This document shows, piece after piece, positions 1 through 64,000 of a DNA stretch of 64,000 nt. The stretch comes from Microcaldota archaeon (lineage in GTDB: Archaea > Micrarchaeota > Micrarchaeia > Norongarragalinales > UBA8480). Made by a program: the position numbers and the translations under genes. Positions within the stretch are counted from its first letter, which is position 1. Every line of letters starts with the position of its first letter. The notes under the pieces were generated by a model. It worked only from the letters and a program-made list of their open reading frames with translations. It ran no database searches and was not told the DNA's origin. Where the stretch lies: NCBI GenBank assembly GCA_023247085.1, contig JAHFHC010000003.1, forward strand, positions 1 through 64,000, written 5' to 3'.

Positions 1-414
1 GGGCTCAAGCACAAGATAGCTCGCAGGAATTGCTTCAATTTTCATTTTTTGCACAACAGGCGCAGCTTGAATTTGTGCAGTTGAAAGCCAGTAGACATCA
101 CGTGAGTTAAGCATATACATGAAGTAAACTGCGTCTGCGAATTGAGTTAAGCCAGAAATATTACCTGGAAATAAAACAACTGGGATATCAACTGCCTCTT
201 TAATTTTTTGTACAGTTTCATCAAGTACACTCCCTTGTGCGCCGATGCTTCCACCAACTAAAATTGCATCTGAACCTGCATCGTAAGAAGTTTTAGCTAG
301 CTTAGCGGCGTGGTCAAGGAAACACTTGTCGGGGTCAATTAAAGTAAACAACATAGCGCCTTGCGAATGTACTTTCTCCCAATAATACTTTTCAGTCTTT
401 CCAATATCCATCAT
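1..414 (-). CDS. Geranylgeranylglyceryl phosphate synthase (3' part outside window)
   Basis: The 138 visible codons read on the minus strand from ATG ATG at 414/411 and run off the window before a stop. The protein shows the TIM-barrel pattern of the PcrB/GGGPS family: FTLIDPDK near the N-terminus, DAILVGGSIG for the second strand, VVLFPGN for the third and YFMYMLNSRD later. The family joins glycerol-1-phosphate to geranylgeranyl diphosphate, the first committed step of archaeal ether-lipid synthesis, at the membrane. A prenyl diphosphate synthase that could supply the donor lies at 49.4 kb. The missing C-terminus should hold the phosphate-binding loops. Identification rests on the conserved N-terminal half. 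Confidence 0.85.
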   Translation of the reverse strand, partial: MMDIGKTEKYYWEKVHSQGAMLFTLIDPDKCFLDHAAKLAKTSYDAGSDAILVGGSIGAQGSVLDETVQKIKEAVDIPVVLFPGNISGLTQFADAVYFMYMLNSRDVYWLSTAQIQAAPVVQKMKIEAIPASYLVLEP

Positions 415-500
415 AAAAACCAACAAGAATAAGGAGTAACACAGCTTTAAAATTATGCCTTGTTTAAAAACAATAATAAACGCAATTTAGGAAAAAAAAC

Positions 501-1736
501 ATGCAACTTTTGTCTCAACTAGTGGCCGCTATTGGCGAAGAAAACGTAGCTGAAAAGATCCGCGAAAAACAAGAGAAATACTTTTACTTGCTAACTGAAG
601 AAGCGGCTGGGCGCATAATCTGTCGAGAAAATGGGATACACGTAGAGAAAAACAAAAAGCTACTCACTTCACTTGACCAGCTTGAAAGTGGACAACGAGT
701 TACAAACGTTTTTCGAATAGCGGGTTTTTCAGAACCAAGGAATTTTAAGAAAAGCGACAGGCAAGGAGTGCTCTTAACAATAAATCTAGGTTATGCTGGC
801 GGGCAATGCACGTTGTTAATTTGGAACAGCGACGCAAAAGCACTCTTAGCAAGCAAGTTAAATGTAAATGATTGCGTGCGGGTAACTGACGCAGTTGTAA
901 AAAATCTTAATCCACTTGAATTAAACTTAGACTTACTTGCTAAAATAGAATTATTAGAAGAAACGCAAGCAAAAGATACAAACGCAGAAGGTGCAGACAT
1001 TACAAAGATACCGTTGCGAAACATAACTTTTTTGCCTATTGACAAAATCACTGCAAGCGAATGTATTCACACGCGCGGCGTATTGGCAAATGTCGGCGAA
1101 ATAAAGACATTTCAAACAAAAGACCGAGAAGGAAAACTGCGGCGCGGCGTGATAAAAAGCGAAACAACTCAAATCCCGCTAGTATGTTGGGGCGAATACG
1201 CAGAATTACTGACAAGCGAAGCAAATGGCAAAGAGCTAGTCATTGTTGACGCAAAGGCGAAAATCAATAAACTAAGTAACGCGATTGAAGTTCACACTGG
1301 AAGCAACACGCGCATTGTGCTTAACGAAATTCCACAACTTGAAATCGCAAATAAAAAAATAAGCGAATTAAAAGAAGGGGAAAACACAACAATCTACGTA
1401 ACTCTAGAAGAGTTGAAAGAAGTAAAAACAATAAACTTGTGCGAAAAATGTTTCACGTCTATAAAAGGAGAAAACTGCCAGTGCGGAGGCAAAGCAAAAC
1501 ACACAGTAGTGGCAGAGGCAGTCCTAGCTGATGAGAGTGGCAAATTAACTTGCACTTTTTTTGACACGCGCGCATTACAATTATTGGAAATGAAGTCAAT
1601 TGCACCAGATGTTGCACAAATCGTCACACAATTAAAACAAACGCAATTGAAGAATCGAAAACTCACGTTGAAAATAACAACAAAGCAAAACAACTACCTA
1701 AATGCATTGACTGCAAATTGCAAACAAATCGTATAA
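501..1736 (+). CDS. RPA-like single-stranded DNA-binding protein with OB folds
   Basis: This 411-residue protein has repeated OB-fold signatures, for example residues about 65-140 and about 175-260, where short strands alternate with phrases such as GVLLTINLGYAGGQ and GVLANVGEIKTF. A zinc-ribbon motif with CEKC and CQC lies near residue 315-330. This matches archaeal replication protein A (RPA41-like), which coats single-stranded DNA in replication and repair. It diverges from the GGGP synthase gene, and a TATA-like tttaaaa lies about 30 nt ahead, so the message is probably leaderless. RadA follows on the same strand, consistent with a recombination and repair neighbourhood. The family assignment is firm; the exact number of OB folds is not. 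Confidence 0.75.
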   Translation: MQLLSQLVAAIGEENVAEKIREKQEKYFYLLTEEAAGRIICRENGIHVEKNKKLLTSLDQLESGQRVTNVFRIAGFSEPRNFKKSDRQGVLLTINLGYAGGQCTLLIWNSDAKALLASKLNVNDCVRVTDAVVKNLNPLELNLDLLAKIELLEETQAKDTNAEGADITKIPLRNITFLPIDKITASECIHTRGVLANVGEIKTFQTKDREGKLRRGVIKSETTQIPLVCWGEYAELLTSEANGKELVIVDAKAKINKLSNAIEVHTGSNTRIVLNEIPQLEIANKKISELKEGENTTIYVTLEELKEVKTINLCEKCFTSIKGENCQCGGKAKHTVVAEAVLADESGKLTCTFFDTRALQLLEMKSIAPDVAQIVTQLKQTQLKNRKLTLKITTKQNNYLNALTANCKQIV

Positions 1737-1942
1737 CTCACACAATTCGCACCAGCCAAGGAAATTGATCACCGGCAAGCACGTGTCTGGAACTCTTTTT
1801 AAACCTCAAGCGCCATTAGTCGTTTACTAGTTTGGTTGCAACTTAGTTTGCAACAATCAAATACCGGCACTAACCGCTTGTGTTTGATTTCGAGCTGAAA
1901 ATGTCAGCATAGCTGGCTATTAGCTAAAAATGGTGATGTAAA

Positions 1943-2902
1943 ATGAGCGAAAAGAAAAAGAAGATAACTACTATTGACGAGTTGCCCGGAGTAGGGGAAA
2001 CAACTGCTGCGAAGTTAAGAGATGCCGGATATGACACTTTAGACATCATAGCCGTTAGCTTGCCAGCTGAAATCGCTGAAGTTGCGGGTATCGGCGAAGG
2101 CACAGCCGCAAAGGCAGTAATTGCTGCGCGCGATGCATTGGAAATGGGTTACGAAACCGCAGACACAGTATTGGAAAGAAGGAAGAACATTGGAAAAATT
2201 ACAACTGGTTCAAAAGAACTTGACACACTTCTTGGTGGCGGAATCGAGACTATGAACATCACAGAAGGATTTGGCCGATTTGGTTCAGGCAAATCGCAGC
2301 TTGCATTCCAACTTTGTGTCAATGTACAATTGCCAAAAGATAAAGGCGGACTAGAAGGAGGCGCACTTTTTATTGACACTGAATCAACGTTCAGGCCAGA
2401 ACGAGTTAGTCAAATGGCAAAAACACTTGGCTTAGACGAGGGAACTGTGTTAAAGAATATTACAATTGCACGAGCGCATACGAGTGATCACCAAGTGCTA
2501 CTTGTGGAAAAAGCAACTGAGCTCATTAAGGAGAAAAATATCAAGCTCCTCATAATCGACTCGCTAATGGCTGGCTTCCGCAGTGAATACGTTGGACGTG
2601 GGCAATTGGCAGAGCGCCAGCAAAAAATAAACAAGCACATGCATGAATTACAAAAACTCGCAGAAATGTACAATGTTGCAATTTACGTAACCAACCAAGT
2701 AATGGACCGGCCAGACATGATGTTCGGAGACCCAACTGCACCAGTTGGCGGAAACGTAGTTGCACACGCATCTGGTGTACGCATGTATTTACGCAGAAGC
2801 AAAGAAAATCGCCGCATTGCAAAAATAGTTGACTCACCACACTTAGCAGAAGGAGAATGCGTATTCACAGTAACAGAAAATGGAATTGGCGACGCGGAAT
2901 AA
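1943..2902 (+). CDS. radA: DNA repair and recombination protein RadA
   Basis: This is the archaeal Rad51/RecA homologue that forms filaments on single-stranded DNA and performs strand exchange. Residues 10-70 are the helix-hairpin-helix N-terminal domain (DELPGVG, VAGIGEG). The Walker A motif is GRFGSGKS at 111-118, and Walker B is LLIIDSLMAGFR near 200. The loop region with TAPVGG and the VDSPHL segment near the end are typical. At 319 residues the length is normal. One small oddity is Arg before FGSGKS, where most family members have Glu. A perfect Shine-Dalgarno sequence, GGTGATG at 1932-1938, sits just before the ATG and fixes the start. Confidence 0.97.
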   Translation: MSEKKKKITTIDELPGVGETTAAKLRDAGYDTLDIIAVSLPAEIAEVAGIGEGTAAKAVIAARDALEMGYETADTVLERRKNIGKITTGSKELDTLLGGGIETMNITEGFGRFGSGKSQLAFQLCVNVQLPKDKGGLEGGALFIDTESTFRPERVSQMAKTLGLDEGTVLKNITIARAHTSDHQVLLVEKATELIKEKNIKLLIIDSLMAGFRSEYVGRGQLAERQQKINKHMHELQKLAEMYNVAIYVTNQVMDRPDMMFGDPTAPVGGNVVAHASGVRMYLRRSKENRRIAKIVDSPHLAEGECVFTVTENGIGDAE

Positions 2903-2979
2903 TACGATGGAAGAACAAACCAAAAGGCGTGTGCTCATCCGCATACGAACTATCTAAGAAAAAATAAAAGGCGAAAAAT

Positions 2980-3099
2980 ATGGAATTAGCTTATCTAAAA
3001 ATCACAAAAGAAACTAAACAAATTCTCGACAAAATAAAAACAGAACATAATTTTCAATCTTATGACGAAGTCGTGAATTGGATATTAAGAAAAAACTAA
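2980..3099 (+). CDS. 39-residue ribbon-helix-helix-like protein
   Basis: A tiny ORF with a GGCG-type purine stretch before its ATG. It encodes a beta strand (AYLKITKE) followed by two helices separated by SYDEVV, the layout of short ribbon-helix-helix DNA-binding proteins and VapB-like antitoxins. No complete toxin gene follows. The next bases, 3089-3220, stay open in another frame without a plausible ATG near the front and read like a short basic remnant ending in EEHSL. The rest of the 320-nt gap between radA and dnaG shows no other gene. It may be a solitary antitoxin or a remnant of a pair. The fold is inferred from pattern only. Confidence 0.45.
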   Translation: MELAYLKITKETKQILDKIKTEHNFQSYDEVVNWILRKN

Positions 3100-3223
3100 C
3101 AGTGATCAGCCAAAAGCAAGAGCTAAAATTGCCTTACGTAGCCCAGATGCTTTGAAAATGTTCCGCTGTGTTTACGAAAAAGAAAGGAAAAAGTGGAGAG
3201 TAGAAGAGCACTCGCTGTAAAAA

Positions 3224-4639
3224 CTACTCAGCCACTATTATCTTTGTAATCGATGGTTTACGCATTATTGTACCTGCGCGCACGCCCACCAAATACTCGG
3301 TTTTCTTTTGTTCGCAAAGGTCAACAAGCCGCTGTGTGACAATCCCGTCAAGTACAACTGCGCGGACGTTATCGGTTTCAGTAAGTGCTTTCATTATTTC
3401 ACGAATTGGAACTTCTGAAACTACATTCAAATCTTGTCCAAACAAACGTGCCTTTAAGCTACCTTCCAATTCCTTCAAAGAAGAAAGTAAAGCCATTGGC
3501 TTATCGCCTGATTCACGGTCATCTTGGCCGCTTTGGTTGCTATCAGCTTCAAGCGTTGGTTCTGACTTAAAAGTTGGTTTTGAAGCCATTAAAGCCCCTG
3601 GCCGCGGAGCAGCTGGGCGTTCAAGTGCAACTGGCCGTTCAAAAGCAGGTGCTCGCTCTTGTCTTTCAAATGAACGTTCACTTGTTCGTTCGTTCGTTTG
3701 GCGGTCATTAGAGCGATCATGTTGTCGTTCATTGCGTTCAAAGCGCTCTGGCCTACTGCCATTATCTGGGCGCTCTTGTGGCCTGCGTTGGAAACCACCA
3801 GAACGTTCTTCGCGTTTTCCGTTTGTTTGTTCTGCAGGCACTCCCTTGCGCAGACATTGAATTATCTCCTTGCGGGTTAACTCTTCAACTTCTTTTCCAG
3901 TTGGAGCACGTGCAACAAAGTCAATATCCGCAACTGCCATTAATTCCTTTAGAATAATGTCCCCGCCTCGGTCTCCATCTAGGAATACAGTTACTTCTTT
4001 TTCATTGCATAGTTTTGCAATTGTCTTGCCAACATTTGCGCCGCCAACAGCAACTACGTTTTTGATGCCGTTCTTTAGCAAGTTAATAACATCTGCCCTA
4101 CCTTCTACAACGACAATTGCTTCACTCTGAGCCATCATTGGGCCACAAGATAATTTGTCTTCGCCGTAAGTTGAAACTTCAGCGATTTTCATTTCGTCGC
4201 GCACGAGTTCAGTCAATTGTTTGCTTTCAGGCAATTCTTCAAGCACGAGGGTTTTCAACAAGTTCTTAGCTCGGTCAAGTAATTGCTTGCGTTTTATACT
4301 GCGCGAATCTTCAATTTTAGTCACATTTATCCTTGCTTCACACGGGCCAACGCGGTCAACTATTTCCAAGCTAGCTGCAAGTATACTTGTTTCAGCCATA
4401 TCTAAACTAGATGGAACAAAGATTTGCCCAAATGTTTTTCCGTTTTTTACTTGAGTTTCAACTTCAATTCGCCCTAGCCGGCCATTTTTCTGCAATTCAC
4501 GGAAATCAAGTTCGTCTCCAAGCAAACCTTCAGTTTGACCGAATAATGCACCAACTATATCTGGCTTTTCAATTATCCCGTCAACTTCAAAATTTGCGTT
4601 TATCATGTACTTAACCGTGTCAATGTAAGTCTTTCCCAT
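3224..4639 (-). CDS. dnaG: Archaeal DnaG-like primase (TOPRIM)
   Basis: This is an archaeal DnaG homologue; the family has primase activity and associates with the exosome. Residues 1-170 match the archaeal DnaG N-terminal region. The TOPRIM domain spans about 170-265, with the catalytic Glu in VVVEGRADV (E179) and the metal-binding FLDGDRGGD (D221, D223). Residues about 272-350 form a low-complexity linker rich in Arg, Glu, Asn and Gln, with repeated ER, RNER and NDR units. A C-terminal domain with LKARLFGQDLNVV follows. At 471 residues it is somewhat long for the family because of the linker. A second small TOPRIM gene lies just upstream on the same strand. Confidence 0.93.
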   Translation of the reverse strand: MGKTYIDTVKYMINANFEVDGIIEKPDIVGALFGQTEGLLGDELDFRELQKNGRLGRIEVETQVKNGKTFGQIFVPSSLDMAETSILAASLEIVDRVGPCEARINVTKIEDSRSIKRKQLLDRAKNLLKTLVLEELPESKQLTELVRDEMKIAEVSTYGEDKLSCGPMMAQSEAIVVVEGRADVINLLKNGIKNVVAVGGANVGKTIAKLCNEKEVTVFLDGDRGGDIILKELMAVADIDFVARAPTGKEVEELTRKEIIQCLRKGVPAEQTNGKREERSGGFQRRPQERPDNGSRPERFERNERQHDRSNDRQTNERTSERSFERQERAPAFERPVALERPAAPRPGALMASKPTFKSEPTLEADSNQSGQDDRESGDKPMALLSSLKELEGSLKARLFGQDLNVVSEVPIREIMKALTETDNVRAVVLDGIVTQRLVDLCEQKKTEYLVGVRAGTIMRKPSITKIIVAE

Positions 4640-4753
4640 ATATTTTCACCTTTAAATTATTTTCATTTCGTTTTTTATTTTTGTTTAATTTTTTTGTTTT
4701 TTTTATATTTTGTGTTTTATTTTTAATTTTTTATTTTTATTATATTTTTTATC

Positions 4754-5161
4754 TCATCTTTTTTCCGCGATTTCGCTCAACATCCTATCAAGCTTTGAAT
4801 CCACTTCTTCAAAGCAACGCATGCCGAGAAATAACCGGAATTTCTTCCGCGTTTCCACATCAGCAACGCAATCAAACCGCAACAGCAACTCGGCAAGTTG
4901 TGCGGCTCTTTCGTTTCCAGTTCTGTCAAAATCGAACAAAATAACTGGCTTTTGTTGCGAGGCAATTATGCGTTTTGCAAGTTGCTCTTTGCCGCCATTT
5001 GCTTCTATTATCGAGGCAGTTAAACCTACATTCCTAAGGGCAGCCTTGTCGCGTTTGCCTTCAACAAGCAACACAACCTCGCTTGCATTAAGCTTGGCAA
5101 CTAGCTTATCTAAGCCTGCCAACTTTTTTTGAAGCAATTCACCGTTCATGTGTTTCGTCAT
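4754..5161 (-). CDS. Small stand-alone TOPRIM protein
   Basis: This is a TOPRIM-domain protein of about 135 residues. The acidic motifs are VVLLVEGKRDKAAL and PVILFDFDRTG, the Glu and DxD pair that binds magnesium in primases, topoisomerases and OLD/RecR proteins. Such short archaeal TOPRIM proteins are conserved but poorly characterised; RNA or DNA processing is likely. I chose the ATG at 5161 (MTKHMNGEL); 5149 is also possible. It is transcribed toward dnaG and separated from it by about 110 nt of T-rich DNA. Upstream lies a base-paired element (5180-5321) that could be its leader. Confidence 0.75.
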   Translation of the reverse strand: MTKHMNGELLQKKLAGLDKLVAKLNASEVVLLVEGKRDKAALRNVGLTASIIEANGGKEQLAKRIIASQQKPVILFDFDRTGNERAAQLAELLLRFDCVADVETRKKFRLFLGMRCFEEVDSKLDRMLSEIAEKR

Positions 5162-5179
5162 ATCCGAGATATTTTTTAT

Positions 5180-5321
5180 GCAAAAACTCCCGGGCAACTT
5201 TTTGCCTTTTCAGGCCAAGGGAAAAAGCGAACAGTTGTTGGCAACATCTTCATATATCGGGAGTTGAATCCCTACCTCGAGTTGTCATCCGCTGCGCTTT
5301 TTACCTTGACAGGCTGAAGGC
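5180..5321. other. Candidate structured RNA or leader element
   Basis: In the gap between the TOPRIM and CBS genes, 5214-5229 (GCCAAGGGAAAAAGCG) pairs with 5295-5310 in 14 of 16 positions. The flanks 5204-5208 (GCCTT) and 5317-5321 (AAGGC) extend the stem. The 65-nt interior holds smaller hairpins (GTTG/CAAC near 5234-5245 and GGGA/TCCC near 5259-5272). A further 7-bp hairpin, GCAAAAA/TTTTTGC, lies at 5180-5205. I could not fit a tRNA, SRP or RNase P consensus. It could be the 5' leader of the TOPRIM gene (minus strand) or a separate RNA. Confidence 0.4.
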
Positions 5322-5371
5322 CATAGATACACAATAGGCACGAAAAATTAGTCGTTGATTATTCAACTATT

Positions 5372-5812
5372 CTAATACACTTTTAGCTTTTGTGCTAATG
5401 GCATTTGTGGCGATTCGCTTATTAAATCATAAAGCGAGGGCGCTATGGAAATAAGGTCTTTTTGCGAAACTACGCCAACTATTTTACCTTGTCGAATTAC
5501 GGCAAGTCGCTTGATATTTTTTATCCCCATTAGCTTTGCAGCTATGGAAATATCTTCGGTTATCTGAATCGTTATCAAGTTTTTTGTACATATATCTCGA
5601 ACCAAATAATTGGTTTTTCCAGTTGCAAGGACTTTAGACACAAGATCTCGCTCGGTGATTATGCCGCATATTCCCTTGGCGCTTGAAAACACCAAAAGGC
5701 TACCTACCCCAGTTTCAGCCATTTTCTTAGCGGCGTCAACAACGGAAGTTGATTCAGGCACAGTTACAAGCGAAGTCTTCATGCAGTCGCCAACTTTTAT
5801 CCCTGTTTCCAT
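5372..5812 (-). CDS. Two-CBS-domain protein
   Basis: At 146 residues this is just the length of one CBS pair. The first CBS motif covers about 8-62 (VGDCMKTSLVTVPESTSV, then GSLLVF and GIITERDLVSKVLA). The second covers about 70-125 (VRDICTKNLITI, then IKRLAVIRQGKIVGVVSQKDL). CBS pairs bind adenosine nucleotides and act as energy sensors for attached or partner proteins. There is no attached effector domain here and no obvious partner next door. It is a single gene, convergent with nothing and divergent from hjc. Confidence 0.9.
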   Translation of the reverse strand: METGIKVGDCMKTSLVTVPESTSVVDAAKKMAETGVGSLLVFSSAKGICGIITERDLVSKVLATGKTNYLVRDICTKNLITIQITEDISIAAKLMGIKNIKRLAVIRQGKIVGVVSQKDLISIAPSLYDLISESPQMPLAQKLKVY

Positions 5813-5921
5813 ATTTTTACTAAATTACCATTTTAACATTTTTTGGCTAAAAGCGTGTTAAAAATCAAAACTAATTCTAAGTCACGCTATTAAACATCTA
5901 ACACACATTTGAAAGAAGGAC

Positions 5922-5930
5922 ATATTTATA
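5922..5930 (+). promoter_or_regulatory. TATA box ahead of hjc
   Basis: ATATTTATA is a good archaeal TATA element. Transcription would start near 5952, leaving a leader of about 55 nt before the hjc ATG. Confidence 0.5.
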
Positions 5931-6006
5931 GCTAAGGTACTGGGCGCAATCTATAGTACGCGACGCCACACAGGGCTAATTAATCTCTATCACCTTTAGA
6001 TTCCTT

Positions 6007-6540
6007 ATGGGCAAAGGGGCTTATTTGAAGGGCGCACGGTTTGAACGCCAACTAAAAGAAATGCTCCGCAGTCGTGGCTTTTGGGTTATACGTTCCAGCA
6101 AAAGCGGAGTAGATGGTTTAGCCCCGGATTTAATTGCACTTAGCATGAATCGAAAATTTGCGTTAGAATGCAAAGCTTGGAAGGCAAATTTACATTTTGA
6201 AAAACCCAAGATGCAAATTATGAAGGAGTTTGAAAACACAACCGGAATCCCTTTTTACATTGCATGGAAACAACCAAGAGAAGACTGGCGGTTTTATCCA
6301 TTATCTGCACTTAAAGAAACTACTCGCGGCTATACGCTTGTGCTTTCTGACTTAAAAATGGGAATGAGATTAGCCGATCTTACTGGAGAAGAGTCGAAAA
6401 CCCTACAAAACACGCTAACAGATTTAACTAATAGTGAGTTACAATCAATAACGTTAGAAGAAGCCGAAAAACCAGAGAAAACGTCGCCAGACGTAAATTC
6501 AGAAACAACCCCCGCTAATTCTACGACAAACGACAGATAA
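6007..6540 (+). CDS. hjc: Holliday junction resolvase Hjc
   Basis: The N-terminal 125 residues are an archaeal Hjc nuclease. E13 (ARFERQL), the basic RSSKSG loop, D41 (APDLIA), E54 and K56 (ALECKAW) are the active-site residues of this PD-(D/E)xK fold. The enzyme cuts four-way junctions made by RadA-type recombination. After about residue 125 there is a 50-residue acidic Thr/Ser/Glu-rich tail that ordinary Hjc proteins (about 120-140 residues) lack; it is probably disordered. The next gene belongs to a separate unit with its own TATA box. Confidence 0.92.
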   Translation: MGKGAYLKGARFERQLKEMLRSRGFWVIRSSKSGVDGLAPDLIALSMNRKFALECKAWKANLHFEKPKMQIMKEFENTTGIPFYIAWKQPREDWRFYPLSALKETTRGYTLVLSDLKMGMRLADLTGEESKTLQNTLTDLTNSELQSITLEEAEKPEKTSPDVNSETTPANSTTNDR

Positions 6541-6568
6541 ATACGACTAGTTTGTTACTACCGGTAAG

Positions 6569-6577
6569 TTTATAAAT
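6569..6577 (+). promoter_or_regulatory. TATA box of the small-membrane-protein operon
   Basis: TTTATAAAT lies 30-38 nt ahead of the ATG at 6607 and gives a nearly leaderless start. This favours 6607 over the upstream in-frame TTG at 6595. Confidence 0.55.
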
Positions 6578-6606
6578 TACTTATTGCATAAGTATTGCAG
6601 ATCAAA

Positions 6607-6984
6607 ATGACAAGTTTATCACCATCTCAAATGGCAAAAATGAAAATTGGACTAGTGGAAAAGAAAGCCGCACCTAAACCGGAAGAGGACGTAGTTGTCA
6701 TGCCTGCTTTCGTGCCAACTAAGATGAACAAAGGAGAAGGAATTCTCGAAGTTACAACTCGTCAAAAATACTTAAATGAAGGATACGCAGACTGGATTAA
6801 CTGGCACCTATACCGCATAATTGGAATAGGCTCAGCAGTTGCTGCTTTGTTTTTAATTGGAATAAACTTGTGGCTAGCTGCTGGCGCAGGAGCTATAGCC
6901 GGACATTTTTATTCAGAACACGTTAGAATCGCAAAGAAAATCGCAGTAAACTACTCAAGGAGAAGGCTCCTATACACAAGGTAA
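6607..6984 (+). CDS. Small membrane protein 1 of a six-gene cluster
   Basis: I do not recognise this 125-residue protein. It begins with a polar Lys- and Pro-containing part (about 1-65), followed by a hydrophobic hairpin. The hairpin comprises RIIGIGSAVAALFLIGI and LWLAAGAGAIAGHFY, and a short basic tail ends in SRRRLLYTR. It shares this layout with five following genes, which makes a structural or scaffolding membrane complex plausible. No catalytic motif is visible. Confidence 0.7.
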   Translation: MTSLSPSQMAKMKIGLVEKKAAPKPEEDVVVMPAFVPTKMNKGEGILEVTTRQKYLNEGYADWINWHLYRIIGIGSAVAALFLIGINLWLAAGAGAIAGHFYSEHVRIAKKIAVNYSRRRLLYTR

Positions 6985-6994
6985 ATGAAACACT

Positions 6995-7381
6995 ATGGCA
7001 TTAAGCGGAATCAAAGGAACAGTCGTTGACGTTGTAAAGGATATTCGACAGAATACTCCTCTTAAAGTGGAAAAAAAAGAGGAAACGGTCAAGACAAGTG
7101 AATTTTACACTGGCGCTTTGAGTAGAGGTAGTGATAACGTATTAGGACAATGCACTAGAAAAGAATTCATAAACGAGTTCATTGATTTTTGGAAGGACGA
7201 TTACCGTGCAAAAGCGAAATGCATTTGTTTTCTAGCAATAGCTGCATTGACATTCAATATAATGGCACCATTTTCACTTTTTTGCATTGCACTTGCAGCA
7301 AAGTACTGGGATTGGGCAATGTGGTGCAGAAACATAGCTAGATTCAATGGAAACTTCCGTACAATCATATACGGACAATAA
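6995..7381 (+). CDS. Small membrane protein 2 of the cluster
   Basis: This 128-residue protein of unknown function starts 10 nt after gene 1. The first 70 residues are polar with charged stretches. A Cys-containing hydrophobic hairpin follows (CICFLAIAALTFNIMAPFSLF, then CIALAAKYW), and the tail NFRTIIYGQ resembles the ends of genes 1 and 5. The region just before the hairpin, FIDFWKDDYRAKAK, is amphipathic. The 100 nt downstream are extremely A-rich and contain no gene; the start of gene 3 follows an AAGGT ribosome site. Confidence 0.68.
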   Translation: MALSGIKGTVVDVVKDIRQNTPLKVEKKEETVKTSEFYTGALSRGSDNVLGQCTRKEFINEFIDFWKDDYRAKAKCICFLAIAALTFNIMAPFSLFCIALAAKYWDWAMWCRNIARFNGNFRTIIYGQ

Positions 7382-7483
7382 GAAAAGAAACAACAAAAGT
7401 ACAAAACACAAACAAAAAATAAAAAAAATCGAAAAATAAAGAAAATCAAAGATAAACACAAACAAAATCAAGGTAAAAAAAAT

Positions 7484-7873
7484 ATGTCAAGTGATGCACT
7501 GCATGATGCGAAAATGTCTTTCGACGCTCCGACCCTCGGCGTGAGCGAAAGGCTAGAGGCCGTTGGAAAGAGCATAGCTCCAGCTTTTGGATTAGAAGGA
7601 TTTTCAACCATTTTACAGAGACTAGCTAGGAACTTCGCAGCGTTGCTTGAATATTACAAATTAGCCACAGTTGTACGCCACAAAGACATTAGTTTTCCAG
7701 ATGGAATGAGCAAACACATATTTTTCTTCGACGATAAAATAGTCAATGCGACGATACTTTTAGGGTGCGGAATAGCAATCATTTCACAGCCTTCTCTCCT
7801 ATTGCCATTAGCGCTAGTAGCCGTTGCTTATTTTGGCAGCGATAAATTCTTAAAAACGGTTGAAAAGTTATGA
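7484..7873 (+). CDS. Small membrane protein 3 of the cluster
   Basis: This protein has 129 residues and is unrecognised. A helical amphipathic N-terminal part (about 20-70, SERLEAVGKSIAPAFGLEG) precedes a hydrophobic hairpin (IVNATILLGCGIAIIS and LLLPLALVAVAYFGS). It closes with a short Lys tail. The FPDGMSKHIFFFDD segment before the membrane part parallels the charged juxtamembrane segments of its neighbours. Its stop overlaps the start of the next gene (ATGA), which indicates translational coupling. Confidence 0.68.
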   Translation: MSSDALHDAKMSFDAPTLGVSERLEAVGKSIAPAFGLEGFSTILQRLARNFAALLEYYKLATVVRHKDISFPDGMSKHIFFFDDKIVNATILLGCGIAIISQPSLLLPLALVAVAYFGSDKFLKTVEKL

Positions 7874-8373
7874 CAATGAAAAATAACAAAGTACAAACAA
7901 TCAAAGAAATAAAAGCGGCAATGACAAAAGCTGCGTTAGCAAAGACAAAGGCAGCGCCAGCTTCAGGTCCGGCAGATGTAAAGAAGACTTACATGACCAT
8001 ACCATATTACACGCCATCTGACAATGTAGATATCAACAACTTAACCGAAGCACAGAAAAAGAAGTTAATTCAACAAGGAAAACTCATGGGTAGCGGAGAC
8101 CCAATAACCATTGCTAAAATAGATAACCGTAAAAATACCTTGAACGCTTGGTGGGATGCAAGTGACTTCACTTACGACGCCGGAACGTCATACAAAGCAT
8201 GGACATACACTTGGGCGTATCTCGCATTAACAATAATTTCTTACGTATTCATACACCCACTCGCAGCAATCCCATTTGCCTGGAAAGTTGGGCACAATTG
8301 GAGCCAATACGTCGGCGGATTAGTATTCGGAAAAGAAGACATGAAAGGAAAGACACTATACCACACAGTATAA
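7870..8373 (+). CDS. Small membrane protein 4 of the cluster
   Basis: This 167-residue unknown protein starts inside the stop of gene 3; an alternative ATG is at 7876. The first 100 residues are polar, beginning with an Ala/Lys-rich helix and ending in the conserved-looking NTLNAWWDASDF. A hydrophobic hairpin of the same type follows (YLALTIISYVFIHPLAAIPFAW), and the protein ends with GKTLYHTV. It is the longest member of the set. Trp- and aromatic-rich borders of the membrane part recur in several members. Confidence 0.68.
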   Translation: MTMKNNKVQTIKEIKAAMTKAALAKTKAAPASGPADVKKTYMTIPYYTPSDNVDINNLTEAQKKKLIQQGKLMGSGDPITIAKIDNRKNTLNAWWDASDFTYDAGTSYKAWTYTWAYLALTIISYVFIHPLAAIPFAWKVGHNWSQYVGGLVFGKEDMKGKTLYHTV

Positions 8374-8391
8374 GAAAGAGGTTGATGAAAA

Positions 8392-8697
8392 ATGACTGAA
8401 AACATTCCAAAAGCATATGACAAGCTCATCAGAGCCACCACAGTAGGATCAGAACAGCCTATTGCGCTCCAAGCAACAAACCGTTGGGCCTACATGGAAA
8501 AGTACATGAACGATTTTGAAGACATGTTAGCATTCGATGTAAACCAATGGATACTAGCAGGAATAGGCGCAGTGCTCTTACTAATGGGAAACGTACTCGG
8601 GGTAATAGCACTAGCGGGCGCTACATATTACAGAATTCAATATAAGCACCGTTATGGCCAAGTAAACTCATCTCGTAGACTAATACTTGGAAACTAA
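8392..8697 (+). CDS. Small membrane protein 5 of the cluster
   Basis: This is a 101-residue unknown protein with a GAGGTTGATG ribosome site upstream. A short polar N-terminal part carries the amphipathic KYMNDFEDMLAFDVNQW. It precedes a Gly-rich hydrophobic hairpin (ILAGIGAVLLLMGNVLGVIAL) and a basic tail ending in NSSRRLILGN. The tail resembles that of gene 1 (SRRRLLYTR) and gene 6 (LNSRII), suggesting a shared ancestor or a shared binding partner for the C-termini. Confidence 0.68.
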   Translation: MTENIPKAYDKLIRATTVGSEQPIALQATNRWAYMEKYMNDFEDMLAFDVNQWILAGIGAVLLLMGNVLGVIALAGATYYRIQYKHRYGQVNSSRRLILGN

Positions 8698-8717
8698 AAC
8701 CAAAATGAGGCGCACTT

Positions 8718-8864
8718 ATGTCAACTGAATTTGAATTAATCACATATGCAATCCTGGCAATTGCGCTGTTTTTACTTTTTAATCACTTTTTACCACTTCG
8801 CCGAGCCCAGAATGCAAAAGAAAAACCAATGGCAAAAATGGATCTTAATAGTAGGATAATTTAA
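8718..8864 (+). CDS. Small membrane protein 6 of the cluster (48 residues)
   Basis: This short ORF directly follows gene 5 on the same strand. It encodes one membrane segment (LITYAILAIALFLLFNHFL) and a basic tail (PLRRAQNAKEKPMAK) ending in LNSRII. The position, the membrane segment and the tail resemblance to genes 1 and 5 support it as a real coding sequence. It looks like a one-helix member of the set. Confidence 0.6.
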   Translation: MSTEFELITYAILAIALFLLFNHFLPLRRAQNAKEKPMAKMDLNSRII

Positions 8865-8868
8865 AATA

Positions 8869-8913
8869 CCAGGCGCCATAACCGCAAAGTTGGTTTAACC
8901 TGGCGGTGTTTTT
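8869..8913 (+). terminator. Stem-loop with T-tract between the membrane operon and pyrG
   Basis: CCAGG (8869-8873) can pair with CCTGG (8899-8903), enclosing AACC/GGTT, and five T follow. ACCGC (8881-8885) can alternatively pair with GCGGT (8903-8907). The T-tract also supplies the probable pyrG TATA element (gtttttaat, 8908-8916), about 27 nt ahead of its GTG. Confidence 0.4.
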
Positions 8914-8938
8914 AATCTCCTACACCTAAATTTTTAGC

Positions 8939-10531
8939 GTGAAGCGCAACTTTATTTTCGTTACTGGCGGCGTACTATCCTCCCTAGGTAAAGGCATACT
9001 TGCATCATCTATTGGAAAAATCCTAAAGGACAAAGATGAACACAACGTTTCACTAATGAAAATAGACCCTTACCTCAATTGCGATGCAGGCACATTGAAC
9101 CCATTTGAACATGGGGAAGTCTTTGTAACACGCGATGGACAAGAATGCGATTTAGACCTAGGCAATTACGAACGCTTTTTGAACACTTTTGCAATTAACG
9201 AACAAAACTTAATGATGGGAGACGTTTACCGCGAACTTGTTGAAAAAGAACGACGCGGAGACTATCTTGGCAAAACCGTACAATTGATTCCACACGCTAC
9301 AAATGAAATCAAAAAACGAATACGCGCATGCGGTGAAAAAACCAAGTGCGATACGCTGATAATAGAAATAGGCGGCACAGTAGGGGATATCGAAAGTGAA
9401 GTGGTATTAGAAGCGAGTAGACAAATGAAATACGAAGAAGGCAACAACGTGCTATTCATTCACTTAGCGCTACTGCCCACTATTCTAACTGGCGAAGAAA
9501 AAACTAAGCCAATGCAACACTCAGTAAAGGCATTACAAGCAAGAGGCATTACCCCCGACCTATTAATAGGAAGAACAAGCGACAGCATGGCTGCAGAGTC
9601 AAGGTCAAAACTAGCATTGCAATGCAACGTAAACGCAAGCGATATTTACTATTCACCAAACGCACCAACCATTTACAAATTGCCACTCTTATTGGAAAAA
9701 CAAGGAATCGATAAAGCAATTGGCAATAAACTGGGATTTGAAATTCTAAATGGCGAAACATTTGAACAATGGAAAAAACTAGTTGACCAACTAGAATCAG
9801 CCTCTGACGAAGTAAATATAGCTGTAATCGGCAAATATGCAACTAGTAAAGATGCTTACATGAGTTTATTCGAAGCGCTTACACACGCGGGAGTTGCAAA
9901 TAAAGTTAAAATTAAAGCGGATTTAATTGACGCAACAAAAATAGAAAAGGAAAGCGTTAAACTCAATGATTATCACGGCGTAGTGATTCCAGGCGGATAC
10001 GGCAGCCGCGCAGTTGAAGGCAAAATAAAAGCAATTCAACACAGCCGCGAAAATAACGTTCCTTTGCTCGGAATTTGTTACGGCTTTCAACTATCTATAG
10101 TTGAAATTGCACGAAACATACTTGGCTGGACGGATGCCAATACAACTGAAATCATCCCAGATACAAAACACCCCGTTATTGACTTGTTACCTGAACAAAA
10201 ACAAGTCAAGGATAAAGGCGCAACCAACAGGCTCGGCGCAAAGAAAACACTAATCGAAAAAGAAACAATGGCATTTGCAATGTACAAACAAGAAAACATA
10301 CTAAAGCGATTCCGTCACAGGTGGGAAATGAACCCAGAATATGTTCAAGTGATGCAAGATGCAGGAGTGGTTTTTTCTGGAGTTGATGAAAGTAAAACTA
10401 TTAAAAAAGTGCTTGAATTGAAAAATCACCCGTTCTTCTTTGGAGTACAATATCACCCAGAATTCGACTCTCGATTAGAAAAACCAGAAGAATCTTTTAC
10501 AAAGCTAATTGAGGCGAGCAAAAAATGCTAA
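8939..10531 (+). CDS. pyrG: CTP synthase
   Basis: This enzyme converts UTP to CTP using ATP and glutamine. The synthase domain begins with FIFVTGGVLSSLGKGI and contains DPYLNCDAGT and EIGGTVGDIES. The C-terminal class I glutaminase has the nucleophile in LGICYGFQ (near residue 379) and the His-Glu pair in QYHPEF (near 502). At 530 residues it is full length. The GTG start at 8939 is placed by the MKRNFIFVTGG alignment and by a TATA-like element about 27 nt upstream, so the message should be leaderless. Its last codons overlap the next ORF by 7 nt. Confidence 0.97.
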   Translation: MKRNFIFVTGGVLSSLGKGILASSIGKILKDKDEHNVSLMKIDPYLNCDAGTLNPFEHGEVFVTRDGQECDLDLGNYERFLNTFAINEQNLMMGDVYRELVEKERRGDYLGKTVQLIPHATNEIKKRIRACGEKTKCDTLIIEIGGTVGDIESEVVLEASRQMKYEEGNNVLFIHLALLPTILTGEEKTKPMQHSVKALQARGITPDLLIGRTSDSMAAESRSKLALQCNVNASDIYYSPNAPTIYKLPLLLEKQGIDKAIGNKLGFEILNGETFEQWKKLVDQLESASDEVNIAVIGKYATSKDAYMSLFEALTHAGVANKVKIKADLIDATKIEKESVKLNDYHGVVIPGGYGSRAVEGKIKAIQHSRENNVPLLGICYGFQLSIVEIARNILGWTDANTTEIIPDTKHPVIDLLPEQKQVKDKGATNRLGAKKTLIEKETMAFAMYKQENILKRFRHRWEMNPEYVQVMQDAGVVFSGVDESKTIKKVLELKNHPFFFGVQYHPEFDSRLEKPEESFTKLIEASKKC

Positions 10532-10965
10532 CTATTTACACGGACAAACACTGCGAAAAAGTTGCGCAAGCAATTGCAAGTGGCGCAAGTAACGTGGAAC
10601 ACAAAATTACAAAAATTCCGGAATTCACTGAACAAAATGTATTGTGCATTGCAAAGAAGCCATTTGGAAATGAACTAAAACAAATAGCAGACAAACTGAT
10701 TGGCGCAGTGTACGTGGTGGGGGTCGGATTCTCTTTCGACAAAATGAGAAAGATGATTGAAGAATTACAAAAAGACCAGCCAAGCATAAAGGTTGAAGTG
10801 ACTCTCTGCCTTAAGCGTAAAGGCACACTACCATTAGGGGGAGAAGTTACAGAAATCGAACTTGCGCGCGTATCTGCCCTTGGCGAACGAATTGCTACAA
10901 CAATAACTGGAACACGCCAACGCCCACAAAACGAAAAAAACAGAATACAAAACTACAACAAATAG
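10525..10965 (+). CDS. Unrecognised protein coupled to pyrG
   Basis: This protein has 146 residues and overlaps the end of pyrG, so it is probably co-translated. An N-terminal IYTDKHCEKVAQAIASGAS segment, followed by alternating strands and helices (VYVVGVGFSF, VEVTLCLKRKGT), hints at a flavodoxin-like three-layer fold. The usual phosphate-binding TGNT signature is not visible. The C-terminal 20 residues are polar and rich in Asn and Gln. I see no catalytic motif, and the fold idea is weak. Confidence 0.6.
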   Translation: MLTIYTDKHCEKVAQAIASGASNVEHKITKIPEFTEQNVLCIAKKPFGNELKQIADKLIGAVYVVGVGFSFDKMRKMIEELQKDQPSIKVEVTLCLKRKGTLPLGGEVTEIELARVSALGERIATTITGTRQRPQNEKNRIQNYNK

Positions 10966-10984
10966 CAAAAAGTTGAGAAGATAG

Positions 10985-11108
10985 AGCGAGGTAAGGGAGT
11001 TGCACCCTTCTATTCCGCTTGCTGCACGCGGAGCGCCTATTCCGCTAAATTTTTCTTTTTAGAAAAAAACTACTGCAGGCGGATGCATAGCTGATCTGCC
11101 AACCTCGC
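10985..11108 (-). tRNA. tRNA-Cys (GCA) with a 53-nt intron in the anticodon loop
   Basis: Acceptor GCGAGGT (11108-11102) pairs with ACCTCGC (10992-10986), and the discriminator is U, the Cys identity base. The D arm is GCA/TGC with a 9-nt loop. The anticodon stem is TCCGC/GCGGA with loop CTGCAG+A, anticodon GCA. The variable loop is ATAG, and the T stem AAGGG/CCCTT carries loop TGCAACT. Removing 11072-11020 gives a 71-nt molecule. The intron contains a second near copy of the anticodon arm (TCCGC, TGCAG and GCGGAATAG repeated). The D loop lacks the GG pair and the T loop has G at position 55. CCA is not encoded. A degenerate tRNA is possible. Confidence 0.75.
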
Positions 11109-11142
11109 AAATTTCAAAGGCAAAAAAGCATTAGGACTAGTC

Positions 11143-11302
11143 GGTAATTAATACCTTTTTTTGTTTTCTAAAAGAACACAGAGGCCAAGTCTCTCCAAGC
11201 AATTTTAATTAGAAACTTGGAAGCCAACATTGGCGCACCTGCGTTCAACCCACCTTTTTACAGAATCCGATGCTAAAAGTAAAGAAAAAAGTGCCAATAT
11301 AA
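11143..11302 (-). other. Candidate non-coding RNA region between tRNA-Cys and tRNA-Lys
   Basis: On the minus strand a TATA-like element (CTTATATTG, about 11295-11302) is followed by the palindromic hairpin GCCAA/TTGGC. Next comes a 6-bp stem, TCCAAG/CTTGGA, with a 16-nt loop. A 13-nt palindrome, GGTAATTAATACC, lies at 11143-11155, about 40 nt ahead of tRNA-Cys, and may instead be its promoter. No ORF is present. I tried and failed to fit another interrupted tRNA here. Confidence 0.3.
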
Positions 11303-11324
11303 GCGTTCCGGATAAGAATAAAAG

Positions 11325-11549
11325 CGGGCTCGGTGGGATTTTCAAGCAAAAACCGTTCTTTTTACAAAAAACAAAAGAAAAAAAGACGCTGCGTGTTCTT
11401 TTTTAGAAATAAAATGTTTGTTGTCAAAGAAAGGTGTTGTCTTTGAACCCACGACCCTTCGGTTAAGAGCCGAATGCTCTAGCCATTCCAGGAATTTTGC
11501 CGCTACTATTATTATAGTTATGGCATAATTCAACCTGAGCTACGAGCCC
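11325..11549 (-). tRNA. tRNA-Lys (CTT) with introns in the D loop and the T loop
   Basis: Acceptor GGGCTCG (11549-11543) pairs with CGAGCCC (11332-11326), with discriminator G. The D stem is GCTC/GAGC. The anticodon stem TTCGG/CCGAA carries loop CTCTTAA (anticodon CTT), the variable loop is GGGTC, and the T stem is GTGGG/CCCAC. The gene is 225 nt. It folds canonically (75 nt) only if about 47 nt (11531-11485, or shifted by one) leave the D loop and about 103 nt (11442-11340) leave the T loop between 59 and 60. The D-loop intron has its own stem (GAATT/AATTC, TGCC/GGCA). At the T-loop sites TTCAA pairs with TTGAA, as expected of a bulge-helix-bulge. CCA is not encoded. Confidence 0.93.
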
Positions 11550-11709
11550 ACAAAAAACAAAAAAAATGTATTTGCTAGTTTAGAGGAGCGAATAGTTATT
11601 TAAAATATCTCTGCGTATATAAAGTTAGTAAAACAGCACAATGCTTTAGGCATCGTAGCTAAATTACAACATTTCGAACGTTGTATTCAACCTTTTGAAT
11701 GGTTTGAAA

Positions 11710-12306
11710 ATGGTAAAAAAAATTCCTGCAAAGGCTGAAGTGAACAACACCAGTAAAATGGTGAGTCCTACAAAGCAATTAGCTGGGGAATTAACTCTTT
11801 TTATAAAGGAACTTGCTGGCGAAGAAGGCGTTCAAATAATCTCGTGTATTGGCGACAGTGGAACAACTGACGATAAGATTGAAGAAGTTACAAAAATGAA
11901 AATCGCAGAGATACGCTCTGTGTTAAACCACTTGCATAGCTATGGACTAGTAGAATACACTAGGGAGAAAAATTTGCAGACGGGGTGGTTCACTTACACT
12001 TGGCGGCTAAATGCAAACCGTGCATTGCAAAACTTCTTAGTTTTAAAGAGACGCGAATACGAAAAATTACGCACAAAGCTGAGCAGTGGGGATGGCGTTC
12101 AGTTATACCGTTGTCAAAAAAGCTGTAATTGTTTAGAGTTTGAAAAAGCAATTGAACTCGGTTTCCGCTGTCCGGGTTGCCGCGGTAAATTAAATGTAGT
12201 GGATCAAGAAGAAGAATTATTAAAACTTGAACGAAAGATAACTTCATTAACAAGTGTAACTCAACTGTCAACCTCGGATTTTTCAAGCCGCGTATTACAA
12301 AGTTAA
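11710..12306 (+). CDS. tfe: Transcription factor E (TFE, TFIIE-alpha homologue)
   Basis: TFE assists promoter opening by RNA polymerase. Residues about 20-100 form the extended winged helix (TDDKIEEVTKMKIAEIRSVL, then LVEYTREKN and the WFTYTWRLN wing). The C-terminal zinc ribbon uses CQKSC and CPGC, separated by the LEFEKAIELGF segment typical of archaeal TFE. At 198 residues it is of normal length. I chose the ATG at 11710; a TTG start at 11695 is possible. It diverges from tRNA-Lys across an AT-rich stretch with TATA-like motifs on both strands (TATATAAAG near 11616). Confidence 0.93.
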   Translation: MVKKIPAKAEVNNTSKMVSPTKQLAGELTLFIKELAGEEGVQIISCIGDSGTTDDKIEEVTKMKIAEIRSVLNHLHSYGLVEYTREKNLQTGWFTYTWRLNANRALQNFLVLKRREYEKLRTKLSSGDGVQLYRCQKSCNCLEFEKAIELGFRCPGCRGKLNVVDQEEELLKLERKITSLTSVTQLSTSDFSSRVLQS

Positions 12307-12352
12307 AACAATTTAAGACGGGTTTTGTAAAGTTAAATAAACGCATAGCCTT

Positions 12353-12362
12353 TTTAAGTTTA
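12353..12362 (+). promoter_or_regulatory. TATA element of tRNA-iMet
   Basis: TTTAAGTTTA lies 33-42 nt ahead of the tRNA 5' end, the usual distance for an archaeal tRNA promoter with a short leader. Confidence 0.4.
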
Positions 12363-12394
12363 AAAAAGACAAATTCTTTTACGCTCCTGACTCT

Positions 12395-12620
12395 AGCGGG
12401 GTAACAAACTCGTTTCTCTTTAATTAGATATTAGTTTGACCCAAGGGTAGCCAGGAGTGCCCGCTGGTCCGACCAACGGCTAATTCATACAAATAGCAGC
12501 TGGTTAGGGCGAAGCTCATAACCCGGAGACCGGTGGTTCAAAAACCGCTTTTCTTTTAGGAAAAGAAAAGTGTGTGGGAAAAGAAAAACTTCTTCTTTTT
12601 CGAAAATCCACCCCCCGCTA
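12395..12620 (+). tRNA. Initiator tRNA-Met (CAT) with three introns
   Basis: The exons assemble into a canonical archaeal initiator. Acceptor AGCGGGG/CCCCGCT has discriminator A. The D arm GGGTAGCCAGGAGTGCCC is characteristic of archaeal initiators. The anticodon stem CTGG+G/CCCGG carries loop CTCATAA, the variable loop is AGACC, and the T arm GGTGG TTCAA+AT CCACC completes it. The introns are about 12403-12443 (41 nt, at 8/9), 12468-12513 (46 nt, inside the anticodon stem at 30/31) and 12542-12605 (64 nt, T loop 59/60). Each can form an internal stem: CAAACT/AGTTTG, ACCA/TGGT with GCTA/TAGC, and CTTTTC/GAAAAG. Removing all three leaves exactly 75 nt. No CCA is encoded. Junctions are ambiguous by one or two bases. 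Confidence 0.93.
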
Positions 12621-12667
12621 TTTTTCATAACCACTAATTTTTATTCTCCGAAAAATTAAGAAGTTCG

Positions 12668-13861
12668 ATGAAAACACTATTAGTTACATTGGACGGCGTT
12701 GCTGACCGGCCTTGCGTGCAGTTAGGAAACAAAACTCCGCTTGAAGCTGCAAAAAAACCAAATTTAAATAGATTGGCACAAAATTCTGTTTTGTTTAATA
12801 CCTGCATTGCGGGCGAAATTGCTCCAGAGTCTGACGTGGGGGTACTTTCTCTGCTGGGGATTAACCCTTTTCAAAAGCATGTTGGACGTGCAATTTTTGA
12901 ATGGCTTTCAACTGGAAGGCGTTTTGAAAACGGCTGGCTTGCACTTCGAGCTAATTTCGCAACAGTTGATAAACGTGGAAAAATCCTGGACCGCCGCGCT
13001 GGCAGGAGTTTATCGCGTTTTGAAGCAAAACAATTGGAACAAGAGATCAATGCAATAAAATTAGGCACTCCTTTTGAATTCGTTGCAACTTCTGGCCACC
13101 GGGGGGTGGTTGTGTTCAAAGGAGATTTTTCCAAGCACATTCAAAATACTGACCCGGCATACCAAAAAAACAAAAAGGGAATAAGCAACGCTAAGCACAA
13201 GTTCGCCTCAAGAGTTGCCCGGTGCACCCCCTTGTCCTCTGATTCGAAAAGTAAAAAAACCGCTGCACTTGTAAATGCCTTCACTCAGGTAGTCAATGCT
13301 GTGCTTGAAAAAAGTGAAGTGAACCAGCACAGGAAGAAGCGCGGCCAATTAGCGGCAACGGCGTTATTGCTAAGAGATGGCGAAACAAAATCGCCTAGAG
13401 AAAATTATTCAGAGTGGACAATAGTTGCAGGCATGCCATTAGAGATTGGAATTGGAAAAGCATTTCAAATGAACATGGTGAAAATAGCAGAGGGAGATTA
13501 CAAAAAAATTGCGGCAATTGTTGGCAGCGAAATTAAAAAACGGAATGTCTACGTTCACTTAAAGGGCCCGGATGAGTATGGGCACGACGGGGATGTTTTT
13601 GGAAAAAAAAGAAGCATTGAAGCAATCGACCACCTTTTTTTTGGCAATTTAAACGTGGATTTAAGCAAAACTAGAATTGTTGTAACTGGCGATCATGCTA
13701 CGCCGTGTGAATTAAAAGCACATTCAAATGACGCCGTGCCTGCACTTATTGCAGGAGGAAAACTAAAAGGGCAAAAAAACGGTTTTGATGAACCAAGCGC
13801 AAATAAGCAAAAAACCATTGTAGCATGGAAATTGCTTAGAACCGCGGCTTTGCTAACTTAA
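12668..13861 (+). CDS. apgM: 2,3-bisphosphoglycerate-independent phosphoglycerate mutase (archaeal type)
   Basis: This enzyme interconverts 3- and 2-phosphoglycerate. The metal-binding motif VTLDGVADRP is at the N-terminus and ESDVGVLSLLG follows. Toward the end are HLKGPDEYGHDGD and VVTGDHATPCELKAHS, which supply the second metal site of this alkaline-phosphatase fold. The 397 residues match the archaeal ApgM family. Enolase, the next glycolytic step, is encoded convergently, and the two coding regions overlap by 26 nt at their 3' ends. The ATG is chosen by family alignment. Confidence 0.95.
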   Translation: MKTLLVTLDGVADRPCVQLGNKTPLEAAKKPNLNRLAQNSVLFNTCIAGEIAPESDVGVLSLLGINPFQKHVGRAIFEWLSTGRRFENGWLALRANFATVDKRGKILDRRAGRSLSRFEAKQLEQEINAIKLGTPFEFVATSGHRGVVVFKGDFSKHIQNTDPAYQKNKKGISNAKHKFASRVARCTPLSSDSKSKKTAALVNAFTQVVNAVLEKSEVNQHRKKRGQLAATALLLRDGETKSPRENYSEWTIVAGMPLEIGIGKAFQMNMVKIAEGDYKKIAAIVGSEIKKRNVYVHLKGPDEYGHDGDVFGKKRSIEAIDHLFFGNLNVDLSKTRIVVTGDHATPCELKAHSNDAVPALIAGGKLKGQKNGFDEPSANKQKTIVAWKLLRTAALLT

Positions 13862-15140
13862 GCCCGTATAATTCCTCAATCATTAGCAAACGGTTATATT
13901 TTGCGGTTCGTTCGCCTCTTGCTGGTGCGCCGATTTTCGCAAATTGACAGTCGAGTCCAACTGCAAAATCTGCTAAAAAAGAATCTTCGCTGTCGCCGGA
14001 TCGATGAGAGGCAACTAGATTCCAATTTGCAGCTTGCGCTATTTGGGCGGCTTCAATTGTCTCAGTAACTGTACCAATTTGATTTGGCTTTAGTATTACT
14101 GCATTGCATGCTTCGGAGATTACGCCCCGCATTATTCGACCGGAATTAGTAACCAGTAAATCATCACCCACTACTTGCGTGTGTTGTTTTTTGGCTACTG
14201 AAGTGAATTCTGTAAAACTGTGCCAGTCGTTTTGATCAAACGGATCTTCAATTGAAAATATGTCGAAATCGTGCATTAGCGAAAGATAAACGTCGGTTAA
14301 TTTACTTGAAGAAAGCGGTTTACCTTCAAAGTTGTACTTGCTGGTTTTTGAATTATAAAATTCGCTTGCGGCACAGTCAAGTGCCAACTTAACTTTTTTT
14401 GAATGTCCTGCTCGGTCAATTACGGATTGAATTAATTCGAGCGCTTGAATAGAAGATTTTACGTGCGGCGTAAAACCCCCTTCGTAACCAACGCTTGTTC
14501 CCCCTGCTCCGAATTTTTTTATAATTAATTCACGGAGTGCAAAATCAATTTCAGTTACTAGCTCAACGCATTCAAAAAACGATTTGGCACCAATTGGAAC
14601 AACCATAAACTCCTGTATTGCGGTGTTTGCTGCGCCGTGTTTGCCACCGTTTATTAAATTAGACATTGGAATCGGCAAGCGCATTGCGTTTGGCGCTGAA
14701 TGCGCTAGTTGTGAAATATATTGAAATAATTCTAGGTTTTTTTGTGCTGCTGCCGCCTTTGCTGCAACTAAACTAATGGCAAGCAGCGTATTTGCGCCGA
14801 GTTTGGATTTGTTTGGGGTTGAATCAATAGCAAGTAAAAAGGAATCTAGCTTTTCTTGGTTTAAGTAAAAAGTTGATAAATTTAGTTTTTCAGCGATTCT
14901 GCTGATGTTGTGGCATGCTTTTGAAACCCCTTTGCCATTAAATGCTTTTCCCCCGTCTCTCAGTTCAACTGCTTCAAAAACTCCGCTGCTTGTGCCGGCA
15001 GGGACGGTTGCGGTAAACGTGTTGGTTTTTGTCTTCAAAACCGCCGTGATTGTGGGTATTCCGCGCGAGTCTAGTGTTTGAAATGCGAATAACTTCTGTT
15101 TTAAAGAGGGACTCCCCTTAGTTCCAGTAATCATAATCAA
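13836..15140 (-). CDS. eno: Enolase
   Basis: This enzyme converts 2-phosphoglycerate to phosphoenolpyruvate. The family motifs are present in order: LDSRGIPTI near the N-terminus, GTSSGVFEA, NLINGGKHG, SIEDPFDQND with metal-binding Glu and Asp, VGDDLLVTN, the catalytic Lys in LKPNQIGT, and the signature SHRSGDSEDSF. At 434 residues it is full length. The start has several Met (MIMITGTKG), so the initiator is uncertain by a few codons. The gene overlaps apgM tail to tail, placing two successive glycolytic steps side by side on opposite strands. Confidence 0.96.
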   Translation of the reverse strand: MIMITGTKGSPSLKQKLFAFQTLDSRGIPTITAVLKTKTNTFTATVPAGTSSGVFEAVELRDGGKAFNGKGVSKACHNISRIAEKLNLSTFYLNQEKLDSFLLAIDSTPNKSKLGANTLLAISLVAAKAAAAQKNLELFQYISQLAHSAPNAMRLPIPMSNLINGGKHGAANTAIQEFMVVPIGAKSFFECVELVTEIDFALRELIIKKFGAGGTSVGYEGGFTPHVKSSIQALELIQSVIDRAGHSKKVKLALDCAASEFYNSKTSKYNFEGKPLSSSKLTDVYLSLMHDFDIFSIEDPFDQNDWHSFTEFTSVAKKQHTQVVGDDLLVTNSGRIMRGVISEACNAVILKPNQIGTVTETIEAAQIAQAANWNLVASHRSGDSEDSFLADFAVGLDCQFAKIGAPARGERTAKYNRLLMIEELYGLKLAKPRF

Positions 15141-15219
15141 GCTAGGTTGCCTGTGTTTAAAAAACCGAGTTGGACATAAGTAAATTAAAGTGGCTTGAAG
15201 TTAAGGTTAGTGATTCGCA

Positions 15220-15750
15220 ATGATGCTTAGCCACAATGAAATATTAAAAGAAATAGAAAAAGGAAATATCAAAATAACTCCTTTTGAATTAGAAAACGTT
15301 GGTCCTTGTTCTGTTGACTTGAGATTAGGGTATGAATTTAGAAAATTTAATAAAAAAGCAATAAATGAAAAAATAACAACAGTAAAAGTAACAAACGAAA
15401 CTGATTCAAGTGATTTTTCAACTTTAATTAAATTAAGAAAAAATGAAGTTTATATTTTAAAACCAAACGAATTAGTTTTAGGAGTTACTTTAGAAAAATT
15501 AAAATTATCAAATAAAATTTGTGCTAAATTAGATGGAAGAAGCCGGTTTGCTAGGCTTGGTTTAACTGTTCATGTTAGTTCTAGTTTAATTCAACCCGGA
15601 GTAAACAACGTTCAAGTGCTGGAAATTAGTAACTTATCTCCTTTCAATTTAGCTATTTCTCCTGGTTTAAAAATTTGTCAAATAACTTTTCATGAGCTTA
15701 CAAGCAGTGCTCAATATACTGGGCAATTCAAAAATCAAACGTTGCCTTAA
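15220..15750 (+). CDS. dcd: dCTP deaminase
   Basis: This protein makes dUTP (or, in bifunctional members, dUMP) from dCTP. The dUTPase-like fold is seen in GPCSVDLRLGYEF, KLDGRSRFARLGL, HVSSSLIQPG and VLEISNLSPFNLAISPG; the Glu of LEISN is the expected catalytic residue. At 176 residues the length is typical. ATG ATG at 15220/15223 gives two starts, and the second aligns better with other archaeal Dcd proteins. Codon use here is more AT-rich (many TTA and AAA) than in its neighbours, which could reflect recent arrival or low expression. Confidence 0.92.
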   Translation: MMLSHNEILKEIEKGNIKITPFELENVGPCSVDLRLGYEFRKFNKKAINEKITTVKVTNETDSSDFSTLIKLRKNEVYILKPNELVLGVTLEKLKLSNKICAKLDGRSRFARLGLTVHVSSSLIQPGVNNVQVLEISNLSPFNLAISPGLKICQITFHELTSSAQYTGQFKNQTLP

Positions 15751-15812
15751 ATTTTTAAAACGCGGCGCAGTAAGCTCAAAAATAACCAGAATAGTGGAAC
15801 TGGGGGGTCCCC

Positions 15813-16298
15813 GTGTCAAATATTGAAAACGAAAAAGAATTAACTCAAAACAACGCCGTTTCAACCGATGTCGCGCCAGTAGAACCATCAATTTCTACAA
15901 AACCCACAAAACGCACCGGCAAAACCCGAGAACACTATCAACAGCAAAAAAATCAGCAATTTGCGCATTTTCGCATTAACAAAGAAGATTTGCCGAAGCT
16001 AGAGTCAATGCAGTTCAATATTTATGATTTTATATCCGCTAGCTTTGCTTTTTCCCAACCAAAAAAAGAACTAGCAATTGGGGTGCTAAATGCCTTGAAA
16101 CAAGAGTCAAAGCCATTTAGTCAGCTGGAAAAAGAGTTGAATGCAAAGAAAAGTTCGCTGTTTCTTGTTTGCCTTTCATTAGAGCGCGCGGGTTTAATTG
16201 AGCGCAAAGCAAAAGGAGAGCCGTATTCGCTTAGCACTTCCTTTTCAAACACAATAATTGCTTACGCTAATTGGTGGAAATCCTGGGCTAGTCACTAA
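15813..16298 (+). CDS. Winged-helix-like protein with disordered N-terminus
   Basis: This 161-residue protein starts at GTG. Residues 1-55 are polar and probably disordered. Residues about 75-155 alternate helices in a pattern like a winged helix, with KPFSQLEKELNAKKSSLFL as helix-turn-helix and LSLERAGLIERKAKGEPY as the recognition and wing region. This suggests a DNA-binding regulator of the MarR/ArsR class in the broad sense. No ligand domain is present. Its targets are unknown, and it stands alone between dcd and a small Ig-like protein. Confidence 0.6.
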   Translation: MSNIENEKELTQNNAVSTDVAPVEPSISTKPTKRTGKTREHYQQQKNQQFAHFRINKEDLPKLESMQFNIYDFISASFAFSQPKKELAIGVLNALKQESKPFSQLEKELNAKKSSLFLVCLSLERAGLIERKAKGEPYSLSTSFSNTIIAYANWWKSWASH

Positions 16299-16462
16299 AC
16301 CGCGCGTCCAACAGCCTTTAACTCTTCAAACGGGTTAATTTCATGAATTGCCTTTACTAACTTATGCATCGGCTTCTTCTTCAAACCGAACTAAAGCGCT
16401 AGTTGTTTAAATCTTTATGTCCTTAATTATTTTGTCCTTTTTCAATTTTTTAAAAGGTAATT

Positions 16463-16873
16463 ATGCTTATGGCTTTATTTGAACTCTTTGGCAAAAAACC
16501 AGCGCCCAATTTAACTGTTCCTTTTGACTTAACTTTTACTTTTCACCCGCTTAGAATCGCAGCTTTTAAACCAGATTATGTTGAGTTGGTTTTAACCCTA
16601 CGTAATACGTCCGGTGAAGAACAACTAACTTCATTTATTATAACCGTACCGCATGGGCTTGGGTTTGAACAAACGGGGTTAAGTCAAGAAAAGGAGCTCC
16701 GCATGGGTTTTCTAAAAGCCGGCGAAGAAAAGAAGTTCAAAATAAACGTTTATGGAAACACACGCACGCGACCAGGAGATTATACTGTAAAAATGTATGC
16801 TGCGGCACATTACCGGAACTATGGTTACGTTCAAAATGAGTTAAGGAAGACTTTTTCACTACGCGTTGTGTAA
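16463..16873 (+). CDS. Small beta-sandwich (Ig-like) protein
   Basis: This 136-residue protein is all-beta by pattern. Hydrophobic strands VELVLTLRNTSGEEQ, SFIITVPHGLGFE, EKKFKINVYGN and GDYTVKMYAA recall the NEW1/CARDB-like domains of archaeal surface proteins. There is no signal peptide or membrane segment, so it is likely cytoplasmic. The start could be 16463 or 16469 (MALFELFG). AAGGTAAT precedes it. The function is unknown. Confidence 0.6.
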   Translation: MLMALFELFGKKPAPNLTVPFDLTFTFHPLRIAAFKPDYVELVLTLRNTSGEEQLTSFIITVPHGLGFEQTGLSQEKELRMGFLKAGEEKKFKINVYGNTRTRPGDYTVKMYAAAHYRNYGYVQNELRKTFSLRVV

Positions 16874-16933
16874 AAGGGTTTAAAAATTAACGCGTATAAT
16901 TAATTACTAAAGTTTTTTTGAGGGATTTTGCAT

Positions 16934-17254
16934 ATGACTATCAGGTTATCTCAGTTAATTGGATTAGATGTTTACAGCGACGGCGCTACCTTTATTGGTA
17001 AAGTATACGACATTATTTTAGATTTAGAAAAAGGTGAAGTCGTACGTTTAACCCTTGAGCCAATTCGTGCTTCAAGCAGGGACGACGCCAAGCGCATATT
17101 TAAGGACAAAACTGTGCTTTACAAGTCAGTAAAAGCAGTTGAAAAAATTATTATTGTTTCACCAAATACGGTTGTTGAACCAGAGCAAGAGCCAGAAAAG
17201 CCAGCTTTTGAATCAAAACACATGCCTTACTCTTACAGGTACAGGCGCCAGTAA
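16934..17254 (+). CDS. PRC-barrel domain protein
   Basis: One PRC-barrel fills residues 1-75 (LSQLIGLDVYSDGATFIGKV, then DIILDLEKGEVVRL), and a Pro/Glu-rich tail follows. PRC-barrels are small beta-barrels found in RimM and in archaeal proteins tied to RNA processing or cell division (CdpB family). It has 106 residues from the ATG at 16934. Another PRC-barrel protein is at 38581. Adjacent small genes on the same strand suggest a loose operon with the zinc-ribbon protein downstream. Confidence 0.8.
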   Translation: MTIRLSQLIGLDVYSDGATFIGKVYDIILDLEKGEVVRLTLEPIRASSRDDAKRIFKDKTVLYKSVKAVEKIIIVSPNTVVEPEQEPEKPAFESKHMPYSYRYRRQ

Positions 17255-17276
17255 CTTTTTTTATTAATTCTTTTTT

Positions 17277-17609
17277 ATGGATTCCTATCAGTGTAAGAAC
17301 TGCAAGCTAGAATTTGAAGCAAACGAAGCCGCCCAGTGCCCGCGTTGTTCAAGTGCACAAATTCACCGAAAACCAAAAGACGCGCCTCTTTCTAGTGCGG
17401 CGAGTTCAACTGTTGCCCCCGCCGCTCAACCGCGCAAATTTGTTTACGGGCCAGTTATAACTGACACTAAAGAAAGTTGGAAGAATTATCACAATGCTGA
17501 CGTACAGGTTTGTTCTGCTTGTGGTGGAAAAGACTTTGAATTCATTTGGAAGAGAAAAGAAAAAGTATGCAAAAAGTGTGGCGAAATAATGCCACTACGC
17601 AGACGCTAA
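17277..17609 (+). CDS. Double zinc-ribbon protein
   Basis: This 110-residue protein has two zinc ribbons. The N-terminal one is CKNC/CPRC (residues 5-24), and the C-terminal one is CSAC/CKKC (about 81-103). They are joined by an Ala/Ser/Pro linker and YGPVITDTKESWK. The C-terminal Arg run suggests nucleic-acid contact. It could be a transcription or translation accessory protein or a structural partner. It lies next to the ubiquitin-like genes but on the opposite strand, and there is no direct sign of a link. Confidence 0.65.
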   Translation: MDSYQCKNCKLEFEANEAAQCPRCSSAQIHRKPKDAPLSSAASSTVAPAAQPRKFVYGPVITDTKESWKNYHNADVQVCSACGGKDFEFIWKRKEKVCKKCGEIMPLRRR

Positions 17610-17746
17610 TTATTTAGTTCTTTTTTTCTCCTTATTTTTTTATTATTTTTCTATTTTTTTCGGCATATAGCTGTAAATAATAGCGTTTTCTGCTGGCGGT
17701 CTTCTTTTTTTCTTGTTTTTTTCAACTATGCTGATTATTTTTGGTT

Positions 17747-18214
17747 TCAAGGTACCACTCTCGGTTTTCCTTGAATTTTCTTTTGTGGGATGAAGTTGGC
17801 AAAGTATTTTGCTGCTTCGCTGTTTAGCGGCGAATACGGATTTGGGTTTTCTAGCATTTGCAGTAGCGCTTCGGCAATGCTTGACAGCGTTTGTGATTCA
17901 GTCCAGGAATTTAGCACTTGAATGCAAACTCGACCGTCTTTTGGCCGGATATTTGGGTGAAATATGTCACTGTCCCAAATTACTTCAATTCCGCCGGCGT
18001 ACGGGTATTCGCGGGTTAAGTAAATTGAAATGTTGTGGCTGTTGATTGGCACAACTGCGTCGCCGTTTTTAGTGTAGCCGCGCCCATTTAGCTTAAAGTG
18101 GTACTCGGTTTTATCCAGGTTAACTTCTAAGTCGGAAATGTGGTTGTTCTTTGAAAGCGAGGCAAATTCGTTGTCTAGCCTGCGCTTCCAAACCCCTTCA
18201 GGTAGCTTTGGCAT
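17747..18214 (-). CDS. E2 ubiquitin-conjugating enzyme homologue
   Basis: The UBC fold is clear. Strands around YHFKLNGRG and NISIYLTREYPYAGG lead to the HPN motif of E2 enzymes (IFHPNIRPKDGR). The catalytic Cys follows in RVCIQVL (C97 from the ATG at 18214). The helix TLSSIAEALLQMLENPNPYSPLNSEA (given here in pieces: SSIAEALLQ, ENPNPYSPLN) is the classic E2 segment. At 155 residues it is a minimal E2. The gene for the Gly-Gly modifier ends 11 nt ahead of the ATG. A TTG at 18229 overlapping that gene is an alternative start. It would receive the modifier from the E1 (21574-22329). Confidence 0.93.
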   Translation of the reverse strand: MPKLPEGVWKRRLDNEFASLSKNNHISDLEVNLDKTEYHFKLNGRGYTKNGDAVVPINSHNISIYLTREYPYAGGIEVIWDSDIFHPNIRPKDGRVCIQVLNSWTESQTLSSIAEALLQMLENPNPYSPLNSEAAKYFANFIPQKKIQGKPRVVP

Positions 18215-18225
18215 AAGTGTTGGCT

Positions 18226-18471
18226 TCAACCTCCTGTTGGGTCTGGCATTAGTAAGAGGGTTTCGCCTTCAGTTACGCCCGCATCTTTAAGCTGTACTTC
18301 TGGAGACAAAATTTTATTGTCTGATGCCTTTGCTAGCACGAACCGGTCTTTTAATTGAAGCGAATCAACCAGCACATCTAGTACAGCTTGAACTGTGAAT
18401 TCGGGTTCAACTGCTAGTGTGATTTCTTTTCCGCTTGTTGTGTGTGAAACCTTTATGTTAAATTCAGCCAT
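18226..18471 (-). CDS. Ubiquitin-like modifier ending in Gly-Gly
   Basis: This is an 81-residue beta-grasp protein. The strands FNIKVSH and KEITLAVEPEFTVQAVLDVL, with a ubiquitin-type helix, are followed by the ILSPEVQLKDAGVTEGETL region, parallel to ubiquitin's LEDGRTLSDYNI part. It ends exactly in PTGG, so the Gly-Gly is already exposed and needs no trimming. The codons for Gly-Gly also spell GGAGGT, a ribosome site for the E2 gene just downstream. Upstream is a short intergenic region shared with the divergent 18557 gene. The ThiS/SAMP sulfur-carrier role is an alternative, but the adjoining E2 and RING genes favour protein conjugation. Confidence 0.92.
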   Translation of the reverse strand: MAEFNIKVSHTTSGKEITLAVEPEFTVQAVLDVLVDSLQLKDRFVLAKASDNKILSPEVQLKDAGVTEGETLLLMPDPTGG

Positions 18472-18556
18472 TTTCTTTCAATAAACGTTTACGGCGCAAA
18501 AGTTTATTATGCTTAGCGACCAGTCTTTTTAACTTATGTGCAGTTGTTACTTAATT

Positions 18557-18826
18557 ATGTCAAAGCCACGCATTTTAGATGTAAAGAAACCCGAAAAAAA
18601 ACCAACTGTAGTTAATATTGAAGAAGACGACTATTCGCGCATTTTAACGCCAGTTGACCCCGTTACACAAAAGTTGCGTGAAGGACAACTAAAAGACGCT
18701 ATTCCACAACAACCCGCATTTTCTCCGCTTGGCCTTGATCCAGAAGTTAGAAAAAAAATTGAAGAAGACCGAAAAAAGAGGCGAGGGTTAGTGGGAGAAG
18801 TCAAAGACGCGTTTGGGGTTAAGTGA
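18557..18826 (+). CDS. Small charged protein in the ubiquitin cluster
   Basis: This 89-residue protein (ATG at 18557) is Lys/Pro/Glu-rich, with a C-terminal helix EVRKKIEEDRKKRRGLVGEV. It appears largely disordered; no domain is recognised. It begins a plus-strand unit with the kinase-like, JAMM and RING genes, 3 nt ahead of the kinase-like gene. Its exposed lysines could make it a substrate, but that is only a guess. Confidence 0.6.
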   Translation: MSKPRILDVKKPEKKPTVVNIEEDDYSRILTPVDPVTQKLREGQLKDAIPQQPAFSPLGLDPEVRKKIEEDRKKRRGLVGEVKDAFGVK

Positions 18827-18829
18827 GAG

Positions 18830-19591
18830 ATGCCGCTTGAATGGAAAACAACCAAATTGCTTACGCTGAACGGGCGCGTAACTGTCACTCACTGGAAAAA
18901 GCACTCACCACGTGCCTTGCTTGCTGCACTTGAAAGTGAACCATTAAAAAAATTTCCCAGATCCACTCCGCCTGTTTGGTTTCATAAGTTTGCTGGTCAA
19001 ACCGTTGTCGTCCGAGCTACTGCGCCGCACGGATTATCTCACCCAATTCTCGGTGGTACAGAAATTGAATGTATGCCGCCAAAGCAAATTTTTGAAATTC
19101 TTAAGGAGTTAGCAGAAAAAAAAGCAGCGTTTGTTGAAGTGCCTGTTGCTTTGATTGAGGGAAAAACCTTTCACGCGGTAGTTACTCTTGCTAAGCCGCA
19201 CCGCGCTTCGCTTCAAGAGGTATTATCCGCTGACGATGTTTCTGAATTTAAAAAACAGGCGTTGGCAGTAAAAGCGATTAAGTTGTTTGCCCGTTTAAAC
19301 GCGCTTGGGTATAAACATAATCATCCCGACCCGGTAAATGTAGTTGTTATGAAGAATGACGGAGTTAGGTTAATTGATCCAACTTTACTTGAGCGCTTTC
19401 CAAAGGAGGGGCCGTGGCGTATAGAAAGTATAGATTCTCGCGCAAGATTGTTGCAACCATTTATGAACATTTGGCTTAGAAACCACCCTGGGCAGGATTA
19501 TCCAATAGAACATTTGCATGGCTTAATACGTGAGCTGGATTCAGCGTACCATACCGAATTTAAGCGGGTTAAGGCGAAACAACGTGTTTGA
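18830..19591 (+). CDS. Kinase-fold-like protein in the ubiquitin cluster
   Basis: This 253-residue protein has features of the C-lobe of a protein or small-molecule kinase. ALGYKHNHPDPVNVVVMKNDGVRLIDPTL mirrors the catalytic loop plus DFG-like strand of RIO/APH-type kinases (quoted in parts: HNHPDPVNVVV and VRLIDPTL). Here Asn/Pro replace the usual HxD residues and DPT replaces DFG, so it may be inactive. The N-lobe is weak. It overlaps the JAMM gene by 8 nt, implying coupling. It might be a scaffold or recognition subunit of the modification system. Family membership is inference. Confidence 0.6.
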   Translation: MPLEWKTTKLLTLNGRVTVTHWKKHSPRALLAALESEPLKKFPRSTPPVWFHKFAGQTVVVRATAPHGLSHPILGGTEIECMPPKQIFEILKELAEKKAAFVEVPVALIEGKTFHAVVTLAKPHRASLQEVLSADDVSEFKKQALAVKAIKLFARLNALGYKHNHPDPVNVVVMKNDGVRLIDPTLLERFPKEGPWRIESIDSRARLLQPFMNIWLRNHPGQDYPIEHLHGLIRELDSAYHTEFKRVKAKQRV

Positions 19592-20057
19592 CATTTACAT
19601 TCATGCTAGTGCAGTGCAAAAAGCTGAAGAGTACTTTTCTGTGTTAGCGGCTTCAAAATTAGAGGGGTTAGGGCTCTTGGTCGGCAGCAATTTCGAATAC
19701 GAGGATGCTAATTATTTGCAAATAGTCGATTTTATAACTGGCGAGACAAACTCTTCGGCTGTTTCAGTGAGTTTTTCCAAACACGCATTTGAGAAACTAG
19801 CCGGCGACTTAAAAGAACGTGATGAAATTGTGGTTGGCTGGTGTCATTCTCACCCAACTTATGGTTGCTTTTTATCCGCCACTGATGTAAATGCGCAGCG
19901 TAGTTTTTTTAATGAAGATTTTCATGTTGCCGGCGTGTTTGACCCAATGCGCAAAGAAGATTTCGGCAGCGTAAATGCAATGGCGAAGCGTTTTTACAGG
20001 TTGACTGATAAGGGGTATAGGGAAGTTTCGTTTGCGGTGGTAAAAGATGTCAAGTGA
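19584..20057 (+). CDS. Rpn11-like JAMM deubiquitinase homologue
   Basis: An MPN+ domain makes up nearly the whole 157 residues from the GTG at 19584. The zinc-protease signature is complete: E27 (KLEGLGLLVG), H88 and H90 in HSHPTYGCFLSATD, S98 and D101. The sequence around it resembles eukaryotic Rpn11/CSN5 more than bacterial JAB proteins. Such enzymes cut isopeptide bonds at the modifier's Gly-Gly end. The modifier here needs no C-terminal trimming, so deconjugation is the likelier job. It overlaps both the kinase-like gene (8 nt) and the RING gene (11 nt). Confidence 0.93.
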   Translation: MFDIYIHASAVQKAEEYFSVLAASKLEGLGLLVGSNFEYEDANYLQIVDFITGETNSSAVSVSFSKHAFEKLAGDLKERDEIVVGWCHSHPTYGCFLSATDVNAQRSFFNEDFHVAGVFDPMRKEDFGSVNAMAKRFYRLTDKGYREVSFAVVKDVK

Positions 20058-21018
20058 GTTACAAACTATAAATTCCAATAAGCCCAATGCCGTAAAGTCG
20101 GTTGGAGAAAAGGAAAAACAAAGTACAGCCAAGCCAATTTCAACGACCCCGTCGGCGCAATCCACCGCTGAAGAAAAACCTATTTCAACAGAGAAAAAGA
20201 AGCGCGGCCGCAAACCAGTTTTTAAGCCAACTCAGTTTGACTTGGATTTAATTCATTTAATTCGCGAAGGGGCAACTTCAACTGATGAGTTATTGTATGG
20301 TTTAGGAGTAGCGCGTTCTGAATTAATTCAACGTTTAGATTTATTAAAAACGGAAAATTTAGTGGCAGAAGAAAAAGACGGTGCAAATTTGCAGTTTGGG
20401 TTAACTGTAAACGGGTATAATTTTTATGCTTCTAAAGGGGCGAAAAAAGTCGGCCTCAAAAAATCTTTTTCTGGCGAAGTAAAGTTATACAAGCATAAAC
20501 AAATTGAAAAGCACGACGCGATGCCAGTGCAGGGGCAGAAGCACGTTAATGATTTTCTTTCGTCAACTGAGGTGGTTGACCTTGGGGGAAAATTAGGTAG
20601 GATGGATTTAGAGGAAATAATAAAACGCTATGGCCCGTCAAGCGAACAAAAAGATAAGTTCTTGCGTCAAAAAGCAACCGAGATCAACCAGGAAAAAAAG
20701 CAGGTTCAACCACAAATCCAGCGCCCAGTTCAGCAACCGACGCTTGCAAGTCCAATTGCTGCCGCGCAACCAGTTGCAGGCAATGTAAATTCTTCCGACA
20801 TTTGTGATTTGTGCAAATCGGATTTCAAGATGTCGATGAATAATCCCGAGCTAGCAAAATACGGGCATTGTTTTTGCGGTGCAGCTTACCACAAGGAATG
20901 TTACGATTCGCTTCTTTCAGATAACGCCAAGTGTATTCGTTGTGGCAAAAAATTATTTTTGATTGTAGATAAACAAAGTCGAGAGGCAATAAGTGGGTTA
21001 AGGGACGCGTTTGAATAG
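20047..21018 (+). CDS. RING-type E3-like protein with winged helix
   Basis: This 323-residue protein has three parts. Residues 1-60 are disordered and Lys/Ser-rich. A winged-helix-like part spans about 65-130 (FDLDLIHLIREGATSTDELL, LKTENLVAEEKDG). After a Gln/Pro linker, a C-terminal RING of the C4HC3 type occupies about 255-305: CDLC, then CFC with H in AAYHKEC, then CIRC. RING domains position E2 enzymes on substrates. The start overlaps the JAMM gene by 11 nt. The wHTH could recognise DNA or a protein partner. Together with E1, E2, modifier and JAMM it completes a eukaryote-like set. Confidence 0.85.
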   Translation: MSSELQTINSNKPNAVKSVGEKEKQSTAKPISTTPSAQSTAEEKPISTEKKKRGRKPVFKPTQFDLDLIHLIREGATSTDELLYGLGVARSELIQRLDLLKTENLVAEEKDGANLQFGLTVNGYNFYASKGAKKVGLKKSFSGEVKLYKHKQIEKHDAMPVQGQKHVNDFLSSTEVVDLGGKLGRMDLEEIIKRYGPSSEQKDKFLRQKATEINQEKKQVQPQIQRPVQQPTLASPIAAAQPVAGNVNSSDICDLCKSDFKMSMNNPELAKYGHCFCGAAYHKECYDSLLSDNAKCIRCGKKLFLIVDKQSREAISGLRDAFE

Positions 21019-21087
21019 AAGTGCTTAATTCAGGTTTTCATTCTTATGCCCGAAAGCCTTTTTATTTAAAAAAGGTGTTGCACTTAC

Positions 21088-21561
21088 ATGGTTTCAAAAA
21101 TTTCAAGGTTATCTGCAATTAGAAAAGCAATCCGCTGGACTAGAAATGGAGTTGACTGGCATTTTCACTTATTATCCCCTGGCTGTTTGTATAACTCAAC
21201 TCGCGAGCATGAATTGTTCCTAGAGTCGAAGTTTGGGGCATTTGTTGCGCGCTCTTGGCGCTCGTTGGTAACAATTGCAAAACATTTGCTTCATTTATTA
21301 GAAAAACGAAATGTGAAACGAGTTTCTGCTTCTTCTGCACTTGGAATAGGGAAAGTTTTACTTCAAGCAAAGCATTTGAATGACAAGAAAATCCGCTGGC
21401 ACCACCATTTGCTTTACCCACATTGTGTGCTGAACAAAAAGCGCGGCAAATGGGCTATTATTTTTGAAGACCCGCTGAACAACAAAGTTACTGAATTATT
21501 TTACTCCAGTTATCCCGGCAAAGATTTGAATAAATTAGAGTTACTTTTTTACAAGCAATAA
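21088..21561 (+). CDS. Unknown protein with two Trp-His-His repeats
   Basis: I do not recognise this 157-residue basic protein. It contains an internal duplication: VDWHFHLLSPGCLYN near residue 25 and IRWHHHLLYPHCVLN near 105, each preceded by a helix and followed by a strand ending FES or FED. The paired His and Cys residues at matching places could bind a metal. It sits between the RING gene and the convergent E1 gene, inside the ubiquitin region, with its own short upstream gap. The function is unknown. Confidence 0.6.
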   Translation: MVSKISRLSAIRKAIRWTRNGVDWHFHLLSPGCLYNSTREHELFLESKFGAFVARSWRSLVTIAKHLLHLLEKRNVKRVSASSALGIGKVLLQAKHLNDKKIRWHHHLLYPHCVLNKKRGKWAIIFEDPLNNKVTELFYSSYPGKDLNKLELLFYKQ

Positions 21562-21573
21562 TTTTAGTATTAG

Positions 21574-22329
21574 CTAATGCACGGGGCAACTGTTTCTCTT
21601 TTCAATTGTGAATATGTTTGTTTGTCCAGTTAGCCCGTTGTAAAATGTGTATTTTCCAGCCAAAGTCGTTCCAGTTTTTAGTATTAGTTTAACGAATTCA
21701 TTTACTTGCATGCCTGCAATGACGCTTGTTGTTGTTGGCAACGCTGGCATTTTTGGGTCTATAATATCGAGCATTTCTCCTACGCACGAGTATTTTTTCC
21801 ATAGCAAACCATAGTCTTGTTTTGACAATCCACATTCGAGACAAGCGGCTGGTGCTTGCACTACTTGCAATTTACCGAGAAACCCGCTTGTGCCGCCGTC
21901 AATTAAGATGACTTTGCCATAACAATTTGCATTAACGTGCAGCCGCGCCCCTAAATTATCTAGACAGCCGAATACAGCATCAAAACCAGAGAAAAATTTA
22001 TCGTCAAGTGCCTCAACGTTTTTTATAATTGGGGTTACAACCGCCGCTGGATTGAGTTTTTTAGCTGCGAGACTGAGCGCTTCGGCTTTTAGTGCCTTGT
22101 TTTCTGCATCGTTTTGTGTAAATAACAGGCAGCGGTTTAAATTTGCTTTGACAACTGTGTCGAAGTCAATAACAGTAAGCTGGCAAACGCCTAGTTGCAG
22201 CAAATTCTTAGTCACTTCATTGCCTAATGCGCCAGCGCCGACAATACAAACCTTGGCACTCGCGATTTTTTCTTGATTCCAACCCGCAACGCGCTTTTGC
22301 CGATCAAACTGGTCATCATCTACATTCAT
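21574..22329 (-). CDS. E1-like activating enzyme (ThiF/UBA family)
   Basis: The adenylation domain is complete. The nucleotide loop is VCIVGAGALGNEV (residues about 27-39), VIDFDTV binds the ribose, and NLNRCLLF supplies the arginine. The AVFGCLDNLGARLHVN helix and VILIDGGTSGF follow. A CLEC pair (C163, C166) and the later KRNSCP fit the structural zinc of the family, and C182 in KKYSCVGEM is a candidate thioester Cys before PTTTSVIAGMQVNE. At 251 residues it is MoeB-sized. It would adenylate the Gly-Gly modifier and pass it to the E2. It lies 24 nt downstream of the Nre gene on the same strand. Confidence 0.9.
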   Translation of the reverse strand: MNVDDDQFDRQKRVAGWNQEKIASAKVCIVGAGALGNEVTKNLLQLGVCQLTVIDFDTVVKANLNRCLLFTQNDAENKALKAEALSLAAKKLNPAAVVTPIIKNVEALDDKFFSGFDAVFGCLDNLGARLHVNANCYGKVILIDGGTSGFLGKLQVVQAPAACLECGLSKQDYGLLWKKYSCVGEMLDIIDPKMPALPTTTSVIAGMQVNEFVKLILKTGTTLAGKYTFYNGLTGQTNIFTIEKRNSCPVH

Positions 22330-22353
22330 GTTAAACGATTTAATGCAGTAAAG

Positions 22354-23505
22354 TTAAAAATCCGTCAACTTGCGCTGTGAAAGTACTCTGCTTGTTGTGG
22401 TGTATTGTTCAATTGGTCGCTTTAATCGCTTTTTTAGTTCCTCTATTAATTCATCGCGCGTTTCAAACGTCCTTGGCTTATTCTTTAGCGCAGCGCGGCA
22501 ATTTTCACGAACCTGGAAAACGCCCAAGGGTACTTGGTATTCGTCGCTTATTTCACGTAGAACGATTGTTCGCGCTTGGCGTTGTATTTTGTACAGGTGT
22601 TCAACGCAGGCTATTCTTCCAGCGTAGTACCCGCCGCCTTCTCGCGTTGCATAGGTTGTTCTTCCTTCAAAGGGTTCGTACTCGTACTCCATTTGTTTTG
22701 CTTTAGCTGCCCAGAAGCTGTTTGGTTCCCATGATTCAAATTGTTCAAATTCCCAAGTGCCGGGAATAAATACGATTTCAAAGTGGTTGCCCATCCATGT
22801 GTTACTGTGAAGTTCGATGTCACTAATTGTCCGAAATTCGCGTACATCAGTTAATAGTTGTTTTGCAATTAAGTCGTCTGCGGCAGTTATTGACCAGCGC
22901 GTTGGTACTAGTTTTTTTTCAATGCCGAGTGCGCCACTTGACAATGCTCTTTGTAAGTAATATGTGTCTCCAAAAAATTGAAACCCTTCGTGTACTGCGG
23001 TTGCCACGGTTATTTTTTCTTGTACAAGTGAAATTACTTTTCGCGGGATTGACGGGTTATCTGCCAGGGTGAATTTTTCCATTTTGCCGCTCGCGCCCAT
23101 TGGCGGCAAGTACGTGGAAAAATTAACTTGCTGGAATGGCTCCCTTTCAAAGAAAACCTCCATGTCAATTGGCTTTAGTGAAAGCGCAGTGTCTTGCAAA
23201 TCAAGTGACATTCGGTTATTTGAATTTTTAACATTCAAAACAGACTCGCCACGCGCTAATGACAGTCGATGTTCAACTATTTTTTCCAAGCTAAGCCCAT
23301 ACCATTTTCCAGGCGAGTCGCTGTCGGTTATCTGCTCGCTTATGCCGACCATTGGGCCAGCGAATACGTTTGGGTAATTGTATTTGCCTATGAAAACGCT
23401 TGAAGGAGATTTGCCAAACACGTTCTTCGGAATACGCTTTGAAAACAACGGCTTCAAATTAGCTTCAATTTGTTTGTACAGTGGTGTTGAATTCAAGGTA
23501 TTCAT
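22354..23505 (-). CDS. Archaeal Nre DNA-repair protein with PCNA-binding tail
   Basis: The 383 residues match the archaeal Nre family. VFIGKYNYPNVFAGPM near the N-terminus, the HEGFQFFGDTYYLQ block, WEPNSFWAAKAKQMEYEYE and GGGYYAGRIACVEHL are family features. The last residues, QRKLTDF, form a PIP box for binding PCNA. NreA proteins act in the response to DNA damage. The gene is the first of a two-gene unit with the E1 homologue, so repair and protein modification may be co-expressed. Unlike some homologues it shows no N-terminal Cys4 zinc motif. Confidence 0.9.
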   Translation of the reverse strand: MNTLNSTPLYKQIEANLKPLFSKRIPKNVFGKSPSSVFIGKYNYPNVFAGPMVGISEQITDSDSPGKWYGLSLEKIVEHRLSLARGESVLNVKNSNNRMSLDLQDTALSLKPIDMEVFFEREPFQQVNFSTYLPPMGASGKMEKFTLADNPSIPRKVISLVQEKITVATAVHEGFQFFGDTYYLQRALSSGALGIEKKLVPTRWSITAADDLIAKQLLTDVREFRTISDIELHSNTWMGNHFEIVFIPGTWEFEQFESWEPNSFWAAKAKQMEYEYEPFEGRTTYATREGGGYYAGRIACVEHLYKIQRQARTIVLREISDEYQVPLGVFQVRENCRAALKNKPRTFETRDELIEELKKRLKRPIEQYTTTSRVLSQRKLTDF

Positions 23506-23600
23506 GCTATTGTGATTATTTTGTGCGCCTAGTTCTTTTTAATTTAAGTGAAACAACGCGGTTCACTCTGAAGCCCAAACCTTTTAGCCGCATTATGCGC

Positions 23601-23707
23601 GTCTTTTACGTGCCTCTTATATGGCTTTTACGAATCTTTTACATGTCACTTATAGTTAGTAGTGCCCAAAGTCGCAGTTGGCGCAAGCCTTTTAAAGGTC
23701 TTTTATG
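23601..23707 (+). repeat. Iterated CTTTTA-type motifs upstream of an AAA+ ATPase gene
   Basis: Within about 105 nt the motif CTTTTACG or a close variant recurs at 23603, 23625, 23636 and 23700, with related CTTATATG at 23615 and ACTTATAG at 23649. The first copies are spaced by 10-12 nt, about one helical turn. They lie just ahead of an Orc/Cdc6-sized AAA+ gene. This could be an operator array or an origin-like element. No strong dyad was seen. Confidence 0.4.
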
Positions 23708-23735
23708 TAATGTTTGACCCTTGAGTGTTTAAGAA

Positions 23736-24890
23736 ATGGAAGACGTTTTTATTGCAAAGGAAAAAATGCTTTCTACTTTAGGTTGGAACGAAAACCCCTT
23801 TGTAAAAGACTTGCGTTTAAGCGAAAAAGGCGAATTCCTTAAATATTACTGCCCGCTAGATGCGGCTAAGGTATTGGAGAAACTAGCGTTTGATGCTAAA
23901 GCTTGTCTTTTACTTGGGCCAAAGGGAGTTGGTAAAACTTCGGCACTTTACTACATTTGTTATTCGCTTCCAGAAACATTTGAAAAAGTAATGTTCAAGG
24001 AGCCGCCAGCTGACTTAAACGAATTAGCTGACCAGCTTGGGTTTAACCGCACAACCGGAATAGCATTTATCCCTTTTCTTTCACATAAGCGTGACGTGTC
24101 GCGCCAAGAGCTTTCTCGTTTTCTACGTGGAAAAACCAGCGAGAAGAAAATGGTTATGTTCATTGATGAAGCTCAACTTGGCCCAGAAATGTACATGGAA
24201 TTCAAATACTTGCTTGATGATGTTCCAAACTTGCGCATTGTATTCTCTGCACTTGACAAAAGCAAGTTTCCGGATTCGTTGCTTCATTTAATTGGTACAA
24301 GCAATGTGTTCAGTCGTGCTAAATTCACTTGTGATGAAATGACTGAGATAATTAGACACCGCATAGTGTCAGTTGGCGGAAAAAATTTACAGCCATTTGC
24401 AGATAAAGTTTTGAAAACCGTTTTATCTGAACAAAACTTGTTGTCTCCGCGGTACGTATTTGATGAGCTAAACACGCATCTCGCTAAACTGGCACTTGGC
24501 GAAGAAAAAACCGCACCATATGCAGATGACCTGCTTATTCAAAGTGCTATTCAACGTAGTCGCGAACAGCCGCAATTAACTGATTATAGTTTTACAACTA
24601 GTCATGCTCCGTGGTGGATGATGTTATCTCCCTCTCAAAAAGCAATTTTATCGCAATTGATAAGTGGAGAGGGTATGTCTTTATCTGATTTAATGACTCG
24701 AACCGGCTTAACGCAGAACACTGTGTTCAATGCATTGTACCAGTTGCGCGGCGACGATGATGCTGAAAAAGAACGTAAGCCAGAAGTCCCTTTTCCACTT
24801 GTAATGGCAAAACAGCAGTTTGTTGGAAAAAGAAAAAAAAACTTGTATTTTTTGAATAACAAAATTAAGAATTTATTAACGACGCATTGA
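23736..24890 (+). CDS. AAA+ ATPase with C-terminal winged helix
   Basis: This 384-residue P-loop ATPase has Walker A in LLLGPKGVGKTSALYY (about 57-72) and Walker B in MVMFIDEAQLG (about 138-148). A sensor-like IVFSALDKSKF follows. The N-terminal LGWNENPF phrase is typical of the archaeal ATPases related to Orc1/Cdc6 and ExeA-like families. Residues about 295-345 form a winged helix (LSPSQKAILSQLI, GLTQNTVFNALYQL). The size and domain order resemble Orc1/Cdc6, but the usual initiator motifs are not convincing. It could be an origin-binding protein or a DNA-dependent ATPase of another kind. Confidence 0.75.
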   Translation: MEDVFIAKEKMLSTLGWNENPFVKDLRLSEKGEFLKYYCPLDAAKVLEKLAFDAKACLLLGPKGVGKTSALYYICYSLPETFEKVMFKEPPADLNELADQLGFNRTTGIAFIPFLSHKRDVSRQELSRFLRGKTSEKKMVMFIDEAQLGPEMYMEFKYLLDDVPNLRIVFSALDKSKFPDSLLHLIGTSNVFSRAKFTCDEMTEIIRHRIVSVGGKNLQPFADKVLKTVLSEQNLLSPRYVFDELNTHLAKLALGEEKTAPYADDLLIQSAIQRSREQPQLTDYSFTTSHAPWWMMLSPSQKAILSQLISGEGMSLSDLMTRTGLTQNTVFNALYQLRGDDDAEKERKPEVPFPLVMAKQQFVGKRKKNLYFLNNKIKNLLTTH

Positions 24891-24916
24891 GTGTGGAATT
24901 GTAGGGGGGATAATGA

Positions 24917-25057
24917 ATGAAAAGTGGAAATTTAACATTTTTTGAATTGTTTGAAGTGTTTCGCAAAACACGTACAGCTATAAAGTTTGAAACAAGACAA
25001 GGTGAAACTTTTGTCGGGGTGGACAAAAGCGGAACTTTGATGGTTTCAAGAAAATAA
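24917..25057 (+). CDS. 46-residue beta-rich small protein
   Basis: This short ORF has a strong purine ribosome site (GGGGGGATAAT) just ahead of ATG 24917. An overlapping ATG at 24913 in another frame encodes only ten residues. The product has a helix (FFELFEVFRKTR) and a strand pair (IKFETRQGETFVGVDKSGTLMV). This resembles half of an Sm-like or SH3-like barrel, but the resemblance is slight. It follows the AAA+ gene by 26 nt and may share its transcript. Confidence 0.5.
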   Translation: MKSGNLTFFELFEVFRKTRTAIKFETRQGETFVGVDKSGTLMVSRK

Positions 25058-25132
25058 TTTTTTAAGCAACGTATGCCGGAAATCAGGGGTGGTTTCTGCA
25101 TTTGTGTGCATATATATTTAGGGGGGAAAAAT

Positions 25133-25360
25133 ATGGTGGGTATCGATAATGATAGGTTTTCGTTGTTCGACATGGATAATATCCTTCGAACAGCCGGTGC
25201 AGAGCGAATAGATGAGCGCGCTAGCAAGAAATTACGCGAATTACTAGAGGATTCAGCTTCAGATATAACTCTAAAAGCAAAGATACTTTCAAGGCATGCT
25301 GGACGCAACAACGTTACGCCTGAAGACATTCGGTTAGCCGCACAACAAATCAGGACATAG
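25133..25360 (+). CDS. Archaeal histone (first of two)
   Basis: This 75-residue histone-fold protein has MDNILRTAGAERIDERAS as helix 1 and loop, then LRELLEDSASDITLKAKIL as the long helix. The closing RHAGRNNVTPEDIRLAAQQI contains the conserved RxTxxxxD-type end. It wraps DNA as a dimer or longer polymer. The ATG at 25133 follows GGGGGGAAAA; an upstream in-frame ATG at 25073 would add an unlikely Cys-rich leader. The N-terminus (VGIDNDRFSLFD) is unusually acidic compared with HMf-type histones and with the second histone at 40777. Confidence 0.92.
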   Translation: MVGIDNDRFSLFDMDNILRTAGAERIDERASKKLRELLEDSASDITLKAKILSRHAGRNNVTPEDIRLAAQQIRT

Positions 25361-25365
25361 GCATT

Positions 25366-25629
25366 ATGAAAATAGAGAAAAAAGTTTGGCCTCAGTATTT
25401 CAATTTGATATTGAGCGGTGCAAAGAAGCTTGATATTAGGGTGGCTGATTTTGAAGCGAATATTGGCGATGTGCTGATATTACGCGAGTGGGATCCGGAG
25501 ACAAAGCAGTATACTGGCCGAAGTTTAGAAAAGAAAATCACCTACGTAATACGCACAAAAAACCTAGATAAAATGTACAGGCAAGCGGATATTGAAAAGT
25601 ATGGATTTGTTGTAATGCAGTTTGAGTGA
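25366..25629 (+). CDS. ASCH/DUF3850-like PUA-fold protein
   Basis: This 87-residue protein contains IEKKVWPQYFNLILSGAKKL and DIRVADFEANIGDVLILREW, followed by a Tyr-rich turn and YVIRTK. These are the features of the ASCH superfamily (PUA-like barrel, DUF3850 branch), often tied to RNA or modified-nucleotide recognition. It starts 5 nt after the histone gene, so the two are probably co-transcribed. The substrate is unknown. Confidence 0.75.
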   Translation: MKIEKKVWPQYFNLILSGAKKLDIRVADFEANIGDVLILREWDPETKQYTGRSLEKKITYVIRTKNLDKMYRQADIEKYGFVVMQFE

Positions 25630-25636
25630 TTAAGTA

Positions 25637-27076
25637 TTAGTCTAGCTTTACTTCTTCGCCTGAGAGTTGCTTGTGGATAATACCTGCGCATTTTAGTAGA
25701 AATTCATTTAGCGATCTTTTTTCAACACTTGCGCCTGCTGCAACTTTGTGCCCGCCACCAGTGCTTTTGCCAAGGTCTTTGCATGCTATTCTAAGCATTT
25801 GGTTTAAATCTAATCCCTTTTCAATGAGTTCATTTGTTCCTCTAGCTGATATTTTTAACATTTCGTGATCATCTTCGTCAAGCGAAAGCGCGATTATGGG
25901 CTTAGTTGACTGAACTAAGTTCGCTAGTGTTGCGCCTGCAACTGTGCCAATTATACTGTCCTTCACTTGGCCGCGTAAATCTAGCAAGTAAAATTCGCCT
26001 GCGTCGCTTAGCTTATGTTTGGCAAGCGTCATTCCGCTGCGTAAGTTTTGTCTATGTGCTTGCATTATTTCCATTGCTTTTTTGCGGCTATCCGGATTTT
26101 TGAGGCAAGCCCCAACCCCGGTTTGTGCTTCGTTGTTTCTACCGCATGCATTCATAACCACTGAAAATTCATGGCTGTCAAAAAAGGGGGTGCCTGGTTG
26201 TTCGTTATTGAATAAGTAAACGTCACCGATCATTTTGTCAACTGCTTTTTCCGCCATTCCGTTTGCCAAACAATGTTCGATTAATGCGCTTGAGAGCCGC
26301 TTGCGGTCGTCTTCTTGTAATTCATAATAAGAAACGTACTTGTCGTTTTGCTTGTATGGGATTTCATTTTCAGCTAAGAACTGCGCGCAGTTTTTGTCGT
26401 TGCCAGTTAAGCCCGGTAAAAATGGGTCACTTGCATAGCTTAGAAACCCAATTAAGCTTCGGCTACTTCTACCGAAAATGCGCAAGTCTTTTTTTACAGT
26501 TGTTATTCCTGCGTCAACTGAGTCTTTCAAAATAAGTTTGTTTACTCCAATTAACCCCGCGCGGTCTTGCATGTCCCCCACTGTTGAAACAAGCGCAAGT
26601 TGTGATAGCTCTGGAAATTCTCTGAAACAAAGATAGGATGTTCCACCGCCGCATGCTTCGTTGCCACCATCTATGCCAAAATCGTGCGGATTGACAATAG
26701 TTATGTTGCTGTCAGCTGGTCGTTGGTTAACTGGTGTTTCGGGCTCGTGGTGGTCGAGAATAATGATTTCTCTATCTGGCAACGCTTCTGCTAATTTGGA
26801 AGTGTACCCTGCCCCAAGGTCACAAAAAACTATTTGCTTGAACGTAGTTTCTTTTAGTTTTTGCAAGTATTCTGGAGTAGTTTTCTTCCAGCATTGCATA
26901 GCTGGAGCAATTCCGTTACGGTACATTGCGCTGAAAACAATTGAACCAGCTGGTATCCCATCTGCGTCAAAATGGTGCACGATCACAGCATCGTCGAACT
27001 CACGTATCCGCTTCCCTGCAACTATGCATGCTTTGAAAAAGCCAGTTTCGTCTCGTTGCTTTTCAATCTCAGTCAT
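25637..27076 (-). CDS. DHH-family phosphoesterase (RecJ/GAN-like)
   Basis: This 479-residue protein has the DHH domain in HHFDADGIPAGSI (residues about 33-45), VFCDLG and the name-giving IILDHHEPETP (about 105). The DHHA1 domain toward the end contains STGGGHKVAAGAS. This is the archaeal RecJ-like group, which includes the GINS-associated nuclease and single-strand exonucleases of repair. The motifs for two metals are intact. A second, shorter DHH protein lies at the window end. The gene converges on the ASCH gene with only 7 nt between them. Confidence 0.88.
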   Translation of the reverse strand: MTEIEKQRDETGFFKACIVAGKRIREFDDAVIVHHFDADGIPAGSIVFSAMYRNGIAPAMQCWKKTTPEYLQKLKETTFKQIVFCDLGAGYTSKLAEALPDREIIILDHHEPETPVNQRPADSNITIVNPHDFGIDGGNEACGGGTSYLCFREFPELSQLALVSTVGDMQDRAGLIGVNKLILKDSVDAGITTVKKDLRIFGRSSRSLIGFLSYASDPFLPGLTGNDKNCAQFLAENEIPYKQNDKYVSYYELQEDDRKRLSSALIEHCLANGMAEKAVDKMIGDVYLFNNEQPGTPFFDSHEFSVVMNACGRNNEAQTGVGACLKNPDSRKKAMEIMQAHRQNLRSGMTLAKHKLSDAGEFYLLDLRGQVKDSIIGTVAGATLANLVQSTKPIIALSLDEDDHEMLKISARGTNELIEKGLDLNQMLRIACKDLGKSTGGGHKVAAGASVEKRSLNEFLLKCAGIIHKQLSGEEVKLD

Positions 27077-27100
27077 ATGAGTTGTTTTGAATCTATGTTA

Positions 27101-27110
27101 GTTTTATATC
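27101..27110 (+). promoter_or_regulatory. TATA box ahead of the asparaginase gene
   Basis: GTTTTATATC is centred about 29 nt before the ATG at 27135, predicting a leaderless transcript. Confidence 0.5.
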
Positions 27111-27134
27111 TATTTCTATGCTTATCCCTTTATT

Positions 27135-28343
27135 ATGAAACAAAGCCCCCCAGAGAAACCGACGCGTAAGAAAGTAGTTGTGCTTCACACTGGCGGAACC
27201 ATTTTCATGTACCGAACTGAACGCGGTCTTGATACTCGTGAGCTAATTATTCCTGTAGATAAAAAAAATGACGTGTCTGACCATATAGATTTCACTGTTG
27301 AGGATCTATTTGGCAAAGGCGGAATTGACTCGTCAAAAATGACTTTAGCGCAGTCGCGCAAATTAGCAGAGCGTATTGTTGAGCTTCAAAACGATCCAAC
27401 TGTGCACGGGGTAGTTGTTACGCATGGCACAGATACAATGGCTGAAACAGCGCTTGAGCTTTCTTATGCATTGAAAAATTTACATAAGCCAGTTGTATTT
27501 ACTGGCGCGCAAATTCCATCTTCTGAAAAAACTTCTGATGGCCCGCGTAATTTCTTTCGCTCTGTTTACTTAGCCGCACATGCTAACAAGGGATTCGCGC
27601 GAGTGGTTATTTGTTTTGGCTACAGGCGTGGAAGTAGCTCTCCCTCTGCTTCACCTAATTTAGTTTTAGACGCTAGAAACGCCGAAAAGTCACATATGAC
27701 TGATCAAGCGGCCTTTCTGCATCCTGATTCAAAATCGCTTGGTAGCGTTTCTATTAACGGTGGTGTGAAAGTATTTGGAAACACGCCTGTGCCAACTGGC
27801 CCAACCACGCTTCATTTTGGTTTTAGCAGTTTAGTAAAACGTGCAGTGATTCAACGACATTCAGCTAGCCTTCCTTGGATAGCTTCCGGGCTTGTTGTAG
27901 ACACTTATGGAAGCGGCAATGCACCGGACAGCGTGATAGCTGCAATGCGCAGGCGAGTTAAATTCTTTCCAATTGTTGCAGCGTCACAAGCTCGTGGAAA
28001 CATCGACATGACGGCATATGCTGCTGGCAGACCCGCGCTTGAAGCGGGGGTACTTCCATCTGGAGGATTAACTCCGGTTTCTGCATCTAAACGATTAGCC
28101 TATTTAGTTAGTCATAAGCGTGAAATAAGTAAATACGCTCGCAAGCGCAAAGTTCCTTATCGTGCGTTGTTAAACACTCTTTATTTATCTGGCGGCAAAT
28201 TCAACTCAAAGAAGATAAAAGAAGAACACGCGCGTATTCTTAATGTGCCAATAATAGGCCAGGACTTGCTAGTCCAAATTCCTTTTCGCCAAGCGCTCAG
28301 GCACGCAGTTAGGGAACTTAAAGGATTTACTGAACCACATTAA
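27135..28343 (+). CDS. L-asparaginase-family protein
   Basis: This enzyme family hydrolyses asparagine (or acts as the D subunit of tRNA amidotransferase). VVVLHTGGTIFM (about 14-25) supplies the first catalytic Thr, and VVVTHGTDTMAETAL (about 94-108) supplies the second Thr with the Asp. GAQIPSSEKTSDGPRNF follows. At 402 residues it lacks the roughly 70-residue N-terminal barrel of GatD, so a plain asparaginase is more likely. The C-terminal 70 residues are Lys/Arg-rich and longer than in bacterial type I enzymes. No GatE is seen in the window. Confidence 0.85.
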   Translation: MKQSPPEKPTRKKVVVLHTGGTIFMYRTERGLDTRELIIPVDKKNDVSDHIDFTVEDLFGKGGIDSSKMTLAQSRKLAERIVELQNDPTVHGVVVTHGTDTMAETALELSYALKNLHKPVVFTGAQIPSSEKTSDGPRNFFRSVYLAAHANKGFARVVICFGYRRGSSSPSASPNLVLDARNAEKSHMTDQAAFLHPDSKSLGSVSINGGVKVFGNTPVPTGPTTLHFGFSSLVKRAVIQRHSASLPWIASGLVVDTYGSGNAPDSVIAAMRRRVKFFPIVAASQARGNIDMTAYAAGRPALEAGVLPSGGLTPVSASKRLAYLVSHKREISKYARKRKVPYRALLNTLYLSGGKFNSKKIKEEHARILNVPIIGQDLLVQIPFRQALRHAVRELKGFTEPH

Positions 28344-28367
28344 TTTGCGCGAACATTAGCATAGGTG

Positions 28368-29666
28368 CTACAATTGAACTTTTTCGCTTAAGTGCGGGAC
28401 AATTGTCTTTACTCCCGTTGCGCGGTGAATTTGCTTTGCTAATCTAATCCCTTTTTCTCGCTCGCAGTGAACAACGAACACTTGCTTTAGCCCTTTAACG
28501 CTTTTAGCGAGTCGCACTAATTCAGGCGAGTCACTGTGTCCAGAAAACGGTGCAACTTCCACGCGGCAGCACACGTCTGCCATTTTTCCGCCAACTTCGA
28601 GCATACGAACACCCTCTTTAAGTAAACGTCCCGGCGTGTCATTAGCTTGATAACCAACTAGAATAACCGTATTTTTTTCAACTGGTGCAAGTTTTTGGAA
28701 GTAGCCAACTGATGCGCCGCCTATAAGCATGCCGCTTGGTGCAACAATTATTGACTTACTAGTTTCATAAACTTCTTTTTTCGACCTAGTGGTTGGTTCC
28801 CTATAGAATTCGCTTTTGAACGGGTCGCTATCACTTGTAAGTATTTGTAGTTGCAATTCGCGTTTTAAGAAATTTGCATTGTGCCTGTGTATTTTTGTAA
28901 TTTTTTTAACCATGCCATCAAGAAAAATAGGGCAAACTGGCAACGCTTTTGACTTCATGTAGCTTTCAAGCGTAAGCAATACTTCTTGCCCGCGGCCAAT
29001 TGCAAATGTGGGCACGAGTACTTTGCCATTTTTTTTCAGCGTTTGACTAACGTGATTGATAAACGTATTAATTGTCTTTTTAGTTGCTTGCCTTACCTCT
29101 CCGCCATAAGTGCCTTCAATTATCAAAGTATCAGCTTCAAGGTCAGTTGTATCAGCACCATCTAGCAATCGAGTTGGCCGTAAGTTAACGTCTCCAGTGT
29201 ACAACACGCGGTGGTCGTTTGTGTCGAGAATAGGCATAGCGCTTCCAAGAATGTGGCCGGCGTCTCTTAATTCTATTCCTCCACTTGGCTTGCGATAATC
29301 AAGAAACTTCATGTGGCCCAACGTTTTTTCAATACTGTGCTTGTTGAAAAAACGGTCTCCTTGTATCTTCAATGCATCTGCAAATAACACTTCTGCAATA
29401 TCGCGCGAAGGTTTTGTAAGCAGCGTTTTTCCACTAAAACCGTTCTGATAAAGCGCTGGTAAGTAGCCAACGTGGTCTAAATGTGCGTGGCTGATGACAA
29501 CTTGATCAATTGAATTACTCTGGTGCTTTACGTCAAATAGCGGCGGGACAGGCGTTCGGCCTTCTAGCTTGATCCCGCAGTCTAGCATAGTAGTTTCATT
29601 TGATTCAATCACAAAGCAACTTCTGCCTACTTCACTTGCTGCACCGTAAAAAGTTATGCTGTCCAT
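28368..29666 (-). CDS. Beta-CASP metallo-beta-lactamase RNase (aCPSF2-like)
   Basis: This is a 432-residue nuclease of the CPSF73/RNase J superfamily. The metallo-lactamase motifs are HAHLDHVG (about 59-66), DAGHILGSA and YTGDVNLRP. The beta-CASP part contains LVPTFAIGRGQEVL, VAPSGMLIGG and the final FSGHSDSPELVR, with VVHCEREKG at the end. It lacks the KH domains of aCPSF1, so it corresponds to the shorter archaeal aCPSF2 group. That group performs 5'-3' exonuclease or endonuclease steps in RNA turnover and 3'-end formation. It is a single gene, divergent from 29703. Confidence 0.9.
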   Translation of the reverse strand: MDSITFYGAASEVGRSCFVIESNETTMLDCGIKLEGRTPVPPLFDVKHQSNSIDQVVISHAHLDHVGYLPALYQNGFSGKTLLTKPSRDIAEVLFADALKIQGDRFFNKHSIEKTLGHMKFLDYRKPSGGIELRDAGHILGSAMPILDTNDHRVLYTGDVNLRPTRLLDGADTTDLEADTLIIEGTYGGEVRQATKKTINTFINHVSQTLKKNGKVLVPTFAIGRGQEVLLTLESYMKSKALPVCPIFLDGMVKKITKIHRHNANFLKRELQLQILTSDSDPFKSEFYREPTTRSKKEVYETSKSIIVAPSGMLIGGASVGYFQKLAPVEKNTVILVGYQANDTPGRLLKEGVRMLEVGGKMADVCCRVEVAPFSGHSDSPELVRLAKSVKGLKQVFVVHCEREKGIRLAKQIHRATGVKTIVPHLSEKVQL

Positions 29667-29702
29667 TAACTTGATATACGCTTACTTGCCCTATTAATCT
29701 AT

Positions 29703-30320
29703 ATGGCAGAGGGCGAAGGACCTAAAATCGACCGCGACAAACACTTGATTCAACTTAAAGCCCTTCGCAAAATAATCGACAAGTACGCCGATGAAATAAA
29801 TTCTTTTGAAGTTAAGACGATTCCCGAGCTAAAGGCATTTATCAATCCAAGCGATGCCGCTGTCAAAAAAGTAGTTGCTAAATTAAAAGAAGAGTTCGAA
29901 CGCAAAAGTGGAAAACTTTATTCCATCGACTATAATACCACGCTTTGGCTTGCGGCTTTTCACTTTGTTTCCAGTTTAGACACAATTGAAATGGACTTGC
30001 CAGTTTCGTTTTGGTTTACCCCCTCTGATGTTATGGAACTCGGTGCAGCTGACGCTTTTGACCGCGCCATTTTTTTAGCTTCTCTAATGGCTGAACTCGG
30101 AGCACCTGCAAAAGTACACGTGCTTGAAACTGACGGAGGCATAAGGCACCCCGTAGTAATCGTAAATAGCGACAAGTGTTATTTGTTTGACGCTTACCCT
30201 TCCGCAAGCTTCTTAACAGGGCATACGCAAAACGAGGTACTAGCCAACTTTTCACTGGCAGGCAAGAGGTACACGCGCTCTTTGTTTGAATTTAGCCAAA
30301 ACCACTACGAAGAATTTTAA
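29703..30320 (+). CDS. Transglutaminase-like fold protein lacking the usual Cys
   Basis: This 205-residue protein has an N-terminal helical part (1-95). Then comes a segment like the transglutaminase core: GAADAFDRAIFLASLMAELG at the helix where active enzymes have Cys, then AKVHVLETDGGIRHPVVIV carrying the His, and CYLFDAYPS carrying the Asp. The expected catalytic Cys is Ala or Asp here, so the protein is probably not an enzyme of that class. Adjacent to a beta-CASP RNase gene on the other strand. It might serve as a peptide-binding domain. The assignment is inferred from pattern. Confidence 0.6.
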   Translation: MAEGEGPKIDRDKHLIQLKALRKIIDKYADEINSFEVKTIPELKAFINPSDAAVKKVVAKLKEEFERKSGKLYSIDYNTTLWLAAFHFVSSLDTIEMDLPVSFWFTPSDVMELGAADAFDRAIFLASLMAELGAPAKVHVLETDGGIRHPVVIVNSDKCYLFDAYPSASFLTGHTQNEVLANFSLAGKRYTRSLFEFSQNHYEEF

Positions 30321-30418
30321 GTGCCCCCCAACCATAAGGGTTAAAAGCTGCTTTTGGCGCTATTAATACGCTAGTTTTCTAGTTTTATCAGAAAAAGGAG
30401 TTTGATCGATAATTTAAA

Positions 30419-30634
30419 ATGCCTAAACCAGAAGTTTTCATCACTAAATACGAACAAGCACGCCTAGTTGGCTCACGAGCATTGCAACTCGCAATGGGTG
30501 CGCCACCACTAGTTGACATTGACAAGTTGAAAAAACAATTCCCAGCAAAGTACTTCTCGCCAGTTGACCTTGCAAAGCTAGAATTTGAAGACGGCGTAAT
30601 CCCAATGCAAGTCATGCGCAAAACAGTTTTCTAG
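30419..30634 (+). CDS. rpoK: RNA polymerase subunit K (Rpb6 homologue)
   Basis: This 71-residue protein contains ITKYEQARLVGSRALQLAMG and APPLVDID, the highly conserved core of RpoK/Rpb6/omega. These subunits clamp the largest polymerase subunit during assembly. The N-terminus is only eight residues before the core, so it is close to minimal size. It stands alone, followed by a T-rich tract of about 150 nt that holds no gene and likely terminates it. Confidence 0.95.
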   Translation: MPKPEVFITKYEQARLVGSRALQLAMGAPPLVDIDKLKKQFPAKYFSPVDLAKLEFEDGVIPMQVMRKTVF

Positions 30635-30788
30635 TTAAATTATTTGTTTTTTTATTTTTTAAATTATTTTTCCTTCTTTTTTTACTTTAATTTTTTTCGC
30701 TTTTCTGAACTTAATTTCCTTTATCTTTTTGTTCCTTTTTTTCGCCTTATTTCTTTAACAATGCGCCATCACACTTTCTTTTCTAATT

Positions 30789-32852
30789 ATGCTGCTTTTA
30801 GCAATTGCTTTTGTGCAATTATCTTCAATGCTATTTCAGTCAACAAACATGGCTTGCTGGGCAACTTCTAATTTCCAGGAGTCACAGCCGCTTTCTATTA
30901 CTGTCAACATTCCGCAAAATGCCTCTCAAGTGTTTTTATTAACCGATCGCGGCAGAGGAGATGCTAATTCAGTAAGTGTGCGGCAATGCACATACGCTCA
31001 ATGTAGTACCTATCAAAATTACAATGCTATTTGCCCAAGGATTGCCACAACTAGCTATGGCTTGGCAGATGTTACTAGTGTCTTGCCAAAAGGGCAATAC
31101 CAATTAACTCTAGATTCGTTTTCCAGTTCTGCTTCAACTGAAATTTTAAGCGCGCAAGTGAACGTCTCTTTTCCAATTTTTATTTACAATGCAACCGACA
31201 AACATTGCAATTACACAAATGACAAAACCACTTGCATTTCAAATATATATGTCAGCGGCACTGGGTTATGTTTTTACAATTCAACCGGCAACGTTTCAAT
31301 AAGGCTAAGTTCAAGCAACACTGATCCAATGAGTGTAAATTATTCGCGCCAAAATAATACAGTAACTTGGAATTGTTCCAATAACAATTATACTCTTAGC
31401 TCTGAATTTCTTCCACTAGTGTATAGTGAGTCAAAATATTTTGTTGACTCTGATCTGTACGTTCAAACAATAGCACATTCGTTAACTGTATTTAATCCAA
31501 ACAATGAAGCGGTGCCGGATGTTGATTTTGGTTTAAACTATACTTCAATCATTGCGGCAAACGAGTCAAAAACACGCGACCACATTTATTCAAGTCAAGC
31601 AATTCAATTCAACACTACCTTTTCTCCTCTTTTTTATAATTTTTCATCGGCTTTTCTCACTGCCCACCTTTTTGTAACTAATAACGCGTCAATTCCATTT
31701 ACTTTCAACACATCGCGCCTAAACTTCTCCTACTTAAGCTGCGAAGAAAAATTAATTGAAATAAATGAATCGGCTGAATTTGACGTTAATTGTCTTGCTA
31801 ATATTTCGCACGACTTTTTCAATTGGACTGTTTTCAATGCCACGCTTGTAAGTGTCGACTTAGTGACGAGTCCAACTTCTTATGGGCTAGTTGTACAAAA
31901 TACATCTGCGGTGTTTAGCAAATTATTCTCTAAAAAGATAAGCACAAATGACTCATTTGCGTATGTCAATGTGACGCGGCTTTTTCTCGTTGGACAATTT
32001 GTAGAAATAAACGAGTCCATGATTGACGGAGATTCGGTTAAAATAAATGTTGAACTCACGGCAAATTATTCTATTAATGAATCTCTAATTTTTCCAATCA
32101 AACTCGACTATTCGCGTTTTGAATCAATTCAACTCGCAAGCAACCACTCATGCCCGGGTGTTTGTATTGTCAATAAGACAGTTTCAGCTAATGTGTCAAA
32201 TTATTTGTATTTCACTTTAACTGCTAAACCTTTTTTACAGCCAGTGCAACCGATGGTAGAATCAGTTTCAACTTCTCAATCGGGCTCGTCAGCACCAATT
32301 ATTTTTTCGGCTTCTAAACTAAATACTTCGCTAGGTGATGAATCAAATCAAACAATGTTGAACGAATCTGATTTAAGGGAAACAAATGACGACATACTTG
32401 CTTCTACGGTAGTTAATGCTTCGACCGATATTAATAACAATGAAACGGGGGAAATTGAGCCAGTTGTAAGCCACATATCTGGTAGATTTACTGATAGTGT
32501 ATCTTCGTTTGTTTACGCTATTCCTATCTTACTTACTATATTTGGACTTTACTTTTTGAAGAAACAGCCAAAACGAATTACTTGCGTGCGAAAAAATAAA
32601 ACGACGACTATCACTGTGCACAATTTTGGAAAAACGCCATTTGTAAAATTAATATTGGTTGAGCTTTTGCCCAGTGGCGCCAAGTCGTCTAGAAAAGCAA
32701 CGAAAACCGTTCTTGGCCGGGCGTTACAATGGAAGAAAAACCAATTAAAGCCAGCTGAAAAGTGGATTATAACTTATAACTCGTCATCCGCTGCAAAAAA
32801 AGGCAAGTTAGCTTATGTTTGTAATAACAAAAAACAAGAAGAATTATTTTAA
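30789..32852 (+). CDS. Large secreted, membrane-anchored glycoprotein candidate
   Basis: The 687-residue product has a hydrophobic N-terminus (MLLLAIAFVQLSSMLF) like a signal peptide. A roughly 560-residue extracellular region follows, very rich in Asn, Ser and Thr with dozens of N-x-S/T sequons. Then come one membrane segment near 585-605 (FVYAIPILLTIFGLYFL) and a basic cytoplasmic part of about 80 residues with a beta pattern (TTTITVHNFGKTPFVKLILV). Paired Cys in the ectodomain suggest disulfides. It could be a surface or S-layer-associated protein. No known domain was recognised. The low lysine content of the ectodomain contrasts with the tail. Confidence 0.75.
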   Translation: MLLLAIAFVQLSSMLFQSTNMACWATSNFQESQPLSITVNIPQNASQVFLLTDRGRGDANSVSVRQCTYAQCSTYQNYNAICPRIATTSYGLADVTSVLPKGQYQLTLDSFSSSASTEILSAQVNVSFPIFIYNATDKHCNYTNDKTTCISNIYVSGTGLCFYNSTGNVSIRLSSSNTDPMSVNYSRQNNTVTWNCSNNNYTLSSEFLPLVYSESKYFVDSDLYVQTIAHSLTVFNPNNEAVPDVDFGLNYTSIIAANESKTRDHIYSSQAIQFNTTFSPLFYNFSSAFLTAHLFVTNNASIPFTFNTSRLNFSYLSCEEKLIEINESAEFDVNCLANISHDFFNWTVFNATLVSVDLVTSPTSYGLVVQNTSAVFSKLFSKKISTNDSFAYVNVTRLFLVGQFVEINESMIDGDSVKINVELTANYSINESLIFPIKLDYSRFESIQLASNHSCPGVCIVNKTVSANVSNYLYFTLTAKPFLQPVQPMVESVSTSQSGSSAPIIFSASKLNTSLGDESNQTMLNESDLRETNDDILASTVVNASTDINNNETGEIEPVVSHISGRFTDSVSSFVYAIPILLTIFGLYFLKKQPKRITCVRKNKTTTITVHNFGKTPFVKLILVELLPSGAKSSRKATKTVLGRALQWKKNQLKPAEKWIITYNSSSAAKKGKLAYVCNNKKQEELF

Positions 32853-32898
32853 GTGCTATTGAAGCAACTTGGTGCATTAGTCAAACGAAGTAAAGTTA

Positions 32899-33468
32899 TT
32901 AGTATTCGTTTTCATCGCGCTTTGGGGCTTTTGTAAACAAGTAGTATTTGCTGTCTCCCCGCATTTCTTCAATTACTCGTTGAGTGAAAACTTCGTCAAT
33001 GCTAGTTACGTGTGCTACGCGTGAATGGAAATCTGCAAAACTTGCAAATGGTTTTTCAGTTCTACTGGCGATAATAGCATCCAAGTGCTTTTTGCCAATT
33101 CCAGGTAATAATTCCAGCATGTGGCTGCGTATGCTAATTGGGCCAGCGCGGTTGAGAAATGCGACGAATTCCGGTTCCCTTGCTAATACTATTGTGTGAA
33201 CTGAGTCGTGTAAATAGTTTTGGCTTCCGGTTGTTAAATCCGCGTAAGTGATTCTTCCTTTAATGTGGTCAACTTCTTTGCGCTCTTCTTTACCAATATA
33301 AGTGCGTTGTCCGCGGCTAAGTGAAGTTCCTGGCCGAGTGACGATTTCGAGTAGAGTAAAGTTAAGCTCTCCAAGTACTTGTGCAACTGGTTCCTTCGTT
33401 GCTTCGCTTGATTTGCCGTGGGGCAAAAAGTCCAACACGATTACAAATTCTTCTTTCCTTGGAAACAT
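32899..33468 (-). CDS. DUF655 helix-hairpin-helix protein
   Basis: The DUF655 family is recognised from FVIVLDFLPHGKSS, AQVLGELNFTLLEI and RGQRTYIGKEERKEVDHI. The C-terminal helix-hairpin-helix ELLPGIGKKHLDAII and FASFADFHSRVAHV complete it. It binds nucleic acid, probably RNA, and is found across archaea next to L21e and RpoF, as here. I chose the ATG at 33468; a GTG three codons upstream is possible. It is the third gene of the minus-strand unit L21e, RpoF, DUF655. The KsgA gene that often follows is missing. Confidence 0.88.
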   Translation of the reverse strand: MFPRKEEFVIVLDFLPHGKSSEATKEPVAQVLGELNFTLLEIVTRPGTSLSRGQRTYIGKEERKEVDHIKGRITYADLTTGSQNYLHDSVHTIVLAREPEFVAFLNRAGPISIRSHMLELLPGIGKKHLDAIIASRTEKPFASFADFHSRVAHVTSIDEVFTQRVIEEMRGDSKYYLFTKAPKRDENEY

Positions 33469-33532
33469 ATTCGACACTCTTCTTGTTGGTTTTATCTATT
33501 TTTTTACGATCCGAATGCATATAACGGTTTTC

Positions 33533-33994
33533 TCACTCTGTTTTTTCGTCTGTTGTATCTTCAGCGGCATCTGCGGTTTTTTGTTTTTCGCTTTCGCCAT
33601 CTGCATCTTGTGGTTTTTCAACTTCTTTTGGAGCAGGTTCAACTTTCTTAGTTTTAGCTGGTTCCTTTGCGTCTTTCTTGTAACTCTTTACAATTTCAAA
33701 TGCTTTTTTCAATACGCTGTCTTCAATAGCCCCGCTTCCTGCAAGTACGATTTTCAATTCTTCTTCCTTTTTCGGCAATAAATCAGTTGCTTTAACCGCC
33801 TGCCATTCAGTAAACCCAATTCCTTTTAGTTCCTTCACCATTTTGTCGCTGTCTTTGTCATCTAGTTTAACTAAATCTTCCAAGTAATTCAATGTATTTT
33901 GTTGTTCGTATGAAAGATTGCCTTGTTTTTGACGGTCTTTCAAAAGTCCGTGTGCTTCATTTACTGTGATTATGCGTTCAGTAGTTACTTGCAT
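33533..33994 (-). CDS. rpoF: RNA polymerase subunit F (Rpb4 homologue)
   Basis: RpoF forms the polymerase stalk with RpoE. Residues 1-105 fit the family: ERIITVNEAHGLLKDRQ, LSYEQQNTLNYLEDL, then the HRDC-like helices KMVKELKGIGFTEWQAVK. After residue 105 comes a 48-residue tail rich in Lys, Pro, Glu and Asp that archaeal RpoF normally lacks. It may be a flexible charged extension. Located directly between L21e and DUF655 genes, the conserved archaeal order. Confidence 0.92.
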   Translation of the reverse strand: MQVTTERIITVNEAHGLLKDRQKQGNLSYEQQNTLNYLEDLVKLDDKDSDKMVKELKGIGFTEWQAVKATDLLPKKEEELKIVLAGSGAIEDSVLKKAFEIVKSYKKDAKEPAKTKKVEPAPKEVEKPQDADGESEKQKTADAAEDTTDEKTE

Positions 33995-34018
33995 TTTTTG
34001 TCAACCCTCGCTAATATT

Positions 34019-34285
34019 TCAAATTGTTTCCAAATGAATTGGCGCAACAACCAGTCGTTTAACTGCATTTAAGTCGCGAAATTCAATTATGTAGCCTTTA
34101 CCTTGTCTTGCAATTACTTTAGCGGTTCTGCCATTAAACCTAAGTGGCAAAGCTCCCTTGCTGCCGTCTACGCGAAGCCTAACTCCTGATCCGATCTCGA
34201 AAGTGCGGAGCATTGTAGTTATGCCTCTACGCTTCTTTGTAATTTTGCGGCTGCGCTTAGAATAAAATCCATGACTACGTTTCAT
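34019..34285 (-). CDS. rpl21e: Ribosomal protein L21e
   Basis: The 88 residues from the ATG at 34285 begin MKRSHGFYSKRSRKITKK. They continue with FEIGSGVRLRVDGSKG and FNGRTAKVIARQGKGYIIE, the SH3-like barrel of L21e. It is part of the large ribosomal subunit. The longer in-frame extension to 34333 lacks family similarity. It heads the L21e-RpoF-DUF655 unit and diverges from a small membrane protein gene. Confidence 0.95.
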   Translation of the reverse strand: MKRSHGFYSKRSRKITKKRRGITTMLRTFEIGSGVRLRVDGSKGALPLRFNGRTAKVIARQGKGYIIEFRDLNAVKRLVVAPIHLETI

Positions 34286-34453
34286 TTTGTTCAATAACAC
34301 CTTTTTTTCAAGAAGTAGTGAGGAAATAGACACGCGATCGTATAAAAACCATTCTAAACGCGCGATAAATGATCAAATCAACCATATTGCGACTTAAAAC
34401 GCACACCAAAACCAATAAAAACGAGTTTATCACTACTATTCAGTGGTATTATT

Positions 34454-34783
34454 ATGAGTGGAGCTTCTGCGGGTACTGATCCTGTAAATATTATGCTTGG
34501 CTTTTTAGTATTCATCGCAGTTTTAACCGAATTGCATGGCTATTCAGTTGGCTCTGCTATATTCGCATTACCCATTATAATTTTTAGTAGCTTGCTATTA
34601 TTTTTATCCCACTTGCTTGGGCTATTAACTGGATTTTTCATAAACGGGCTATCTGGTGGCATATTTGGCTTGCTATTGCTTGGAATTGCATTAGTGTGGA
34701 CGCGAAAATCACTAGTTGGTTTCTCAGCAGCTAATTTTATGCTAATAGCCATATTCTTGGTAATGGTACTGTTAGTAGTTTAA
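34454..34783 (+). CDS. Small multi-pass membrane protein
   Basis: This 109-residue, very hydrophobic protein has about four membrane segments (about 12-28, 33-55, 60-82 and 88-108). Gly-rich turns such as FINGLSGGIFG separate them. No charged catalytic residues lie in the membrane parts. The function is unknown. A TATA-like GTTTATC lies about 30 nt ahead of the ATG. Confidence 0.7.
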   Translation: MSGASAGTDPVNIMLGFLVFIAVLTELHGYSVGSAIFALPIIIFSSLLLFLSHLLGLLTGFFINGLSGGIFGLLLLGIALVWTRKSLVGFSAANFMLIAIFLVMVLLVV

Positions 34784-34862
34784 AGCCGGTCTCGGCGAAA
34801 TGCTTTTATACCCCCTTTAAATACTCTTACTTACTTATTTTAGAAAAAGGTGTTAAAATTAT

Positions 34863-35171
34863 ATGGCAGCTAAAAAACCACTACCTAGGATAAATATGTC
34901 TTTTAAAGTGGAAAACATAGTCGCTTCGGCGAACCTCAATGTGGAACTTGATCTCTTCAATATTGCTATGGAAGTTGACAACGTTGAATATGAACCAGAA
35001 CAATTCCCCGGCGCAATCATGAGATTAAAGGAACTTGGTACAACTTTGCTGTTGTTCAAGAATGGCAAAGTCATATGTTCTGGTGCAAAAAGCGAAAAAC
35101 AAATCGCACAAAGCATTAAACGCGCAGTTGAACTACTAAGAAAATACATGATGGCCAGACCATCTGCATAA
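34863..35171 (+). CDS. tbp: Single-repeat TATA-binding protein
   Basis: The 102 residues contain one TBP repeat: FKVENIVASANLNVELDL, FPGAIMRLKELGTTLLLF, the strand FKNGKVICSGAK, and the helix KQIAQSIKRAVELL. Archaeal TBP normally has two such repeats in about 180 residues; here the stop (TAA at 35169) follows the first. The next 100 nt hold no second repeat in any frame. The repeat could work as a homodimer saddle. A TATA element (CTTTAAATAC, 34815-34824) and an AGGTG ribosome site precede it. A full TBP elsewhere in the genome is possible. Confidence 0.88.
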   Translation: MAAKKPLPRINMSFKVENIVASANLNVELDLFNIAMEVDNVEYEPEQFPGAIMRLKELGTTLLLFKNGKVICSGAKSEKQIAQSIKRAVELLRKYMMARPSA

Positions 35172-35247
35172 AGTTCAAAAATCGGTTTTCGTACTTTTTT
35201 ATTTTACTTCTTTTTTAATTATATTTTTTTAACGAAGGTAGCGTAGC

Positions 35248-35256
35248 CTATAAAAG
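35248..35256 (+). promoter_or_regulatory. Strong TATA box ahead of the TAG-interrupted ORF
   Basis: CTATAAAAG is centred 27 nt before the ATG at 35279, so transcription should start at or next to that ATG. Confidence 0.6.
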
Positions 35257-35278
35257 AGTTGTTGGATTAATTGTGGTT

Positions 35279-35491
35279 ATGGCCGCGAATCAACGAAACG
35301 TAATTCAAGTTACATTTAAGCCACTTGAACCAAAGCGTTTAGTAATTAAGCACTAGGATTTGCATCCCGAAGTAAAACAAAAAGTCAAAGAACTACTAGC
35401 TGCAAGGAAAAAACGAATAAATAGCCTGACAAAAGCACAACAAACGTTTCTAAAACACGTTGTCCCCGGAAGATACCGCGCACATTTATAA
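35279..35491 (+). CDS. Small basic protein with an in-frame TAG codon
   Basis: From the ATG the frame reads 25 codons (RNVIQVTFKPLEPKRLVIKH at the end), then TAG at 35354-35356. It continues open for 44 codons (LHPEVKQKVKELLAARKKR, then a basic tail) to TAA at 35489. Both halves look protein-like. The strong TATA box argues against a silent relic. Options are a recent nonsense mutation, UAG readthrough or pyrrolysine, a restart at TTG 35360, or a short 25-residue product. The following 35492-35709 is pyrimidine-rich and shows no gene. No homologue is recognised. Confidence 0.45.
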
Positions 35492-35709
35492 CTTCCGAAA
35501 AAAAGAGTTATTTTCTAGTTAATTTACTTCTTTCTTTTTCTTCCCATCTTTCTATTCTTTTTCTGCCTAATTCTTTCCACTGTTTATATTTGCAGTCATA
35601 GCTTTTTTGTTATTCTTACTATTTTAGGTAAGTACTTTCTAAGCAAATCGAAGTTCCTGAAACTTGTTAAAACTCCCTTGATTCCCATTTCAATTGAAGC
35701 GCGGTAACG

Positions 35710-35718
35710 TTTTTATAC
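35710..35718 (+). promoter_or_regulatory. TATA box of the 5S rRNA gene
   Basis: TTTTTATAC lies 23-31 nt ahead of the predicted 5S start at 35741, the expected archaeal spacing. Confidence 0.6.
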
Positions 35719-35740
35719 TCTTTTCCTTCTCGTTAATAGC

Positions 35741-35855
35741 GATAGCGGCCATAGGAGAGTGGAAATACCCAGTCCCATTTCGAACCTGGAAGTCAAGCAC
35801 TCTAACGGCACTCCCAGTACTGTTGTGATCAACGGGAACAGAAGCTGCTGCTATC
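35741..35855 (+). rRNA. rrf: 5S ribosomal RNA
   Basis: The sequence shows the conserved 5S core: GCGGCCATAG near the 5' end, CCCATTTCGAACCTGGAAGT in loop C and helix III, AAGCACTCTAACGGC, and CCCAGTACTG in helix V. The ends GATAGC and GCTATC pair as helix I. It is about 115 nt long. It is a stand-alone gene with its own promoter and no 16S or 23S gene within the window. Confidence 0.95.
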
Positions 35856-35881
35856 ACTCTTTACTATAAAACTTCTAGTGG

Positions 35882-36718
35882 CTACTTTACCGCGAAATCA
35901 ATAACAACTTGTACGCTGAACGGAGAATAGGGGCGTACAACGCGTTTGAAAATTATCTTACATTTTCTCTTCTTTTTTCTACACTCGGTTTTAATTTTTT
36001 TCTCCAATACCCTAAATGGGTTGGTTTTCTTTTTAGTTTTTTCATTGCGGTGTGACCCAAATCCATAAAGGTGAACTATTCCACCAACCGCCGTCGCGTC
36101 GATTATTTGTGGTAAAAATTTGTATGCAGTATGAGGCAGCGGCGTAATAACTCTATCCGCCCACTTCTTTTTTTGTTTTAGCAATTTCTTTGCGTCGCCT
36201 TTATTTACAACAACAATTTCGCTTACTTTATTTAATGCAATATTCTGTTGCATATATTTTACCGCAACTGGGTTCAACTCATTTGCAATAATGTCTGCAG
36301 TTTTTTGCTGAGTTTTTAGTTTTTTGGCAATTATAATTGGAAACGGCCCAACTCCCGCAAACAACGCAAGCACTTTTTCTCCAGTTTCCACTTGTGCAGC
36401 TATTCGGCTGCGTTCAAATGCAAGGCGTGGAGAAAAGTACACTCTTGCTACATCAAGTTCAAAAAAACAATCGCTTTCTCTGTAAGTTGTTTTAGTACTT
36501 TTCTTTCCAGCTAAATGACGCAACTTCCACACACGATATTCTCCATGCATTGCGCCCCTTTTTTCGTAAACGGACTGCAAGTGTTTATTAGCTGCTAAGA
36601 TTTCTTGAGCGAGTTGCTTGGCGTTTTTTTTCTGTTCAACGGGAATTTCAGTAATTGCAATTGTGCCAATAGTGTCTAGCGGCAATGTAGTTGCGGGGTT
36701 TGCTTTCAGATCTTTCAT
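35882..36718 (-). CDS. trm5: tRNA (guanine-37-N1) methyltransferase Trm5
   Basis: The 278-residue Class I methyltransferase contains FFELDVARVYFSPRLAFER, the SAM loop VLALFAGVGPFPI, ELNPVAVKYMQQNI and the C-terminal RVVRPYSPFSVQVVID. All are typical of Trm5, which makes m1G37 in tRNAs reading CNN and related codons. It lacks the N-terminal D1 domain of the longest archaeal forms. The catalytic Asn-Pro-Pro-like motif appears as TPLPHTA. The gene converges on 5S rRNA. Confidence 0.9.
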   Translation of the reverse strand: MKDLKANPATTLPLDTIGTIAITEIPVEQKKNAKQLAQEILAANKHLQSVYEKRGAMHGEYRVWKLRHLAGKKSTKTTYRESDCFFELDVARVYFSPRLAFERSRIAAQVETGEKVLALFAGVGPFPIIIAKKLKTQQKTADIIANELNPVAVKYMQQNIALNKVSEIVVVNKGDAKKLLKQKKKWADRVITPLPHTAYKFLPQIIDATAVGGIVHLYGFGSHRNEKTKKKTNPFRVLEKKIKTECRKKKRKCKIIFKRVVRPYSPFSVQVVIDFAVK

Positions 36719-36786
36719 ATCGATTTCCTGTTGTGAATTACTTTGAAATCCAAGCGTTATTATGTTTCGCTTTAAATAAAATTTGT

Positions 36787-37611
36787 ATGAGTGATTTCAT
36801 TTCCGGATTCATTGACGAGTATTTTATGAATCCAATTAAGTATCAGGACAAATATGCCCCTTACAACTTAGTAAATACGATTACGTTTGCGGTCATAGCA
36901 ATTATTGCAGTTTATTTGATTTACAAACTGTTAAACAAGTATGGGATAACGACGGATGAAAAGTTCTACTGGGCTATTATCCCGTACATATTTCTTGGCA
37001 GCATTGTGCGAGTTCTAAGTGACGCCAATATTTTGTCTAGGGGCGTTGACCTAATGGGCATAACGTTGTACCCCTTTATAACGCCTCAAGTGTACGTTCT
37101 AGTTTTTGCAGTAACCATGTGCTTGCTTTTCTTTTGTAAAAAATTCTTCACTGATTGGCAAAGCGTTTTTTACAAAGCAGGTTGGCTTCTTGCTATAATC
37201 TCACTTTTGCCACTTGTGCCTTTGTTCAAAAACTTCGCTTTGTTCAGTGCCATTTTTGCAATTGCTGCGGCGTTTTGGTTGATACTGCATTTTTCGCCGT
37301 GGAAAATGACAAACATTGAAAAAGCAGTAATCCTAGCACAGGGGTTTGATGGAGCGGCCACTTTCGTTGGCGTACAATTCGGTGGATATAGTGAACAACA
37401 CGTTATTGGTAACGCTATTTTTTCAACATTTGGTGGGCCGTGGGCGTTTCTAGTTATCAAATTTGTATTCGCTTTGCTAGTTGTTTACATGTTGAGAAAA
37501 GAAGCAGGAAAAGCGAAACCAGAAGAAATTGCATTTGTCTCGCTTATCCTAACAATCTTTGGCTTAGCGCCTGGACTGCGCGATGCACTGCGGTTACTTG
37601 CGGGTGTGTAG
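36787..37611 (+). CDS. DUF63 membrane protein
   Basis: This 274-residue protein has about eight hydrophobic segments. The family hallmarks are the N-terminal FISGFIDEYFMNPI followed by NLVNTITFAVI, YIFLGSIVRVLSDANIL, and AQGFDGAATFVGVQFGG. DUF63 proteins are widespread archaeal integral membrane proteins of unknown function. I chose the ATG at 36787, because the 32 residues encoded upstream overlap trm5 and do not fit the family. It is a single gene. Confidence 0.88.
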   Translation: MSDFISGFIDEYFMNPIKYQDKYAPYNLVNTITFAVIAIIAVYLIYKLLNKYGITTDEKFYWAIIPYIFLGSIVRVLSDANILSRGVDLMGITLYPFITPQVYVLVFAVTMCLLFFCKKFFTDWQSVFYKAGWLLAIISLLPLVPLFKNFALFSAIFAIAAAFWLILHFSPWKMTNIEKAVILAQGFDGAATFVGVQFGGYSEQHVIGNAIFSTFGGPWAFLVIKFVFALLVVYMLRKEAGKAKPEEIAFVSLILTIFGLAPGLRDALRLLAGV

Positions 37612-37637
37612 CTGTTTAAGCGGTTTAATTAGGGAAA

Positions 37638-37889
37638 TTATTGTGGCTCTTCTGCTTGTCCTTGCGGTTGACCAACTGGAATTTCAACGAATCGCACTTG
37701 TTCATCTCCACTTGAATAAATTACCCGAACTACGCCTGAAACGAGGTTATTGTCGTTTAATTTATCCATGAACGCCAATGTAGTGTCCTCTTTTACTCCA
37801 ACTGCCCCTTCGAAAACAGCGTCTACTGGAGTAAAACCGGCGCTTTTTAATGCGTCAATTACTTTTAATACTTCTTCTTTTACTTTCAT
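37638..37889 (-). CDS. Hypothetical small protein
   Basis: This 83-residue protein begins MKVKEEVLKVIDALKSAGFT. A possible two-layer alpha/beta pattern follows (LAFMDKLNDNNLVSG, VVRVIYSSGDEQVRFVEI), with a Gln/Glu/Pro tail. I recognise no family. The ATG at 37889 is preferred over 37901. It is convergent with the DUF63 gene. Confidence 0.55.
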   Translation of the reverse strand: MKVKEEVLKVIDALKSAGFTPVDAVFEGAVGVKEDTTLAFMDKLNDNNLVSGVVRVIYSSGDEQVRFVEIPVGQPQGQAEEPQ

Positions 37890-38005
37890 TTTAATCACCA
37901 ATTCGGTTTCAATTACTCTCTTTGCTCGGCTTAAATTGTTCGCATAGCTCGTTACCGAAACGATATTTAAATAGCTATCCTAAATAACAACTCGGAAGAA
38001 TTTTT

Positions 38006-38509
38006 ATGTCAAAGAAATCGAGTAAATTGGAGAAAGCTGGAAATAAAGGCACAAAGGCACAAGTGCATAAAGTCCAAGACTTAGGCGCTAAACTCACTAA
38101 AGTTGATTCAATGGTTAAAGCAGAGGGAGAGGTAGATGTAGGCGCTCCCAAACTTGCTTTGTGCCCCCGTTGTGGTTCTAGTGATTTAGCAATTAGAAAA
38201 ATTGATATCCCGGGTTTTGCACCGGAAGTGCAAGTTTGTAACCGCTGTGGGTTTAGAAGCGAAAGCGCAGTTCAAGTTGACCCGCTTGAATACGTTGAAG
38301 ATGTTGAAGAAGAGGCACCGCGGGTAAAAATTGAAGATATTGAAAAACGGCTTCAAAGCACGATTTTAGCTGAGAAAAAAGGCGGAAAGCAAAATGCTTC
38401 AAAAGGTTCAAAACCAGTTAAATCCGCTAAACCTGCGAAGCCAATTAAGCCAGTTGCGAAACCTGCTAAAAAGCCGGTGCAAAAGCCAAGCAAGAAGAAA
38501 AAACGCTAG
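38006..38509 (+). CDS. Zinc-ribbon protein with Lys/Pro-rich tail
   Basis: The 167 residues contain one zinc ribbon (CPRC at about 54 and CNRC at about 79). It lies between a basic N-terminal part and an acidic linker (VEDVEEEAPRVKIED). A tail of about 50 residues is built from repeated KPAK-type units, resembling eukaryotic H1 tails and some archaeal DNA-binding proteins. It probably binds nucleic acid. No closer family was recognised. Confidence 0.6.
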   Translation: MSKKSSKLEKAGNKGTKAQVHKVQDLGAKLTKVDSMVKAEGEVDVGAPKLALCPRCGSSDLAIRKIDIPGFAPEVQVCNRCGFRSESAVQVDPLEYVEDVEEEAPRVKIEDIEKRLQSTILAEKKGGKQNASKGSKPVKSAKPAKPIKPVAKPAKKPVQKPSKKKKR

Positions 38510-38580
38510 TAAGATATTGTTTTTAAACTTTGCAGTGCTTTGTTATAACATAATTAAGGTTATCGAGGTAGATTTTCAAT

Positions 38581-38844
38581 ATGGCTAAATACGCAATTGC
38601 AAAACAACTAGCAGGAAAAAGAATAATCACGACTGACGGCGAAGAGCTTGGCCGAATCGTTGATTTATACGTAAATGAACTAAACGGCAAACTCGACAGT
38701 GTAATCGTTGAACCAAATCCAGACTCTTCAATGGCAATGAAAGCAGGGCCAGAGGGAGTTGTTACGATTCCTTACAGTGCTGTGCTTGATGTTAAAGACG
38801 TTATGGTAGTTGACCGAAGAGGGTTAGCTGCTCAAACCGCTTAA
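38581..38844 (+). CDS. PRC-barrel protein (short)
   Basis: A single PRC-barrel fills the 87 residues: AKQLAGKRIITTDGEELGRI, DLYVNELNGKLDSVIVEP and VVTIPYSAVLDVKDVMVV. It closely resembles the archaeal PRC-barrel proteins now linked to cell division (CdpB). A second member is at 16934. It converges on the RqcH gene with 2 nt between them. Confidence 0.85.
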   Translation: MAKYAIAKQLAGKRIITTDGEELGRIVDLYVNELNGKLDSVIVEPNPDSSMAMKAGPEGVVTIPYSAVLDVKDVMVVDRRGLAAQTA

Positions 38845-38846
38845 AT

Positions 38847-39971
38847 TTAAGCGGTAATTTCTATTTTTCCGTTTTTTACCTTTATTTCAACTTTTGTTTC
38901 AATTTCCGCTTTTTGCTTTTTTACTAAATCAATTAAGTGTTTTTCGATTTCAGTTTCACTTGCTTTTCGGCTAATGAGTTGTGACGTTATGTTTAGCACT
39001 TCGTTAAAAAATTCGTAATTAGTAGTTAAGTAGTTTGCAATTTTGCTAGTTTCACTGTCGCGCTGCGTGTATTCAGCCGCTGCTTTATGTTGTGCTTCTA
39101 GCCTAGTGGTGTTTTTGTCAACTTTTGTTGGCTTTGAATTTGTTTTTACAGTTACATCCTCTACTATGTTGTTGTAATAATATTCAAGACAAGTTGAAAA
39201 TGAATTGAATTTTTGTGCTTCAATTTCACTGTATTTCTTTAATTCAGTAAATGCAAATGCAATTGGCTTGCTATCTTTCAAATAAACAACTGGAGAATAC
39301 TCTTGCCTGATGCGTTTTAGTTCATTTATTATTTTGGTTTTGTCGCTTTCACTTAACTCCGAAACATTTGGCGAACAATTGGTTCTACTAACCGCTTCTT
39401 CAACGTATAACGGCGGCACATTTACAACGCTAGCAATGGCAGAAACTGTGTTGCCAGCTAGTTTGAAGTCGACAGTGGCTAAGTTTTCAATATCTTTTTT
39501 TGACGGCGGGGCAATGTAAGGTTCTCTTTGTTTTAATTTTCTGTCGGCGTATTCTTCTCGCTTTAATACGTCGACGATTTTCTTTTCTTTGTTAAGTAGT
39601 ATCGTGTTTCCTTTTGCGAATAATTCAAACACCAGATAGAACTTGCCTTCTTTTGCGTCGAATTCAAAACTAATAAGTCGGTCGCTGTTTATTTGTTCAA
39701 CTTTAGTAAGTATTGCATTATTCAGCCACTTGCGCACCACCATTGCGAACTGAGGTGGCGTCTCCAAAGTTTCGGGCATTTGCTGCACAATATGCAAACG
39801 GCCAGCTTCTGCAATTATATTCACTGCGCCACTTTTCCTTAATTTTAACAAATTCGATTTATGGCTACTATTATTCTCATTGCTATTTGTACCGATGTAA
39901 AATTTGTCGAACCTAGCGCCGACCATGCTTTGTAATTCAGTTACAATTACTCCATAATCCCAGTTGCCCAT
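38847..39971 (-). CDS. RqcH/NEMF-like protein lacking the C-terminal half
   Basis: The N-terminal NFACT-N domain is clear (MGNWDYGVIVTELQSMVGAR, KFYIGT, FAMVVRKWLNNA). It is followed by the helical middle with LKREEYADRKLKQREPYIAPP. A coiled-coil at about 275-375 includes TRLEAQHKAAAEYTQRDSE. Archaeal RqcH is usually about 600-680 residues and ends with the NFACT-R domain that handles stalled ribosomes and Ala tailing. Here 374 residues end soon after the coiled coil, and no NFACT-R sequence follows. The split or loss may be genuine reduction, with NFACT-R possibly encoded elsewhere. Confidence 0.8.
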   Translation of the reverse strand: MGNWDYGVIVTELQSMVGARFDKFYIGTNSNENNSSHKSNLLKLRKSGAVNIIAEAGRLHIVQQMPETLETPPQFAMVVRKWLNNAILTKVEQINSDRLISFEFDAKEGKFYLVFELFAKGNTILLNKEKKIVDVLKREEYADRKLKQREPYIAPPSKKDIENLATVDFKLAGNTVSAIASVVNVPPLYVEEAVSRTNCSPNVSELSESDKTKIINELKRIRQEYSPVVYLKDSKPIAFAFTELKKYSEIEAQKFNSFSTCLEYYYNNIVEDVTVKTNSKPTKVDKNTTRLEAQHKAAAEYTQRDSETSKIANYLTTNYEFFNEVLNITSQLISRKASETEIEKHLIDLVKKQKAEIETKVEIKVKNGKIEITA

Positions 39972-40023
39972 TGATTGCATTTTTTGTTCGCCGTTTTTTT
40001 ACTTGACCGCATATGGGTCAATA

Positions 40024-40722
40024 TTAGGAACGCTTACTTGCGTGTTCGTCTTTTAGTTCTCTCAGTACTTCAAGCATTTTCGGATGTTTCACTTTAGTAA
40101 GCAGTCTTGTTATTGCTTCGCTTTCGCTTATTCCGGTTATTATGTGTAGTTGACTTAGGACGTAATGCGTGCTTCTTTTTGCCATTACTAATTTTAGTTC
40201 GTTAGTTAGCATCCATTCCATTTGTGCAAAGTGGTCAAAGTCATGTGTGATGAACTTCCCGCCACTAGCATTTGGAACAAAACCAATTGAATCATCACTA
40301 GGTGCATAACCCGCGTTATATATTTTTGCAATGTGATTGAAGAACGCTTCAGCACGTTCCGTATTTATTTCATGTTCCCAAGGTATGATTTTTGATCCCC
40401 GGGTGGCGTTTCCAAATAACTCAGAAACCTGCACCCATTTTCCGTCGTGCCGTATGACTCTAGTTTTAGGTATATTTACGCCTGCATTGTGTAACTTTTC
40501 TATAGCAGTATTGTAGTGCGAAGCATCGGCTTCATTTTCTGGTTGCCGATGCTCATGAAATTCTTTCACAAGGACTCTTTTTGGTTTTTCTCCTTTGAAT
40601 TTAATGCGCGCATAATAAACAATTCCGAACGACCCTGTGCCTATTGTCCTGCTACTTCTCTTTAGCCATTCTAAGTCTGCTTCTGTTTTCCACGGTTGCT
40701 TTTGGCGTTCAGTTTCGGTCAT
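40024..40722 (-). CDS. Protein-kinase-fold protein
   Basis: The 232-residue protein starts its N-lobe with a Gly loop (TIGTGSFGIVYYARIK) and the VAIK-like lysine (RVLVKEFHEHR). The C-lobe has APSDDSIGFVPNASGGKFI and THDFDHFAQ, where a normal kinase has HRD and DFG. The DFD is close, but HRD is replaced. It looks like a shortened Ser/Thr-kinase relative, perhaps active on unusual substrates or a pseudokinase. It is encoded upstream of RqcH on the same strand. It differs from the kinase-like gene in the ubiquitin cluster. Confidence 0.7.
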   Translation of the reverse strand: MTETERQKQPWKTEADLEWLKRSSRTIGTGSFGIVYYARIKFKGEKPKRVLVKEFHEHRQPENEADASHYNTAIEKLHNAGVNIPKTRVIRHDGKWVQVSELFGNATRGSKIIPWEHEINTERAEAFFNHIAKIYNAGYAPSDDSIGFVPNASGGKFITHDFDHFAQMEWMLTNELKLVMAKRSTHYVLSQLHIITGISESEAITRLLTKVKHPKMLEVLRELKDEHASKRS

Positions 40723-40776
40723 CTTCTGCTCACGTGTTGAAGTTTCGTTTTTTCATTTTCTTTTTTCAAGCATTTT

Positions 40777-40989
40777 TTACTGCCTCGCTGCGAGTTTAAT
40801 GTCTTGTGCGGTTACTGTTTTTCTTCCTGCGTGTCGTGCAAGTTGAGCTGCTTTTTGTGCTAAGTCAAGTGCGTAGTTTTCAAGAACGTCTCCAAGTGCT
40901 TCAGCTGCATCTGGTGAGACTCGCTCCGCTCCTGCTTTTCTAATCAACCGTTCAACTGGTGCAACGGGTAGATTTGCTTTTGTTTCCAT
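40777..40989 (-). CDS. Archaeal histone (second)
   Basis: This 70-residue classical HMf-like histone has [37 protein letters not shown] and [19 protein letters not shown]. It folds as three helices and dimerises to wrap DNA. An AGGTGG site just ahead of the ATG and the T-rich leader fit strong expression. It is closer to the consensus than the histone at 25133; the two could mix as heterodimers. Confidence 0.97.
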
Positions 40990-41122
40990 AGAAAACCACC
41001 TTTAATGGTTTAAATGAATGAATTAAGGCTTATAATAGCTGCGTTTTGCGTTTCGTGACTTAATGTCGGTTTGTTAAGCGAAGTCGAACAAATGCGGGCT
41101 TTAACAACTTATTTATATTTGA

Positions 41123-41575
41123 ATGGCCGACAATTGGTATATGGATGACAAAGATAGTCGAATTTTAGATGAATTAAGTCGTAATAGTAGACAATCCACC
41201 GCGCTTATTTCAAGAAGCACGGGTATTCCAAGAGTAACTGTACACGATCGATTGGATAAACTGAAAAAGAACGGTGTGATTAAGCGCTTTACGGTGGAGC
41301 TTGACTATGCTAAGTTGGGTTTACCCGTAACTGCATTAGCGCTTGTTACTTATGATCGTTCAGCTAACTTGGATCAACATGAAGTTGCAAGAAAAATAGT
41401 TGGATTATCTGGGGTTTATGAAGTACAGATTATTTCTGGTCAATGGGATTTCTTAGTCAAAATTCGTGCTGCTTCTATAAACGATGTAGGCATGTTGATA
41501 ATTGATAATATTCGTAAACTTGAAGGGGTTAACCAAACCCTCACAATGGCCGTTTTTGAAACAATAAAAGAATAA
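41123..41575 (+). CDS. Lrp/AsnC-family transcriptional regulator
   Basis: The 150 residues have the N-terminal helix-turn-helix (DSRILDELSRNSRQSTALIS, IPRVTVHDRLDKLKKNGVI). The C-terminal RAM domain follows (LPVTALALVTYD, VARKIVGLSGVYEVQIISG, WDFLVKIRA). It is expected to form octamers that sense amino acids. A TATA-like TTATTTATATT sits directly ahead of the ATG, leaving almost no leader and possibly allowing autoregulation. Confidence 0.93.
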   Translation: MADNWYMDDKDSRILDELSRNSRQSTALISRSTGIPRVTVHDRLDKLKKNGVIKRFTVELDYAKLGLPVTALALVTYDRSANLDQHEVARKIVGLSGVYEVQIISGQWDFLVKIRAASINDVGMLIIDNIRKLEGVNQTLTMAVFETIKE

Positions 41576-41639
41576 CTCGGCCACTGCTCAAAGCCTTTTG
41601 CTTGTTTATTTATTTGTACTATGCCTATGTATTACTGAA

Positions 41640-43175
41640 ATGCTCGATTTGCTTGATCTTAAATTAAATGGCTTTGAACCCAGAAAGTACCAACTTGATG
41701 CTGCGTGTTCTGTAATAGAAAAAGGCAACACGCTGGTTGTAATGCCAACTGCGCTTGGAAAAACTTATGTTGCGATGTTAGTATTGGCTGAAGTGTTGCG
41801 TCGCAATCAAAATAACCGCGCTTTATTTTTAGCGCCGACAAAGCCATTGGCAGACCAACAGTTTAAAAAAATTCAAGAAACGCTTCAACTTGGGGACAAT
41901 GCTTGTCTGTTAACTGGGGAATTATCTCCAGAAAAACGTTTGCCGTTACTATCTTCAGTGAAAGTTATTTGCGCTACTCCCCAAGCAATTGAAAACGATG
42001 TGCTTTCATCGCGAGTAGATCTAAAAGATTTTGCGCTAATTGTATTTGACGAAGTGCACCGCGCAGTTGGTGAATATTCTTATTCATTCATAGCACAACA
42101 GGCGATGCGAGTAAAGCCTTCGCCTTTGTTACTTGGTTTAACCGCCTCTCCTTCTTCTGAAAAAGAAAAGATAAAAGAGATCTGTAAAAACCTAGGTGTA
42201 ACTAATTTATTTGTCAGAAGCGAGTCTGATTCCGATGTGAGCAAATATATTCAGCCAGTTGGGGTTGAATGGGAGTTTATCCCGCTTCCGCAAGAGATGA
42301 AACAAGCACGCGATTTGCTAACTGACATTTTGCGTGATTCACTTCAAGAGTTAAAGCGCAGTGGATTTTTAGGATCTGCAGATGCAAATCAAGTCAACAA
42401 ACGCGACTTGTTGGCTCTGCGTGCAACTATTTTGCGTGGTTTATCAAAAAACTCTGCAGGTTATCGCGCATTAACTGTACAAGCAAAAACGCTGTCGATT
42501 TTGCACGCATTAGATGTACTTGATTCTCAGGGGGTTTCTTCACTTCTATCTTTCCTTAAATCACTTTACGGCCGCGACAAGCCAAGTAAAGCGGCTAAAG
42601 AATTAACGAGTGATTTTCGATTACAAAAAGTAATTACCGTGGCTGAAAATTTAATTAAAGCCGGCGTTGACCACCCGAAATTTGGCGTGTTACAAGATCT
42701 AGCAAAGCATGCTGTTGAAAACAATCAAAGTGTTATCGTCTTTGCACATTTTCGCGATTCAGTTGAAAAAATTGTTTCTCTATTGAATGAAAAAAGCCTG
42801 GGTGCAAAATCGCTAGTTGGCAGGAGTATAAAAAACGGTTCTGGAATGACGCAGAAAAAACAATTGGCGGTTGTTGAACAATTCAAGAGTAGAGAATTTC
42901 CAATACTCGTTTGTACCAGCGTGGGTGAAGAAGGTTTAGATTTGACAACTGTTGATCTCGTTGTATTTTTTGAGGCGGTTCCATCTGAAATTCGTTTAAT
43001 TCAACGCCGTGGCCGTGCAGGAAGAACAAAAAGTGGCAAAGTGATTGTACTTGTTGCAAAAGGGACAAAGGACGAGGCCTTTCACTGGATTTCTCGACGC
43101 AAAGAAAAGAAAATGAATGATACTTTAAAAAACTTGCCGCAATTAACAATGCAAGATTTCAGTAACGGTGAATAA
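41640..43175 (+). CDS. Hef-type helicase (stand-alone)
   Basis: This is the superfamily 2 helicase of the FANCM/Hef group. Motif I is TALGKTYVAMLVL, Ia is FLAPTKPLADQQ, the DExH box is VFDEVHRAVGEY, III is GLTASPSSE, V is TSVGEEGLDLT and VI is RLIQRRGRAGRTKSG. The thumb insertion between the helicase lobes, typical of Hef, is present. In euryarchaeal Hef the helicase and XPF-type nuclease form one protein; here the helicase ends at residue 511 and the nuclease is the next gene, 5 nt away. It acts on stalled forks. Confidence 0.92.
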   Translation: MLDLLDLKLNGFEPRKYQLDAACSVIEKGNTLVVMPTALGKTYVAMLVLAEVLRRNQNNRALFLAPTKPLADQQFKKIQETLQLGDNACLLTGELSPEKRLPLLSSVKVICATPQAIENDVLSSRVDLKDFALIVFDEVHRAVGEYSYSFIAQQAMRVKPSPLLLGLTASPSSEKEKIKEICKNLGVTNLFVRSESDSDVSKYIQPVGVEWEFIPLPQEMKQARDLLTDILRDSLQELKRSGFLGSADANQVNKRDLLALRATILRGLSKNSAGYRALTVQAKTLSILHALDVLDSQGVSSLLSFLKSLYGRDKPSKAAKELTSDFRLQKVITVAENLIKAGVDHPKFGVLQDLAKHAVENNQSVIVFAHFRDSVEKIVSLLNEKSLGAKSLVGRSIKNGSGMTQKKQLAVVEQFKSREFPILVCTSVGEEGLDLTTVDLVVFFEAVPSEIRLIQRRGRAGRTKSGKVIVLVAKGTKDEAFHWISRRKEKKMNDTLKNLPQLTMQDFSNGE

Positions 43176-43180
43176 ATATT

Positions 43181-43882
43181 TTGAACAACGTAGTTGAATT
43201 CGATTTAGAAGCGATTAGAAAGACCGGCAAGCCACTTATTTTCGTAGATGACCGTGAATTAAAAAGTGAAGCAGCAAAAACCTTGTTTCTCATGGGTGCT
43301 TCGCTTAAGCCACAGCGGCTTGAAGTTTCTGATTTTATTTTATCACCCAGAGTTGCAATTGAACGAAAAACTGCTAATGATTTTGAAGCCAGTGTTTTAG
43401 ATGGAAGACTATTCGAACAAGTGAAAAATCTTCTTGAAAACGTAGAACGACCATTGCTGTGCGTCATTGGCCGAGAATTTTTTCGACTTGGTGAAAAGGC
43501 GATGCGAGGGGTATTGATTTCGCTTGTTGTGGACTTTGGCTTACCGGTTTTATTTTTTGACAACGAAAAACAACTCGGGGAATTTTTGTTTCATTTGGCT
43601 GAACGTGAACAAATTAAAGAACACAAGGAACAAAAACTCCGTTTCGGCAAAAAAGGATTTACTTTATCACAACGGCAACAATTCATTGTAGAAAGTTTAC
43701 CTATGATTGGTCCAAATGCGGCAAAGAAGTTGCTCGAACATTTTGGCAGCGTTGAAGCGATTTTCAAGGCAGATGAAAAAGCCCTTCAAGAAGTGAACTT
43801 GATTGGCAAAGAAAAAGCAAAGGAACTGAGAAACATAATCTGCACCAAGTATAAAAACGAATTAAGTGAATCAGAACAATAG
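43181..43882 (+). CDS. XPF/ERCC4-type nuclease (Hef nuclease half)
   Basis: The 233 residues carry the ERCC4 nuclease: IFVDDRELKSEAA near the N-terminus and SPRVAIERKTANDFEAS with the GDxnERKxxxD-type core. The tandem helix-hairpin-helix follows (LPMIGPNAAKKLLEHFGSV, VNLIGKEKAKELRN). It starts at TTG 43181 with a GGTGA ribosome site at 43167-43171. It cleaves branched DNA as a dimer. It is likely co-transcribed with the helicase and acts with it. It ends without a PIP box. Confidence 0.93.
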   Translation: MNNVVEFDLEAIRKTGKPLIFVDDRELKSEAAKTLFLMGASLKPQRLEVSDFILSPRVAIERKTANDFEASVLDGRLFEQVKNLLENVERPLLCVIGREFFRLGEKAMRGVLISLVVDFGLPVLFFDNEKQLGEFLFHLAEREQIKEHKEQKLRFGKKGFTLSQRQQFIVESLPMIGPNAAKKLLEHFGSVEAIFKADEKALQEVNLIGKEKAKELRNIICTKYKNELSESEQ

Positions 43883-43939
43883 CTACTGTTGATTCGCTCA
43901 CCTGAACCAATAAATACGATTTTGTCTTACTAATTGTAT

Positions 43940-45226
43940 ATGAAAAAAAGACCGGATGATATAGAGTTAGGATATTTCGACGTATCAAATGAACAAGCAG
44001 TGCGTTTGCATAACCTTCAAGATGCTGTACATAACTACCTTGAGCAGTCAAAAGCGCGTTATCCAAATTTAATTAATCGTATTTTAAAAGGAAATAAAGC
44101 AATAGAAGAAGTGTTGCATAGGGACTTCGCGGAGTTGAAGCGAGAGTTACACCGGAGACAAATTCGCACAACTCGAGAAGAACTTACTCGCGCTTTTCGT
44201 AACCAAATAGAAACTGAAACTACTTCATTTCGCAACAGACCAGATTTACGGTCTAAACTTTTCTATAATATGTTTGGAGTATTTCACAAAATAATCCACG
44301 GAGACCCTGGGCTCAAATATCTTTACCCGCGACGCGAAGTAACTGACAATCGCCATTTAGTGCGCCACGGTCCAGTTGAACCTGGGATACTCGCTCAAAT
44401 AGCAACAGAGGCAGCTACGCGAGAATTGAAGCGTCAAGAAGAAGAATTGAAGTTCGACACCGGGCCAGAAGATCCTGCAGCTGAATTGAGATTTGCTCTT
44501 CGCACTGGCGCTAGTGCTGTATTTGACGCTCTTGAAACCCACGAAGTGCTTCCATCGCGCGCAGAATTAATGCGACTTGTTGATGGGGTTAGAATGCTTG
44601 TTGACCGTGACTTGAAGCAAATCTCCCCCCATCATGCGCGTTTACTTCCTGCGCCGCGTACTACTCCAATGCACGCTCGCCAAATGCTAGCGGAGTTAGA
44701 TGACCGTGTAGCAGATCATCGTGATGCGCTTACTGCCAAGGCGGTTAGGTTTTTACCTGCATCAACTGCTACTGATCGTGTTTTGGAAACGCTCAAATCA
44801 CTAGGTGTGCCTGAAAAAGCCGCGCCTGAATTCGCAAAGCATTTGCACGCACTCGGTTCACCCGGCGATGCCGTTCATGCTCTTAAAAATAGTCAAAGAG
44901 TTGCTTTGTTTTTACATAAGACTGCAAATCATTGGATGGGTACTCTTGAACCACATGAATTTGGCAAAAGAGTACGTGCATTAACTAGTTTCGTAGTTAA
45001 GCAGCCTTATCATGCGGTTACTGAAAGTGTATTAACGGATTTACGTAAAGAGGCGGATGTAGCTGCAGAAAGAGAAGTAAGACGATTACATAAGCCTGGC
45101 ATGAGCTACGAGGAGTTATATGCTTCACACCCTAAAGTCGGGGCACTAAAAGACTATGCTGCAGTGCTTCACCTTGCAACTGCTGAACTAGCAGAAGAAC
45201 GAGCAAGACAACGGCCACACGGCTGA
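43940..45226 (+). CDS. Large helical orphan protein rich in Arg and His
   Basis: This 428-residue protein from the ATG at 43940 is almost entirely helical by pattern. It has many His and Arg and relatively few Lys, unlike its neighbours. Stretches such as TREELTRAFRNQIETETTSF and EPGILAQIATEAATRELKRQ look like coiled or helical repeats. No membrane segment, signal peptide or catalytic motif was seen. It could be a recently acquired or rapidly evolving protein. I cannot assign a family. Confidence 0.6.
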   Translation: MKKRPDDIELGYFDVSNEQAVRLHNLQDAVHNYLEQSKARYPNLINRILKGNKAIEEVLHRDFAELKRELHRRQIRTTREELTRAFRNQIETETTSFRNRPDLRSKLFYNMFGVFHKIIHGDPGLKYLYPRREVTDNRHLVRHGPVEPGILAQIATEAATRELKRQEEELKFDTGPEDPAAELRFALRTGASAVFDALETHEVLPSRAELMRLVDGVRMLVDRDLKQISPHHARLLPAPRTTPMHARQMLAELDDRVADHRDALTAKAVRFLPASTATDRVLETLKSLGVPEKAAPEFAKHLHALGSPGDAVHALKNSQRVALFLHKTANHWMGTLEPHEFGKRVRALTSFVVKQPYHAVTESVLTDLRKEADVAAEREVRRLHKPGMSYEELYASHPKVGALKDYAAVLHLATAELAEERARQRPHG

Positions 45227-45230
45227 TCTT

Positions 45231-45818
45231 TCAACTATTTTTTTCTTCGCCACTTTCAGCAGTAGCGGCGGGTTCGTTTTCACTTTTCTCTTCAACTAGT
45301 TCCGGAATATGTGTTTCTTCTGCAATTGTTATTTGAAACTCTTCGTGGAACTTCTTTGTTGGTTTTAATTTCCAAGAGTGGCCAACCTTGTGCCGTTCAA
45401 TATACCCTTTTTCGCGTAGCTCGCCAACATACTCGTAAATATCGCCCTTGAAATATTTGCGCAAGTCACTTTGCAATAATTCTTTTTTCTTAGCAATTAA
45501 AGCAAGCATCTTCATTGACTTTTTATGTAATTCAATTTTACCCGCAAGTTGTGCAACACTCGCCAACCACTTTGCTTTAACTTGAATTGCAGCAGTTCGC
45601 ATTTCTGTGTTAATTACAATTTCAATTGCGTGATCATTTTGCTCATATGCTGATTGCAATGCCTCTAATCCGGCCACGACTACTGCTTCGTCAGCGATGT
45701 TTGCTAATCTAGCAAGTTCTTCAAACGAAACGCTTCTGTTTGCCATAAATAACGAAGCTTCTAATACGCGTTGTGCTTTGTAATTACTTTCCTGTTCTTC
45801 AAATCGTTGCTGTACCAT
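45231..45818 (-). CDS. scpB: Segregation and condensation protein ScpB
   Basis: This 195-residue protein has two winged helices. The first is AQRVLEASLFMANRSVSFEE with LARLANIADEAVV; the second is LLQSDLRKYFKGDIYEYV with ELREKGYIERHKVG. Residues about 165-195 form a Glu-rich tail. ScpB dimers bind the SMC-kleisin complex that organises chromosomes. No ScpA or SMC gene is in the window. It is convergent with the orphan gene at 43940. Confidence 0.85.
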   Translation of the reverse strand: MVQQRFEEQESNYKAQRVLEASLFMANRSVSFEELARLANIADEAVVVAGLEALQSAYEQNDHAIEIVINTEMRTAAIQVKAKWLASVAQLAGKIELHKKSMKMLALIAKKKELLQSDLRKYFKGDIYEYVGELREKGYIERHKVGHSWKLKPTKKFHEEFQITIAEETHIPELVEEKSENEPAATAESGEEKNS

Positions 45819-45919
45819 ATAGTTCTCAACTGCGATACTATTATACGCCGCCAGTTTTTAACTCTTTTAGAATAAGCAATTTTAAACGAAAGGCTGAAAG
45901 TTCAGCGGCTACGTTGCCC

Positions 45920-46831
45920 TTAGGTGTTGTTAAATGGCACGTCAAAGGTTTCACTTTCGATAGTCACTTTAACTACTTTTTTTCGTGGATTTATATTGAC
46001 CGCCGCAGTTAATTCATTTGAGAAGTAATCCTTCATTAGCGGTGGCCTTGGCATTGAAATTAAGTTTATGAAGTTAGTTTGAATCGCCGTAGGTACGTCT
46101 TGAATGTTAACTATACGTTGTAATAACACCGGCGCATGCGTTATTCCGAGTGAACGAAGCACATAGAGCCTATGAAATCCATTGTTAAGCACTAGCCGGT
46201 TACCCATTGCTAATACGTTTGCAATCGGAAGCCCATAACCGACCAGGGTAATTAGGCACCTCACAGGAATGCCGGTCATGACTTCGTTTGGCAAAGTAAC
46301 TGTTTCTATTGGTTGCGAGAAGCTTCCAATAACGCGTAGATCCGAACTGTCAGACGAGTAAATGACTTGGTTATCTGCATTTTTTAGCCTAGATATTGGC
46401 GCGTAGTCCTTTTTTAGAGAAATCGTAAAATCAACCAAAGCGTCTTCAGTTAATTTCTGCGGTAATTTATTCTTAAGTTTTTCAATAAAATCTAAATAAA
46501 CGCCATTTTGTAACGTTATCAATTTATCGATTTCCACGATTTTGAATTCCCAGTTTGTTTTACTATACGTATTTTGAAAAATTGAACTTTCTTGCACTGG
46601 TTTTAGTTTACGCGCGATACTCTCGCTTACTGGTAAAACTTGAATTGAATCCGCAACTCGACTTTCAGTTGACTGCATTGTTTCAAAAATTCGCGCTACT
46701 TTTTCCCAGTCTTGAACGAGTTTATCGGTGTGCTTTATGTCCTCTTCAGTGCACTTAGTTTGAATATACTCGATAAAGTACGCTTTTGTAAACCCGTGCA
46801 AAATAAGTTTTTGCTTTTGGAAGATTGTCAT
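45920..46831 (-). CDS. ParB-like domain protein
   Basis: The 303-residue protein has a segment NNGFHRLYVLRSLGITHAP that matches the nucleotide-binding region of ParB/Srx-like domains, where the usual form is DGHHRLYALKELG. Other parts are unfamiliar: a helical N-terminus (about 1-60) and IVEIDKLITLQNGVYLDFIE in the middle. It may bind a nucleotide or protein phosphate. No ParA partner or parS-like repeats were seen nearby, so a role in partitioning is not supported. Confidence 0.55.
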   Translation of the reverse strand: MTIFQKQKLILHGFTKAYFIEYIQTKCTEEDIKHTDKLVQDWEKVARIFETMQSTESRVADSIQVLPVSESIARKLKPVQESSIFQNTYSKTNWEFKIVEIDKLITLQNGVYLDFIEKLKNKLPQKLTEDALVDFTISLKKDYAPISRLKNADNQVIYSSDSSDLRVIGSFSQPIETVTLPNEVMTGIPVRCLITLVGYGLPIANVLAMGNRLVLNNGFHRLYVLRSLGITHAPVLLQRIVNIQDVPTAIQTNFINLISMPRPPLMKDYFSNELTAAVNINPRKKVVKVTIESETFDVPFNNT

Positions 46832-46888
46832 AATATAGTTTATTTATGGATCTATAAGTTTTAACACCTTTTGCGAGCAAGCCAAACC

Positions 46889-47039
46889 GTTTTATACCCC
46901 GCCTGCTCTTTTTATCTCCTGGCAGCTTCGCGCTATTTAAGTTGAAGTTGTACTGAACTGCTCAACGGCAGATTGAATTGAAATTTAAATCAATTCAAAT
47001 CTCACAGCGGGCAAATAAATTAAGGTGTAATATTAGTCA
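46889..47039 (+). promoter_or_regulatory. Promoter and structured leader of rpsB
   Basis: GTTTTATACC (46889-46898) is a good TATA box with a predicted start near 46920, leaving a leader of about 120 nt. The leader holds CTGC/GCAG, an 8-bp stem TTGAATTG/CAATTCAA around 46973-46998, and a GGTG ribosome site before the ATG. At 46992-47012, TTCAAAT, CTCAC and AGCGGGCA resemble a tRNA 3' half, but no matching T-stem strand is present. Confidence 0.45.
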
Positions 47040-47627
47040 ATGGATTTTTTAGTACCACAAGAAAAATACTTAGAAGCAGGTGCACACATCGGCACACGCA
47101 CAAAGAATGGTGCAATGCGTCGCTTTATTTACAAAGCACGTGAAGACGGCTTACATGTACTTGACTTGAAAAAAACTAATGAGCGAATTTACAACGCAGC
47201 TTGTTTTATTGCCAAGTACCCGATGGAAAAGTTTTACATTGTAGGCAACAAGGAAAATGCCAAAAAAGCAATTGAAAAATTCGGCGAATTAACTGGCAGC
47301 AAAGCACTCTCGACTCGCTTTACGCCTGGGCGGTTTACAAACCCAGCGCGCACTGACTTCGTTGAACCAGAACTATTAATGGTAGTTGACCCTGCCGTTG
47401 ACAAACAATCAGTTAAAGAAGCATTTGAAATAAATGTCCCAATCGTCGCGATTTGTGACACCAACAACTCGCTTAAATGCGTTGACTTAGTAATTCCGGC
47501 TAATAACAAAGGAAGAAAATCAATTGCACTATTATTCTGGATACTAGCGCGCGAAGTACTTAAACAACAAGGCAAAATAACCGGCGACGAACAGTACACT
47601 ACTACAATAGAAGAATTTGAAGCTTAA
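47040..47627 (+). CDS. rpsB: Ribosomal protein S2
   Basis: This 195-residue small-subunit protein contains YLEAGAHIGTRTKNGAMRRF, DLKKTNERI, PGRFTNPARTDFVEPELLMV and the S2 signature IPIVAIC-like VPIVAICDTNNS. It closes with PANNKGRKSIALLFWILARE. It binds the 30S platform late in assembly. The long leader upstream might carry regulation by S2 itself. No other ribosomal gene follows it directly, which is unusual since S2 often sits in a larger operon in archaea. Confidence 0.97.
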   Translation: MDFLVPQEKYLEAGAHIGTRTKNGAMRRFIYKAREDGLHVLDLKKTNERIYNAACFIAKYPMEKFYIVGNKENAKKAIEKFGELTGSKALSTRFTPGRFTNPARTDFVEPELLMVVDPAVDKQSVKEAFEINVPIVAICDTNNSLKCVDLVIPANNKGRKSIALLFWILAREVLKQQGKITGDEQYTTTIEEFEA

Positions 47628-47630
47628 GCT

Positions 47631-47723
47631 TCAAAGAATTTCTACGTTTTCAAGCCCGCGGAAATCGTTATCTGCGGTAATTAGCTTAACTTTGTTTAGC
47701 TTTGCGGTTGCGATTAAAAAGAA
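47631..47723 (-). pseudogene. C-terminal remnant of a PIN-domain (VapC-like) toxin
   Basis: The minus strand reads LIATAKLNKVKLITADNDFRG and then LENVEIL before the TGA at 47631-47633. This matches the end of VapC toxins, including the Asp-rich TADNDF motif. An in-frame stop at 47724-47726 ends the similarity upstream, and no first half with the catalytic Asp was found. It appears to be a decayed gene fragment behind rpsB. Confidence 0.6.
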
Positions 47724-47728
47724 TTAGC

Positions 47729-48204
47729 TTATTGGAGTCGTAGGGGGTGACGTGCTGGCTTTTTTGAGTGCTTGTTTTTTTGAAATCGCTTTTCTTTCAT
47801 CGAAAGGACGCGAATCCGAATGATTTTATACCAAAGGCCGAAACACAATTGTTGAAGGCATAACCGCCTGTTAATGGGTTGGCTTGGATCACTCACAAAC
47901 ACATTACTGTTTCCAGCACGCAACGCACTGTTTCTTTTCCTACGTTTCTTTTTCTATTAATGTGCTTTTCTAGCACCTCCTGTCAACTATTATTCAATTA
48001 TAGTATAAATAGTTGTCGTTTTCTAAACAAAGTAGTGACAAAAGTGAATGTTTTTGTTTAAAATAGGACAAATTTGTTTGCCTCTGCGTTTTTTGTTTAT
48101 TTTCGAAAGGTTTTTTAAGGCAAGTTGCGTTTAATTGTACGCTCGTTTTTAGCTAACTGCGATAATTCGTAGCAAATTTCAATTATTTATATTAAAATCG
48201 TCGG
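47729..48204. other. Gene-poor stretch
   Basis: Almost 480 nt without a convincing gene. It holds a strong minus-strand TATA box (GTATAAAATC near 47822-47831), ahead of a 23-codon basic ORF starting at about 47797. There is also a small stem GTGCT/AGCAC (47961-47975) and the inverted repeat described separately. No tRNA or known RNA could be fitted. Confidence 0.4.
47984..48015. promoter_or_regulatory. Inverted repeat bracketing a TATA box
   Basis: CAACTATT (47984-47991) and AATAGTTG (48008-48015) form a perfect 8-bp inverted repeat. Between them lies AGTATAAATAG, a strong plus-strand TATA element. A dimeric regulator bound here would block TBP. The downstream transcript would lead into the gene at 48205, about 165 nt later, or encode a small RNA. 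Confidence 0.45.
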
Positions 48205-48915
48205 GTGTTTTTGCTGGTTTATTCTATTTCAGATGCTGTTAAAGAAGTGCTCGGTGAATTAACGTTTCTTAAATCGGGCATTGATAATGATTTACTGAAT
48301 TATTCTGCAGTTGCGCGATTTATTTCTCCAGTTGTTTCAACTAAGCTTGGTTACGAAGCTGGCTTAGAAGCAGTTGCTGTTGCTGTGCGCCGGTATGTTG
48401 AGTCTAATACTTCAAAAAACAATCAATCGGCTAAATTGCTTGAATCAGTGAAGAATGCTAAGATAATTCTGCGTAGTGATTTGTGTCTATTGGTTGTCAA
48501 GCAATGGCTAGATGTGAATTTTTTGCAAGAGGTAAATTCAGTTTTAGCGAATGTTGATTTTAGAGCTGGTGAAAAACTCTATGTGATCGTGCGCTCAAAT
48601 GACTTGGTGATTGTATGCAATTCTCGGTTTTTGCCTGTTTTTGAATCTAAGTTGCGTCTTCCAGCAAAGTTGTCAACGAGGTTGACTGACTTGTCCTTAA
48701 TAACTGTTAATCTTCAAGCAACTGCTTTTGAAATTCCCGGTCTCTTGCAATTTTTCAGCCAACAATTTGATGCAGCTGGAATAAATGTTGAAGAAGTGTT
48801 TTCAACTCGTGGCAAAATTACGTTTGTATTTGCCCAGCGAGATGCGGCTAGAGCTTACGAAAAGATAAGCGAATCAATCGAAGCAATTAAACTAATGCCT
48901 TTAAAGCAAAAGTGA
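48205..48915 (+). CDS. ACT-domain protein
   Basis: This 236-residue protein has a helical N-terminal part (about 10-75, VKEVLGELTFLKSG). Two ACT-like beta-alpha-beta units follow: KLYVIVRSNDLVIV in the first, then LITVNLQATAFEIPGLLQFF with QQFDAAGINVEEVFST and GKITFVFAQRD in the second. ACT domains bind amino acids. An ATTTATATTA box lies only about 15-25 nt upstream, so translation may begin at the GTG at 48205 or at the TTG at 48211. It is an archaeal orphan ACT protein of unknown target. Confidence 0.75.
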   Translation: MFLLVYSISDAVKEVLGELTFLKSGIDNDLLNYSAVARFISPVVSTKLGYEAGLEAVAVAVRRYVESNTSKNNQSAKLLESVKNAKIILRSDLCLLVVKQWLDVNFLQEVNSVLANVDFRAGEKLYVIVRSNDLVIVCNSRFLPVFESKLRLPAKLSTRLTDLSLITVNLQATAFEIPGLLQFFSQQFDAAGINVEEVFSTRGKITFVFAQRDAARAYEKISESIEAIKLMPLKQK

Positions 48916-49012
48916 TAAACTCTGCTTGTTTTAAAACCGCTTTCGCCTTATCAATATTGGCATATCCTGTAGCTATGGTATGCTACAAAACGATTTGAAA
49001 AGGTGAGTGTTT

Positions 49013-49396
49013 ATGAACCCGAAACTAGCTGAAGTTGTTGCGTATTTGAAAAGAGGCAAGTCAAAGCCTGCAATTGCGCTAATTGAAAAACACGGATTGC
49101 ACGAAAATGAAATTGCTGCGTATTTGAAAAGAGGCAAGTCAAAGCCTGCAATTGCGCTAATTGAAAAACACGGATTGCACGAAAAAGGGGCCGAACTTCT
49201 TGAGCGTGGAGGCTGGCCTGGCCCTGCTGGTGATCATTATCTACGCGCAGCAAACTTAGAGGCCAGTAAAGCAAAGATTGATCATGACAAATACCGGAGA
49301 TTGTTAGCTAAAGCCGGAACTGCATATACTAATGCTGGACTGGGCGGTCAGGCTGAAGATGTCGTAAAAAGGCTTAGAATTTTGGCTTCAAGGTGA
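49013..49396 (+). CDS. Small helical protein with a recent internal duplication
   Basis: The 127 residues from the ATG at 49013 are helical. The unit AYLKRGKSKPAIALIEKHGL appears twice in a row with no amino-acid change. The C-terminal 70 residues (AGDHYLRAANLEASKAKI, YTNAGLGGQAEDVVKRL) look like a TPR-style helical pair. The AGGTGA ribosome site at 49001-49006 fixes the start. A palindrome, GTAGC/GCTAC, lies at 48969-48986 near the promoter. The stop overlaps the ribosome site of the prenyl synthase gene, so they are probably one operon. Confidence 0.65.
   Translation: MNPKLAEVVAYLKRGKSKPAIALIEKHGLHENEIAAYLKRGKSKPAIALIEKHGLHEKGAELLERGGWPGPAGDHYLRAANLEASKAKIDHDKYRRLLAKAGTAYTNAGLGGQAEDVVKRLRILASR
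49030..49185 (+). repeat. Tandem 78-nt direct repeat inside a gene
   Basis: Two units of 78 nt (49030-49107 and 49108-49185) match perfectly over 69 nt and differ only in the first nine. The absence even of silent changes indicates a very recent in-frame duplication of 26 codons. Confidence 0.95.
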
Positions 49397-49401
49397 ACTC
49401 A

Positions 49402-50469
49402 GTGGTTGTTGATATTAAGGGGTTTTTAGAAGGGCAAAGAGATGAAATCGACGCGAAAATAGAGAGTTTAATCCCAAAAAAGTTAACAAAAGCGAATATT
49501 GAAAAAATATGCGGCAAGCCGCGTTATGCTTATGATGTTGAAACTGCTTCTAAAGCAGTGAATGAGCCGATTTGGGATTTACTTTCTCGCGGTGGAAAAC
49601 GTTGGCGGCCAGCGCTTTTCTTATTATCCCACGAGGCGTTTGGTGGCGATAGCAAAAAAGTTTTTGATTTTGTTGTAATTCCAGAAGTAGTTCATAATGG
49701 CACATTGATGGTTGACGATATTGAAGACAATTCAGATCTTAGGCGTGGTAAACCCTGCGTTCACAAAATTTACGGCGTTGATGTGGCAATTAATGCTGGT
49801 AATGCCATGTATTATCTTCCTCTGTTATCGCTGATGAGAGCCAAGGGAAAATTTCCTGACGCAATGTTGCTGCGTGCTTATGAAATCTATTCTCAGGAAA
49901 TGATACAGTTGTCTTATGGCCAAGGCATGGATATCTGGTGGCATAAAGGAGAAAAGTACAGCGTAAGTGAAGATGAATATTTGCAAATGTGCGCCTACAA
50001 GACTGGAACGCTTGCGCGAATGAGTGCAAAACTTGGTGCTTTGTTTGCAAATGCTTCTGAAAAAGAAATTGAGGCAATTGGGAAATTTGCCGAGAGCATC
50101 GGCGTTGCTTTTCAAATTCAAGATGATATTTTGAACCTTGTAGGTGAACAGTTTTCAAAAGGCAAGGGTGTTGGTGAAGATATTCGTGAAGGCAAGCGTT
50201 CATTAATTATTATTCATTCGCTTAAACGTGCTGACAAAAAAGACGGTGATCGGCTACGTGCAATTTTACTATCGCGCCCAACTGACCAAAAAGTAGTTGA
50301 TGAGGCAATTGCAATTGTCAAGAAATATGATTCAATTCAATATTCCGCCACTCGTGCGAAAGAAATAGTTTACGATGCTTGGAAAGAATTAGCGCCTTTG
50401 CTTAAGCCATCAAAAGCAAAAGATACTTTGAAAGCTTTTGCTGATTATTTGGTTGAACGGAGCATTTGA
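49402..50469 (+). CDS. idsA: Polyprenyl (geranylgeranyl/farnesyl) diphosphate synthase
   Basis: This trans-prenyltransferase of about 355 residues has GGKRWRPALFLL for substrate binding, the first Asp-rich motif MVDDIEDNSDLRRGKP and the second, FQIQDDILNLVG. It condenses isopentenyl diphosphate with allylic primers to make the C15-C20 chains of archaeal lipids. It would feed the GGGP synthase at the start of the window. The GTG at 49402 is preferred because AAGGTGA precedes it by five bases; GTG 49393 is the alternative. Confidence 0.93.
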   Translation: MVVDIKGFLEGQRDEIDAKIESLIPKKLTKANIEKICGKPRYAYDVETASKAVNEPIWDLLSRGGKRWRPALFLLSHEAFGGDSKKVFDFVVIPEVVHNGTLMVDDIEDNSDLRRGKPCVHKIYGVDVAINAGNAMYYLPLLSLMRAKGKFPDAMLLRAYEIYSQEMIQLSYGQGMDIWWHKGEKYSVSEDEYLQMCAYKTGTLARMSAKLGALFANASEKEIEAIGKFAESIGVAFQIQDDILNLVGEQFSKGKGVGEDIREGKRSLIIIHSLKRADKKDGDRLRAILLSRPTDQKVVDEAIAIVKKYDSIQYSATRAKEIVYDAWKELAPLLKPSKAKDTLKAFADYLVERSI

Positions 50470-50513
50470 ATAAATTTGGATAATTGCGCTGTTTTTGTTG
50501 AGTTGATTTAATT

Positions 50514-52148
50514 ATGTCCGTTATTTTAGAAAAAGTTATTCGCAAACACGTTTTGAAAAACGCATTTGACTACGGGAAAGCACAAGCTGGCGGAGTTGTT
50601 GGAAAAGTAATTGCAGAAAACCCAGATGCAAAAAACGACATGAAAGTCACAATGCAACTTATTGGTAAAGTTGTAGCTGAAGTAAACAAGCTTTCAAAGT
50701 TAGAAATTGAAAAGCAAATGGATTCATTTACGTATGTTGAGAAAAAAGAAGAAGAGAAGCGAATTGTTTTTCCAAATGCAGAAGTTGGTAAGGTGATTGT
50801 GCGTTTACCTCCAGAGCCAAATGGCTATTCGCATATTGGGCATGCAAAGGCATTTTTCCTCTCGTGGACTGGCGCGCGCGAATATAGTGGAAAAGTTATT
50901 TTGCGTTGGGATGACACTAACCCTGAGGCAGAGAAGCAAGAGTTTGTTGACGCGATTAAAGAGGGTATAACTTGGCTTGGAATAGATTGGGATGAAGAAG
51001 TTTATTGTTCGGATTGGATGCCGCGCTTGTATGAATTAAACGAAATGCTAATTGCGCAAGGCGATGCATATGTTTGTCAGTGTAGTCAAGATGCAATCGG
51101 CCAAGGCAGGGAAAAGAAAATCCGCTGCAAGTGTGTTGACTATTCACAAAAAGAACAGCTCGACAAATGGAAGGGGATGTTGGAGAAAAAAATAAAAAAA
51201 GGCGAGGCAGTTGTGCGATTAAAAGGGGACATGTCGAGCCTCAATACGGTTATGCGTGATCCAACTTTGTGGAGGATAATTGATTCGCCCCATTATAGGC
51301 AAGGAAAAAAGTATTGTGTTTGGCCCACTTATGACTTTCAAGGTTCAGTAATGGATTCGCTTCTTGGAGTGACTCATGCGCTTCGCAGCAAGGAATACGA
51401 GCTGCGTGACGAGCTTTACTTTTACTTACTTGACAAGCTAAACCTGCGTAAACCAACACTAATCACTATTTCTAGGTTGTCCCTTGCTAATACGCCGATT
51501 TCAAAACGTTTACTTCGTCCACTTGTTGAAAGCGGTAAATTATGGGGGTGGGATGACCCTCGTTTGCCAACGCTTGCAGGCTTACGTCGGCGGGGCGTTA
51601 CGCCAAAGGCAATTAAAGATTTTGTACTGTCGTTTGGCATCAGCAAAGTTGAAAGTAACCCTTCGTGGGATAGACTGCTCTCGTCTAATAAAAAAGAATT
51701 GCTTGATTCGCCACACTATTTTTTTGTTCCTGAACCAGTACAATTGAAAATTGGAAAAGAAACGATTTACATTCCAGCTTTTGATGCAGGTGAATTAAAA
51801 GTCGGGGAAGTTTTTCGGTTAAAGAATAGTTTCAATGTAAAAGTGAAAAAGAAAGATGCGAAAACTAGGGTGATTGACGGCGAAAACGTCGGCAATGCCT
51901 TACTAGGAGATACGAAAAAAGTACAGTGGGTAGGTGCAGATGGGATTAAGTGCACGCTTTATGTTCCTGGTTTGTTGTTCGATGACAAAGAATCGTTTAA
52001 TGAAAATAGTTTACAGGAAATAACTGGTTTATGTCAAAAAGAATGTGCGAGTTTGAAAGTAGGCGAAGTAGTGCAGTTCGAACGCGTTGGGTTTGCAAGG
52101 CTTGACAAGAAAACGAAAACAAAACTAGAATTTATTCAATCGACATAG
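50514..52148 (+). CDS. gltX: Glutamyl-tRNA synthetase (archaeal type)
   Basis: This 544-residue class I synthetase has PPEPNGYSHIGHAKAF (HIGH at 107-110), WDDTNPE, the Glu-specific pocket and the KMSKS-like SLANTPISKRLLRPL. The C-terminal beta-barrel anticodon-binding domain of the archaeal/eukaryal GluRS group follows. It charges tRNA-Glu and, in archaea, also tRNA-Gln, which then needs an amidotransferase (GatDE). That fits a lineage without GlnRS. It follows the prenyl synthase by 44 nt. Confidence 0.96.
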   Translation: MSVILEKVIRKHVLKNAFDYGKAQAGGVVGKVIAENPDAKNDMKVTMQLIGKVVAEVNKLSKLEIEKQMDSFTYVEKKEEEKRIVFPNAEVGKVIVRLPPEPNGYSHIGHAKAFFLSWTGAREYSGKVILRWDDTNPEAEKQEFVDAIKEGITWLGIDWDEEVYCSDWMPRLYELNEMLIAQGDAYVCQCSQDAIGQGREKKIRCKCVDYSQKEQLDKWKGMLEKKIKKGEAVVRLKGDMSSLNTVMRDPTLWRIIDSPHYRQGKKYCVWPTYDFQGSVMDSLLGVTHALRSKEYELRDELYFYLLDKLNLRKPTLITISRLSLANTPISKRLLRPLVESGKLWGWDDPRLPTLAGLRRRGVTPKAIKDFVLSFGISKVESNPSWDRLLSSNKKELLDSPHYFFVPEPVQLKIGKETIYIPAFDAGELKVGEVFRLKNSFNVKVKKKDAKTRVIDGENVGNALLGDTKKVQWVGADGIKCTLYVPGLLFDDKESFNENSLQEITGLCQKECASLKVGEVVQFERVGFARLDKKTKTKLEFIQST

Positions 52149-52158
52149 GGAAATCTAA

Positions 52159-52374
52159 ATGACTGTAATAAAATCTAAAACCCCGGGGTATTGGCTTTTG
52201 ATAGCTAGTCCTGCTATACTTTTGGTAGCTGTAGTAGTAGCTTATGCTTATGTGATTTGGTTTAATAGTTTGAGTGCAGTTTTTAGAGTGTTAGCGCCGA
52301 TATTTGTGGTAATTCTTGGGTATGTTGGATACGTTGGAATAACCGTATTGTTGAAAAATGGTTTTCCAACTTAA
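52159..52374 (+). CDS. Two-helix membrane protein
   Basis: This 71-residue protein has two hydrophobic segments (YWLLIASPAILLVAVVVAYA and FRVLAPIFVVILGYVGYVGI). A Lys-containing N-terminus leads in, and it ends KNGFPT. It starts 10 nt after gltX, with AAATCTAA ahead of the ATG, so it is probably co-transcribed. The function is unknown. Confidence 0.65.
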   Translation: MTVIKSKTPGYWLLIASPAILLVAVVVAYAYVIWFNSLSAVFRVLAPIFVVILGYVGYVGITVLLKNGFPT

Positions 52375-52431
52375 AGCTAAGTTTTAGTCAAGCAATCGGC
52401 TAAAAAACTTTTTCTTCTTATATGTTATAAA

Positions 52432-54714
52432 ATGGTTTTCGATTTTGATTTAATTAAGTCATTTTACGCTTCTTTGCCCTCTAGAATCCAAGCCTGCAGA
52501 AAAGCAGTTGGCCGCCCGCTTACGTTAACTGAAAAAATACTTTATACTCATTTAGTTCAAGGCAACTGTACAACTGAATACGCGCGTCAAGTTGACTATG
52601 TTGACTTTGCTCCTGACCGCGTTGCAATGCAAGATGCAACAGCACAAATGGCGCTCCTTCAATTCATGCAAGCCGGAAGAAAAAAAGTTGCGATTCCAAC
52701 AACCGTTCACTGTGATCATTTAATAGTTGCAAGTGAAGGTGGACAAAAGGACCTCTCTGCTGCGCTTGTAAAAAACAAAGAAGTGTTCGACTTTTTGTCG
52801 TCTGTTTCGAACAAGTATGGGATTGGCTTTTGGAAGCCGGGTGCTGGAATCATTCACCAAGTTATTTTAGAGAACTACGCGTTTCCTGGCGGTTTAATGA
52901 TTGGAACTGATTCGCACACTGTAAACGCAGGCGGTTTAGGAATGGTAGCCATAGGGGTAGGCGGTGCAGATGCGTGTGACGTAATGGCGGGTTTGCCGTG
53001 GGAGTTAAAATTTCCGAAACTAATTGGCATAAAATTAACTGGTAAATTAAGCGGTTGGGCTTCTGCAAAAGACGTTATTCTAAAAATTGCGAGCATACTT
53101 ACAGTTAAAGGGGGAACTGATGCAATTCTTGAATATTTCGGCGACGGAGCAAACAGCGTTTCATGTACTGGCAAAGGGACAATCTGCAACATGGGTGCAG
53201 AGATTGGTGCAACAACGTCTCTTTTTGGTTATGATGAAAAAATGGCCGAGTATTTGCGCGGTACTGGAAGAAAAGAAATCGCAGACGCTGCGGATAGCGT
53301 TGCAGAGCACTTGGTCGCCGATGAAGATGTTTACAATAATCCAGAAAAGTATTTTGACCAAGTGATTGAAATCAATTTAAGTGAACTTGAACCACACATT
53401 AATGGTCCATTTACTCCAGATCTAGCGTGGCCGGTTTCCAAATTTGCAGAAGCGGCAAAACAAAACAATTGGCCAGAGAAACTTGAAGTTGGGCTAATTG
53501 GCTCCTGTACTAATTCTTCTTACGAAGACATCACTAGATCAGCTTCAATTGCTAAAAGTGCAGCTGTAAATGGATTGCGATTCAAAAGCGAGTTTACAGT
53601 TACTCCGGGGTCAGAACAAATTCGTGCAACTGTACAGCGTGACGGGTACTTGCAGTGTTTTGAAGAAATTGGCGGGGTTGTACTTGCTAATGCTTGTGGC
53701 CCTTGCATTGGTCAATGGGCGCGGCATTCAAATGACCCGCAACGCAAGAATTCAATTATGACTAGCTTCAACCGGAATTTTGCAAAACGAAACGATGGCA
53801 ACCCCAATACGCATGCATTTGTAGCTTCACCTGAAATCACAACTGCATTTGCAATAGCCGGAAAACTAACTTTCAATCCGCTTACTGACTATTTAGAAAA
53901 CGAGCGCGGTGAAAAAGTTAAACTTGCTGAGCCACAAGGGATTGAGTTCCCACCAAATGGATTTGCCACTGGAGAAGCTGGTTATCAACCCCCTGCAAGT
54001 GATGGTTCAATGATACAACTAGTTGTTTCTCCAACTTCGGATCGCTTGCAATTACTTGCTCCGTTTCCAGCTTGGCAAGGCAGTGACTTAGTTGGCTTAA
54101 AACTATTGATAAAAGTTAAAGGTAAATGCACGACTGACCACATTTCAATGGCAGGCTCATGGTTAAAGTACCGCGGGCATTTAGATAACATTTCCAACAA
54201 CTTGTTAATTGGCGCGGTTAATTCATTTAATGACAAAACCGACAACGTCAAAAATCAACTAGAGTCAACTGAGAATAATCCTGTTTACGAAAGTGTGCCG
54301 AAGGTTCAACGTGCTTACAAAGCAGCTGGAATTGGTTCACTTGTTGTAGGTGAAGAGAATTACGGTGAAGGTTCGTCGCGCGAACACGCTGCAATGGAGC
54401 CCAGGTTTTTAGGAGTAAAGGCAATTCTAGTAAAAAGCTTCGCGAGGATTCACGAAACTAATTTAAAGAAACAAGGGATGTTAGCCTTGACATTTGTCGA
54501 TAAGTCGGATTACAATAAAATACAAGAAGACGATGAAATTGACTTGATCGGTTTAACTGAATTCGCGCCCGGCAAGCCATTGCAAGCCGTTCTTCACCAC
54601 TCCGACGGCACAATTGAAACGTTTCCAGTTAATCACACTTATAACCCGCAGCAAATAGCGTGGTTCAAAGCAGGTGGGGCGTTGAACATAATCAGGCAAA
54701 ATGCATGCGATTAA
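52432..54714 (+). CDS. Aconitate hydratase
   Basis: This 760-residue, single-chain aconitase resembles the mitochondrial type. [38 protein letters not shown] and [12 protein letters not shown] are present. The Fe-S ligands come from that motif and [11 protein letters not shown] (near 421 and 424). The swivelling domain is [18 protein letters not shown]. It interconverts citrate and isocitrate. No citrate synthase or isocitrate dehydrogenase is in the window, and aconitase is uncommon in reduced archaeal genomes. It has its own promoter region. Confidence 0.95.
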
Positions 54715-54748
54715 TTGCCGAATATTTTATTCAGTTACCTTCCGCATG

Positions 54749-54758
54749 TTATTTATAC
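54749..54758 (+). promoter_or_regulatory. TATA box of the L7Ae operon
   Basis: TTATTTATAC precedes a leader of about 95 nt ahead of the L7Ae ATG. L7Ae is known to bind kink-turns in its own leader in some archaea, but I could not identify a clear kink-turn here. Confidence 0.45.
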
Positions 54759-54873
54759 CTTCTTCTCACTATTTTGTAAGCAAAGCACAGGATTCTGTTT
54801 TCAGTTTTTCATGACTGTGTGTTTGTATGTTAATAAAAAACCAATGAGAGTAATTTGAGGTGTAGATTGTATT

Positions 54874-55251
54874 ATGGCTAAATCTTTTGTTAAATTCCAA
54901 ACCCCTGCAGATGCACAAGCCAAGGCATTACAGGTAATTGAAGCTGCCAAAGCAGTGAATGCTTGTCGAAAAGGCACTAATGAAGCAACCAAGGCAATTG
55001 AACGCGGAGAAGCGAAGCTAGTTATAATCGCTGAAGATGTTGACCCAGAAGAAATCGTAATGCACTTACCTTCTATTTGTACTGAGCGAGCAATTGCTTT
55101 CCTCTATGTAGCTTCTAAAAAAGATTTAGGCAATGCCGCTGGATTAAAAGTAGGCACAGCTGCAGTTGCAGTTACTGCTGCTGGCAATGCTGAAAGCACT
55201 TTGAAAGAGTTAACAACTAAATTTGCTCCTGGAAAAGTTGAAAAGAGTTGA
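54874..55251 (+). CDS. rpl7ae: Ribosomal protein L7Ae
   Basis: This 125-residue kink-turn RNA-binding protein contains ACRKGTNEATKAIERGEAKL, VIIAEDVDPEEIVMHLP and KKDLGNAAGLKVGTAAVAV. It is a subunit of the ribosome, C/D and H/ACA RNPs and RNase P. It heads an operon of S28e, L24e and ValRS on the same strand, the L7Ae-S28e-L24e order being widely conserved in archaea. Confidence 0.97.
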   Translation: MAKSFVKFQTPADAQAKALQVIEAAKAVNACRKGTNEATKAIERGEAKLVIIAEDVDPEEIVMHLPSICTERAIAFLYVASKKDLGNAAGLKVGTAAVAVTAAGNAESTLKELTTKFAPGKVEKS

Positions 55252-55261
55252 AAATCATTAA

Positions 55262-55729
55262 ATGATAACTGAAAATTCAGTAGTTACAAACCAAGAACCT
55301 CAAGATAGCCCTGCAGAGGCAAATTCAGTTGAAAAACCCCTTGAAAAGCCAACTGCACATAAAGTTGAAAAACCACAATCGCATAAAACGGATAAATCTG
55401 ACAAGCCAGTTGCCAAAACCACTAGTGGCGACAAATCTGCTAATAAGTCTTCTGATTCACAAGCTCCACAGCCTCAAGCGCAGGCACCTGTTATTGAAAT
55501 TGAAGGGGTTGTATCGCAAGTTATTGAAATCGTTGGCAAAACTGGGGTTTTTGGTGAAGTTAATCAAGTGCTATGCAAAGTGCTTTCTGGCAGGGATAAA
55601 GGTCGAATTTTGCGCCGTAATGTCAAAGGGCCAGTTCGAGTAGATGATTATTTAGTGTTATCAGAAAGCGAACGTGAAGCGCGTCCGCTTAGACAAAAGA
55701 AAAAACCGCTTACTGCGACTAGCAGATAA
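55262..55729 (+). CDS. rps28e: Ribosomal protein S28e with a long N-terminal extension
   Basis: Residues about 80-155 are S28e: [37 protein letters not shown] and SEREARPL. The usual protein is only about 70 residues. Here an extra 77 residues rich in Lys, Pro, Ser and Gln precede it, with repeated VEKP and KSDKP-type units. The extension is in frame from a clear ATG, 10 nt after L7Ae. It is probably a disordered basic tail reaching over ribosomal RNA. Confidence 0.9.
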
Positions 55730-55755
55730 GTGATTTGAAGGCGAGATTGTTTAAT

Positions 55756-55920
55756 ATGGTAAAATGTTCATTTTGTTCAAACGAAACTGCAGTTGGGCGA
55801 GGTATTCGAATATTCAAGCGAGATGGCTCTTCTAACTTTTTTTGTTCAAAGAAATGTGAACGCAATTTCGATTTGAATCGCAAACCATCTAAACTAAAGT
55901 GGACAAATAAGTCTAAGTAA
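55756..55920 (+). CDS. rpl24e: Ribosomal protein L24e
   Basis: This 54-residue zinc-binding protein contains CSFCSNETAVGRGIRIFKRD and FFCSKKCERNFDLNRKPSKL. The four Cys form the zinc finger of L24e. I chose the ATG at 55756 because family members begin two or three residues before the first CxxC; the longer TTG-initiated form from 55735 is unlikely. It is followed 24 nt later by valS. Confidence 0.95.
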   Translation: MVKCSFCSNETAVGRGIRIFKRDGSSNFFCSKKCERNFDLNRKPSKLKWTNKSK

Positions 55921-55944
55921 TTTTTGGGGCGTCTATTAATTCAA

Positions 55945-58413
55945 ATGGCTCTTTCTCAACGTCCTGATTCAATTGCCCTTCAAAAAAAGTGGACAAAGAA
56001 ATGGGACGAGGCTGAAATTTACAAGTACGATAGCCGCAGCAAAGCGCCTGTTTTTTCAATTGACTCTCCTCCGCCTTTTACTTCGGGCGCATTGCATATG
56101 GGGCACGTGTTGTCTTACTCGTTTTTTGATTTTGCAGCGCGTTTTAAGCGAATGACTGGCTTCAATGTTTTTTACCCGCAGGGTTGGGATTGCCAAGGTT
56201 TTCCAACTGAAGTGAAAGTTGAAAAATTGCAAAGCAAAGACAATAAAGACGGCAAGGAAAGCAAAGGTGCAAAAGACGGTAAGAGTGGAAAAGATGATAA
56301 AAGCGGAAAGCCGAAGTTAACGCGCCAAGAGTTCAAAAAGAAATGCATTGAATTTACGCTTGAAAATATTGATAAGATGAAGATGCAAATGATTCGCATG
56401 GGCTTTTCGCCTGACTGGAGTCAAGAATATCGCACGATTGACCCTTCTTATCACAAGAAAGTACAGCTTTCAGTTTTGCAAATGTACGAAAAAGGTTTAG
56501 TTTACCGCCAGAAGCACCCGGTGCTTTTCTGTATTCATTGTCAAAGTGCAATTGCAAAAGCAGAAACAGAGGATTTACAGCGTGAAACTAAATTAAATTA
56601 CATAAACTTTTCAGTTGAAGGGGCGCCGTTGTCAGTTGCAACGACTCGGCCAGAATTACTTCATGCTTGTGTTGCTGTTCTAGTAAATCCAAGTGATGAG
56701 CGATTCAAAAAATTAGTTGGCAAAAAGGCAATTACGCCATTGTACAACAAAGAAGTGCCTATAATTTCCGACAATGAGGTTGACCAGACTTTTGGAACTG
56801 GTGTTGTTATGGTGTGTACGTTTGGAGATAAGACTGACGTAGCGTGGATGTACCGGCACTCGCTGCCGTTTATTGAAGCTTTTGATAACCGCGGCAAATT
56901 GCTGAATGCCGAAGAATTTACTGGCGTAAAAATTGTTGAAGCGCGAGAGAAGATAATTGAAAAACTTAAGGCACTTGAGCTAGTTACGCGCCAGGAGTCA
57001 ACGCAACAAGTGGTAAAGCTCCATGATCGTTGCAATAAGCCTGCTGAATTTATTTCAAGTGTGCAGTGGTTCATGAAATTACGCGATTGGCAGGATAAGA
57101 TTAAGCGTGCAGCTACTGAAGATATGCAGTGGTTCCCGCAATTTTCTGTTCAGTATTTAATTGACTGGGCTAATTTTGTTGAATATGATTGGGTGATTTC
57201 ACGACAGCGTATTTACGGTACTCCGCTTCCATTTTGGTACTGTGAAGGGTGCGGTGCAATTTATACTCCAAAAGAATCAGAGCTCCCAGTTGACCCTGCA
57301 TTGCATGAATATAATAAAAAGAAATGTGATTGCGGTGGGCAAATAATTGGCGAGTCATCGGTTTGCGATTGTTGGATTGACTCCAGCATAACTCCACTCG
57401 TTATTGCCGGTTGGCCTGACGGAGATTATGAAAAACTTTACCCCGCTACTCTGCGGCCACAAGGGCTAGAAATTATCCGAACTTGGGCATTTTATTCCAT
57501 TTACCGTTGTCTAGCACTTACTGGCAAATCGCCATTTAAAGAAGTATTGATCAACGGAAGTGTACTTGGTACAGATGGCAAGAAGATGAGTAAAAGCCTC
57601 GGTAATTTTGAAGACCCAGAAGCGCTTCTTGCTAAGTTTCCAGCTGATTCATTGCGTCAATGGGCGGCATTGTCAGGCGCATTAGCAAAAGACCGGCCAT
57701 TTTCTTATAAGGATATTGAATATGCCAATTCGTTTGTTACAAAATTATGGAATGCAGCTAATTTTGTTGACAAGGCACTTGAAGGCTACAAGCCTGAAAA
57801 AAGCAACAAAGCACACAATTTTTCAATAACCGACAAGTGGATACTCGCGGAGCTTGACAAGACAATTGAAGTCGTTACTCGGTCAATGCACGAGTATGAT
57901 TACTATGCGGCTATTAGTGCAATTCATTCTTTCTTCCGCTTGTCTTTCTGCGACTACTATTTAGAGGATGTAAAATACCGCATTTATGAAGAAGCGGAAA
58001 ATAAAGCCGAAGCGCAATACTGCCTGAAAACAGTTCTAGGAGCAACATTAAAACTCATCGCTCCATTCGCTCCATTTATATCAGAAGAGTTGTTCCACGA
58101 GTTAGGTTTTGCTAAAGAAGAAAAAGTTGAGTCAATACACGTTTCAAAGTGGCCAACGCCAACTGGTTTTGAAATCGACGAAGAAACCGGCAAACTCGCT
58201 TCGCTATTACATGACTTAATCAGCCAGTCAAGAAAATTTCGAAGTTCCAAACAAATTGGGCTAAATGAACCCATCGAAAGCCTTGAAATTGGGCTTCCCG
58301 AAGAGCTTATAAGCAACTTTAGTGACATAAAATTAGACTTGTCTAAAATAGCTAGGATTAAAACCCTTGATGTTTCAAGTAAAAAAGAACTAACTACGCA
58401 GTTCAAAGTTTAA
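55945..58413 (+). CDS. valS: Valyl-tRNA synthetase (archaeal type)
   Basis: The 822 residues from the ATG at 55945 contain the class I signatures of archaeal ValRS. They are SGALHMGHVLSYSFFDFAAR, NVFYPQGWDCQGFPTEVKV, the editing domain with ATTRPELLHACVAV, CDCWIDSSITPLVIAGWP and KKMSKSLGN. The protein charges tRNA-Val and proofreads threonine. Residues about 103-130 carry an insertion rich in Lys, Asp and Gly repeats (KDGK-type), probably a flexible loop. Like many archaeal ValRS it has a short C-terminal end. It is the fourth gene of the L7Ae operon. Confidence 0.93.
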   Translation: MALSQRPDSIALQKKWTKKWDEAEIYKYDSRSKAPVFSIDSPPPFTSGALHMGHVLSYSFFDFAARFKRMTGFNVFYPQGWDCQGFPTEVKVEKLQSKDNKDGKESKGAKDGKSGKDDKSGKPKLTRQEFKKKCIEFTLENIDKMKMQMIRMGFSPDWSQEYRTIDPSYHKKVQLSVLQMYEKGLVYRQKHPVLFCIHCQSAIAKAETEDLQRETKLNYINFSVEGAPLSVATTRPELLHACVAVLVNPSDERFKKLVGKKAITPLYNKEVPIISDNEVDQTFGTGVVMVCTFGDKTDVAWMYRHSLPFIEAFDNRGKLLNAEEFTGVKIVEAREKIIEKLKALELVTRQESTQQVVKLHDRCNKPAEFISSVQWFMKLRDWQDKIKRAATEDMQWFPQFSVQYLIDWANFVEYDWVISRQRIYGTPLPFWYCEGCGAIYTPKESELPVDPALHEYNKKKCDCGGQIIGESSVCDCWIDSSITPLVIAGWPDGDYEKLYPATLRPQGLEIIRTWAFYSIYRCLALTGKSPFKEVLINGSVLGTDGKKMSKSLGNFEDPEALLAKFPADSLRQWAALSGALAKDRPFSYKDIEYANSFVTKLWNAANFVDKALEGYKPEKSNKAHNFSITDKWILAELDKTIEVVTRSMHEYDYYAAISAIHSFFRLSFCDYYLEDVKYRIYEEAENKAEAQYCLKTVLGATLKLIAPFAPFISEELFHELGFAKEEKVESIHVSKWPTPTGFEIDEETGKLASLLHDLISQSRKFRSSKQIGLNEPIESLEIGLPEELISNFSDIKLDLSKIARIKTLDVSSKKELTTQFKV

Positions 58414-58430
58414 AGAGAATTGATATTTAA

Positions 58431-58883
58431 ATGGCTAGACTACATACGCACAAACGGGGCAAATCCCGTTCACACAAACCAACAAACAGCAACGCAGCTA
58501 AATGGGTTGACTACTCTGAAGATGAGATAATTGGCTTTGTCGAACAATTTGCAAAACAAGGTAAAACAGAAGCAGAAATCGGTCTTCTTTTACGTGATCA
58601 ATACGGATTAGCTAGTGTAAAGCTATTAACCGGCAAGACGATTTCACAAATCCTAAAAGCAAAGAACTTAACCCCAAAGTACCCCTCTGACTTAATTGCG
58701 CTTCTCAAAAAAGCAGTTAATTTAATGGAACACTTAAAAACAAACCACGGTGACAAATCAAACCGCATTAAGCTAAGCCACGTTGAGTCAAAAATCAAAC
58801 GCTTAGTCAAGTATTACCGCGGAAAACAACTACCGGCAAAGTGGAAGTACGATCCAGAAACCGCTGCGCTAATCGTTAAGTAG
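58431..58883 (+). CDS. rps15: Ribosomal protein S15
   Basis: This 150-residue archaeal/eukaryal S15 (S13e-like) has ARLHTHKRGKSRSHKP, then YSEDEIIGFVEQFAKQG, the LLRDQYGLASVKLLTG segment and HLKTNHGDKSNRIKLSHVES. RLVKYYRGKQLPAKWKYDP ends the family core. It binds 16S rRNA helices 20-22 during platform assembly. The gene starts 17 nt after valS, so it is likely part of the same transcript. Confidence 0.97.
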   Translation: MARLHTHKRGKSRSHKPTNSNAAKWVDYSEDEIIGFVEQFAKQGKTEAEIGLLLRDQYGLASVKLLTGKTISQILKAKNLTPKYPSDLIALLKKAVNLMEHLKTNHGDKSNRIKLSHVESKIKRLVKYYRGKQLPAKWKYDPETAALIVK

Positions 58884-58952
58884 CATAATGTATGTTTCAT
58901 ATTTAGTTATTTTTTTTTATTTTTACGTTTATCATGAGTGTGATTATAGAAA

Positions 58953-59669
58953 ATGGCAGTTAAGAAAAAAGCAATTGACACGTGGAAAACAAAGCAATGG
59001 TTTTCACTAGTAGCGCCAAAGCTATTCAACGAAGCAGAAGTAGCGCAAGTTCCAGCACAAGATCCACAACACTTACTAAACCGTATAATTGAACTTCCAC
59101 TAAAAGAAATCACAAAAGAACTCGCACACATGTATATCAACGTTAAATTGCGTGTAGAAGACGTGCGTGGAAAAAACGCTTACACTAAATTCATTGGCCA
59201 CGCGTTGGCAAGAGAACACGTGCAAGCATTAGGGCGGAGAAACCGTTCCATGCTGTATCTAGTTCTTTCCACTAAATCTGCAGATGGAGTTGAATTTTCA
59301 GTAAAAGCATTAGTTGTTACAAACGGCAAAGCAAGTGCAGCTCAACGCCAATCCCTGCGCCAAACCCTTCGCGAATACTTATCTCAAAAGATCGCCAAGC
59401 AAGACTTCGGCAAATTCATTCAAGAAGTACTGTACGGCAAAGTGAGCTCTGAACTAAACGGCGTCTTAAAGAAAATCTATCCAATTAAACGCGTTGAACT
59501 ATACAAAACACAGTTAGTTGAGGTATTCGACGTTGAAAACGTTGAAGAATCAGAACAACACGCTGCACCAGCACAAACTGAAGCAACGCAAGCAGAAGAA
59601 ACTCAAACGCAAAACGAATCTACAACTATGCCAGAAGAAAGCGAAATACCAGCAGAAAATACAGCTTAA
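58953..59669 (+). CDS. rps3ae: Ribosomal protein S3Ae
   Basis: The 238 residues include KTKQWFSLVAPKLFNEAEV, GRRNRSMLYLVLSTKS and YPIKRVELYKTQLVEV, all typical of S3Ae (eS1). The final 40 residues are rich in Glu, Thr and Gln and look disordered, longer than usual. It lies on the 30S platform near the mRNA exit. In many archaea S15 and S3Ae are neighbours, as here. A T-rich stretch follows and probably ends the operon. Confidence 0.95.
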   Translation: MAVKKKAIDTWKTKQWFSLVAPKLFNEAEVAQVPAQDPQHLLNRIIELPLKEITKELAHMYINVKLRVEDVRGKNAYTKFIGHALAREHVQALGRRNRSMLYLVLSTKSADGVEFSVKALVVTNGKASAAQRQSLRQTLREYLSQKIAKQDFGKFIQEVLYGKVSSELNGVLKKIYPIKRVELYKTQLVEVFDVENVEESEQHAAPAQTEATQAEETQTQNESTTMPEESEIPAENTA

Positions 59670-59737
59670 TTTCTCTATTTTTTAATTTTTTGCTTCTAAC
59701 TCTCTTACTTTTTAAAATGAGTCTAAATTCTTTGAAA

Positions 59738-60547
59738 TTACTTATTCATTAACTGTTTCAAAGTTTGCGTGACGTGTGGATTCTTTAGCCATAACCCGAC
59801 TTCGTCGTCTGGGTGGGTTTGTTCGTTTGTTAAAAAGAGTAACGCTTGGTCATCAGCTAATACGAATCGGGTTGGTAATGCTGTTGAGCTAGTTGTGTGT
59901 GCTAGGGTTGTTACTTCTGGAGCCATTTTAGGCGATACTATGTGTATTTTTGCGCCGCGTTGCTTTGCCTCTTGTAGTAATGCGCCGTGGGCTTTCATTT
60001 TTTGTTGTAGCCCAGTTTGACTTGAGCTGATTACGATATGTTGTTTTGCGTCGGCTAACATTGAAGCTAATTTAGAATTAATTGCATCTTTGCCTTTTAG
60101 TGTCCAGACATTATCTTCAATTGCATAGCCTTCAACAAGCGAACCTGCTTTGATTTTTGTTTGCATTGCTTTGCTTAAATCATCAAAGTGAAGGAATTGT
60201 TTGTCAAGTTCTGCACGCTTTTGTTTTTTAAGCGTGTCAATGGCTTCTCTAATTGGCAGCGCAGAGTACTTAACCGGTCTACCTGGCCGAAGCACTACGA
60301 ATCCTTGATCCTGCAAGCTTGTTAAGACGTCATATACTCTTGGTCTAGGTAATGCTGCGCGGTTAGCTAGTTCTCCTGCGGTGCAAGTTGTAGATGCAGC
60401 TAGTGCATAGTATGCCTTTGCTTCATATTCGTTTAAGCCCAGGCTACGTAAATGAGAAATTACGTCGGTGTTCTTAGAGATGATTGGCATTGCACTCCCA
60501 CTAGTATTAGTTTTGGAGGCTTTTAAACTATCTGCATCGGCGGTCAT
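59738..60547 (-). CDS. TrmB-family transcriptional regulator
   Basis: This 269-residue protein has the TrmB winged helix in LRSLGLNEYEAKAYYALA and PRPRVYDVLTSLQDQGFVVL. A coiled-coil (LKKQKRAELDKQFLHFDDL) leads to a C-terminal sensor part (HIVISSSQTGLQQKMKAHG, RGAKIHIVSPKM). The N-terminal 25 residues are polar. The family represses or activates sugar and other metabolic genes. The nearby inverted repeat 60753-60774, ahead of the divergent gene 60785, is a possible target. Confidence 0.9.
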   Translation of the reverse strand: MTADADSLKASKTNTSGSAMPIISKNTDVISHLRSLGLNEYEAKAYYALAASTTCTAGELANRAALPRPRVYDVLTSLQDQGFVVLRPGRPVKYSALPIREAIDTLKKQKRAELDKQFLHFDDLSKAMQTKIKAGSLVEGYAIEDNVWTLKGKDAINSKLASMLADAKQHIVISSSQTGLQQKMKAHGALLQEAKQRGAKIHIVSPKMAPEVTTLAHTTSSTALPTRFVLADDQALLFLTNEQTHPDDEVGLWLKNPHVTQTLKQLMNK

Positions 60548-60752
60548 CAGCTGATCACTTTTTGTTTTACATCGATTTTATATTTTTTTTGCATTTATTT
60601 TTGCATCTTTCTTTTTTTGTTTTTCTTCTTTTATTTATTTTTTTAATTTTTTCAATTTTTGTTTTTCATTTGTGTTTGAGTATATTATCTTCTACCGACA
60701 CAACTATATAAATGTATTCACTATGGGGGAGTAACAAAACATAAGGTTTAAA

Positions 60753-60774
60753 TACAAGTTATCACCAACTTGTA
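60753..60774 (+). promoter_or_regulatory. Perfect 8-bp inverted repeat next to a TATA box (operator candidate)
   Basis: TACAAGTT (60753-60760) and AACTTGTA (60767-60774) flank ATCACC. The TATA box GTTTAAATA (60746-60754) abuts the left arm, and the repeat covers the expected start site ahead of the ATG at 60785. Binding there would repress the surface-protein gene. The TrmB regulator 200 nt away is the obvious candidate. Confidence 0.6.
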
Positions 60775-60784
60775 GTGACACATT

Positions 60785-62257
60785 ATGAAATTGTTTGGAT
60801 TTTTGGCAGCGCTTGTCGTATTGACTAGCTTCGTGGCTGGCCAGACGTTGTTCTCAGCGTCTAACCATGTTGACGTAACTAGCAATAGGGATGGGCAACT
60901 CACACTCTGGTTCACACCAAGTGAATCGGGCAACTATGCTGTAAACACTGAAGGAAACATTGCAACACGCGTTACTCCTTCGTTTGGAACCATGGACGCA
61001 GGCGCTGTCAAATCTTTTACAGTTATCTTTTTACCACAATTATGTTCAAAAGGGCTATTTTACACAACTATTAATCTTGATACTGTCACCGCTGCAGGTA
61101 TAAGCCAACGAACTTCAAAAACAATTGAAGTAAACGTGCTGCAGTCCACTGATTGCTCGCCAGTTGTTCAAAACAGTTTGCCACAAGATGTTTTAAGCCA
61201 AGCCAATGCTTTTGGTAGCACTTTATCGCTTTCAAGTCAATTTGATGCAAGTGATGTCAATGTCTTAATTTATGCTCCGGAAGGTCAAACCGACATTGCA
61301 AATGGTGAAACCCGCCAAATAAACTTGGATATTGTAAACCGTGGCGCTACTGGAGAATTTCTTTTATCTGCAATTGGGGACGTCAAGCTAAACCCAATTC
61401 TTAATGATTATGCATTTGTATTGCAAAGAGGGGAATCTAAGGGGGTTACGCTAACTGTTTCTCCGCGCGACTTGCAAGGAACTCAATGGGTTTCAATTCA
61501 AGTAACTAGGAGTGGACAAGTAGCTGCTGTTAAAGATATTTTCTTTGAAGTTAGCAAGACACATTTTGTTGAACTTGTAATGCCTCAAGTTGTAAACACA
61601 AAGAACTGCGGCATTGTCACAATTGCTGGAAGGATTAAAAATCCTGGAAGCGCAGTTGAAACCCTAACTGTTTCAATCCCATCTTTGTTTGTATCTTCAA
61701 ACGCATTGACACTTGCTCCTCGTTCAGAGCAAAACTTCGTGCTTAATTTGGACTTGTCAAGCTTATCAGCACAAAATAGGATAATCGATATTGTTGCGGC
61801 AAACCAATATGTTTCTTCAAAGCAACCGGTGCAGTTCAATATTGGACAATGTGATTCAACTGGAGCAGTTTCGTATGTGGTTCAAGTTGATAACCCTTCA
61901 AACCAAACCCTTGTTGGGGTTTATGCAACTGTTATAGATGTTCCAAACAACTGGAAGGTTTCAACGCCTATGCCAATTGACATTCCTACAAATTCTTCAA
62001 AGAATTTGACTGCTTCAATTCAACCAGTGGGGAGTGTAACGAGTGAAATTACGCCGACTCTTTTAGTTCGCGATGCAAATGGTAATGTGCTAAAAACACA
62101 AACGTTATCGCCAGTTAAACCAAGTTCAACAACTGGGTTATTCTTAGCCGGCTTGCTGAACTTAAGTGGATTAGAATGGATTGGTGCAATTGTTTTCGTT
62201 GCATTGATAATTGCGATATTCTCAGCAAAAGCAACGCTGCGAAGAAGCACTGCTTAA
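60785..62257 (+). CDS. Secreted, membrane-anchored beta-sandwich protein
   Basis: The 490-residue protein starts with a signal peptide (KLFGFLAALVVLTSFVAG, cut near QTLFS). It continues with about four Ig/NEW1-like beta domains (GNYAVNTEGNIATRV, ETRQINLDIVNRGATG, CGIVTIAGRIKNPGSAVE, YVVQVDNPSNQTLVGVYAT). A C-terminal membrane anchor (LEWIGAIVFVALIIAIF) with a short basic tail ends it. N-x-S/T sites are few. It is the architecture of archaeal cell-surface proteins of the COG1470 type. It is probably regulated through the inverted repeat at its promoter. Confidence 0.82.
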   Translation: MKLFGFLAALVVLTSFVAGQTLFSASNHVDVTSNRDGQLTLWFTPSESGNYAVNTEGNIATRVTPSFGTMDAGAVKSFTVIFLPQLCSKGLFYTTINLDTVTAAGISQRTSKTIEVNVLQSTDCSPVVQNSLPQDVLSQANAFGSTLSLSSQFDASDVNVLIYAPEGQTDIANGETRQINLDIVNRGATGEFLLSAIGDVKLNPILNDYAFVLQRGESKGVTLTVSPRDLQGTQWVSIQVTRSGQVAAVKDIFFEVSKTHFVELVMPQVVNTKNCGIVTIAGRIKNPGSAVETLTVSIPSLFVSSNALTLAPRSEQNFVLNLDLSSLSAQNRIIDIVAANQYVSSKQPVQFNIGQCDSTGAVSYVVQVDNPSNQTLVGVYATVIDVPNNWKVSTPMPIDIPTNSSKNLTASIQPVGSVTSEITPTLLVRDANGNVLKTQTLSPVKPSSTTGLFLAGLLNLSGLEWIGAIVFVALIIAIFSAKATLRRSTA

Positions 62258-62265
62258 TCCTATTT

Positions 62266-62844
62266 CTAGACTTTTTGATATTTTAACTTTAATTTTTTGC
62301 TTAATTCTGACGTTGTTTTCCAGTGTTCTAAATCATAGATTCCCAAGTACGCGCGGGTTATTGGCCTGCTTTGAAAGTCCACTGGCTCTATTCCATTTGC
62401 TCTCAAAATGCGGTAAATATAATCTACTTCTCCCGGCTTGCGGTTAAAGTATAGTTTGGCTCTTCGTTTTCCATAGGGGAATCTAATTTGCCGGTAAAAA
62501 ACAACGTGGTCTCCGTCTTTGTGCAGGTGAGCGGCAACTGGCTCTTCAACAACAACGTTCGGCATTTTCAATCCTATTACAAAGCGAGCTAGCCGCGCTT
62601 CAGATAAAGGGGTTAATCTTGTTAATTGGCGGTTATCTCTAGCGCGTGTTTTTGCCATTAGTAACAATGGATAGCTCGCGATAGTGCGCGGTTGTTTTTT
62701 AACTTCAACTATTGTGACGCGTTCGCGAATGTTTTTTACAATTTTTAAATTGTCGGGGTGGAAGTGTTCTGGAGTAAACTCATTGCCGGGAAAGACAACT
62801 ATTCTCGACCCGTTTGGTAAACGTTTAGCTGCTAGTTTTTTCAT
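62266..62844 (-). CDS. Hypothetical basic protein
   Basis: I do not recognise this 192-residue protein. It is rich in Arg and Lys, and the segments SRIVVFPGNEFTPEHFHPDN, VTIVEVKKQPRT and FYRQIRFPYGKRRAKLYFNR look like a compact alpha/beta fold. The last 35 residues (SRPITRAYLGIYDLEHWKTT) are helical. It starts 9 nt after the upstream minus-strand gene at 62853, so it is probably the last gene of a three-gene unit with 62853 and the DHH gene. Confidence 0.6.
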   Translation of the reverse strand: MKKLAAKRLPNGSRIVVFPGNEFTPEHFHPDNLKIVKNIRERVTIVEVKKQPRTIASYPLLLMAKTRARDNRQLTRLTPLSEARLARFVIGLKMPNVVVEEPVAAHLHKDGDHVVFYRQIRFPYGKRRAKLYFNRKPGEVDYIYRILRANGIEPVDFQSRPITRAYLGIYDLEHWKTTSELSKKLKLKYQKV

Positions 62845-62852
62845 TTAAATTT

Positions 62853-63332
62853 TTACCAGTTAAAACTTTTTTCAATTGCTTTTTCTAACAATATTTTCAA
62901 CACCATTGCTTCATCTTCGCTTATTGGAATAGCTATTGACACAACTTGCCCTTTTTGATCTTGCGTTGACAGCTTAAAATAATACCCTGTTGCCATTTTT
63001 GAAAAGCTTACGGTTGAGTTCCGCGTATCTGCAGAAATAGCGTATCCCCCTTTTGACGGGTCGTGAAACAGTTCTGCGTTGGCAGCTTTGCCGCTTAATA
63101 CAATTAGCAGTTTAGCCATGTCAACTATTGCCATTTTGAAAGTTAGTTTATCCGACCACCCGAATGCTTGTGGTCCAGTTTGCTTTGCTGCTTCAACAAA
63201 AACACTTTTCTTTTCTGCATTAAAGTCAAATTGAACTGCTGAACCTGTGCCGGTTTTGTTCGGCTTGTAAACTTTAAATTTGTTTTCGAATTTATTTTCA
63301 AATTTACTTTCGCTTTTAGCTACATTGTCCAT
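62853..63332 (-). CDS. Putative single-strand nucleic-acid-binding (whirly/PC4-like) protein
   Basis: This 159-residue protein has a polar N-terminus with a small duplication (KFENKFENKF). It is followed by KVYKPNKTGTGSAVQFDFNA, FVEAAKQTG, DKLTFKMAIVDMAKLLIVLS, GYAISADTRNSTVSFSK and a long C-terminal helix ending FNW. The alternating strands plus helix recall archaeal PC4/whirly-type DNA- and RNA-binding proteins. The assignment is by pattern and is moderate at best. The gene overlaps the DHH gene by 17 nt. Confidence 0.6.
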   Translation of the reverse strand: MDNVAKSESKFENKFENKFKVYKPNKTGTGSAVQFDFNAEKKSVFVEAAKQTGPQAFGWSDKLTFKMAIVDMAKLLIVLSGKAANAELFHDPSKGGYAISADTRNSTVSFSKMATGYYFKLSTQDQKGQVVSIAIPISEDEAMVLKILLEKAIEKSFNW

Positions 63333-64000
63333 TTTGCATCACCAGGTTAATTGCGGTTGTAATTATTTGTTTTGCGTATTCTTTTGGAAAACGACTTGAA
63401 GACGCCACGTCGTGGCCACCGCCTGTAAAACCGCTTTTGCCGTACGTTTCTTTCAAAGCTTTAATTACGAAATGAGCAGAGAAGCCAAGGTCAGCGGCAC
63501 TGCGATTTGCACGAAATGACAAGCTATCTCCAGTATAAACTAGGCTGGCTGTTGGGCCCTTTTCAGCGAAGTGGAATTGAAGTGCGTTGTGCAACTTGCT
63601 TATAGACGGGTAGCTATTCTTTTTTGCAATGCCAGTTACATCGCAAGTTACTAGTGTATATTTGCCAGTGTATGTTTTTGCTTTGTGAATTGCCTTTTCT
63701 AATGCGCGTTGAGTTTTTAGCTTCTCTTCACGGTATAATTCACCAACTAAATGTTTGTCGCTAAGCGTCTTGTCGTAGAATTCCAGCGAATACGGGTCAA
63801 TTGAACTTACTGCTAAGTAATCTATGACAACTCCTTCTGGGAAAAATGTACTTTCACGAAATGAACTGGTGTCGGTTTGCATTGAATACCTGCAAAAGCG
63901 CAGAAATTCTGGCTCTAATTCTGGGCAAATACGCCTAGCGATTTCAAATGCAAGTAAGCCAGTGTTGTAACTAGATGGTTCAATTGGGTTTTTCAATTGA
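63316..64000 (-). CDS. DHH-family phosphoesterase (5' part outside window)
   Basis: About 228 codons are visible. The DHHA1 motif GFTGGGHDVASSSRFPKE marks the end. Upstream are VVIDYLAVSSIDPYS and VTCDVTGIAKKNSYPSISK-like segments of the linker region. The frame stays open to the window edge, and the TTG near 63996 is not a convincing start. The N-terminal DHH domain should lie beyond 64000. It relates to RecJ/NrnA-like nucleases and resembles the complete DHH protein at 25637. Confidence 0.8.
   Translation of the reverse strand, partial: QLKNPIEPSSYNTGLLAFEIARRICPELEPEFLRFCRYSMQTDTSSFRESTFFPEGVVIDYLAVSSIDPYSLEFYDKTLSDKHLVGELYREEKLKTQRALEKAIHKAKTYTGKYTLVTCDVTGIAKKNSYPSISKLHNALQFHFAEKGPTASLVYTGDSLSFRANRSAADLGFSAHFVIKALKETYGKSGFTGGGHDVASSSRFPKEYAKQIITTAINLVMQNGQCS

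Follow-up and report, generated by a model that had tools for sequence, protein, structure and literature searches.

The window, the whole 64,000-nucleotide stretch of DNA that was analysed, is part of contig C5 of a micrarchaeal genome assembly of 892,562 bases in 36 contigs, approximately 92% complete. Its features are listed in Table 1 and include an initiator tRNA gene interrupted by three introns, at the position and with the intron lengths proposed in an earlier note that was made from the sequence alone. That note had claimed that the loss of 41, 46 and 64 nt would leave a 75-nt tRNA with all stems paired, and folding of the joined exons (AGCGGGGTAGGGTAGCCAGGAGTGCCCGCTGGGCTCATAACCCGGAGACCGGTGGTTCAAATCCACCCCCCGCTA) bears this out, with a full cloverleaf at -34.5 kcal/mol. 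Its claim that the exons fit an archaeal initiator also holds: ARAGORN calls the spliced 75-mer tRNA-Met(cat), it has the CAU anticodon, the A1-U72 pair and the three G-C pairs 29-31/39-41 of archaeal initiators, and it shares 69-73 of its 75 nt with intronless relatives (best, 73/75). Unspliced, the gene escapes both ARAGORN on the raw window and Rfam with a threshold as lax as E<=1. Neither the 23-nt nor the 29-nt exon matches anywhere else on either strand of the window, with 6 and 8 mismatches allowed, respectively. Given that these long exons are unique in the window and that the spliced sequence matches intronless relatives, we reject an origin by chance, which the earlier note had already thought unlikely. 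Two of the three proposed intron sites, 30/31 and 59/60, stand as they were; the first, placed at 8/9, can be written at 8/9 or 9/10 because one A fits either side, and the bulge-helix-bulge structure favours 9/10. A second intact initiator, named beforehand as the result that would count against the proposal, was searched for genome-wide, and none was found in the ~92% complete assembly, in which the motif CTCATAACCCNNAG occurs once. Hence, the locus is probably a functional initiator tRNA gene of a micrarchaeon, and probably its single copy.

Table 1 Features of the window, with coordinates in window positions
Feature	Position	Strand	Description	Basis
tRNA-Lys gene	11325-11549	minus	anticodon CTT (by eye), two introns	
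T-loop intron of tRNA-Lys	~11339-11441			
D-loop intron of tRNA-Lys	~11485-11534			
Initiator tRNA gene	12395-12620	plus	anticodon CAT, three introns	sequence; orthologues in relatives
Exon 1	12395-12403	plus	tRNA positions 1-9	
Intron 1	12404-12444	plus	41 nt, 9/10 (or 8/9); helix GGGU/ACCC, then CAAACU/AGUUUG	sequence; same-site intron in 6/6 family relatives
Exon 2	12445-12467	plus	tRNA positions 10-30	
Intron 2	12468-12513	plus	46 nt, 30/31; CGCU/GGCG, bulges GG^U and AA^G	pairing kept in five genomes
Exon 3	12514-12542	plus	tRNA positions 31-59, includes CAT anticodon	
Intron 3	12543-12606	plus	64 nt, 59/60; outer helix is the T-stem; UUCA/CGAA, one A.C mismatch	sequence comparison; absent in congener G001
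Y	12548-12557	plus	pyrimidine tract (CTTTTCTTTT)	
R1	12561-12570	plus	purine tract (AAAAGAAAAG), reverse complement of Y	
R2	12578-12587	plus	purine tract (GAAAAGAAAA), exact mirror image of R1	
Exon 4	12607-12620	plus	tRNA positions 60-73	
5S rRNA gene	35741-35856	plus	78.8 bits	Rfam RF00001

All three introns can be drawn with the bulge-helix-bulge signal of archaeal splicing, that is, a helix of ~4 bp between opposed bulges of ~3 nt, for introns 2 and 3 by comparison between genomes and for intron 1 from its sequence, in which the GGGU/ACCC reading leaves a 2-nt 5' bulge. At 30/31, the central helix and both 3-nt bulges are retained in five genomes. The adjoining intron helix changes in sequence, yet 6, 7, 8, 8 and 7 of its 8 positions are paired in the five genomes, against a mean of 3.4 of 8 when the strands are mixed between genomes. 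At 59/60, the central helix and the T-loop change together (TTCA/TGAA, TTCG/CGAA and TCCA/TGGA). In the window, the initiator TTCA faces CGAA, the version used by elongator tRNAs of the genome, matching TTCG T-loops; because this 3' end fits the elongator loop and mismatches that of the initiator, intron 3 was probably derived from an elongator tRNA.

Relatives, other tRNA genes and splicing enzymes

The same exons recur in relatives with 0, 1, 2 or 3 introns, in which the intron sequence varies and the bulge-helix-bulge pairing is conserved. We take these loci as orthologues because neighbouring genes recur in several of them (by eye). Within the family, the 9/10 intron is present in 6/6 relatives, the 30/31 intron in 3/6 and the 59/60 intron in 1/6. 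Of the two congeners, G001 has introns at 9/10 and 30/31 and none at 59/60, and G002 has all three, the third with a different sequence. Elsewhere in the order most initiator copies are intronless, and other members have an intron only at 59/60, only at 30/31, in the variable region (L079) or in the D-arm (L088). Other records that share the 23-nt D-arm exon exactly are nearly all titled Candidatus Micrarchaeota. At the level of sequence comparison, the relatives are independent proof of the intron assignment.

The interrupted initiator is not isolated, as much of the tRNA set of the genome is predicted to be interrupted as well. Rfam RF00005 has 24 matches in the genome, of which 11 score above the cut-off and 7 of those 11 are uninterrupted. 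Assigned by eye, the introns of other tRNAs lie in the D-loop, on the anticodon side, in the variable arm and in the T-loop, and a tRNA-Gln on contig C3 has three. The T-loop intron of the tRNA-Lys in the window ends TGAAAA^T, matching the TTCA loop of its own gene. Farther along the same contig (L166, C5:70822), a tRNA-Trp (by eye) has two introns, on the anticodon side and in the T-loop; the anticodon-side intron may contain a box C/D RNA, by analogy with other archaea.

The earlier note had guessed at a broad-specificity endonuclease of the kind known from ARMAN-type DPANN archaea and had suggested a search of the genome, which turned up the epsilon2 type. PF01974 matches two open reading frames of 193 and 197 aa separated by a run of N, an assembly gap that splits the endonuclease gene. 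The enzyme of a congener is intact (387 aa), aligns over nearly its whole length with the ARMAN-2 epsilon2 enzyme (PDB 4fz2; E = 6e-128) and keeps the Tyr-Lys of the ARMAN-specific loop (GTYKAKKHG); it thus has the three-unit chain of ~390 aa and the loop that mark the epsilon2 type. The ARMAN-specific loop has been reported to be necessary for cleavage and broad specificity (PMC12397907). The genome also encodes the ligase RtcB (E 2e-172).

A mirror element in intron 3 and other tRNA introns

Many tRNA introns of the genome share a core in which a pyrimidine tract (Y) is followed, across a short loop, by its purine complement (R1) and then, beyond a short centre, by a second purine tract (R2). 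Intron 3 has an exact version of this core, a pyrimidine-purine-purine mirror of 10 triads whose stems measure 10 and whose loops measure 3 and 7. This is the layout of a potential intrastrand triplex (PIT; Y-loop-R-loop-R with matched stems longer than 7 nt and no loop above 10 nt), and the element would be able to form a triplex. It is the sole exact case in the window, and there are 0 in 100 shuffles of the window. Across the genome the element pattern gives 40 matches (39 places) compared with 6 for a reversed control, and in five relatives the corresponding numbers are 63/0, 47/0, 46/1, 34/1 and 22/0. Approximately 32 of the 39 places are within tRNA introns (assigned by eye), one is in 16S rRNA and the remainder are elsewhere. 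The 16S copy (Rfam RF01959; L185 ~1501-1540, equal to C28:1571-1610, minus strand) presumably marks an rRNA intron.

The pattern by which many of the elements were collected requires a G in each tract and not a mirror register, and among 106 elements with an asymmetric R1, R2 is the better mirror in 86, a tie in 17 and the better direct repeat in 3 (52, 10 and 3 over 65 distinct R1/R2 classes). For tracts with a single G, counted class-wide, the A-run on the centre side is equal in 68/72 under the mirror reading (r = 0.97) and in 12/72 under the direct reading. An alternative Watson-Crick hairpin between Y and R2 would need the direct repeat and was rejected on these counts, and a second pyrimidine partner for R2, found in 2/127 only, was rejected as well. 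MAFFT aligned the intron family with its hairpin arms out of register, and a covariance model was therefore abandoned. In G001, two longer intergenic relatives of the CATGCC-type element (L249 and L250) have two extra hairpins within the centre.

Several copies look as if they have moved. Over 55 nt, the third initiator intron of G002 is identical to an intron that interrupts another tRNA of the genome studied here, and near-identical introns in different tRNAs are what is expected of tRNA intron transposition. Another mirror element (L087 1290-1400, contig C26) is located 3' of the splicing endonuclease gene and is flanked by a 26-bp duplication (TGCACCCAC[C/T]CTATCTCATAATATTC, in two copies); in G002 the site is uninterrupted and present once, which makes one clean occupied/empty pair. 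The position beside the endonuclease gene may be chance. Hence, intron 3 seems to carry a repeated, apparently mobile motif that is dispersed mostly in the tRNA introns of the genome. Going further, the elements may belong to a mobile intrastrand-triplex family of ~60 bp in Micrarchaeota that spreads chiefly into tRNA genes and survives through excision by the epsilon2 endonuclease, an archaeal counterpart of introners; we propose this tentatively, at somewhat short of even odds.

The elements might instead not be mobile at all, with slippage and gene conversion among tRNA genes as the only means by which they arise and are copied. Tandem duplications beside some copies would suit such an origin, with mirror elements between duplicated 5' parts of tRNA-Tyr and of tRNA-Thr, and in bacteria, triplex motifs have been linked to local instability with no mobility genes close by (PMC4666352). 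Movement is favoured by near-identical copies that turn up both in different tRNAs and between genes, by the copy in 16S rRNA and by the empty site in a congener, and we regard an origin by slippage and conversion as possible, if doubtful. At the tRNA-Tyr locus (L182; C27 ~25300-25450), the 5' part of the gene and upstream DNA, together ~74 bp, are duplicated around the element, and the second copy is a complete tRNA-Tyr gene.

A separate question is whether the triple helix served by the mirror symmetry forms in RNA, either the precursor or the intron once excised, and not in DNA. By eye, ~27 of the 32 copies in tRNA introns read Y-R1-R2 on the tRNA strand, and the centre is often an 8-nt mini-hairpin, the geometry expected of a strand that returns along R1. 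An all-RNA third strand is disfavoured in purine-motif triplexes, which counts against an RNA helix, as do the copies that have the opposite orientation or are not in a known RNA gene. The bacterial motifs that share this build have been studied as DNA (PMC4666352), and on balance we consider a role in RNA unlikely.

Proposed pathway and known systems

We propose that a single precursor transcript of ~226 nt spans the initiator gene and that, at each of the three sites, a bulge-helix-bulge is formed by exon and intron strands together. The epsilon2 (ARMAN-type) endonuclease would cut both bulges and RtcB would join the exons, the two genes being assigned by homology. Mirror elements of the potential-intrastrand-triplex kind, such as that of intron 3, would be copied between tRNA genes and persist where the broad endonuclease can excise them, and this combination would lead to rapid gain, swap and loss of tRNA introns in the lineage. 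Taken as a whole, a spliced and functional initiator, processed by epsilon2 and RtcB and carrying one of the copied mirror elements of tRNA introns, is the best explanation of the sequence data, with a probability of approximately 0.92. That the locus is instead a decayed pseudogene with insertions, the intact initiator lying in the unassembled part of a genome that is ~92% assembled, is highly improbable, given that the exons are conserved and without defect, that the interrupted gene lies where relatives have their single intronless gene, that both congeners show just one copy, likewise interrupted, and that compensating changes maintain the intron helices.

On the preferred reading of a spliced initiator, each protein of the cell would start with a tRNA that needs three splicings, which would show how far a broad endonuclease permits the interruption of essential genes. 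The mirror element offers a recognisable repeated core of tRNA introns, so that intron gain can be studied through occupied and empty sites in close relatives. If the elements are indeed a mobile family, they would connect triplex-forming repeats with the gain of introns, including introns of the essential initiator tRNA.

Archaeal tRNAs with multiple introns, tRNA intron transposition, disrupted initiators and PIT motifs are each already known; our search of the open-licence literature yielded neither an initiator with three introns nor PIT motifs within tRNA introns. In Thermoproteales, likewise, a tRNA can have as many as three bulge-helix-bulge introns, located at non-canonical sites (Sugahara 2008, Fujishima 2010; PMC4033280, PMC4090602), and similar introns are common to their different tRNAs (reviewed in PMC4033280, PMC4090602), but the present case is from another phylum with another endonuclease type, and a mirror-repeat core is not mentioned in those two reviews. 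ARMAN-1 and ARMAN-2 share the phylum name, the epsilon2 endonuclease and non-canonical tRNA introns, with multiple-intron tRNAs listed (PMC4033280, PMC12397907), although a three-intron initiator was not found described for them in the open-licence literature. Disrupted initiators are known from Thermofilum pendens, in which the gene is permuted at 59/60, the same site as here, and has a 37/38 intron, and from Nanoarchaeum equitans, in which it is split at 37/38 (PMC3218864), whereas the gene described here is linear with three introns. Introners of eukaryotes are likewise short and repeated and give rise to introns in many genes, but they are spliceosomal introns (PMC9860276), and the analogy is one of behaviour only.

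The closest match to the element itself is the bacterial PIT/TM motifs, which have the Y-loop-R-loop-R layout on one strand (Hoyne 2000, 2002; Holder 2015, PMC4666352), with stems >=8, short loops and many copies per genome. A G/C-rich version forms a triplex in vitro, found no support in vivo and has been linked to local genome instability (PMC4666352). The bacterial motifs are mostly intergenic, and the words tRNA and intron are absent from the text of PMC4666352, whereas the archaeal elements are A/T-rich and mostly within tRNA introns; these unexplained bacterial motifs are thereby placed where copies persist within known transcripts. Viral contigs gave 12 pattern matches, several with the layout of the bacterial triplex motifs, and ARAGORN found no tRNA in the ten viral contigs scanned. 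Similar A/T-rich copies are present in viral contigs, and there are dozens in plasmids of the Burkholderia group. A comparable A/T-rich Y-R-R element is present at least 40 times in the unannotated DNA of Paraburkholderia megaplasmids (NZ_CP012748.1 and others).

Follow-up and report, generated by a model that had tools for sequence, protein, structure and literature searches.

We found that five genes packed into 4.6 kb (positions 17747-22329) of the 64,000-nucleotide stretch of archaeal DNA analysed here (the window) very probably, at roughly 87%, encode a minimal ubiquitin-type conjugation and deconjugation pathway, in which an E1-E2-RING cascade would be reversed by an Rpn11-like JAMM protease. 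The source genome belongs to the Micrarchaeota (DPANN group), order Norongarragalinales, and comprises 892 kb in 36 contigs at 92% completeness. This bears out the initial annotation, which had recognized a small DPANN-type genome and had listed five components within 4.6 kb; all five open reading frames were confirmed where it had placed them (Table 1). The E1, modifier and E2 genes lie on the minus strand and the JAMM and RING genes on the plus strand, so the cluster is bidirectional and not one operon. Three further open reading frames lie inside it, a kinase-like one at 18830-19591 and two others at 18554-18826 and 21088-21561; because none has a counterpart outside the genus, they were not counted as parts of the system. 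Genes for an Nre protein, an archaeal histone and a RecJ-family nuclease are found in stable linkage with the cluster.

Table 1. Coordinates of the ubiquitin-type genes in the window
Feature	Position	Strand	Details
E2-like conjugating enzyme	17747..18214	-	155 aa; HPN 86-88, catalytic Cys97
Ubiquitin-like modifier	18226..18471	-	81 aa; C-terminus PDPTGG
Rpn11-like JAMM metalloprotease	19584..20057	+	157 aa; Glu27, HSHP-x6-SxxD
Putative E3, winged helix and RING-like zinc finger	20047..21018	+	323 aa
E1-like activating enzyme, single ThiF domain	21574..22329	-	251 aa; likely thioester Cys182

All five genes were present in 24 of 29 Norongarragalinales genomes, including each of the eight (8/8) that are at least 90% complete. 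The same five-gene order and orientation was kept in 20 genomes, over spans of 3.0-5.7 kb, and this conservation together with the co-occurrence indicates that the cluster did not arise by chance. A search of 272 other Micrarchaeota genomes found no E2. The initial annotation had proposed a complete ubiquitin-type set at one archaeal locus, and every part of it is backed by profile matches, a fold or invariant motifs, as described below. It had also regarded such a set as notable in this lineage, a view that rests on the absence of reports: searches of the open-access literature found none linking Micrarchaeota or DPANN archaea with ubiquitin, with an earlier mention in a supplementary table being possible.

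The E2 matched Pfam UQ_con with 65.3 bits (cut-off 27; 5.9e-18), and the order-wide E2 profile matched UBE2H (7e-19) and UBE2A (4e-18). His86, Pro87, Asn88 and Cys97 (codon 17924-17926) were invariant in 24 orthologues, and the E2 domain that had been read from the HPN motif and catalytic Cys is thus clearly supported. The JAMM protein matched Pfam JAB (40.4 bits, cut-off 22.5; 2.9e-10), and its profile matched Rpn11 (2.8e-22) and Caldiarchaeum Rpn11 (1.5e-19). Its metal-binding motif is complete, with Glu27, His88, His90, Ser98 and Asp101 invariant within the order, and it was the only protein of the genome to match PF01398, confirming the earlier assignment as an Rpn11-like protease.

The modifier gave weak ubiquitin-family matches below the Pfam cut-offs from its sequence alone. 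Its AlphaFold model (pLDDT 82.6) predicted a ubiquitin fold, and in a Foldseek search with this model ubiquitin chains ranked first (best match 1.6e-6, TM about 0.82, 33% identity; Z 13.6), with Caldiarchaeum ubiquitin at rank 10. The protein ends in Pro-Asp-Pro-Thr-Gly-Gly, the Gly-Gly codons being at 18229-18234 and the stop codon at 18226-18228, and among the components measured it shows the strongest conservation, with a mean pairwise identity of 66.5%. It is therefore predicted to be a ubiquitin-fold protein with a terminal Gly-Gly. From this terminus the initial annotation had argued that the JAMM acts in deconjugation. That is reasonable for the window modifier, but in 6 of 24 orthologues Gly-Gly is followed by further residues, so in some species the JAMM may also mature a modifier precursor.

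The E1 matched Pfam ThiF with 161 bits (cut-off 28.1; 3.1e-47), and profile matches to UBA3 (1e-33) and SUMO UBA2 (1e-32) came ahead of MoeB (1e-25). Cys182 (codon 21784-21786), invariant across the order, is likely the thioester cysteine, CxxC 163/166 and CxxH 248/251 are probable zinc ligands, and the NLNRC and YSCxG signatures are common to other archaeal ubiquitin-type E1s. Together, the ThiF profile, the UBA-type matches and the invariant Cys182 support the assignment as an E1. It is a single ThiF-type domain that MoeB and ThiF models also match, which would suit a modifier serving as a sulfur carrier (MoaD/ThiS/Urm1-like or SAMP-like), with a MoeB-type enzyme as its activator and conjugation either lacking or incidental; archaeal SAMPs do combine sulfur-carrier and conjugation roles. 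We consider this reading very improbable. The E1 fell far under every curated NCBIfam equivalog cut-off (MoeB 83.3 of 376.6 bits, UbaA 72.9 of 450, ThiF 91.9 of 275) but scored closer to UBA3 and UBA2 and is co-conserved with both a JAMM and an E2 whose HPN and Cys are intact, and the modifier fold matched ubiquitin chains first. In addition, the genome encodes a separate ThiS-like carrier (a 78-aa GG protein) and a second, separate ThiF/MoeB-like enzyme, so that a role of the modifier in sulfur transfer only, a possibility raised by the initial annotation, is unlikely.

The genome also encodes 20S proteasome subunits and a Cdc48-like two-domain ATPase; no PAN-type proteasome ATPase scored above cut-off in this 92% complete genome. 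Bacterial Bil and CBASS systems employ E1, E2 and JAB parts, and a PADLOC 2023 search, whose models may not include Bil, returned weak matches for the E1 (3e-14, to part of E1-E2 fusions), the E2 (2e-3) and the JAB protein (1e-5). These matches are as expected from general homology, and the modifier and RING protein matched nothing. Furthermore, the locus occurs almost throughout the order at a stable position beside housekeeping genes, in contrast to patchy defence islands, and a Bil- or CBASS-type E1/E2 defence system is therefore most improbable.

The protein that had been annotated as RING-CH combines an N-terminal winged helix (predicted fold, about residues 63-134), resembling ArsR/Lrp/MarR DNA-binding domains, with a C-terminal zinc finger (residues 253-299) of the pattern C-x2-C-x18-C-x1-C-x4-H-x2-C-x10-C-x2-C (C4HC3). 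All eight ligands (C253, C256, C275, C277, H282, C285, C296 and C299) were invariant in 21 orthologues. In RING-CH (RINGv) fingers, which are also C4HC3, about seven residues separate the fourth Cys from the His. In all orthologues this spacing is four residues, and no RINGv match appeared among the families listed. The RING-like C4HC3 finger is supported collectively and the RING-CH subtype is not. The window domain passed no curated Pfam cut-off (zf-RING_2, 12.6 bits versus 27.3); most members matched Prok-RING_1 (20/20) and zf-RING_2 (18/20), and nine of the ten PDB matches of the finger profile were RING proteins, nearly all E3 ligases (best E 0.013). A full-length Foldseek search was filled by winged-helix matches and so did not probe the finger. 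Matches of the winged helix to cullins (E 0.12-0.85) and of the finger to NSE1-type zf-RING-like (0.14 at best, 4/20 members) were too weak for use. No other gene of the five is so weakly conserved: its identity is 24-35% to all relatives but one.

On these sequence features the winged-helix/RING-like protein is a putative E3. It might instead be a transcription factor or adaptor next to an E1-E2-JAMM conjugation system, a doubtful but not negligible alternative: the winged helix is of a DNA-binding kind, the RING-like domain stays under the cut-offs and also brushes C1, PHD and Rubicon-type families, and Thermoplasmatota have E1, modifier, E2 and JAMM clusters with no RING-like gene nearby. 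The invariant zinc ligands, the predominance of Prok-RING_1, zf-RING_2 and RING structures among the matches, and the position of the gene, which adjoins the JAMM wherever the cluster is intact in the order, argue against it and for a candidate E3. We would suggest only tentatively, with the linked Nre, histone and RecJ-family genes in mind, that the winged helix directs this E3 to DNA or to proteins bound to it, in which case the proteins tagged would be factors of chromatin, replication or repair.

PMC5654768 and PMC6043591 describe complete E1-E2-RING-JAMM sets for Caldiarchaeum/Aigarchaeota and Asgard archaea only, and such sets are taken as evidence for how eukaryotes acquired ubiquitin. 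The Caldiarchaeum subterraneum operon comprises E1, E2, a small RING protein, ubiquitin and Rpn11, and this homologous set works in vitro (PMC5654768, PMC6043591). The window shares its five component types, including the Rpn11-like JAMM and the ubiquitin-fold modifier, and the NLNRC signature also occurs in the E1 of the related Calditenuaceae. It differs in phylum, in its bidirectional genes, in a modifier that needs no precursor cleavage and in having a 323-aa winged-helix/C4HC3 candidate E3 in place of the small RING protein; in three Calditenuaceae loci modifier and E2 form one reading frame, whereas they are separate genes in the window. Lokiarchaeal Asgard loci likewise have adjacent JAMM, E1 and E2 genes, and nearby proteins with zinc-finger C-termini of similar pattern. 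There, however, JAMM, E1 and E2 lie on one strand, the E2s are 32-37% identical to the window E2, and the zinc-finger proteins are about 350-370 aa long and hydrophobic in their N-terminal parts.

RING-less clusters, identified in the present analysis, are common in Thermoplasmatota/Methanomassiliicoccales. These contain the same four enzymes and carriers, with the same E1 signatures and a PDPEGG tail (PDPTGG in the window), but their genes lie on one strand, mostly as E1-modifier-E2-JAMM, and no RING-like gene was found within the flanks examined. Their E1 and E2 form a separate group, split off in the E2 tree. In the E1 tree the order formed one group (SH-aLRT 92) without a firm position, and the E2 tree, built from a short protein with long eukaryotic branches, gives it no firm place relative to Asgard, Aigarchaeota and eukaryotes; the trees are therefore not read as evidence of transfer in either direction. 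With the eukaryotic system the window shares the ubiquitin fold (modifier Lys15 and Arg43 align with ubiquitin Lys11 and Arg42), the E2 HPN and active Cys, an Rpn11-type JAMM and a UBA-type adenylation domain. In contrast, its E1 consists of just one 251-aa domain, each gene was found in a single copy, and its tail puts Pro, Asp, Pro and Thr at the positions of ubiquitin Leu71, Arg72, Leu73 and Arg74.

From these components we infer the following pathway. The modifier would be made with its Gly-Gly already exposed, adenylated by the E1 with ATP, carried as a thioester on Cys182 and moved to Cys97 of the E2. The winged-helix/RING-like protein would then recruit the charged E2 to substrates and favour transfer to lysine, and the JAMM would strip the modifier from its targets and, in a few relatives, also trim a short extension at the modifier's C-terminus. 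The proteins so tagged could be regulated or passed to Cdc48 and the 20S proteasome.

The best reading of these sequences is that the Norongarragalinales cluster extends the kind of system known from Caldiarchaeum and Asgard archaea to an unexpected branch, with an unusual winged-helix candidate E3, a domain combination that neither PMC5654768 nor PMC6043591 describes for an archaeal ubiquitin system. As the set is kept across almost a whole DPANN order, with no E2 found in the other Micrarchaeota searched, the pathway would not be confined to the eukaryote-related branch. If the E3 is indeed aimed at DNA, the E1-E2-JAMM core, taken together with the Thermoplasmatota clusters, would be an old and widespread archaeal trait, to which different lineages separately gained E3s. 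Each step has a single gene and the modifier is maturation-free in most species, which would make the locus a very compact natural set to reconstitute; the locus also suggests that a ubiquitin-like pathway pays its way even at a genome size of about 0.9 Mb.

We found that the window carries genes for a ubiquitin-like modifier, an E1, an E2, a JAMM protease and a RING-like protein, on a genome of Norongarragalinales (o__UBA8480 in GTDB) of 892,562 bases in 36 contigs, 92% complete. Candidatus Norongarragalina meridionalis, a member of this order, has as its type genome the related LFW-144_1. An ORF check bore out the coordinates of the five genes in the initial annotation, and the E2 start proposed there, an ATG at 18214, is the conserved one. 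From high to low coordinates the order is E1, RING protein, JAMM, modifier and E2, and in the window and 19 relatives the five genes lie within 3.0–5.7 kb in one order and orientation. Synteny with relatives' contigs extends to both sides of the cluster, so misbinning does not explain the locus.

Features of the cluster and its neighbourhood (window coordinates)
Feature	Position	Strand	Observation
E2 ORF	17747-18229	-	Pfam UQ_con 5.9e-18, above cut-off
Modifier	18226-18471	-	Pfam matches all sub-threshold
Inserted ORF	18830-19591		between modifier and JAMM; no Pfam match
JAMM	19584-20057	+	Pfam JAB 2.9e-10, above cut-off
RING protein	20047-21018	+	Pfam matches all sub-threshold
157-aa ORF	21088-21561		between RING and E1; no family match
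E1	21574-22329	-	Pfam ThiF 3.1e-47, above cut-off
Archaeal Nre protein	22354-23505		C-terminus QRKLTDF, PIP-box-like
AAA ATPase	23736-24890
Archaeal histone	25073-25360
RecJ-family nuclease	25637-27076

The last four genes follow the cluster in the window and most relatives and form a stable DNA-repair and chromatin neighbourhood. The inserted ORF, kinase-like by eye (GYKHNHPDPVNVVV...LIDPTL), has no counterpart in any relative searched, and the 157-aa ORF has two tandem homologues in a same-genus genome (L033, 3772-4838).

Across Micrarchaeota, the E2 was detected in 26 of 301 genomes, all within the order (29 genomes), where the modifier occurs in 26, E1 in 25, JAMM in 27 and the full RING protein in 26. 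Combining these lists places all five in 24 of the 29, and in all eight whose completeness is 90% or more; the five with missing components are 61–79% complete. The claim of a complete set in a DPANN-type genome held, with all parts located and conserved through the order. One genome of family f6 (G011, 79% complete) is the only one above 70% completeness in which every one of the five is missing, and the whole system was possibly lost in one family.

The modifier has the highest mean pairwise identity of the parts measured (66.5%, against 56% for E1, 50% for E2 and 47% for JAMM). In a Foldseek search with a model built from 22 orthologues (pLDDT 82.6), ubiquitin chains ranked first (1.6e-6, 33% identity; Z 13.6 against ubiquitin) and Caldiarchaeum ubiquitin tenth. 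Profile alignment places Lys15 on ubiquitin Lys11, Arg43 on Arg42, and Lys53 at or beside Lys48, where gap placement is ambiguous. Gly-Gly is the exact C-terminus in 18 of 24 modifiers, and six carry additional residues. In the tail, PDPTGG, Pro occupies the position of Leu73, a change that renders eukaryotic ubiquitin resistant to many deubiquitinases.

A rival reading makes the modifier a sulfur carrier that a MoeB-type enzyme activates. The order's E1 profile scored higher against UBA3 (120 bits) and SUMO UBA2 (117 bits) than against MoeB (94 bits), and the E1 falls far short of the NCBIfam MoeB, ThiF and UbaA cut-offs. The Arg motif RQKR, NLNRC and Cys182 are invariant in the order. NLNRC or NLSRC with an SCxG-type motif is common to Asgard, Calditenuaceae and Thermoplasmatota E1s, whereas yeast Uba1 has Gln in place of the Cys. 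Contig C27 of the genome also encodes a ThiS-family protein ending in YGG, and contig C16 another ThiF/MoeB-like enzyme that has neither motif, so other candidates exist for the sulfur-carrier role.

Profile searches supported the E2, with UBE2H and UBE2A as best matches, and placed the JAMM closest to Rpn11 (2.8e-22), then Caldiarchaeum Rpn11 (1.5e-19) and CSN5. This JAMM is the sole PF01398 match in the genome, which encodes two 20S proteasome subunits and a Cdc48-type AAA ATPase with two domains (713 aa); no PAN scored above its cut-off in this 92% complete assembly.

The fifth protein joins an N-terminal, confidently modelled winged helix (pLDDT about 89–97 over residues 61–130), resembling ArsR/Lrp/MarR domains, to a zinc finger with eight invariant ligands within the C-terminal 75 residues. 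The RING assignment of the initial annotation stood in part: these residues alone matched Prok-RING_1 in all 20 members and zf-RING_2 in 18 of them (best E 2e-4), and nine of ten PDB sequence matches were RING proteins (best E 0.013; AMFR/gp78, Pirh2, TRIM32, EL5, RNF24 and RNF4), but the window protein missed the curated cut-offs of both families. The finger is probably a RING, not proven because C1, PHD and Rubicon fingers also match. Profile search never found it outside the order, where matches were pieces of the winged-helix half only. A weak profile-profile link (probability 72%) joins it to zinc-finger C-termini near Lokiarchaeal clusters. We regard the protein, with moderate to good confidence, as the putative E3 of the pathway.

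Scanning with the E2 alignment gave 252 related stretches. Among the best 80, loci outside the order were mostly from Thermoplasmatota; about 33 Thermoplasmatota and two Desulfurococcales loci had E1, modifier, E2 and JAMM together, and only Lokiarchaeal loci and one Desulfurococcales locus had a RING-like neighbour. The cluster is common in Thermoplasmatota (L083-L132, many from Methanomassiliicoccales), there with no RING-like gene nearby, and we found no earlier report of it in the open-access literature; the Thermoplasmatota modifiers mostly end in PDPEGG rather than PDPTGG. In trees, E1 and E2 of the order are separate from those of Thermoplasmatota, and E1 of the order forms one group (SH-aLRT 92) in a tree that does not resolve deeper branching. 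In three Calditenuaceae loci (L092 7602-8423, L093 7749-8570, L123 7587-8417), modifier and E2 share one reading frame joined directly after Gly-Gly, so that a JAMM cut would be needed to free both. Just beyond JAMM-E1-E2, two Lokiarchaeal loci (L079 9079-11379, L080 9086-12470) carry in tandem copies a protein whose N-terminal part is hydrophobic and whose C-terminus is a RING-like zinc finger; these are candidate membrane E3s.

The Caldiarchaeum cascade has been reconstituted and its Rpn11 studied (PMC5654768, PMC6043591). Two Norongarragalinales papers (PMC8561730, PMC12892359) do not mention ubiquitin, and searches of open-access papers turned up no account of it in Micrarchaeota or DPANN, an absence that is no proof of novelty. 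Ubiquitin-type systems are already known, and the set described here is a variant of these. Together, the results indicate a ubiquitin-type system in a DPANN order that is real, conserved and apparently complete; we predict with high confidence that it encodes a conjugation pathway.
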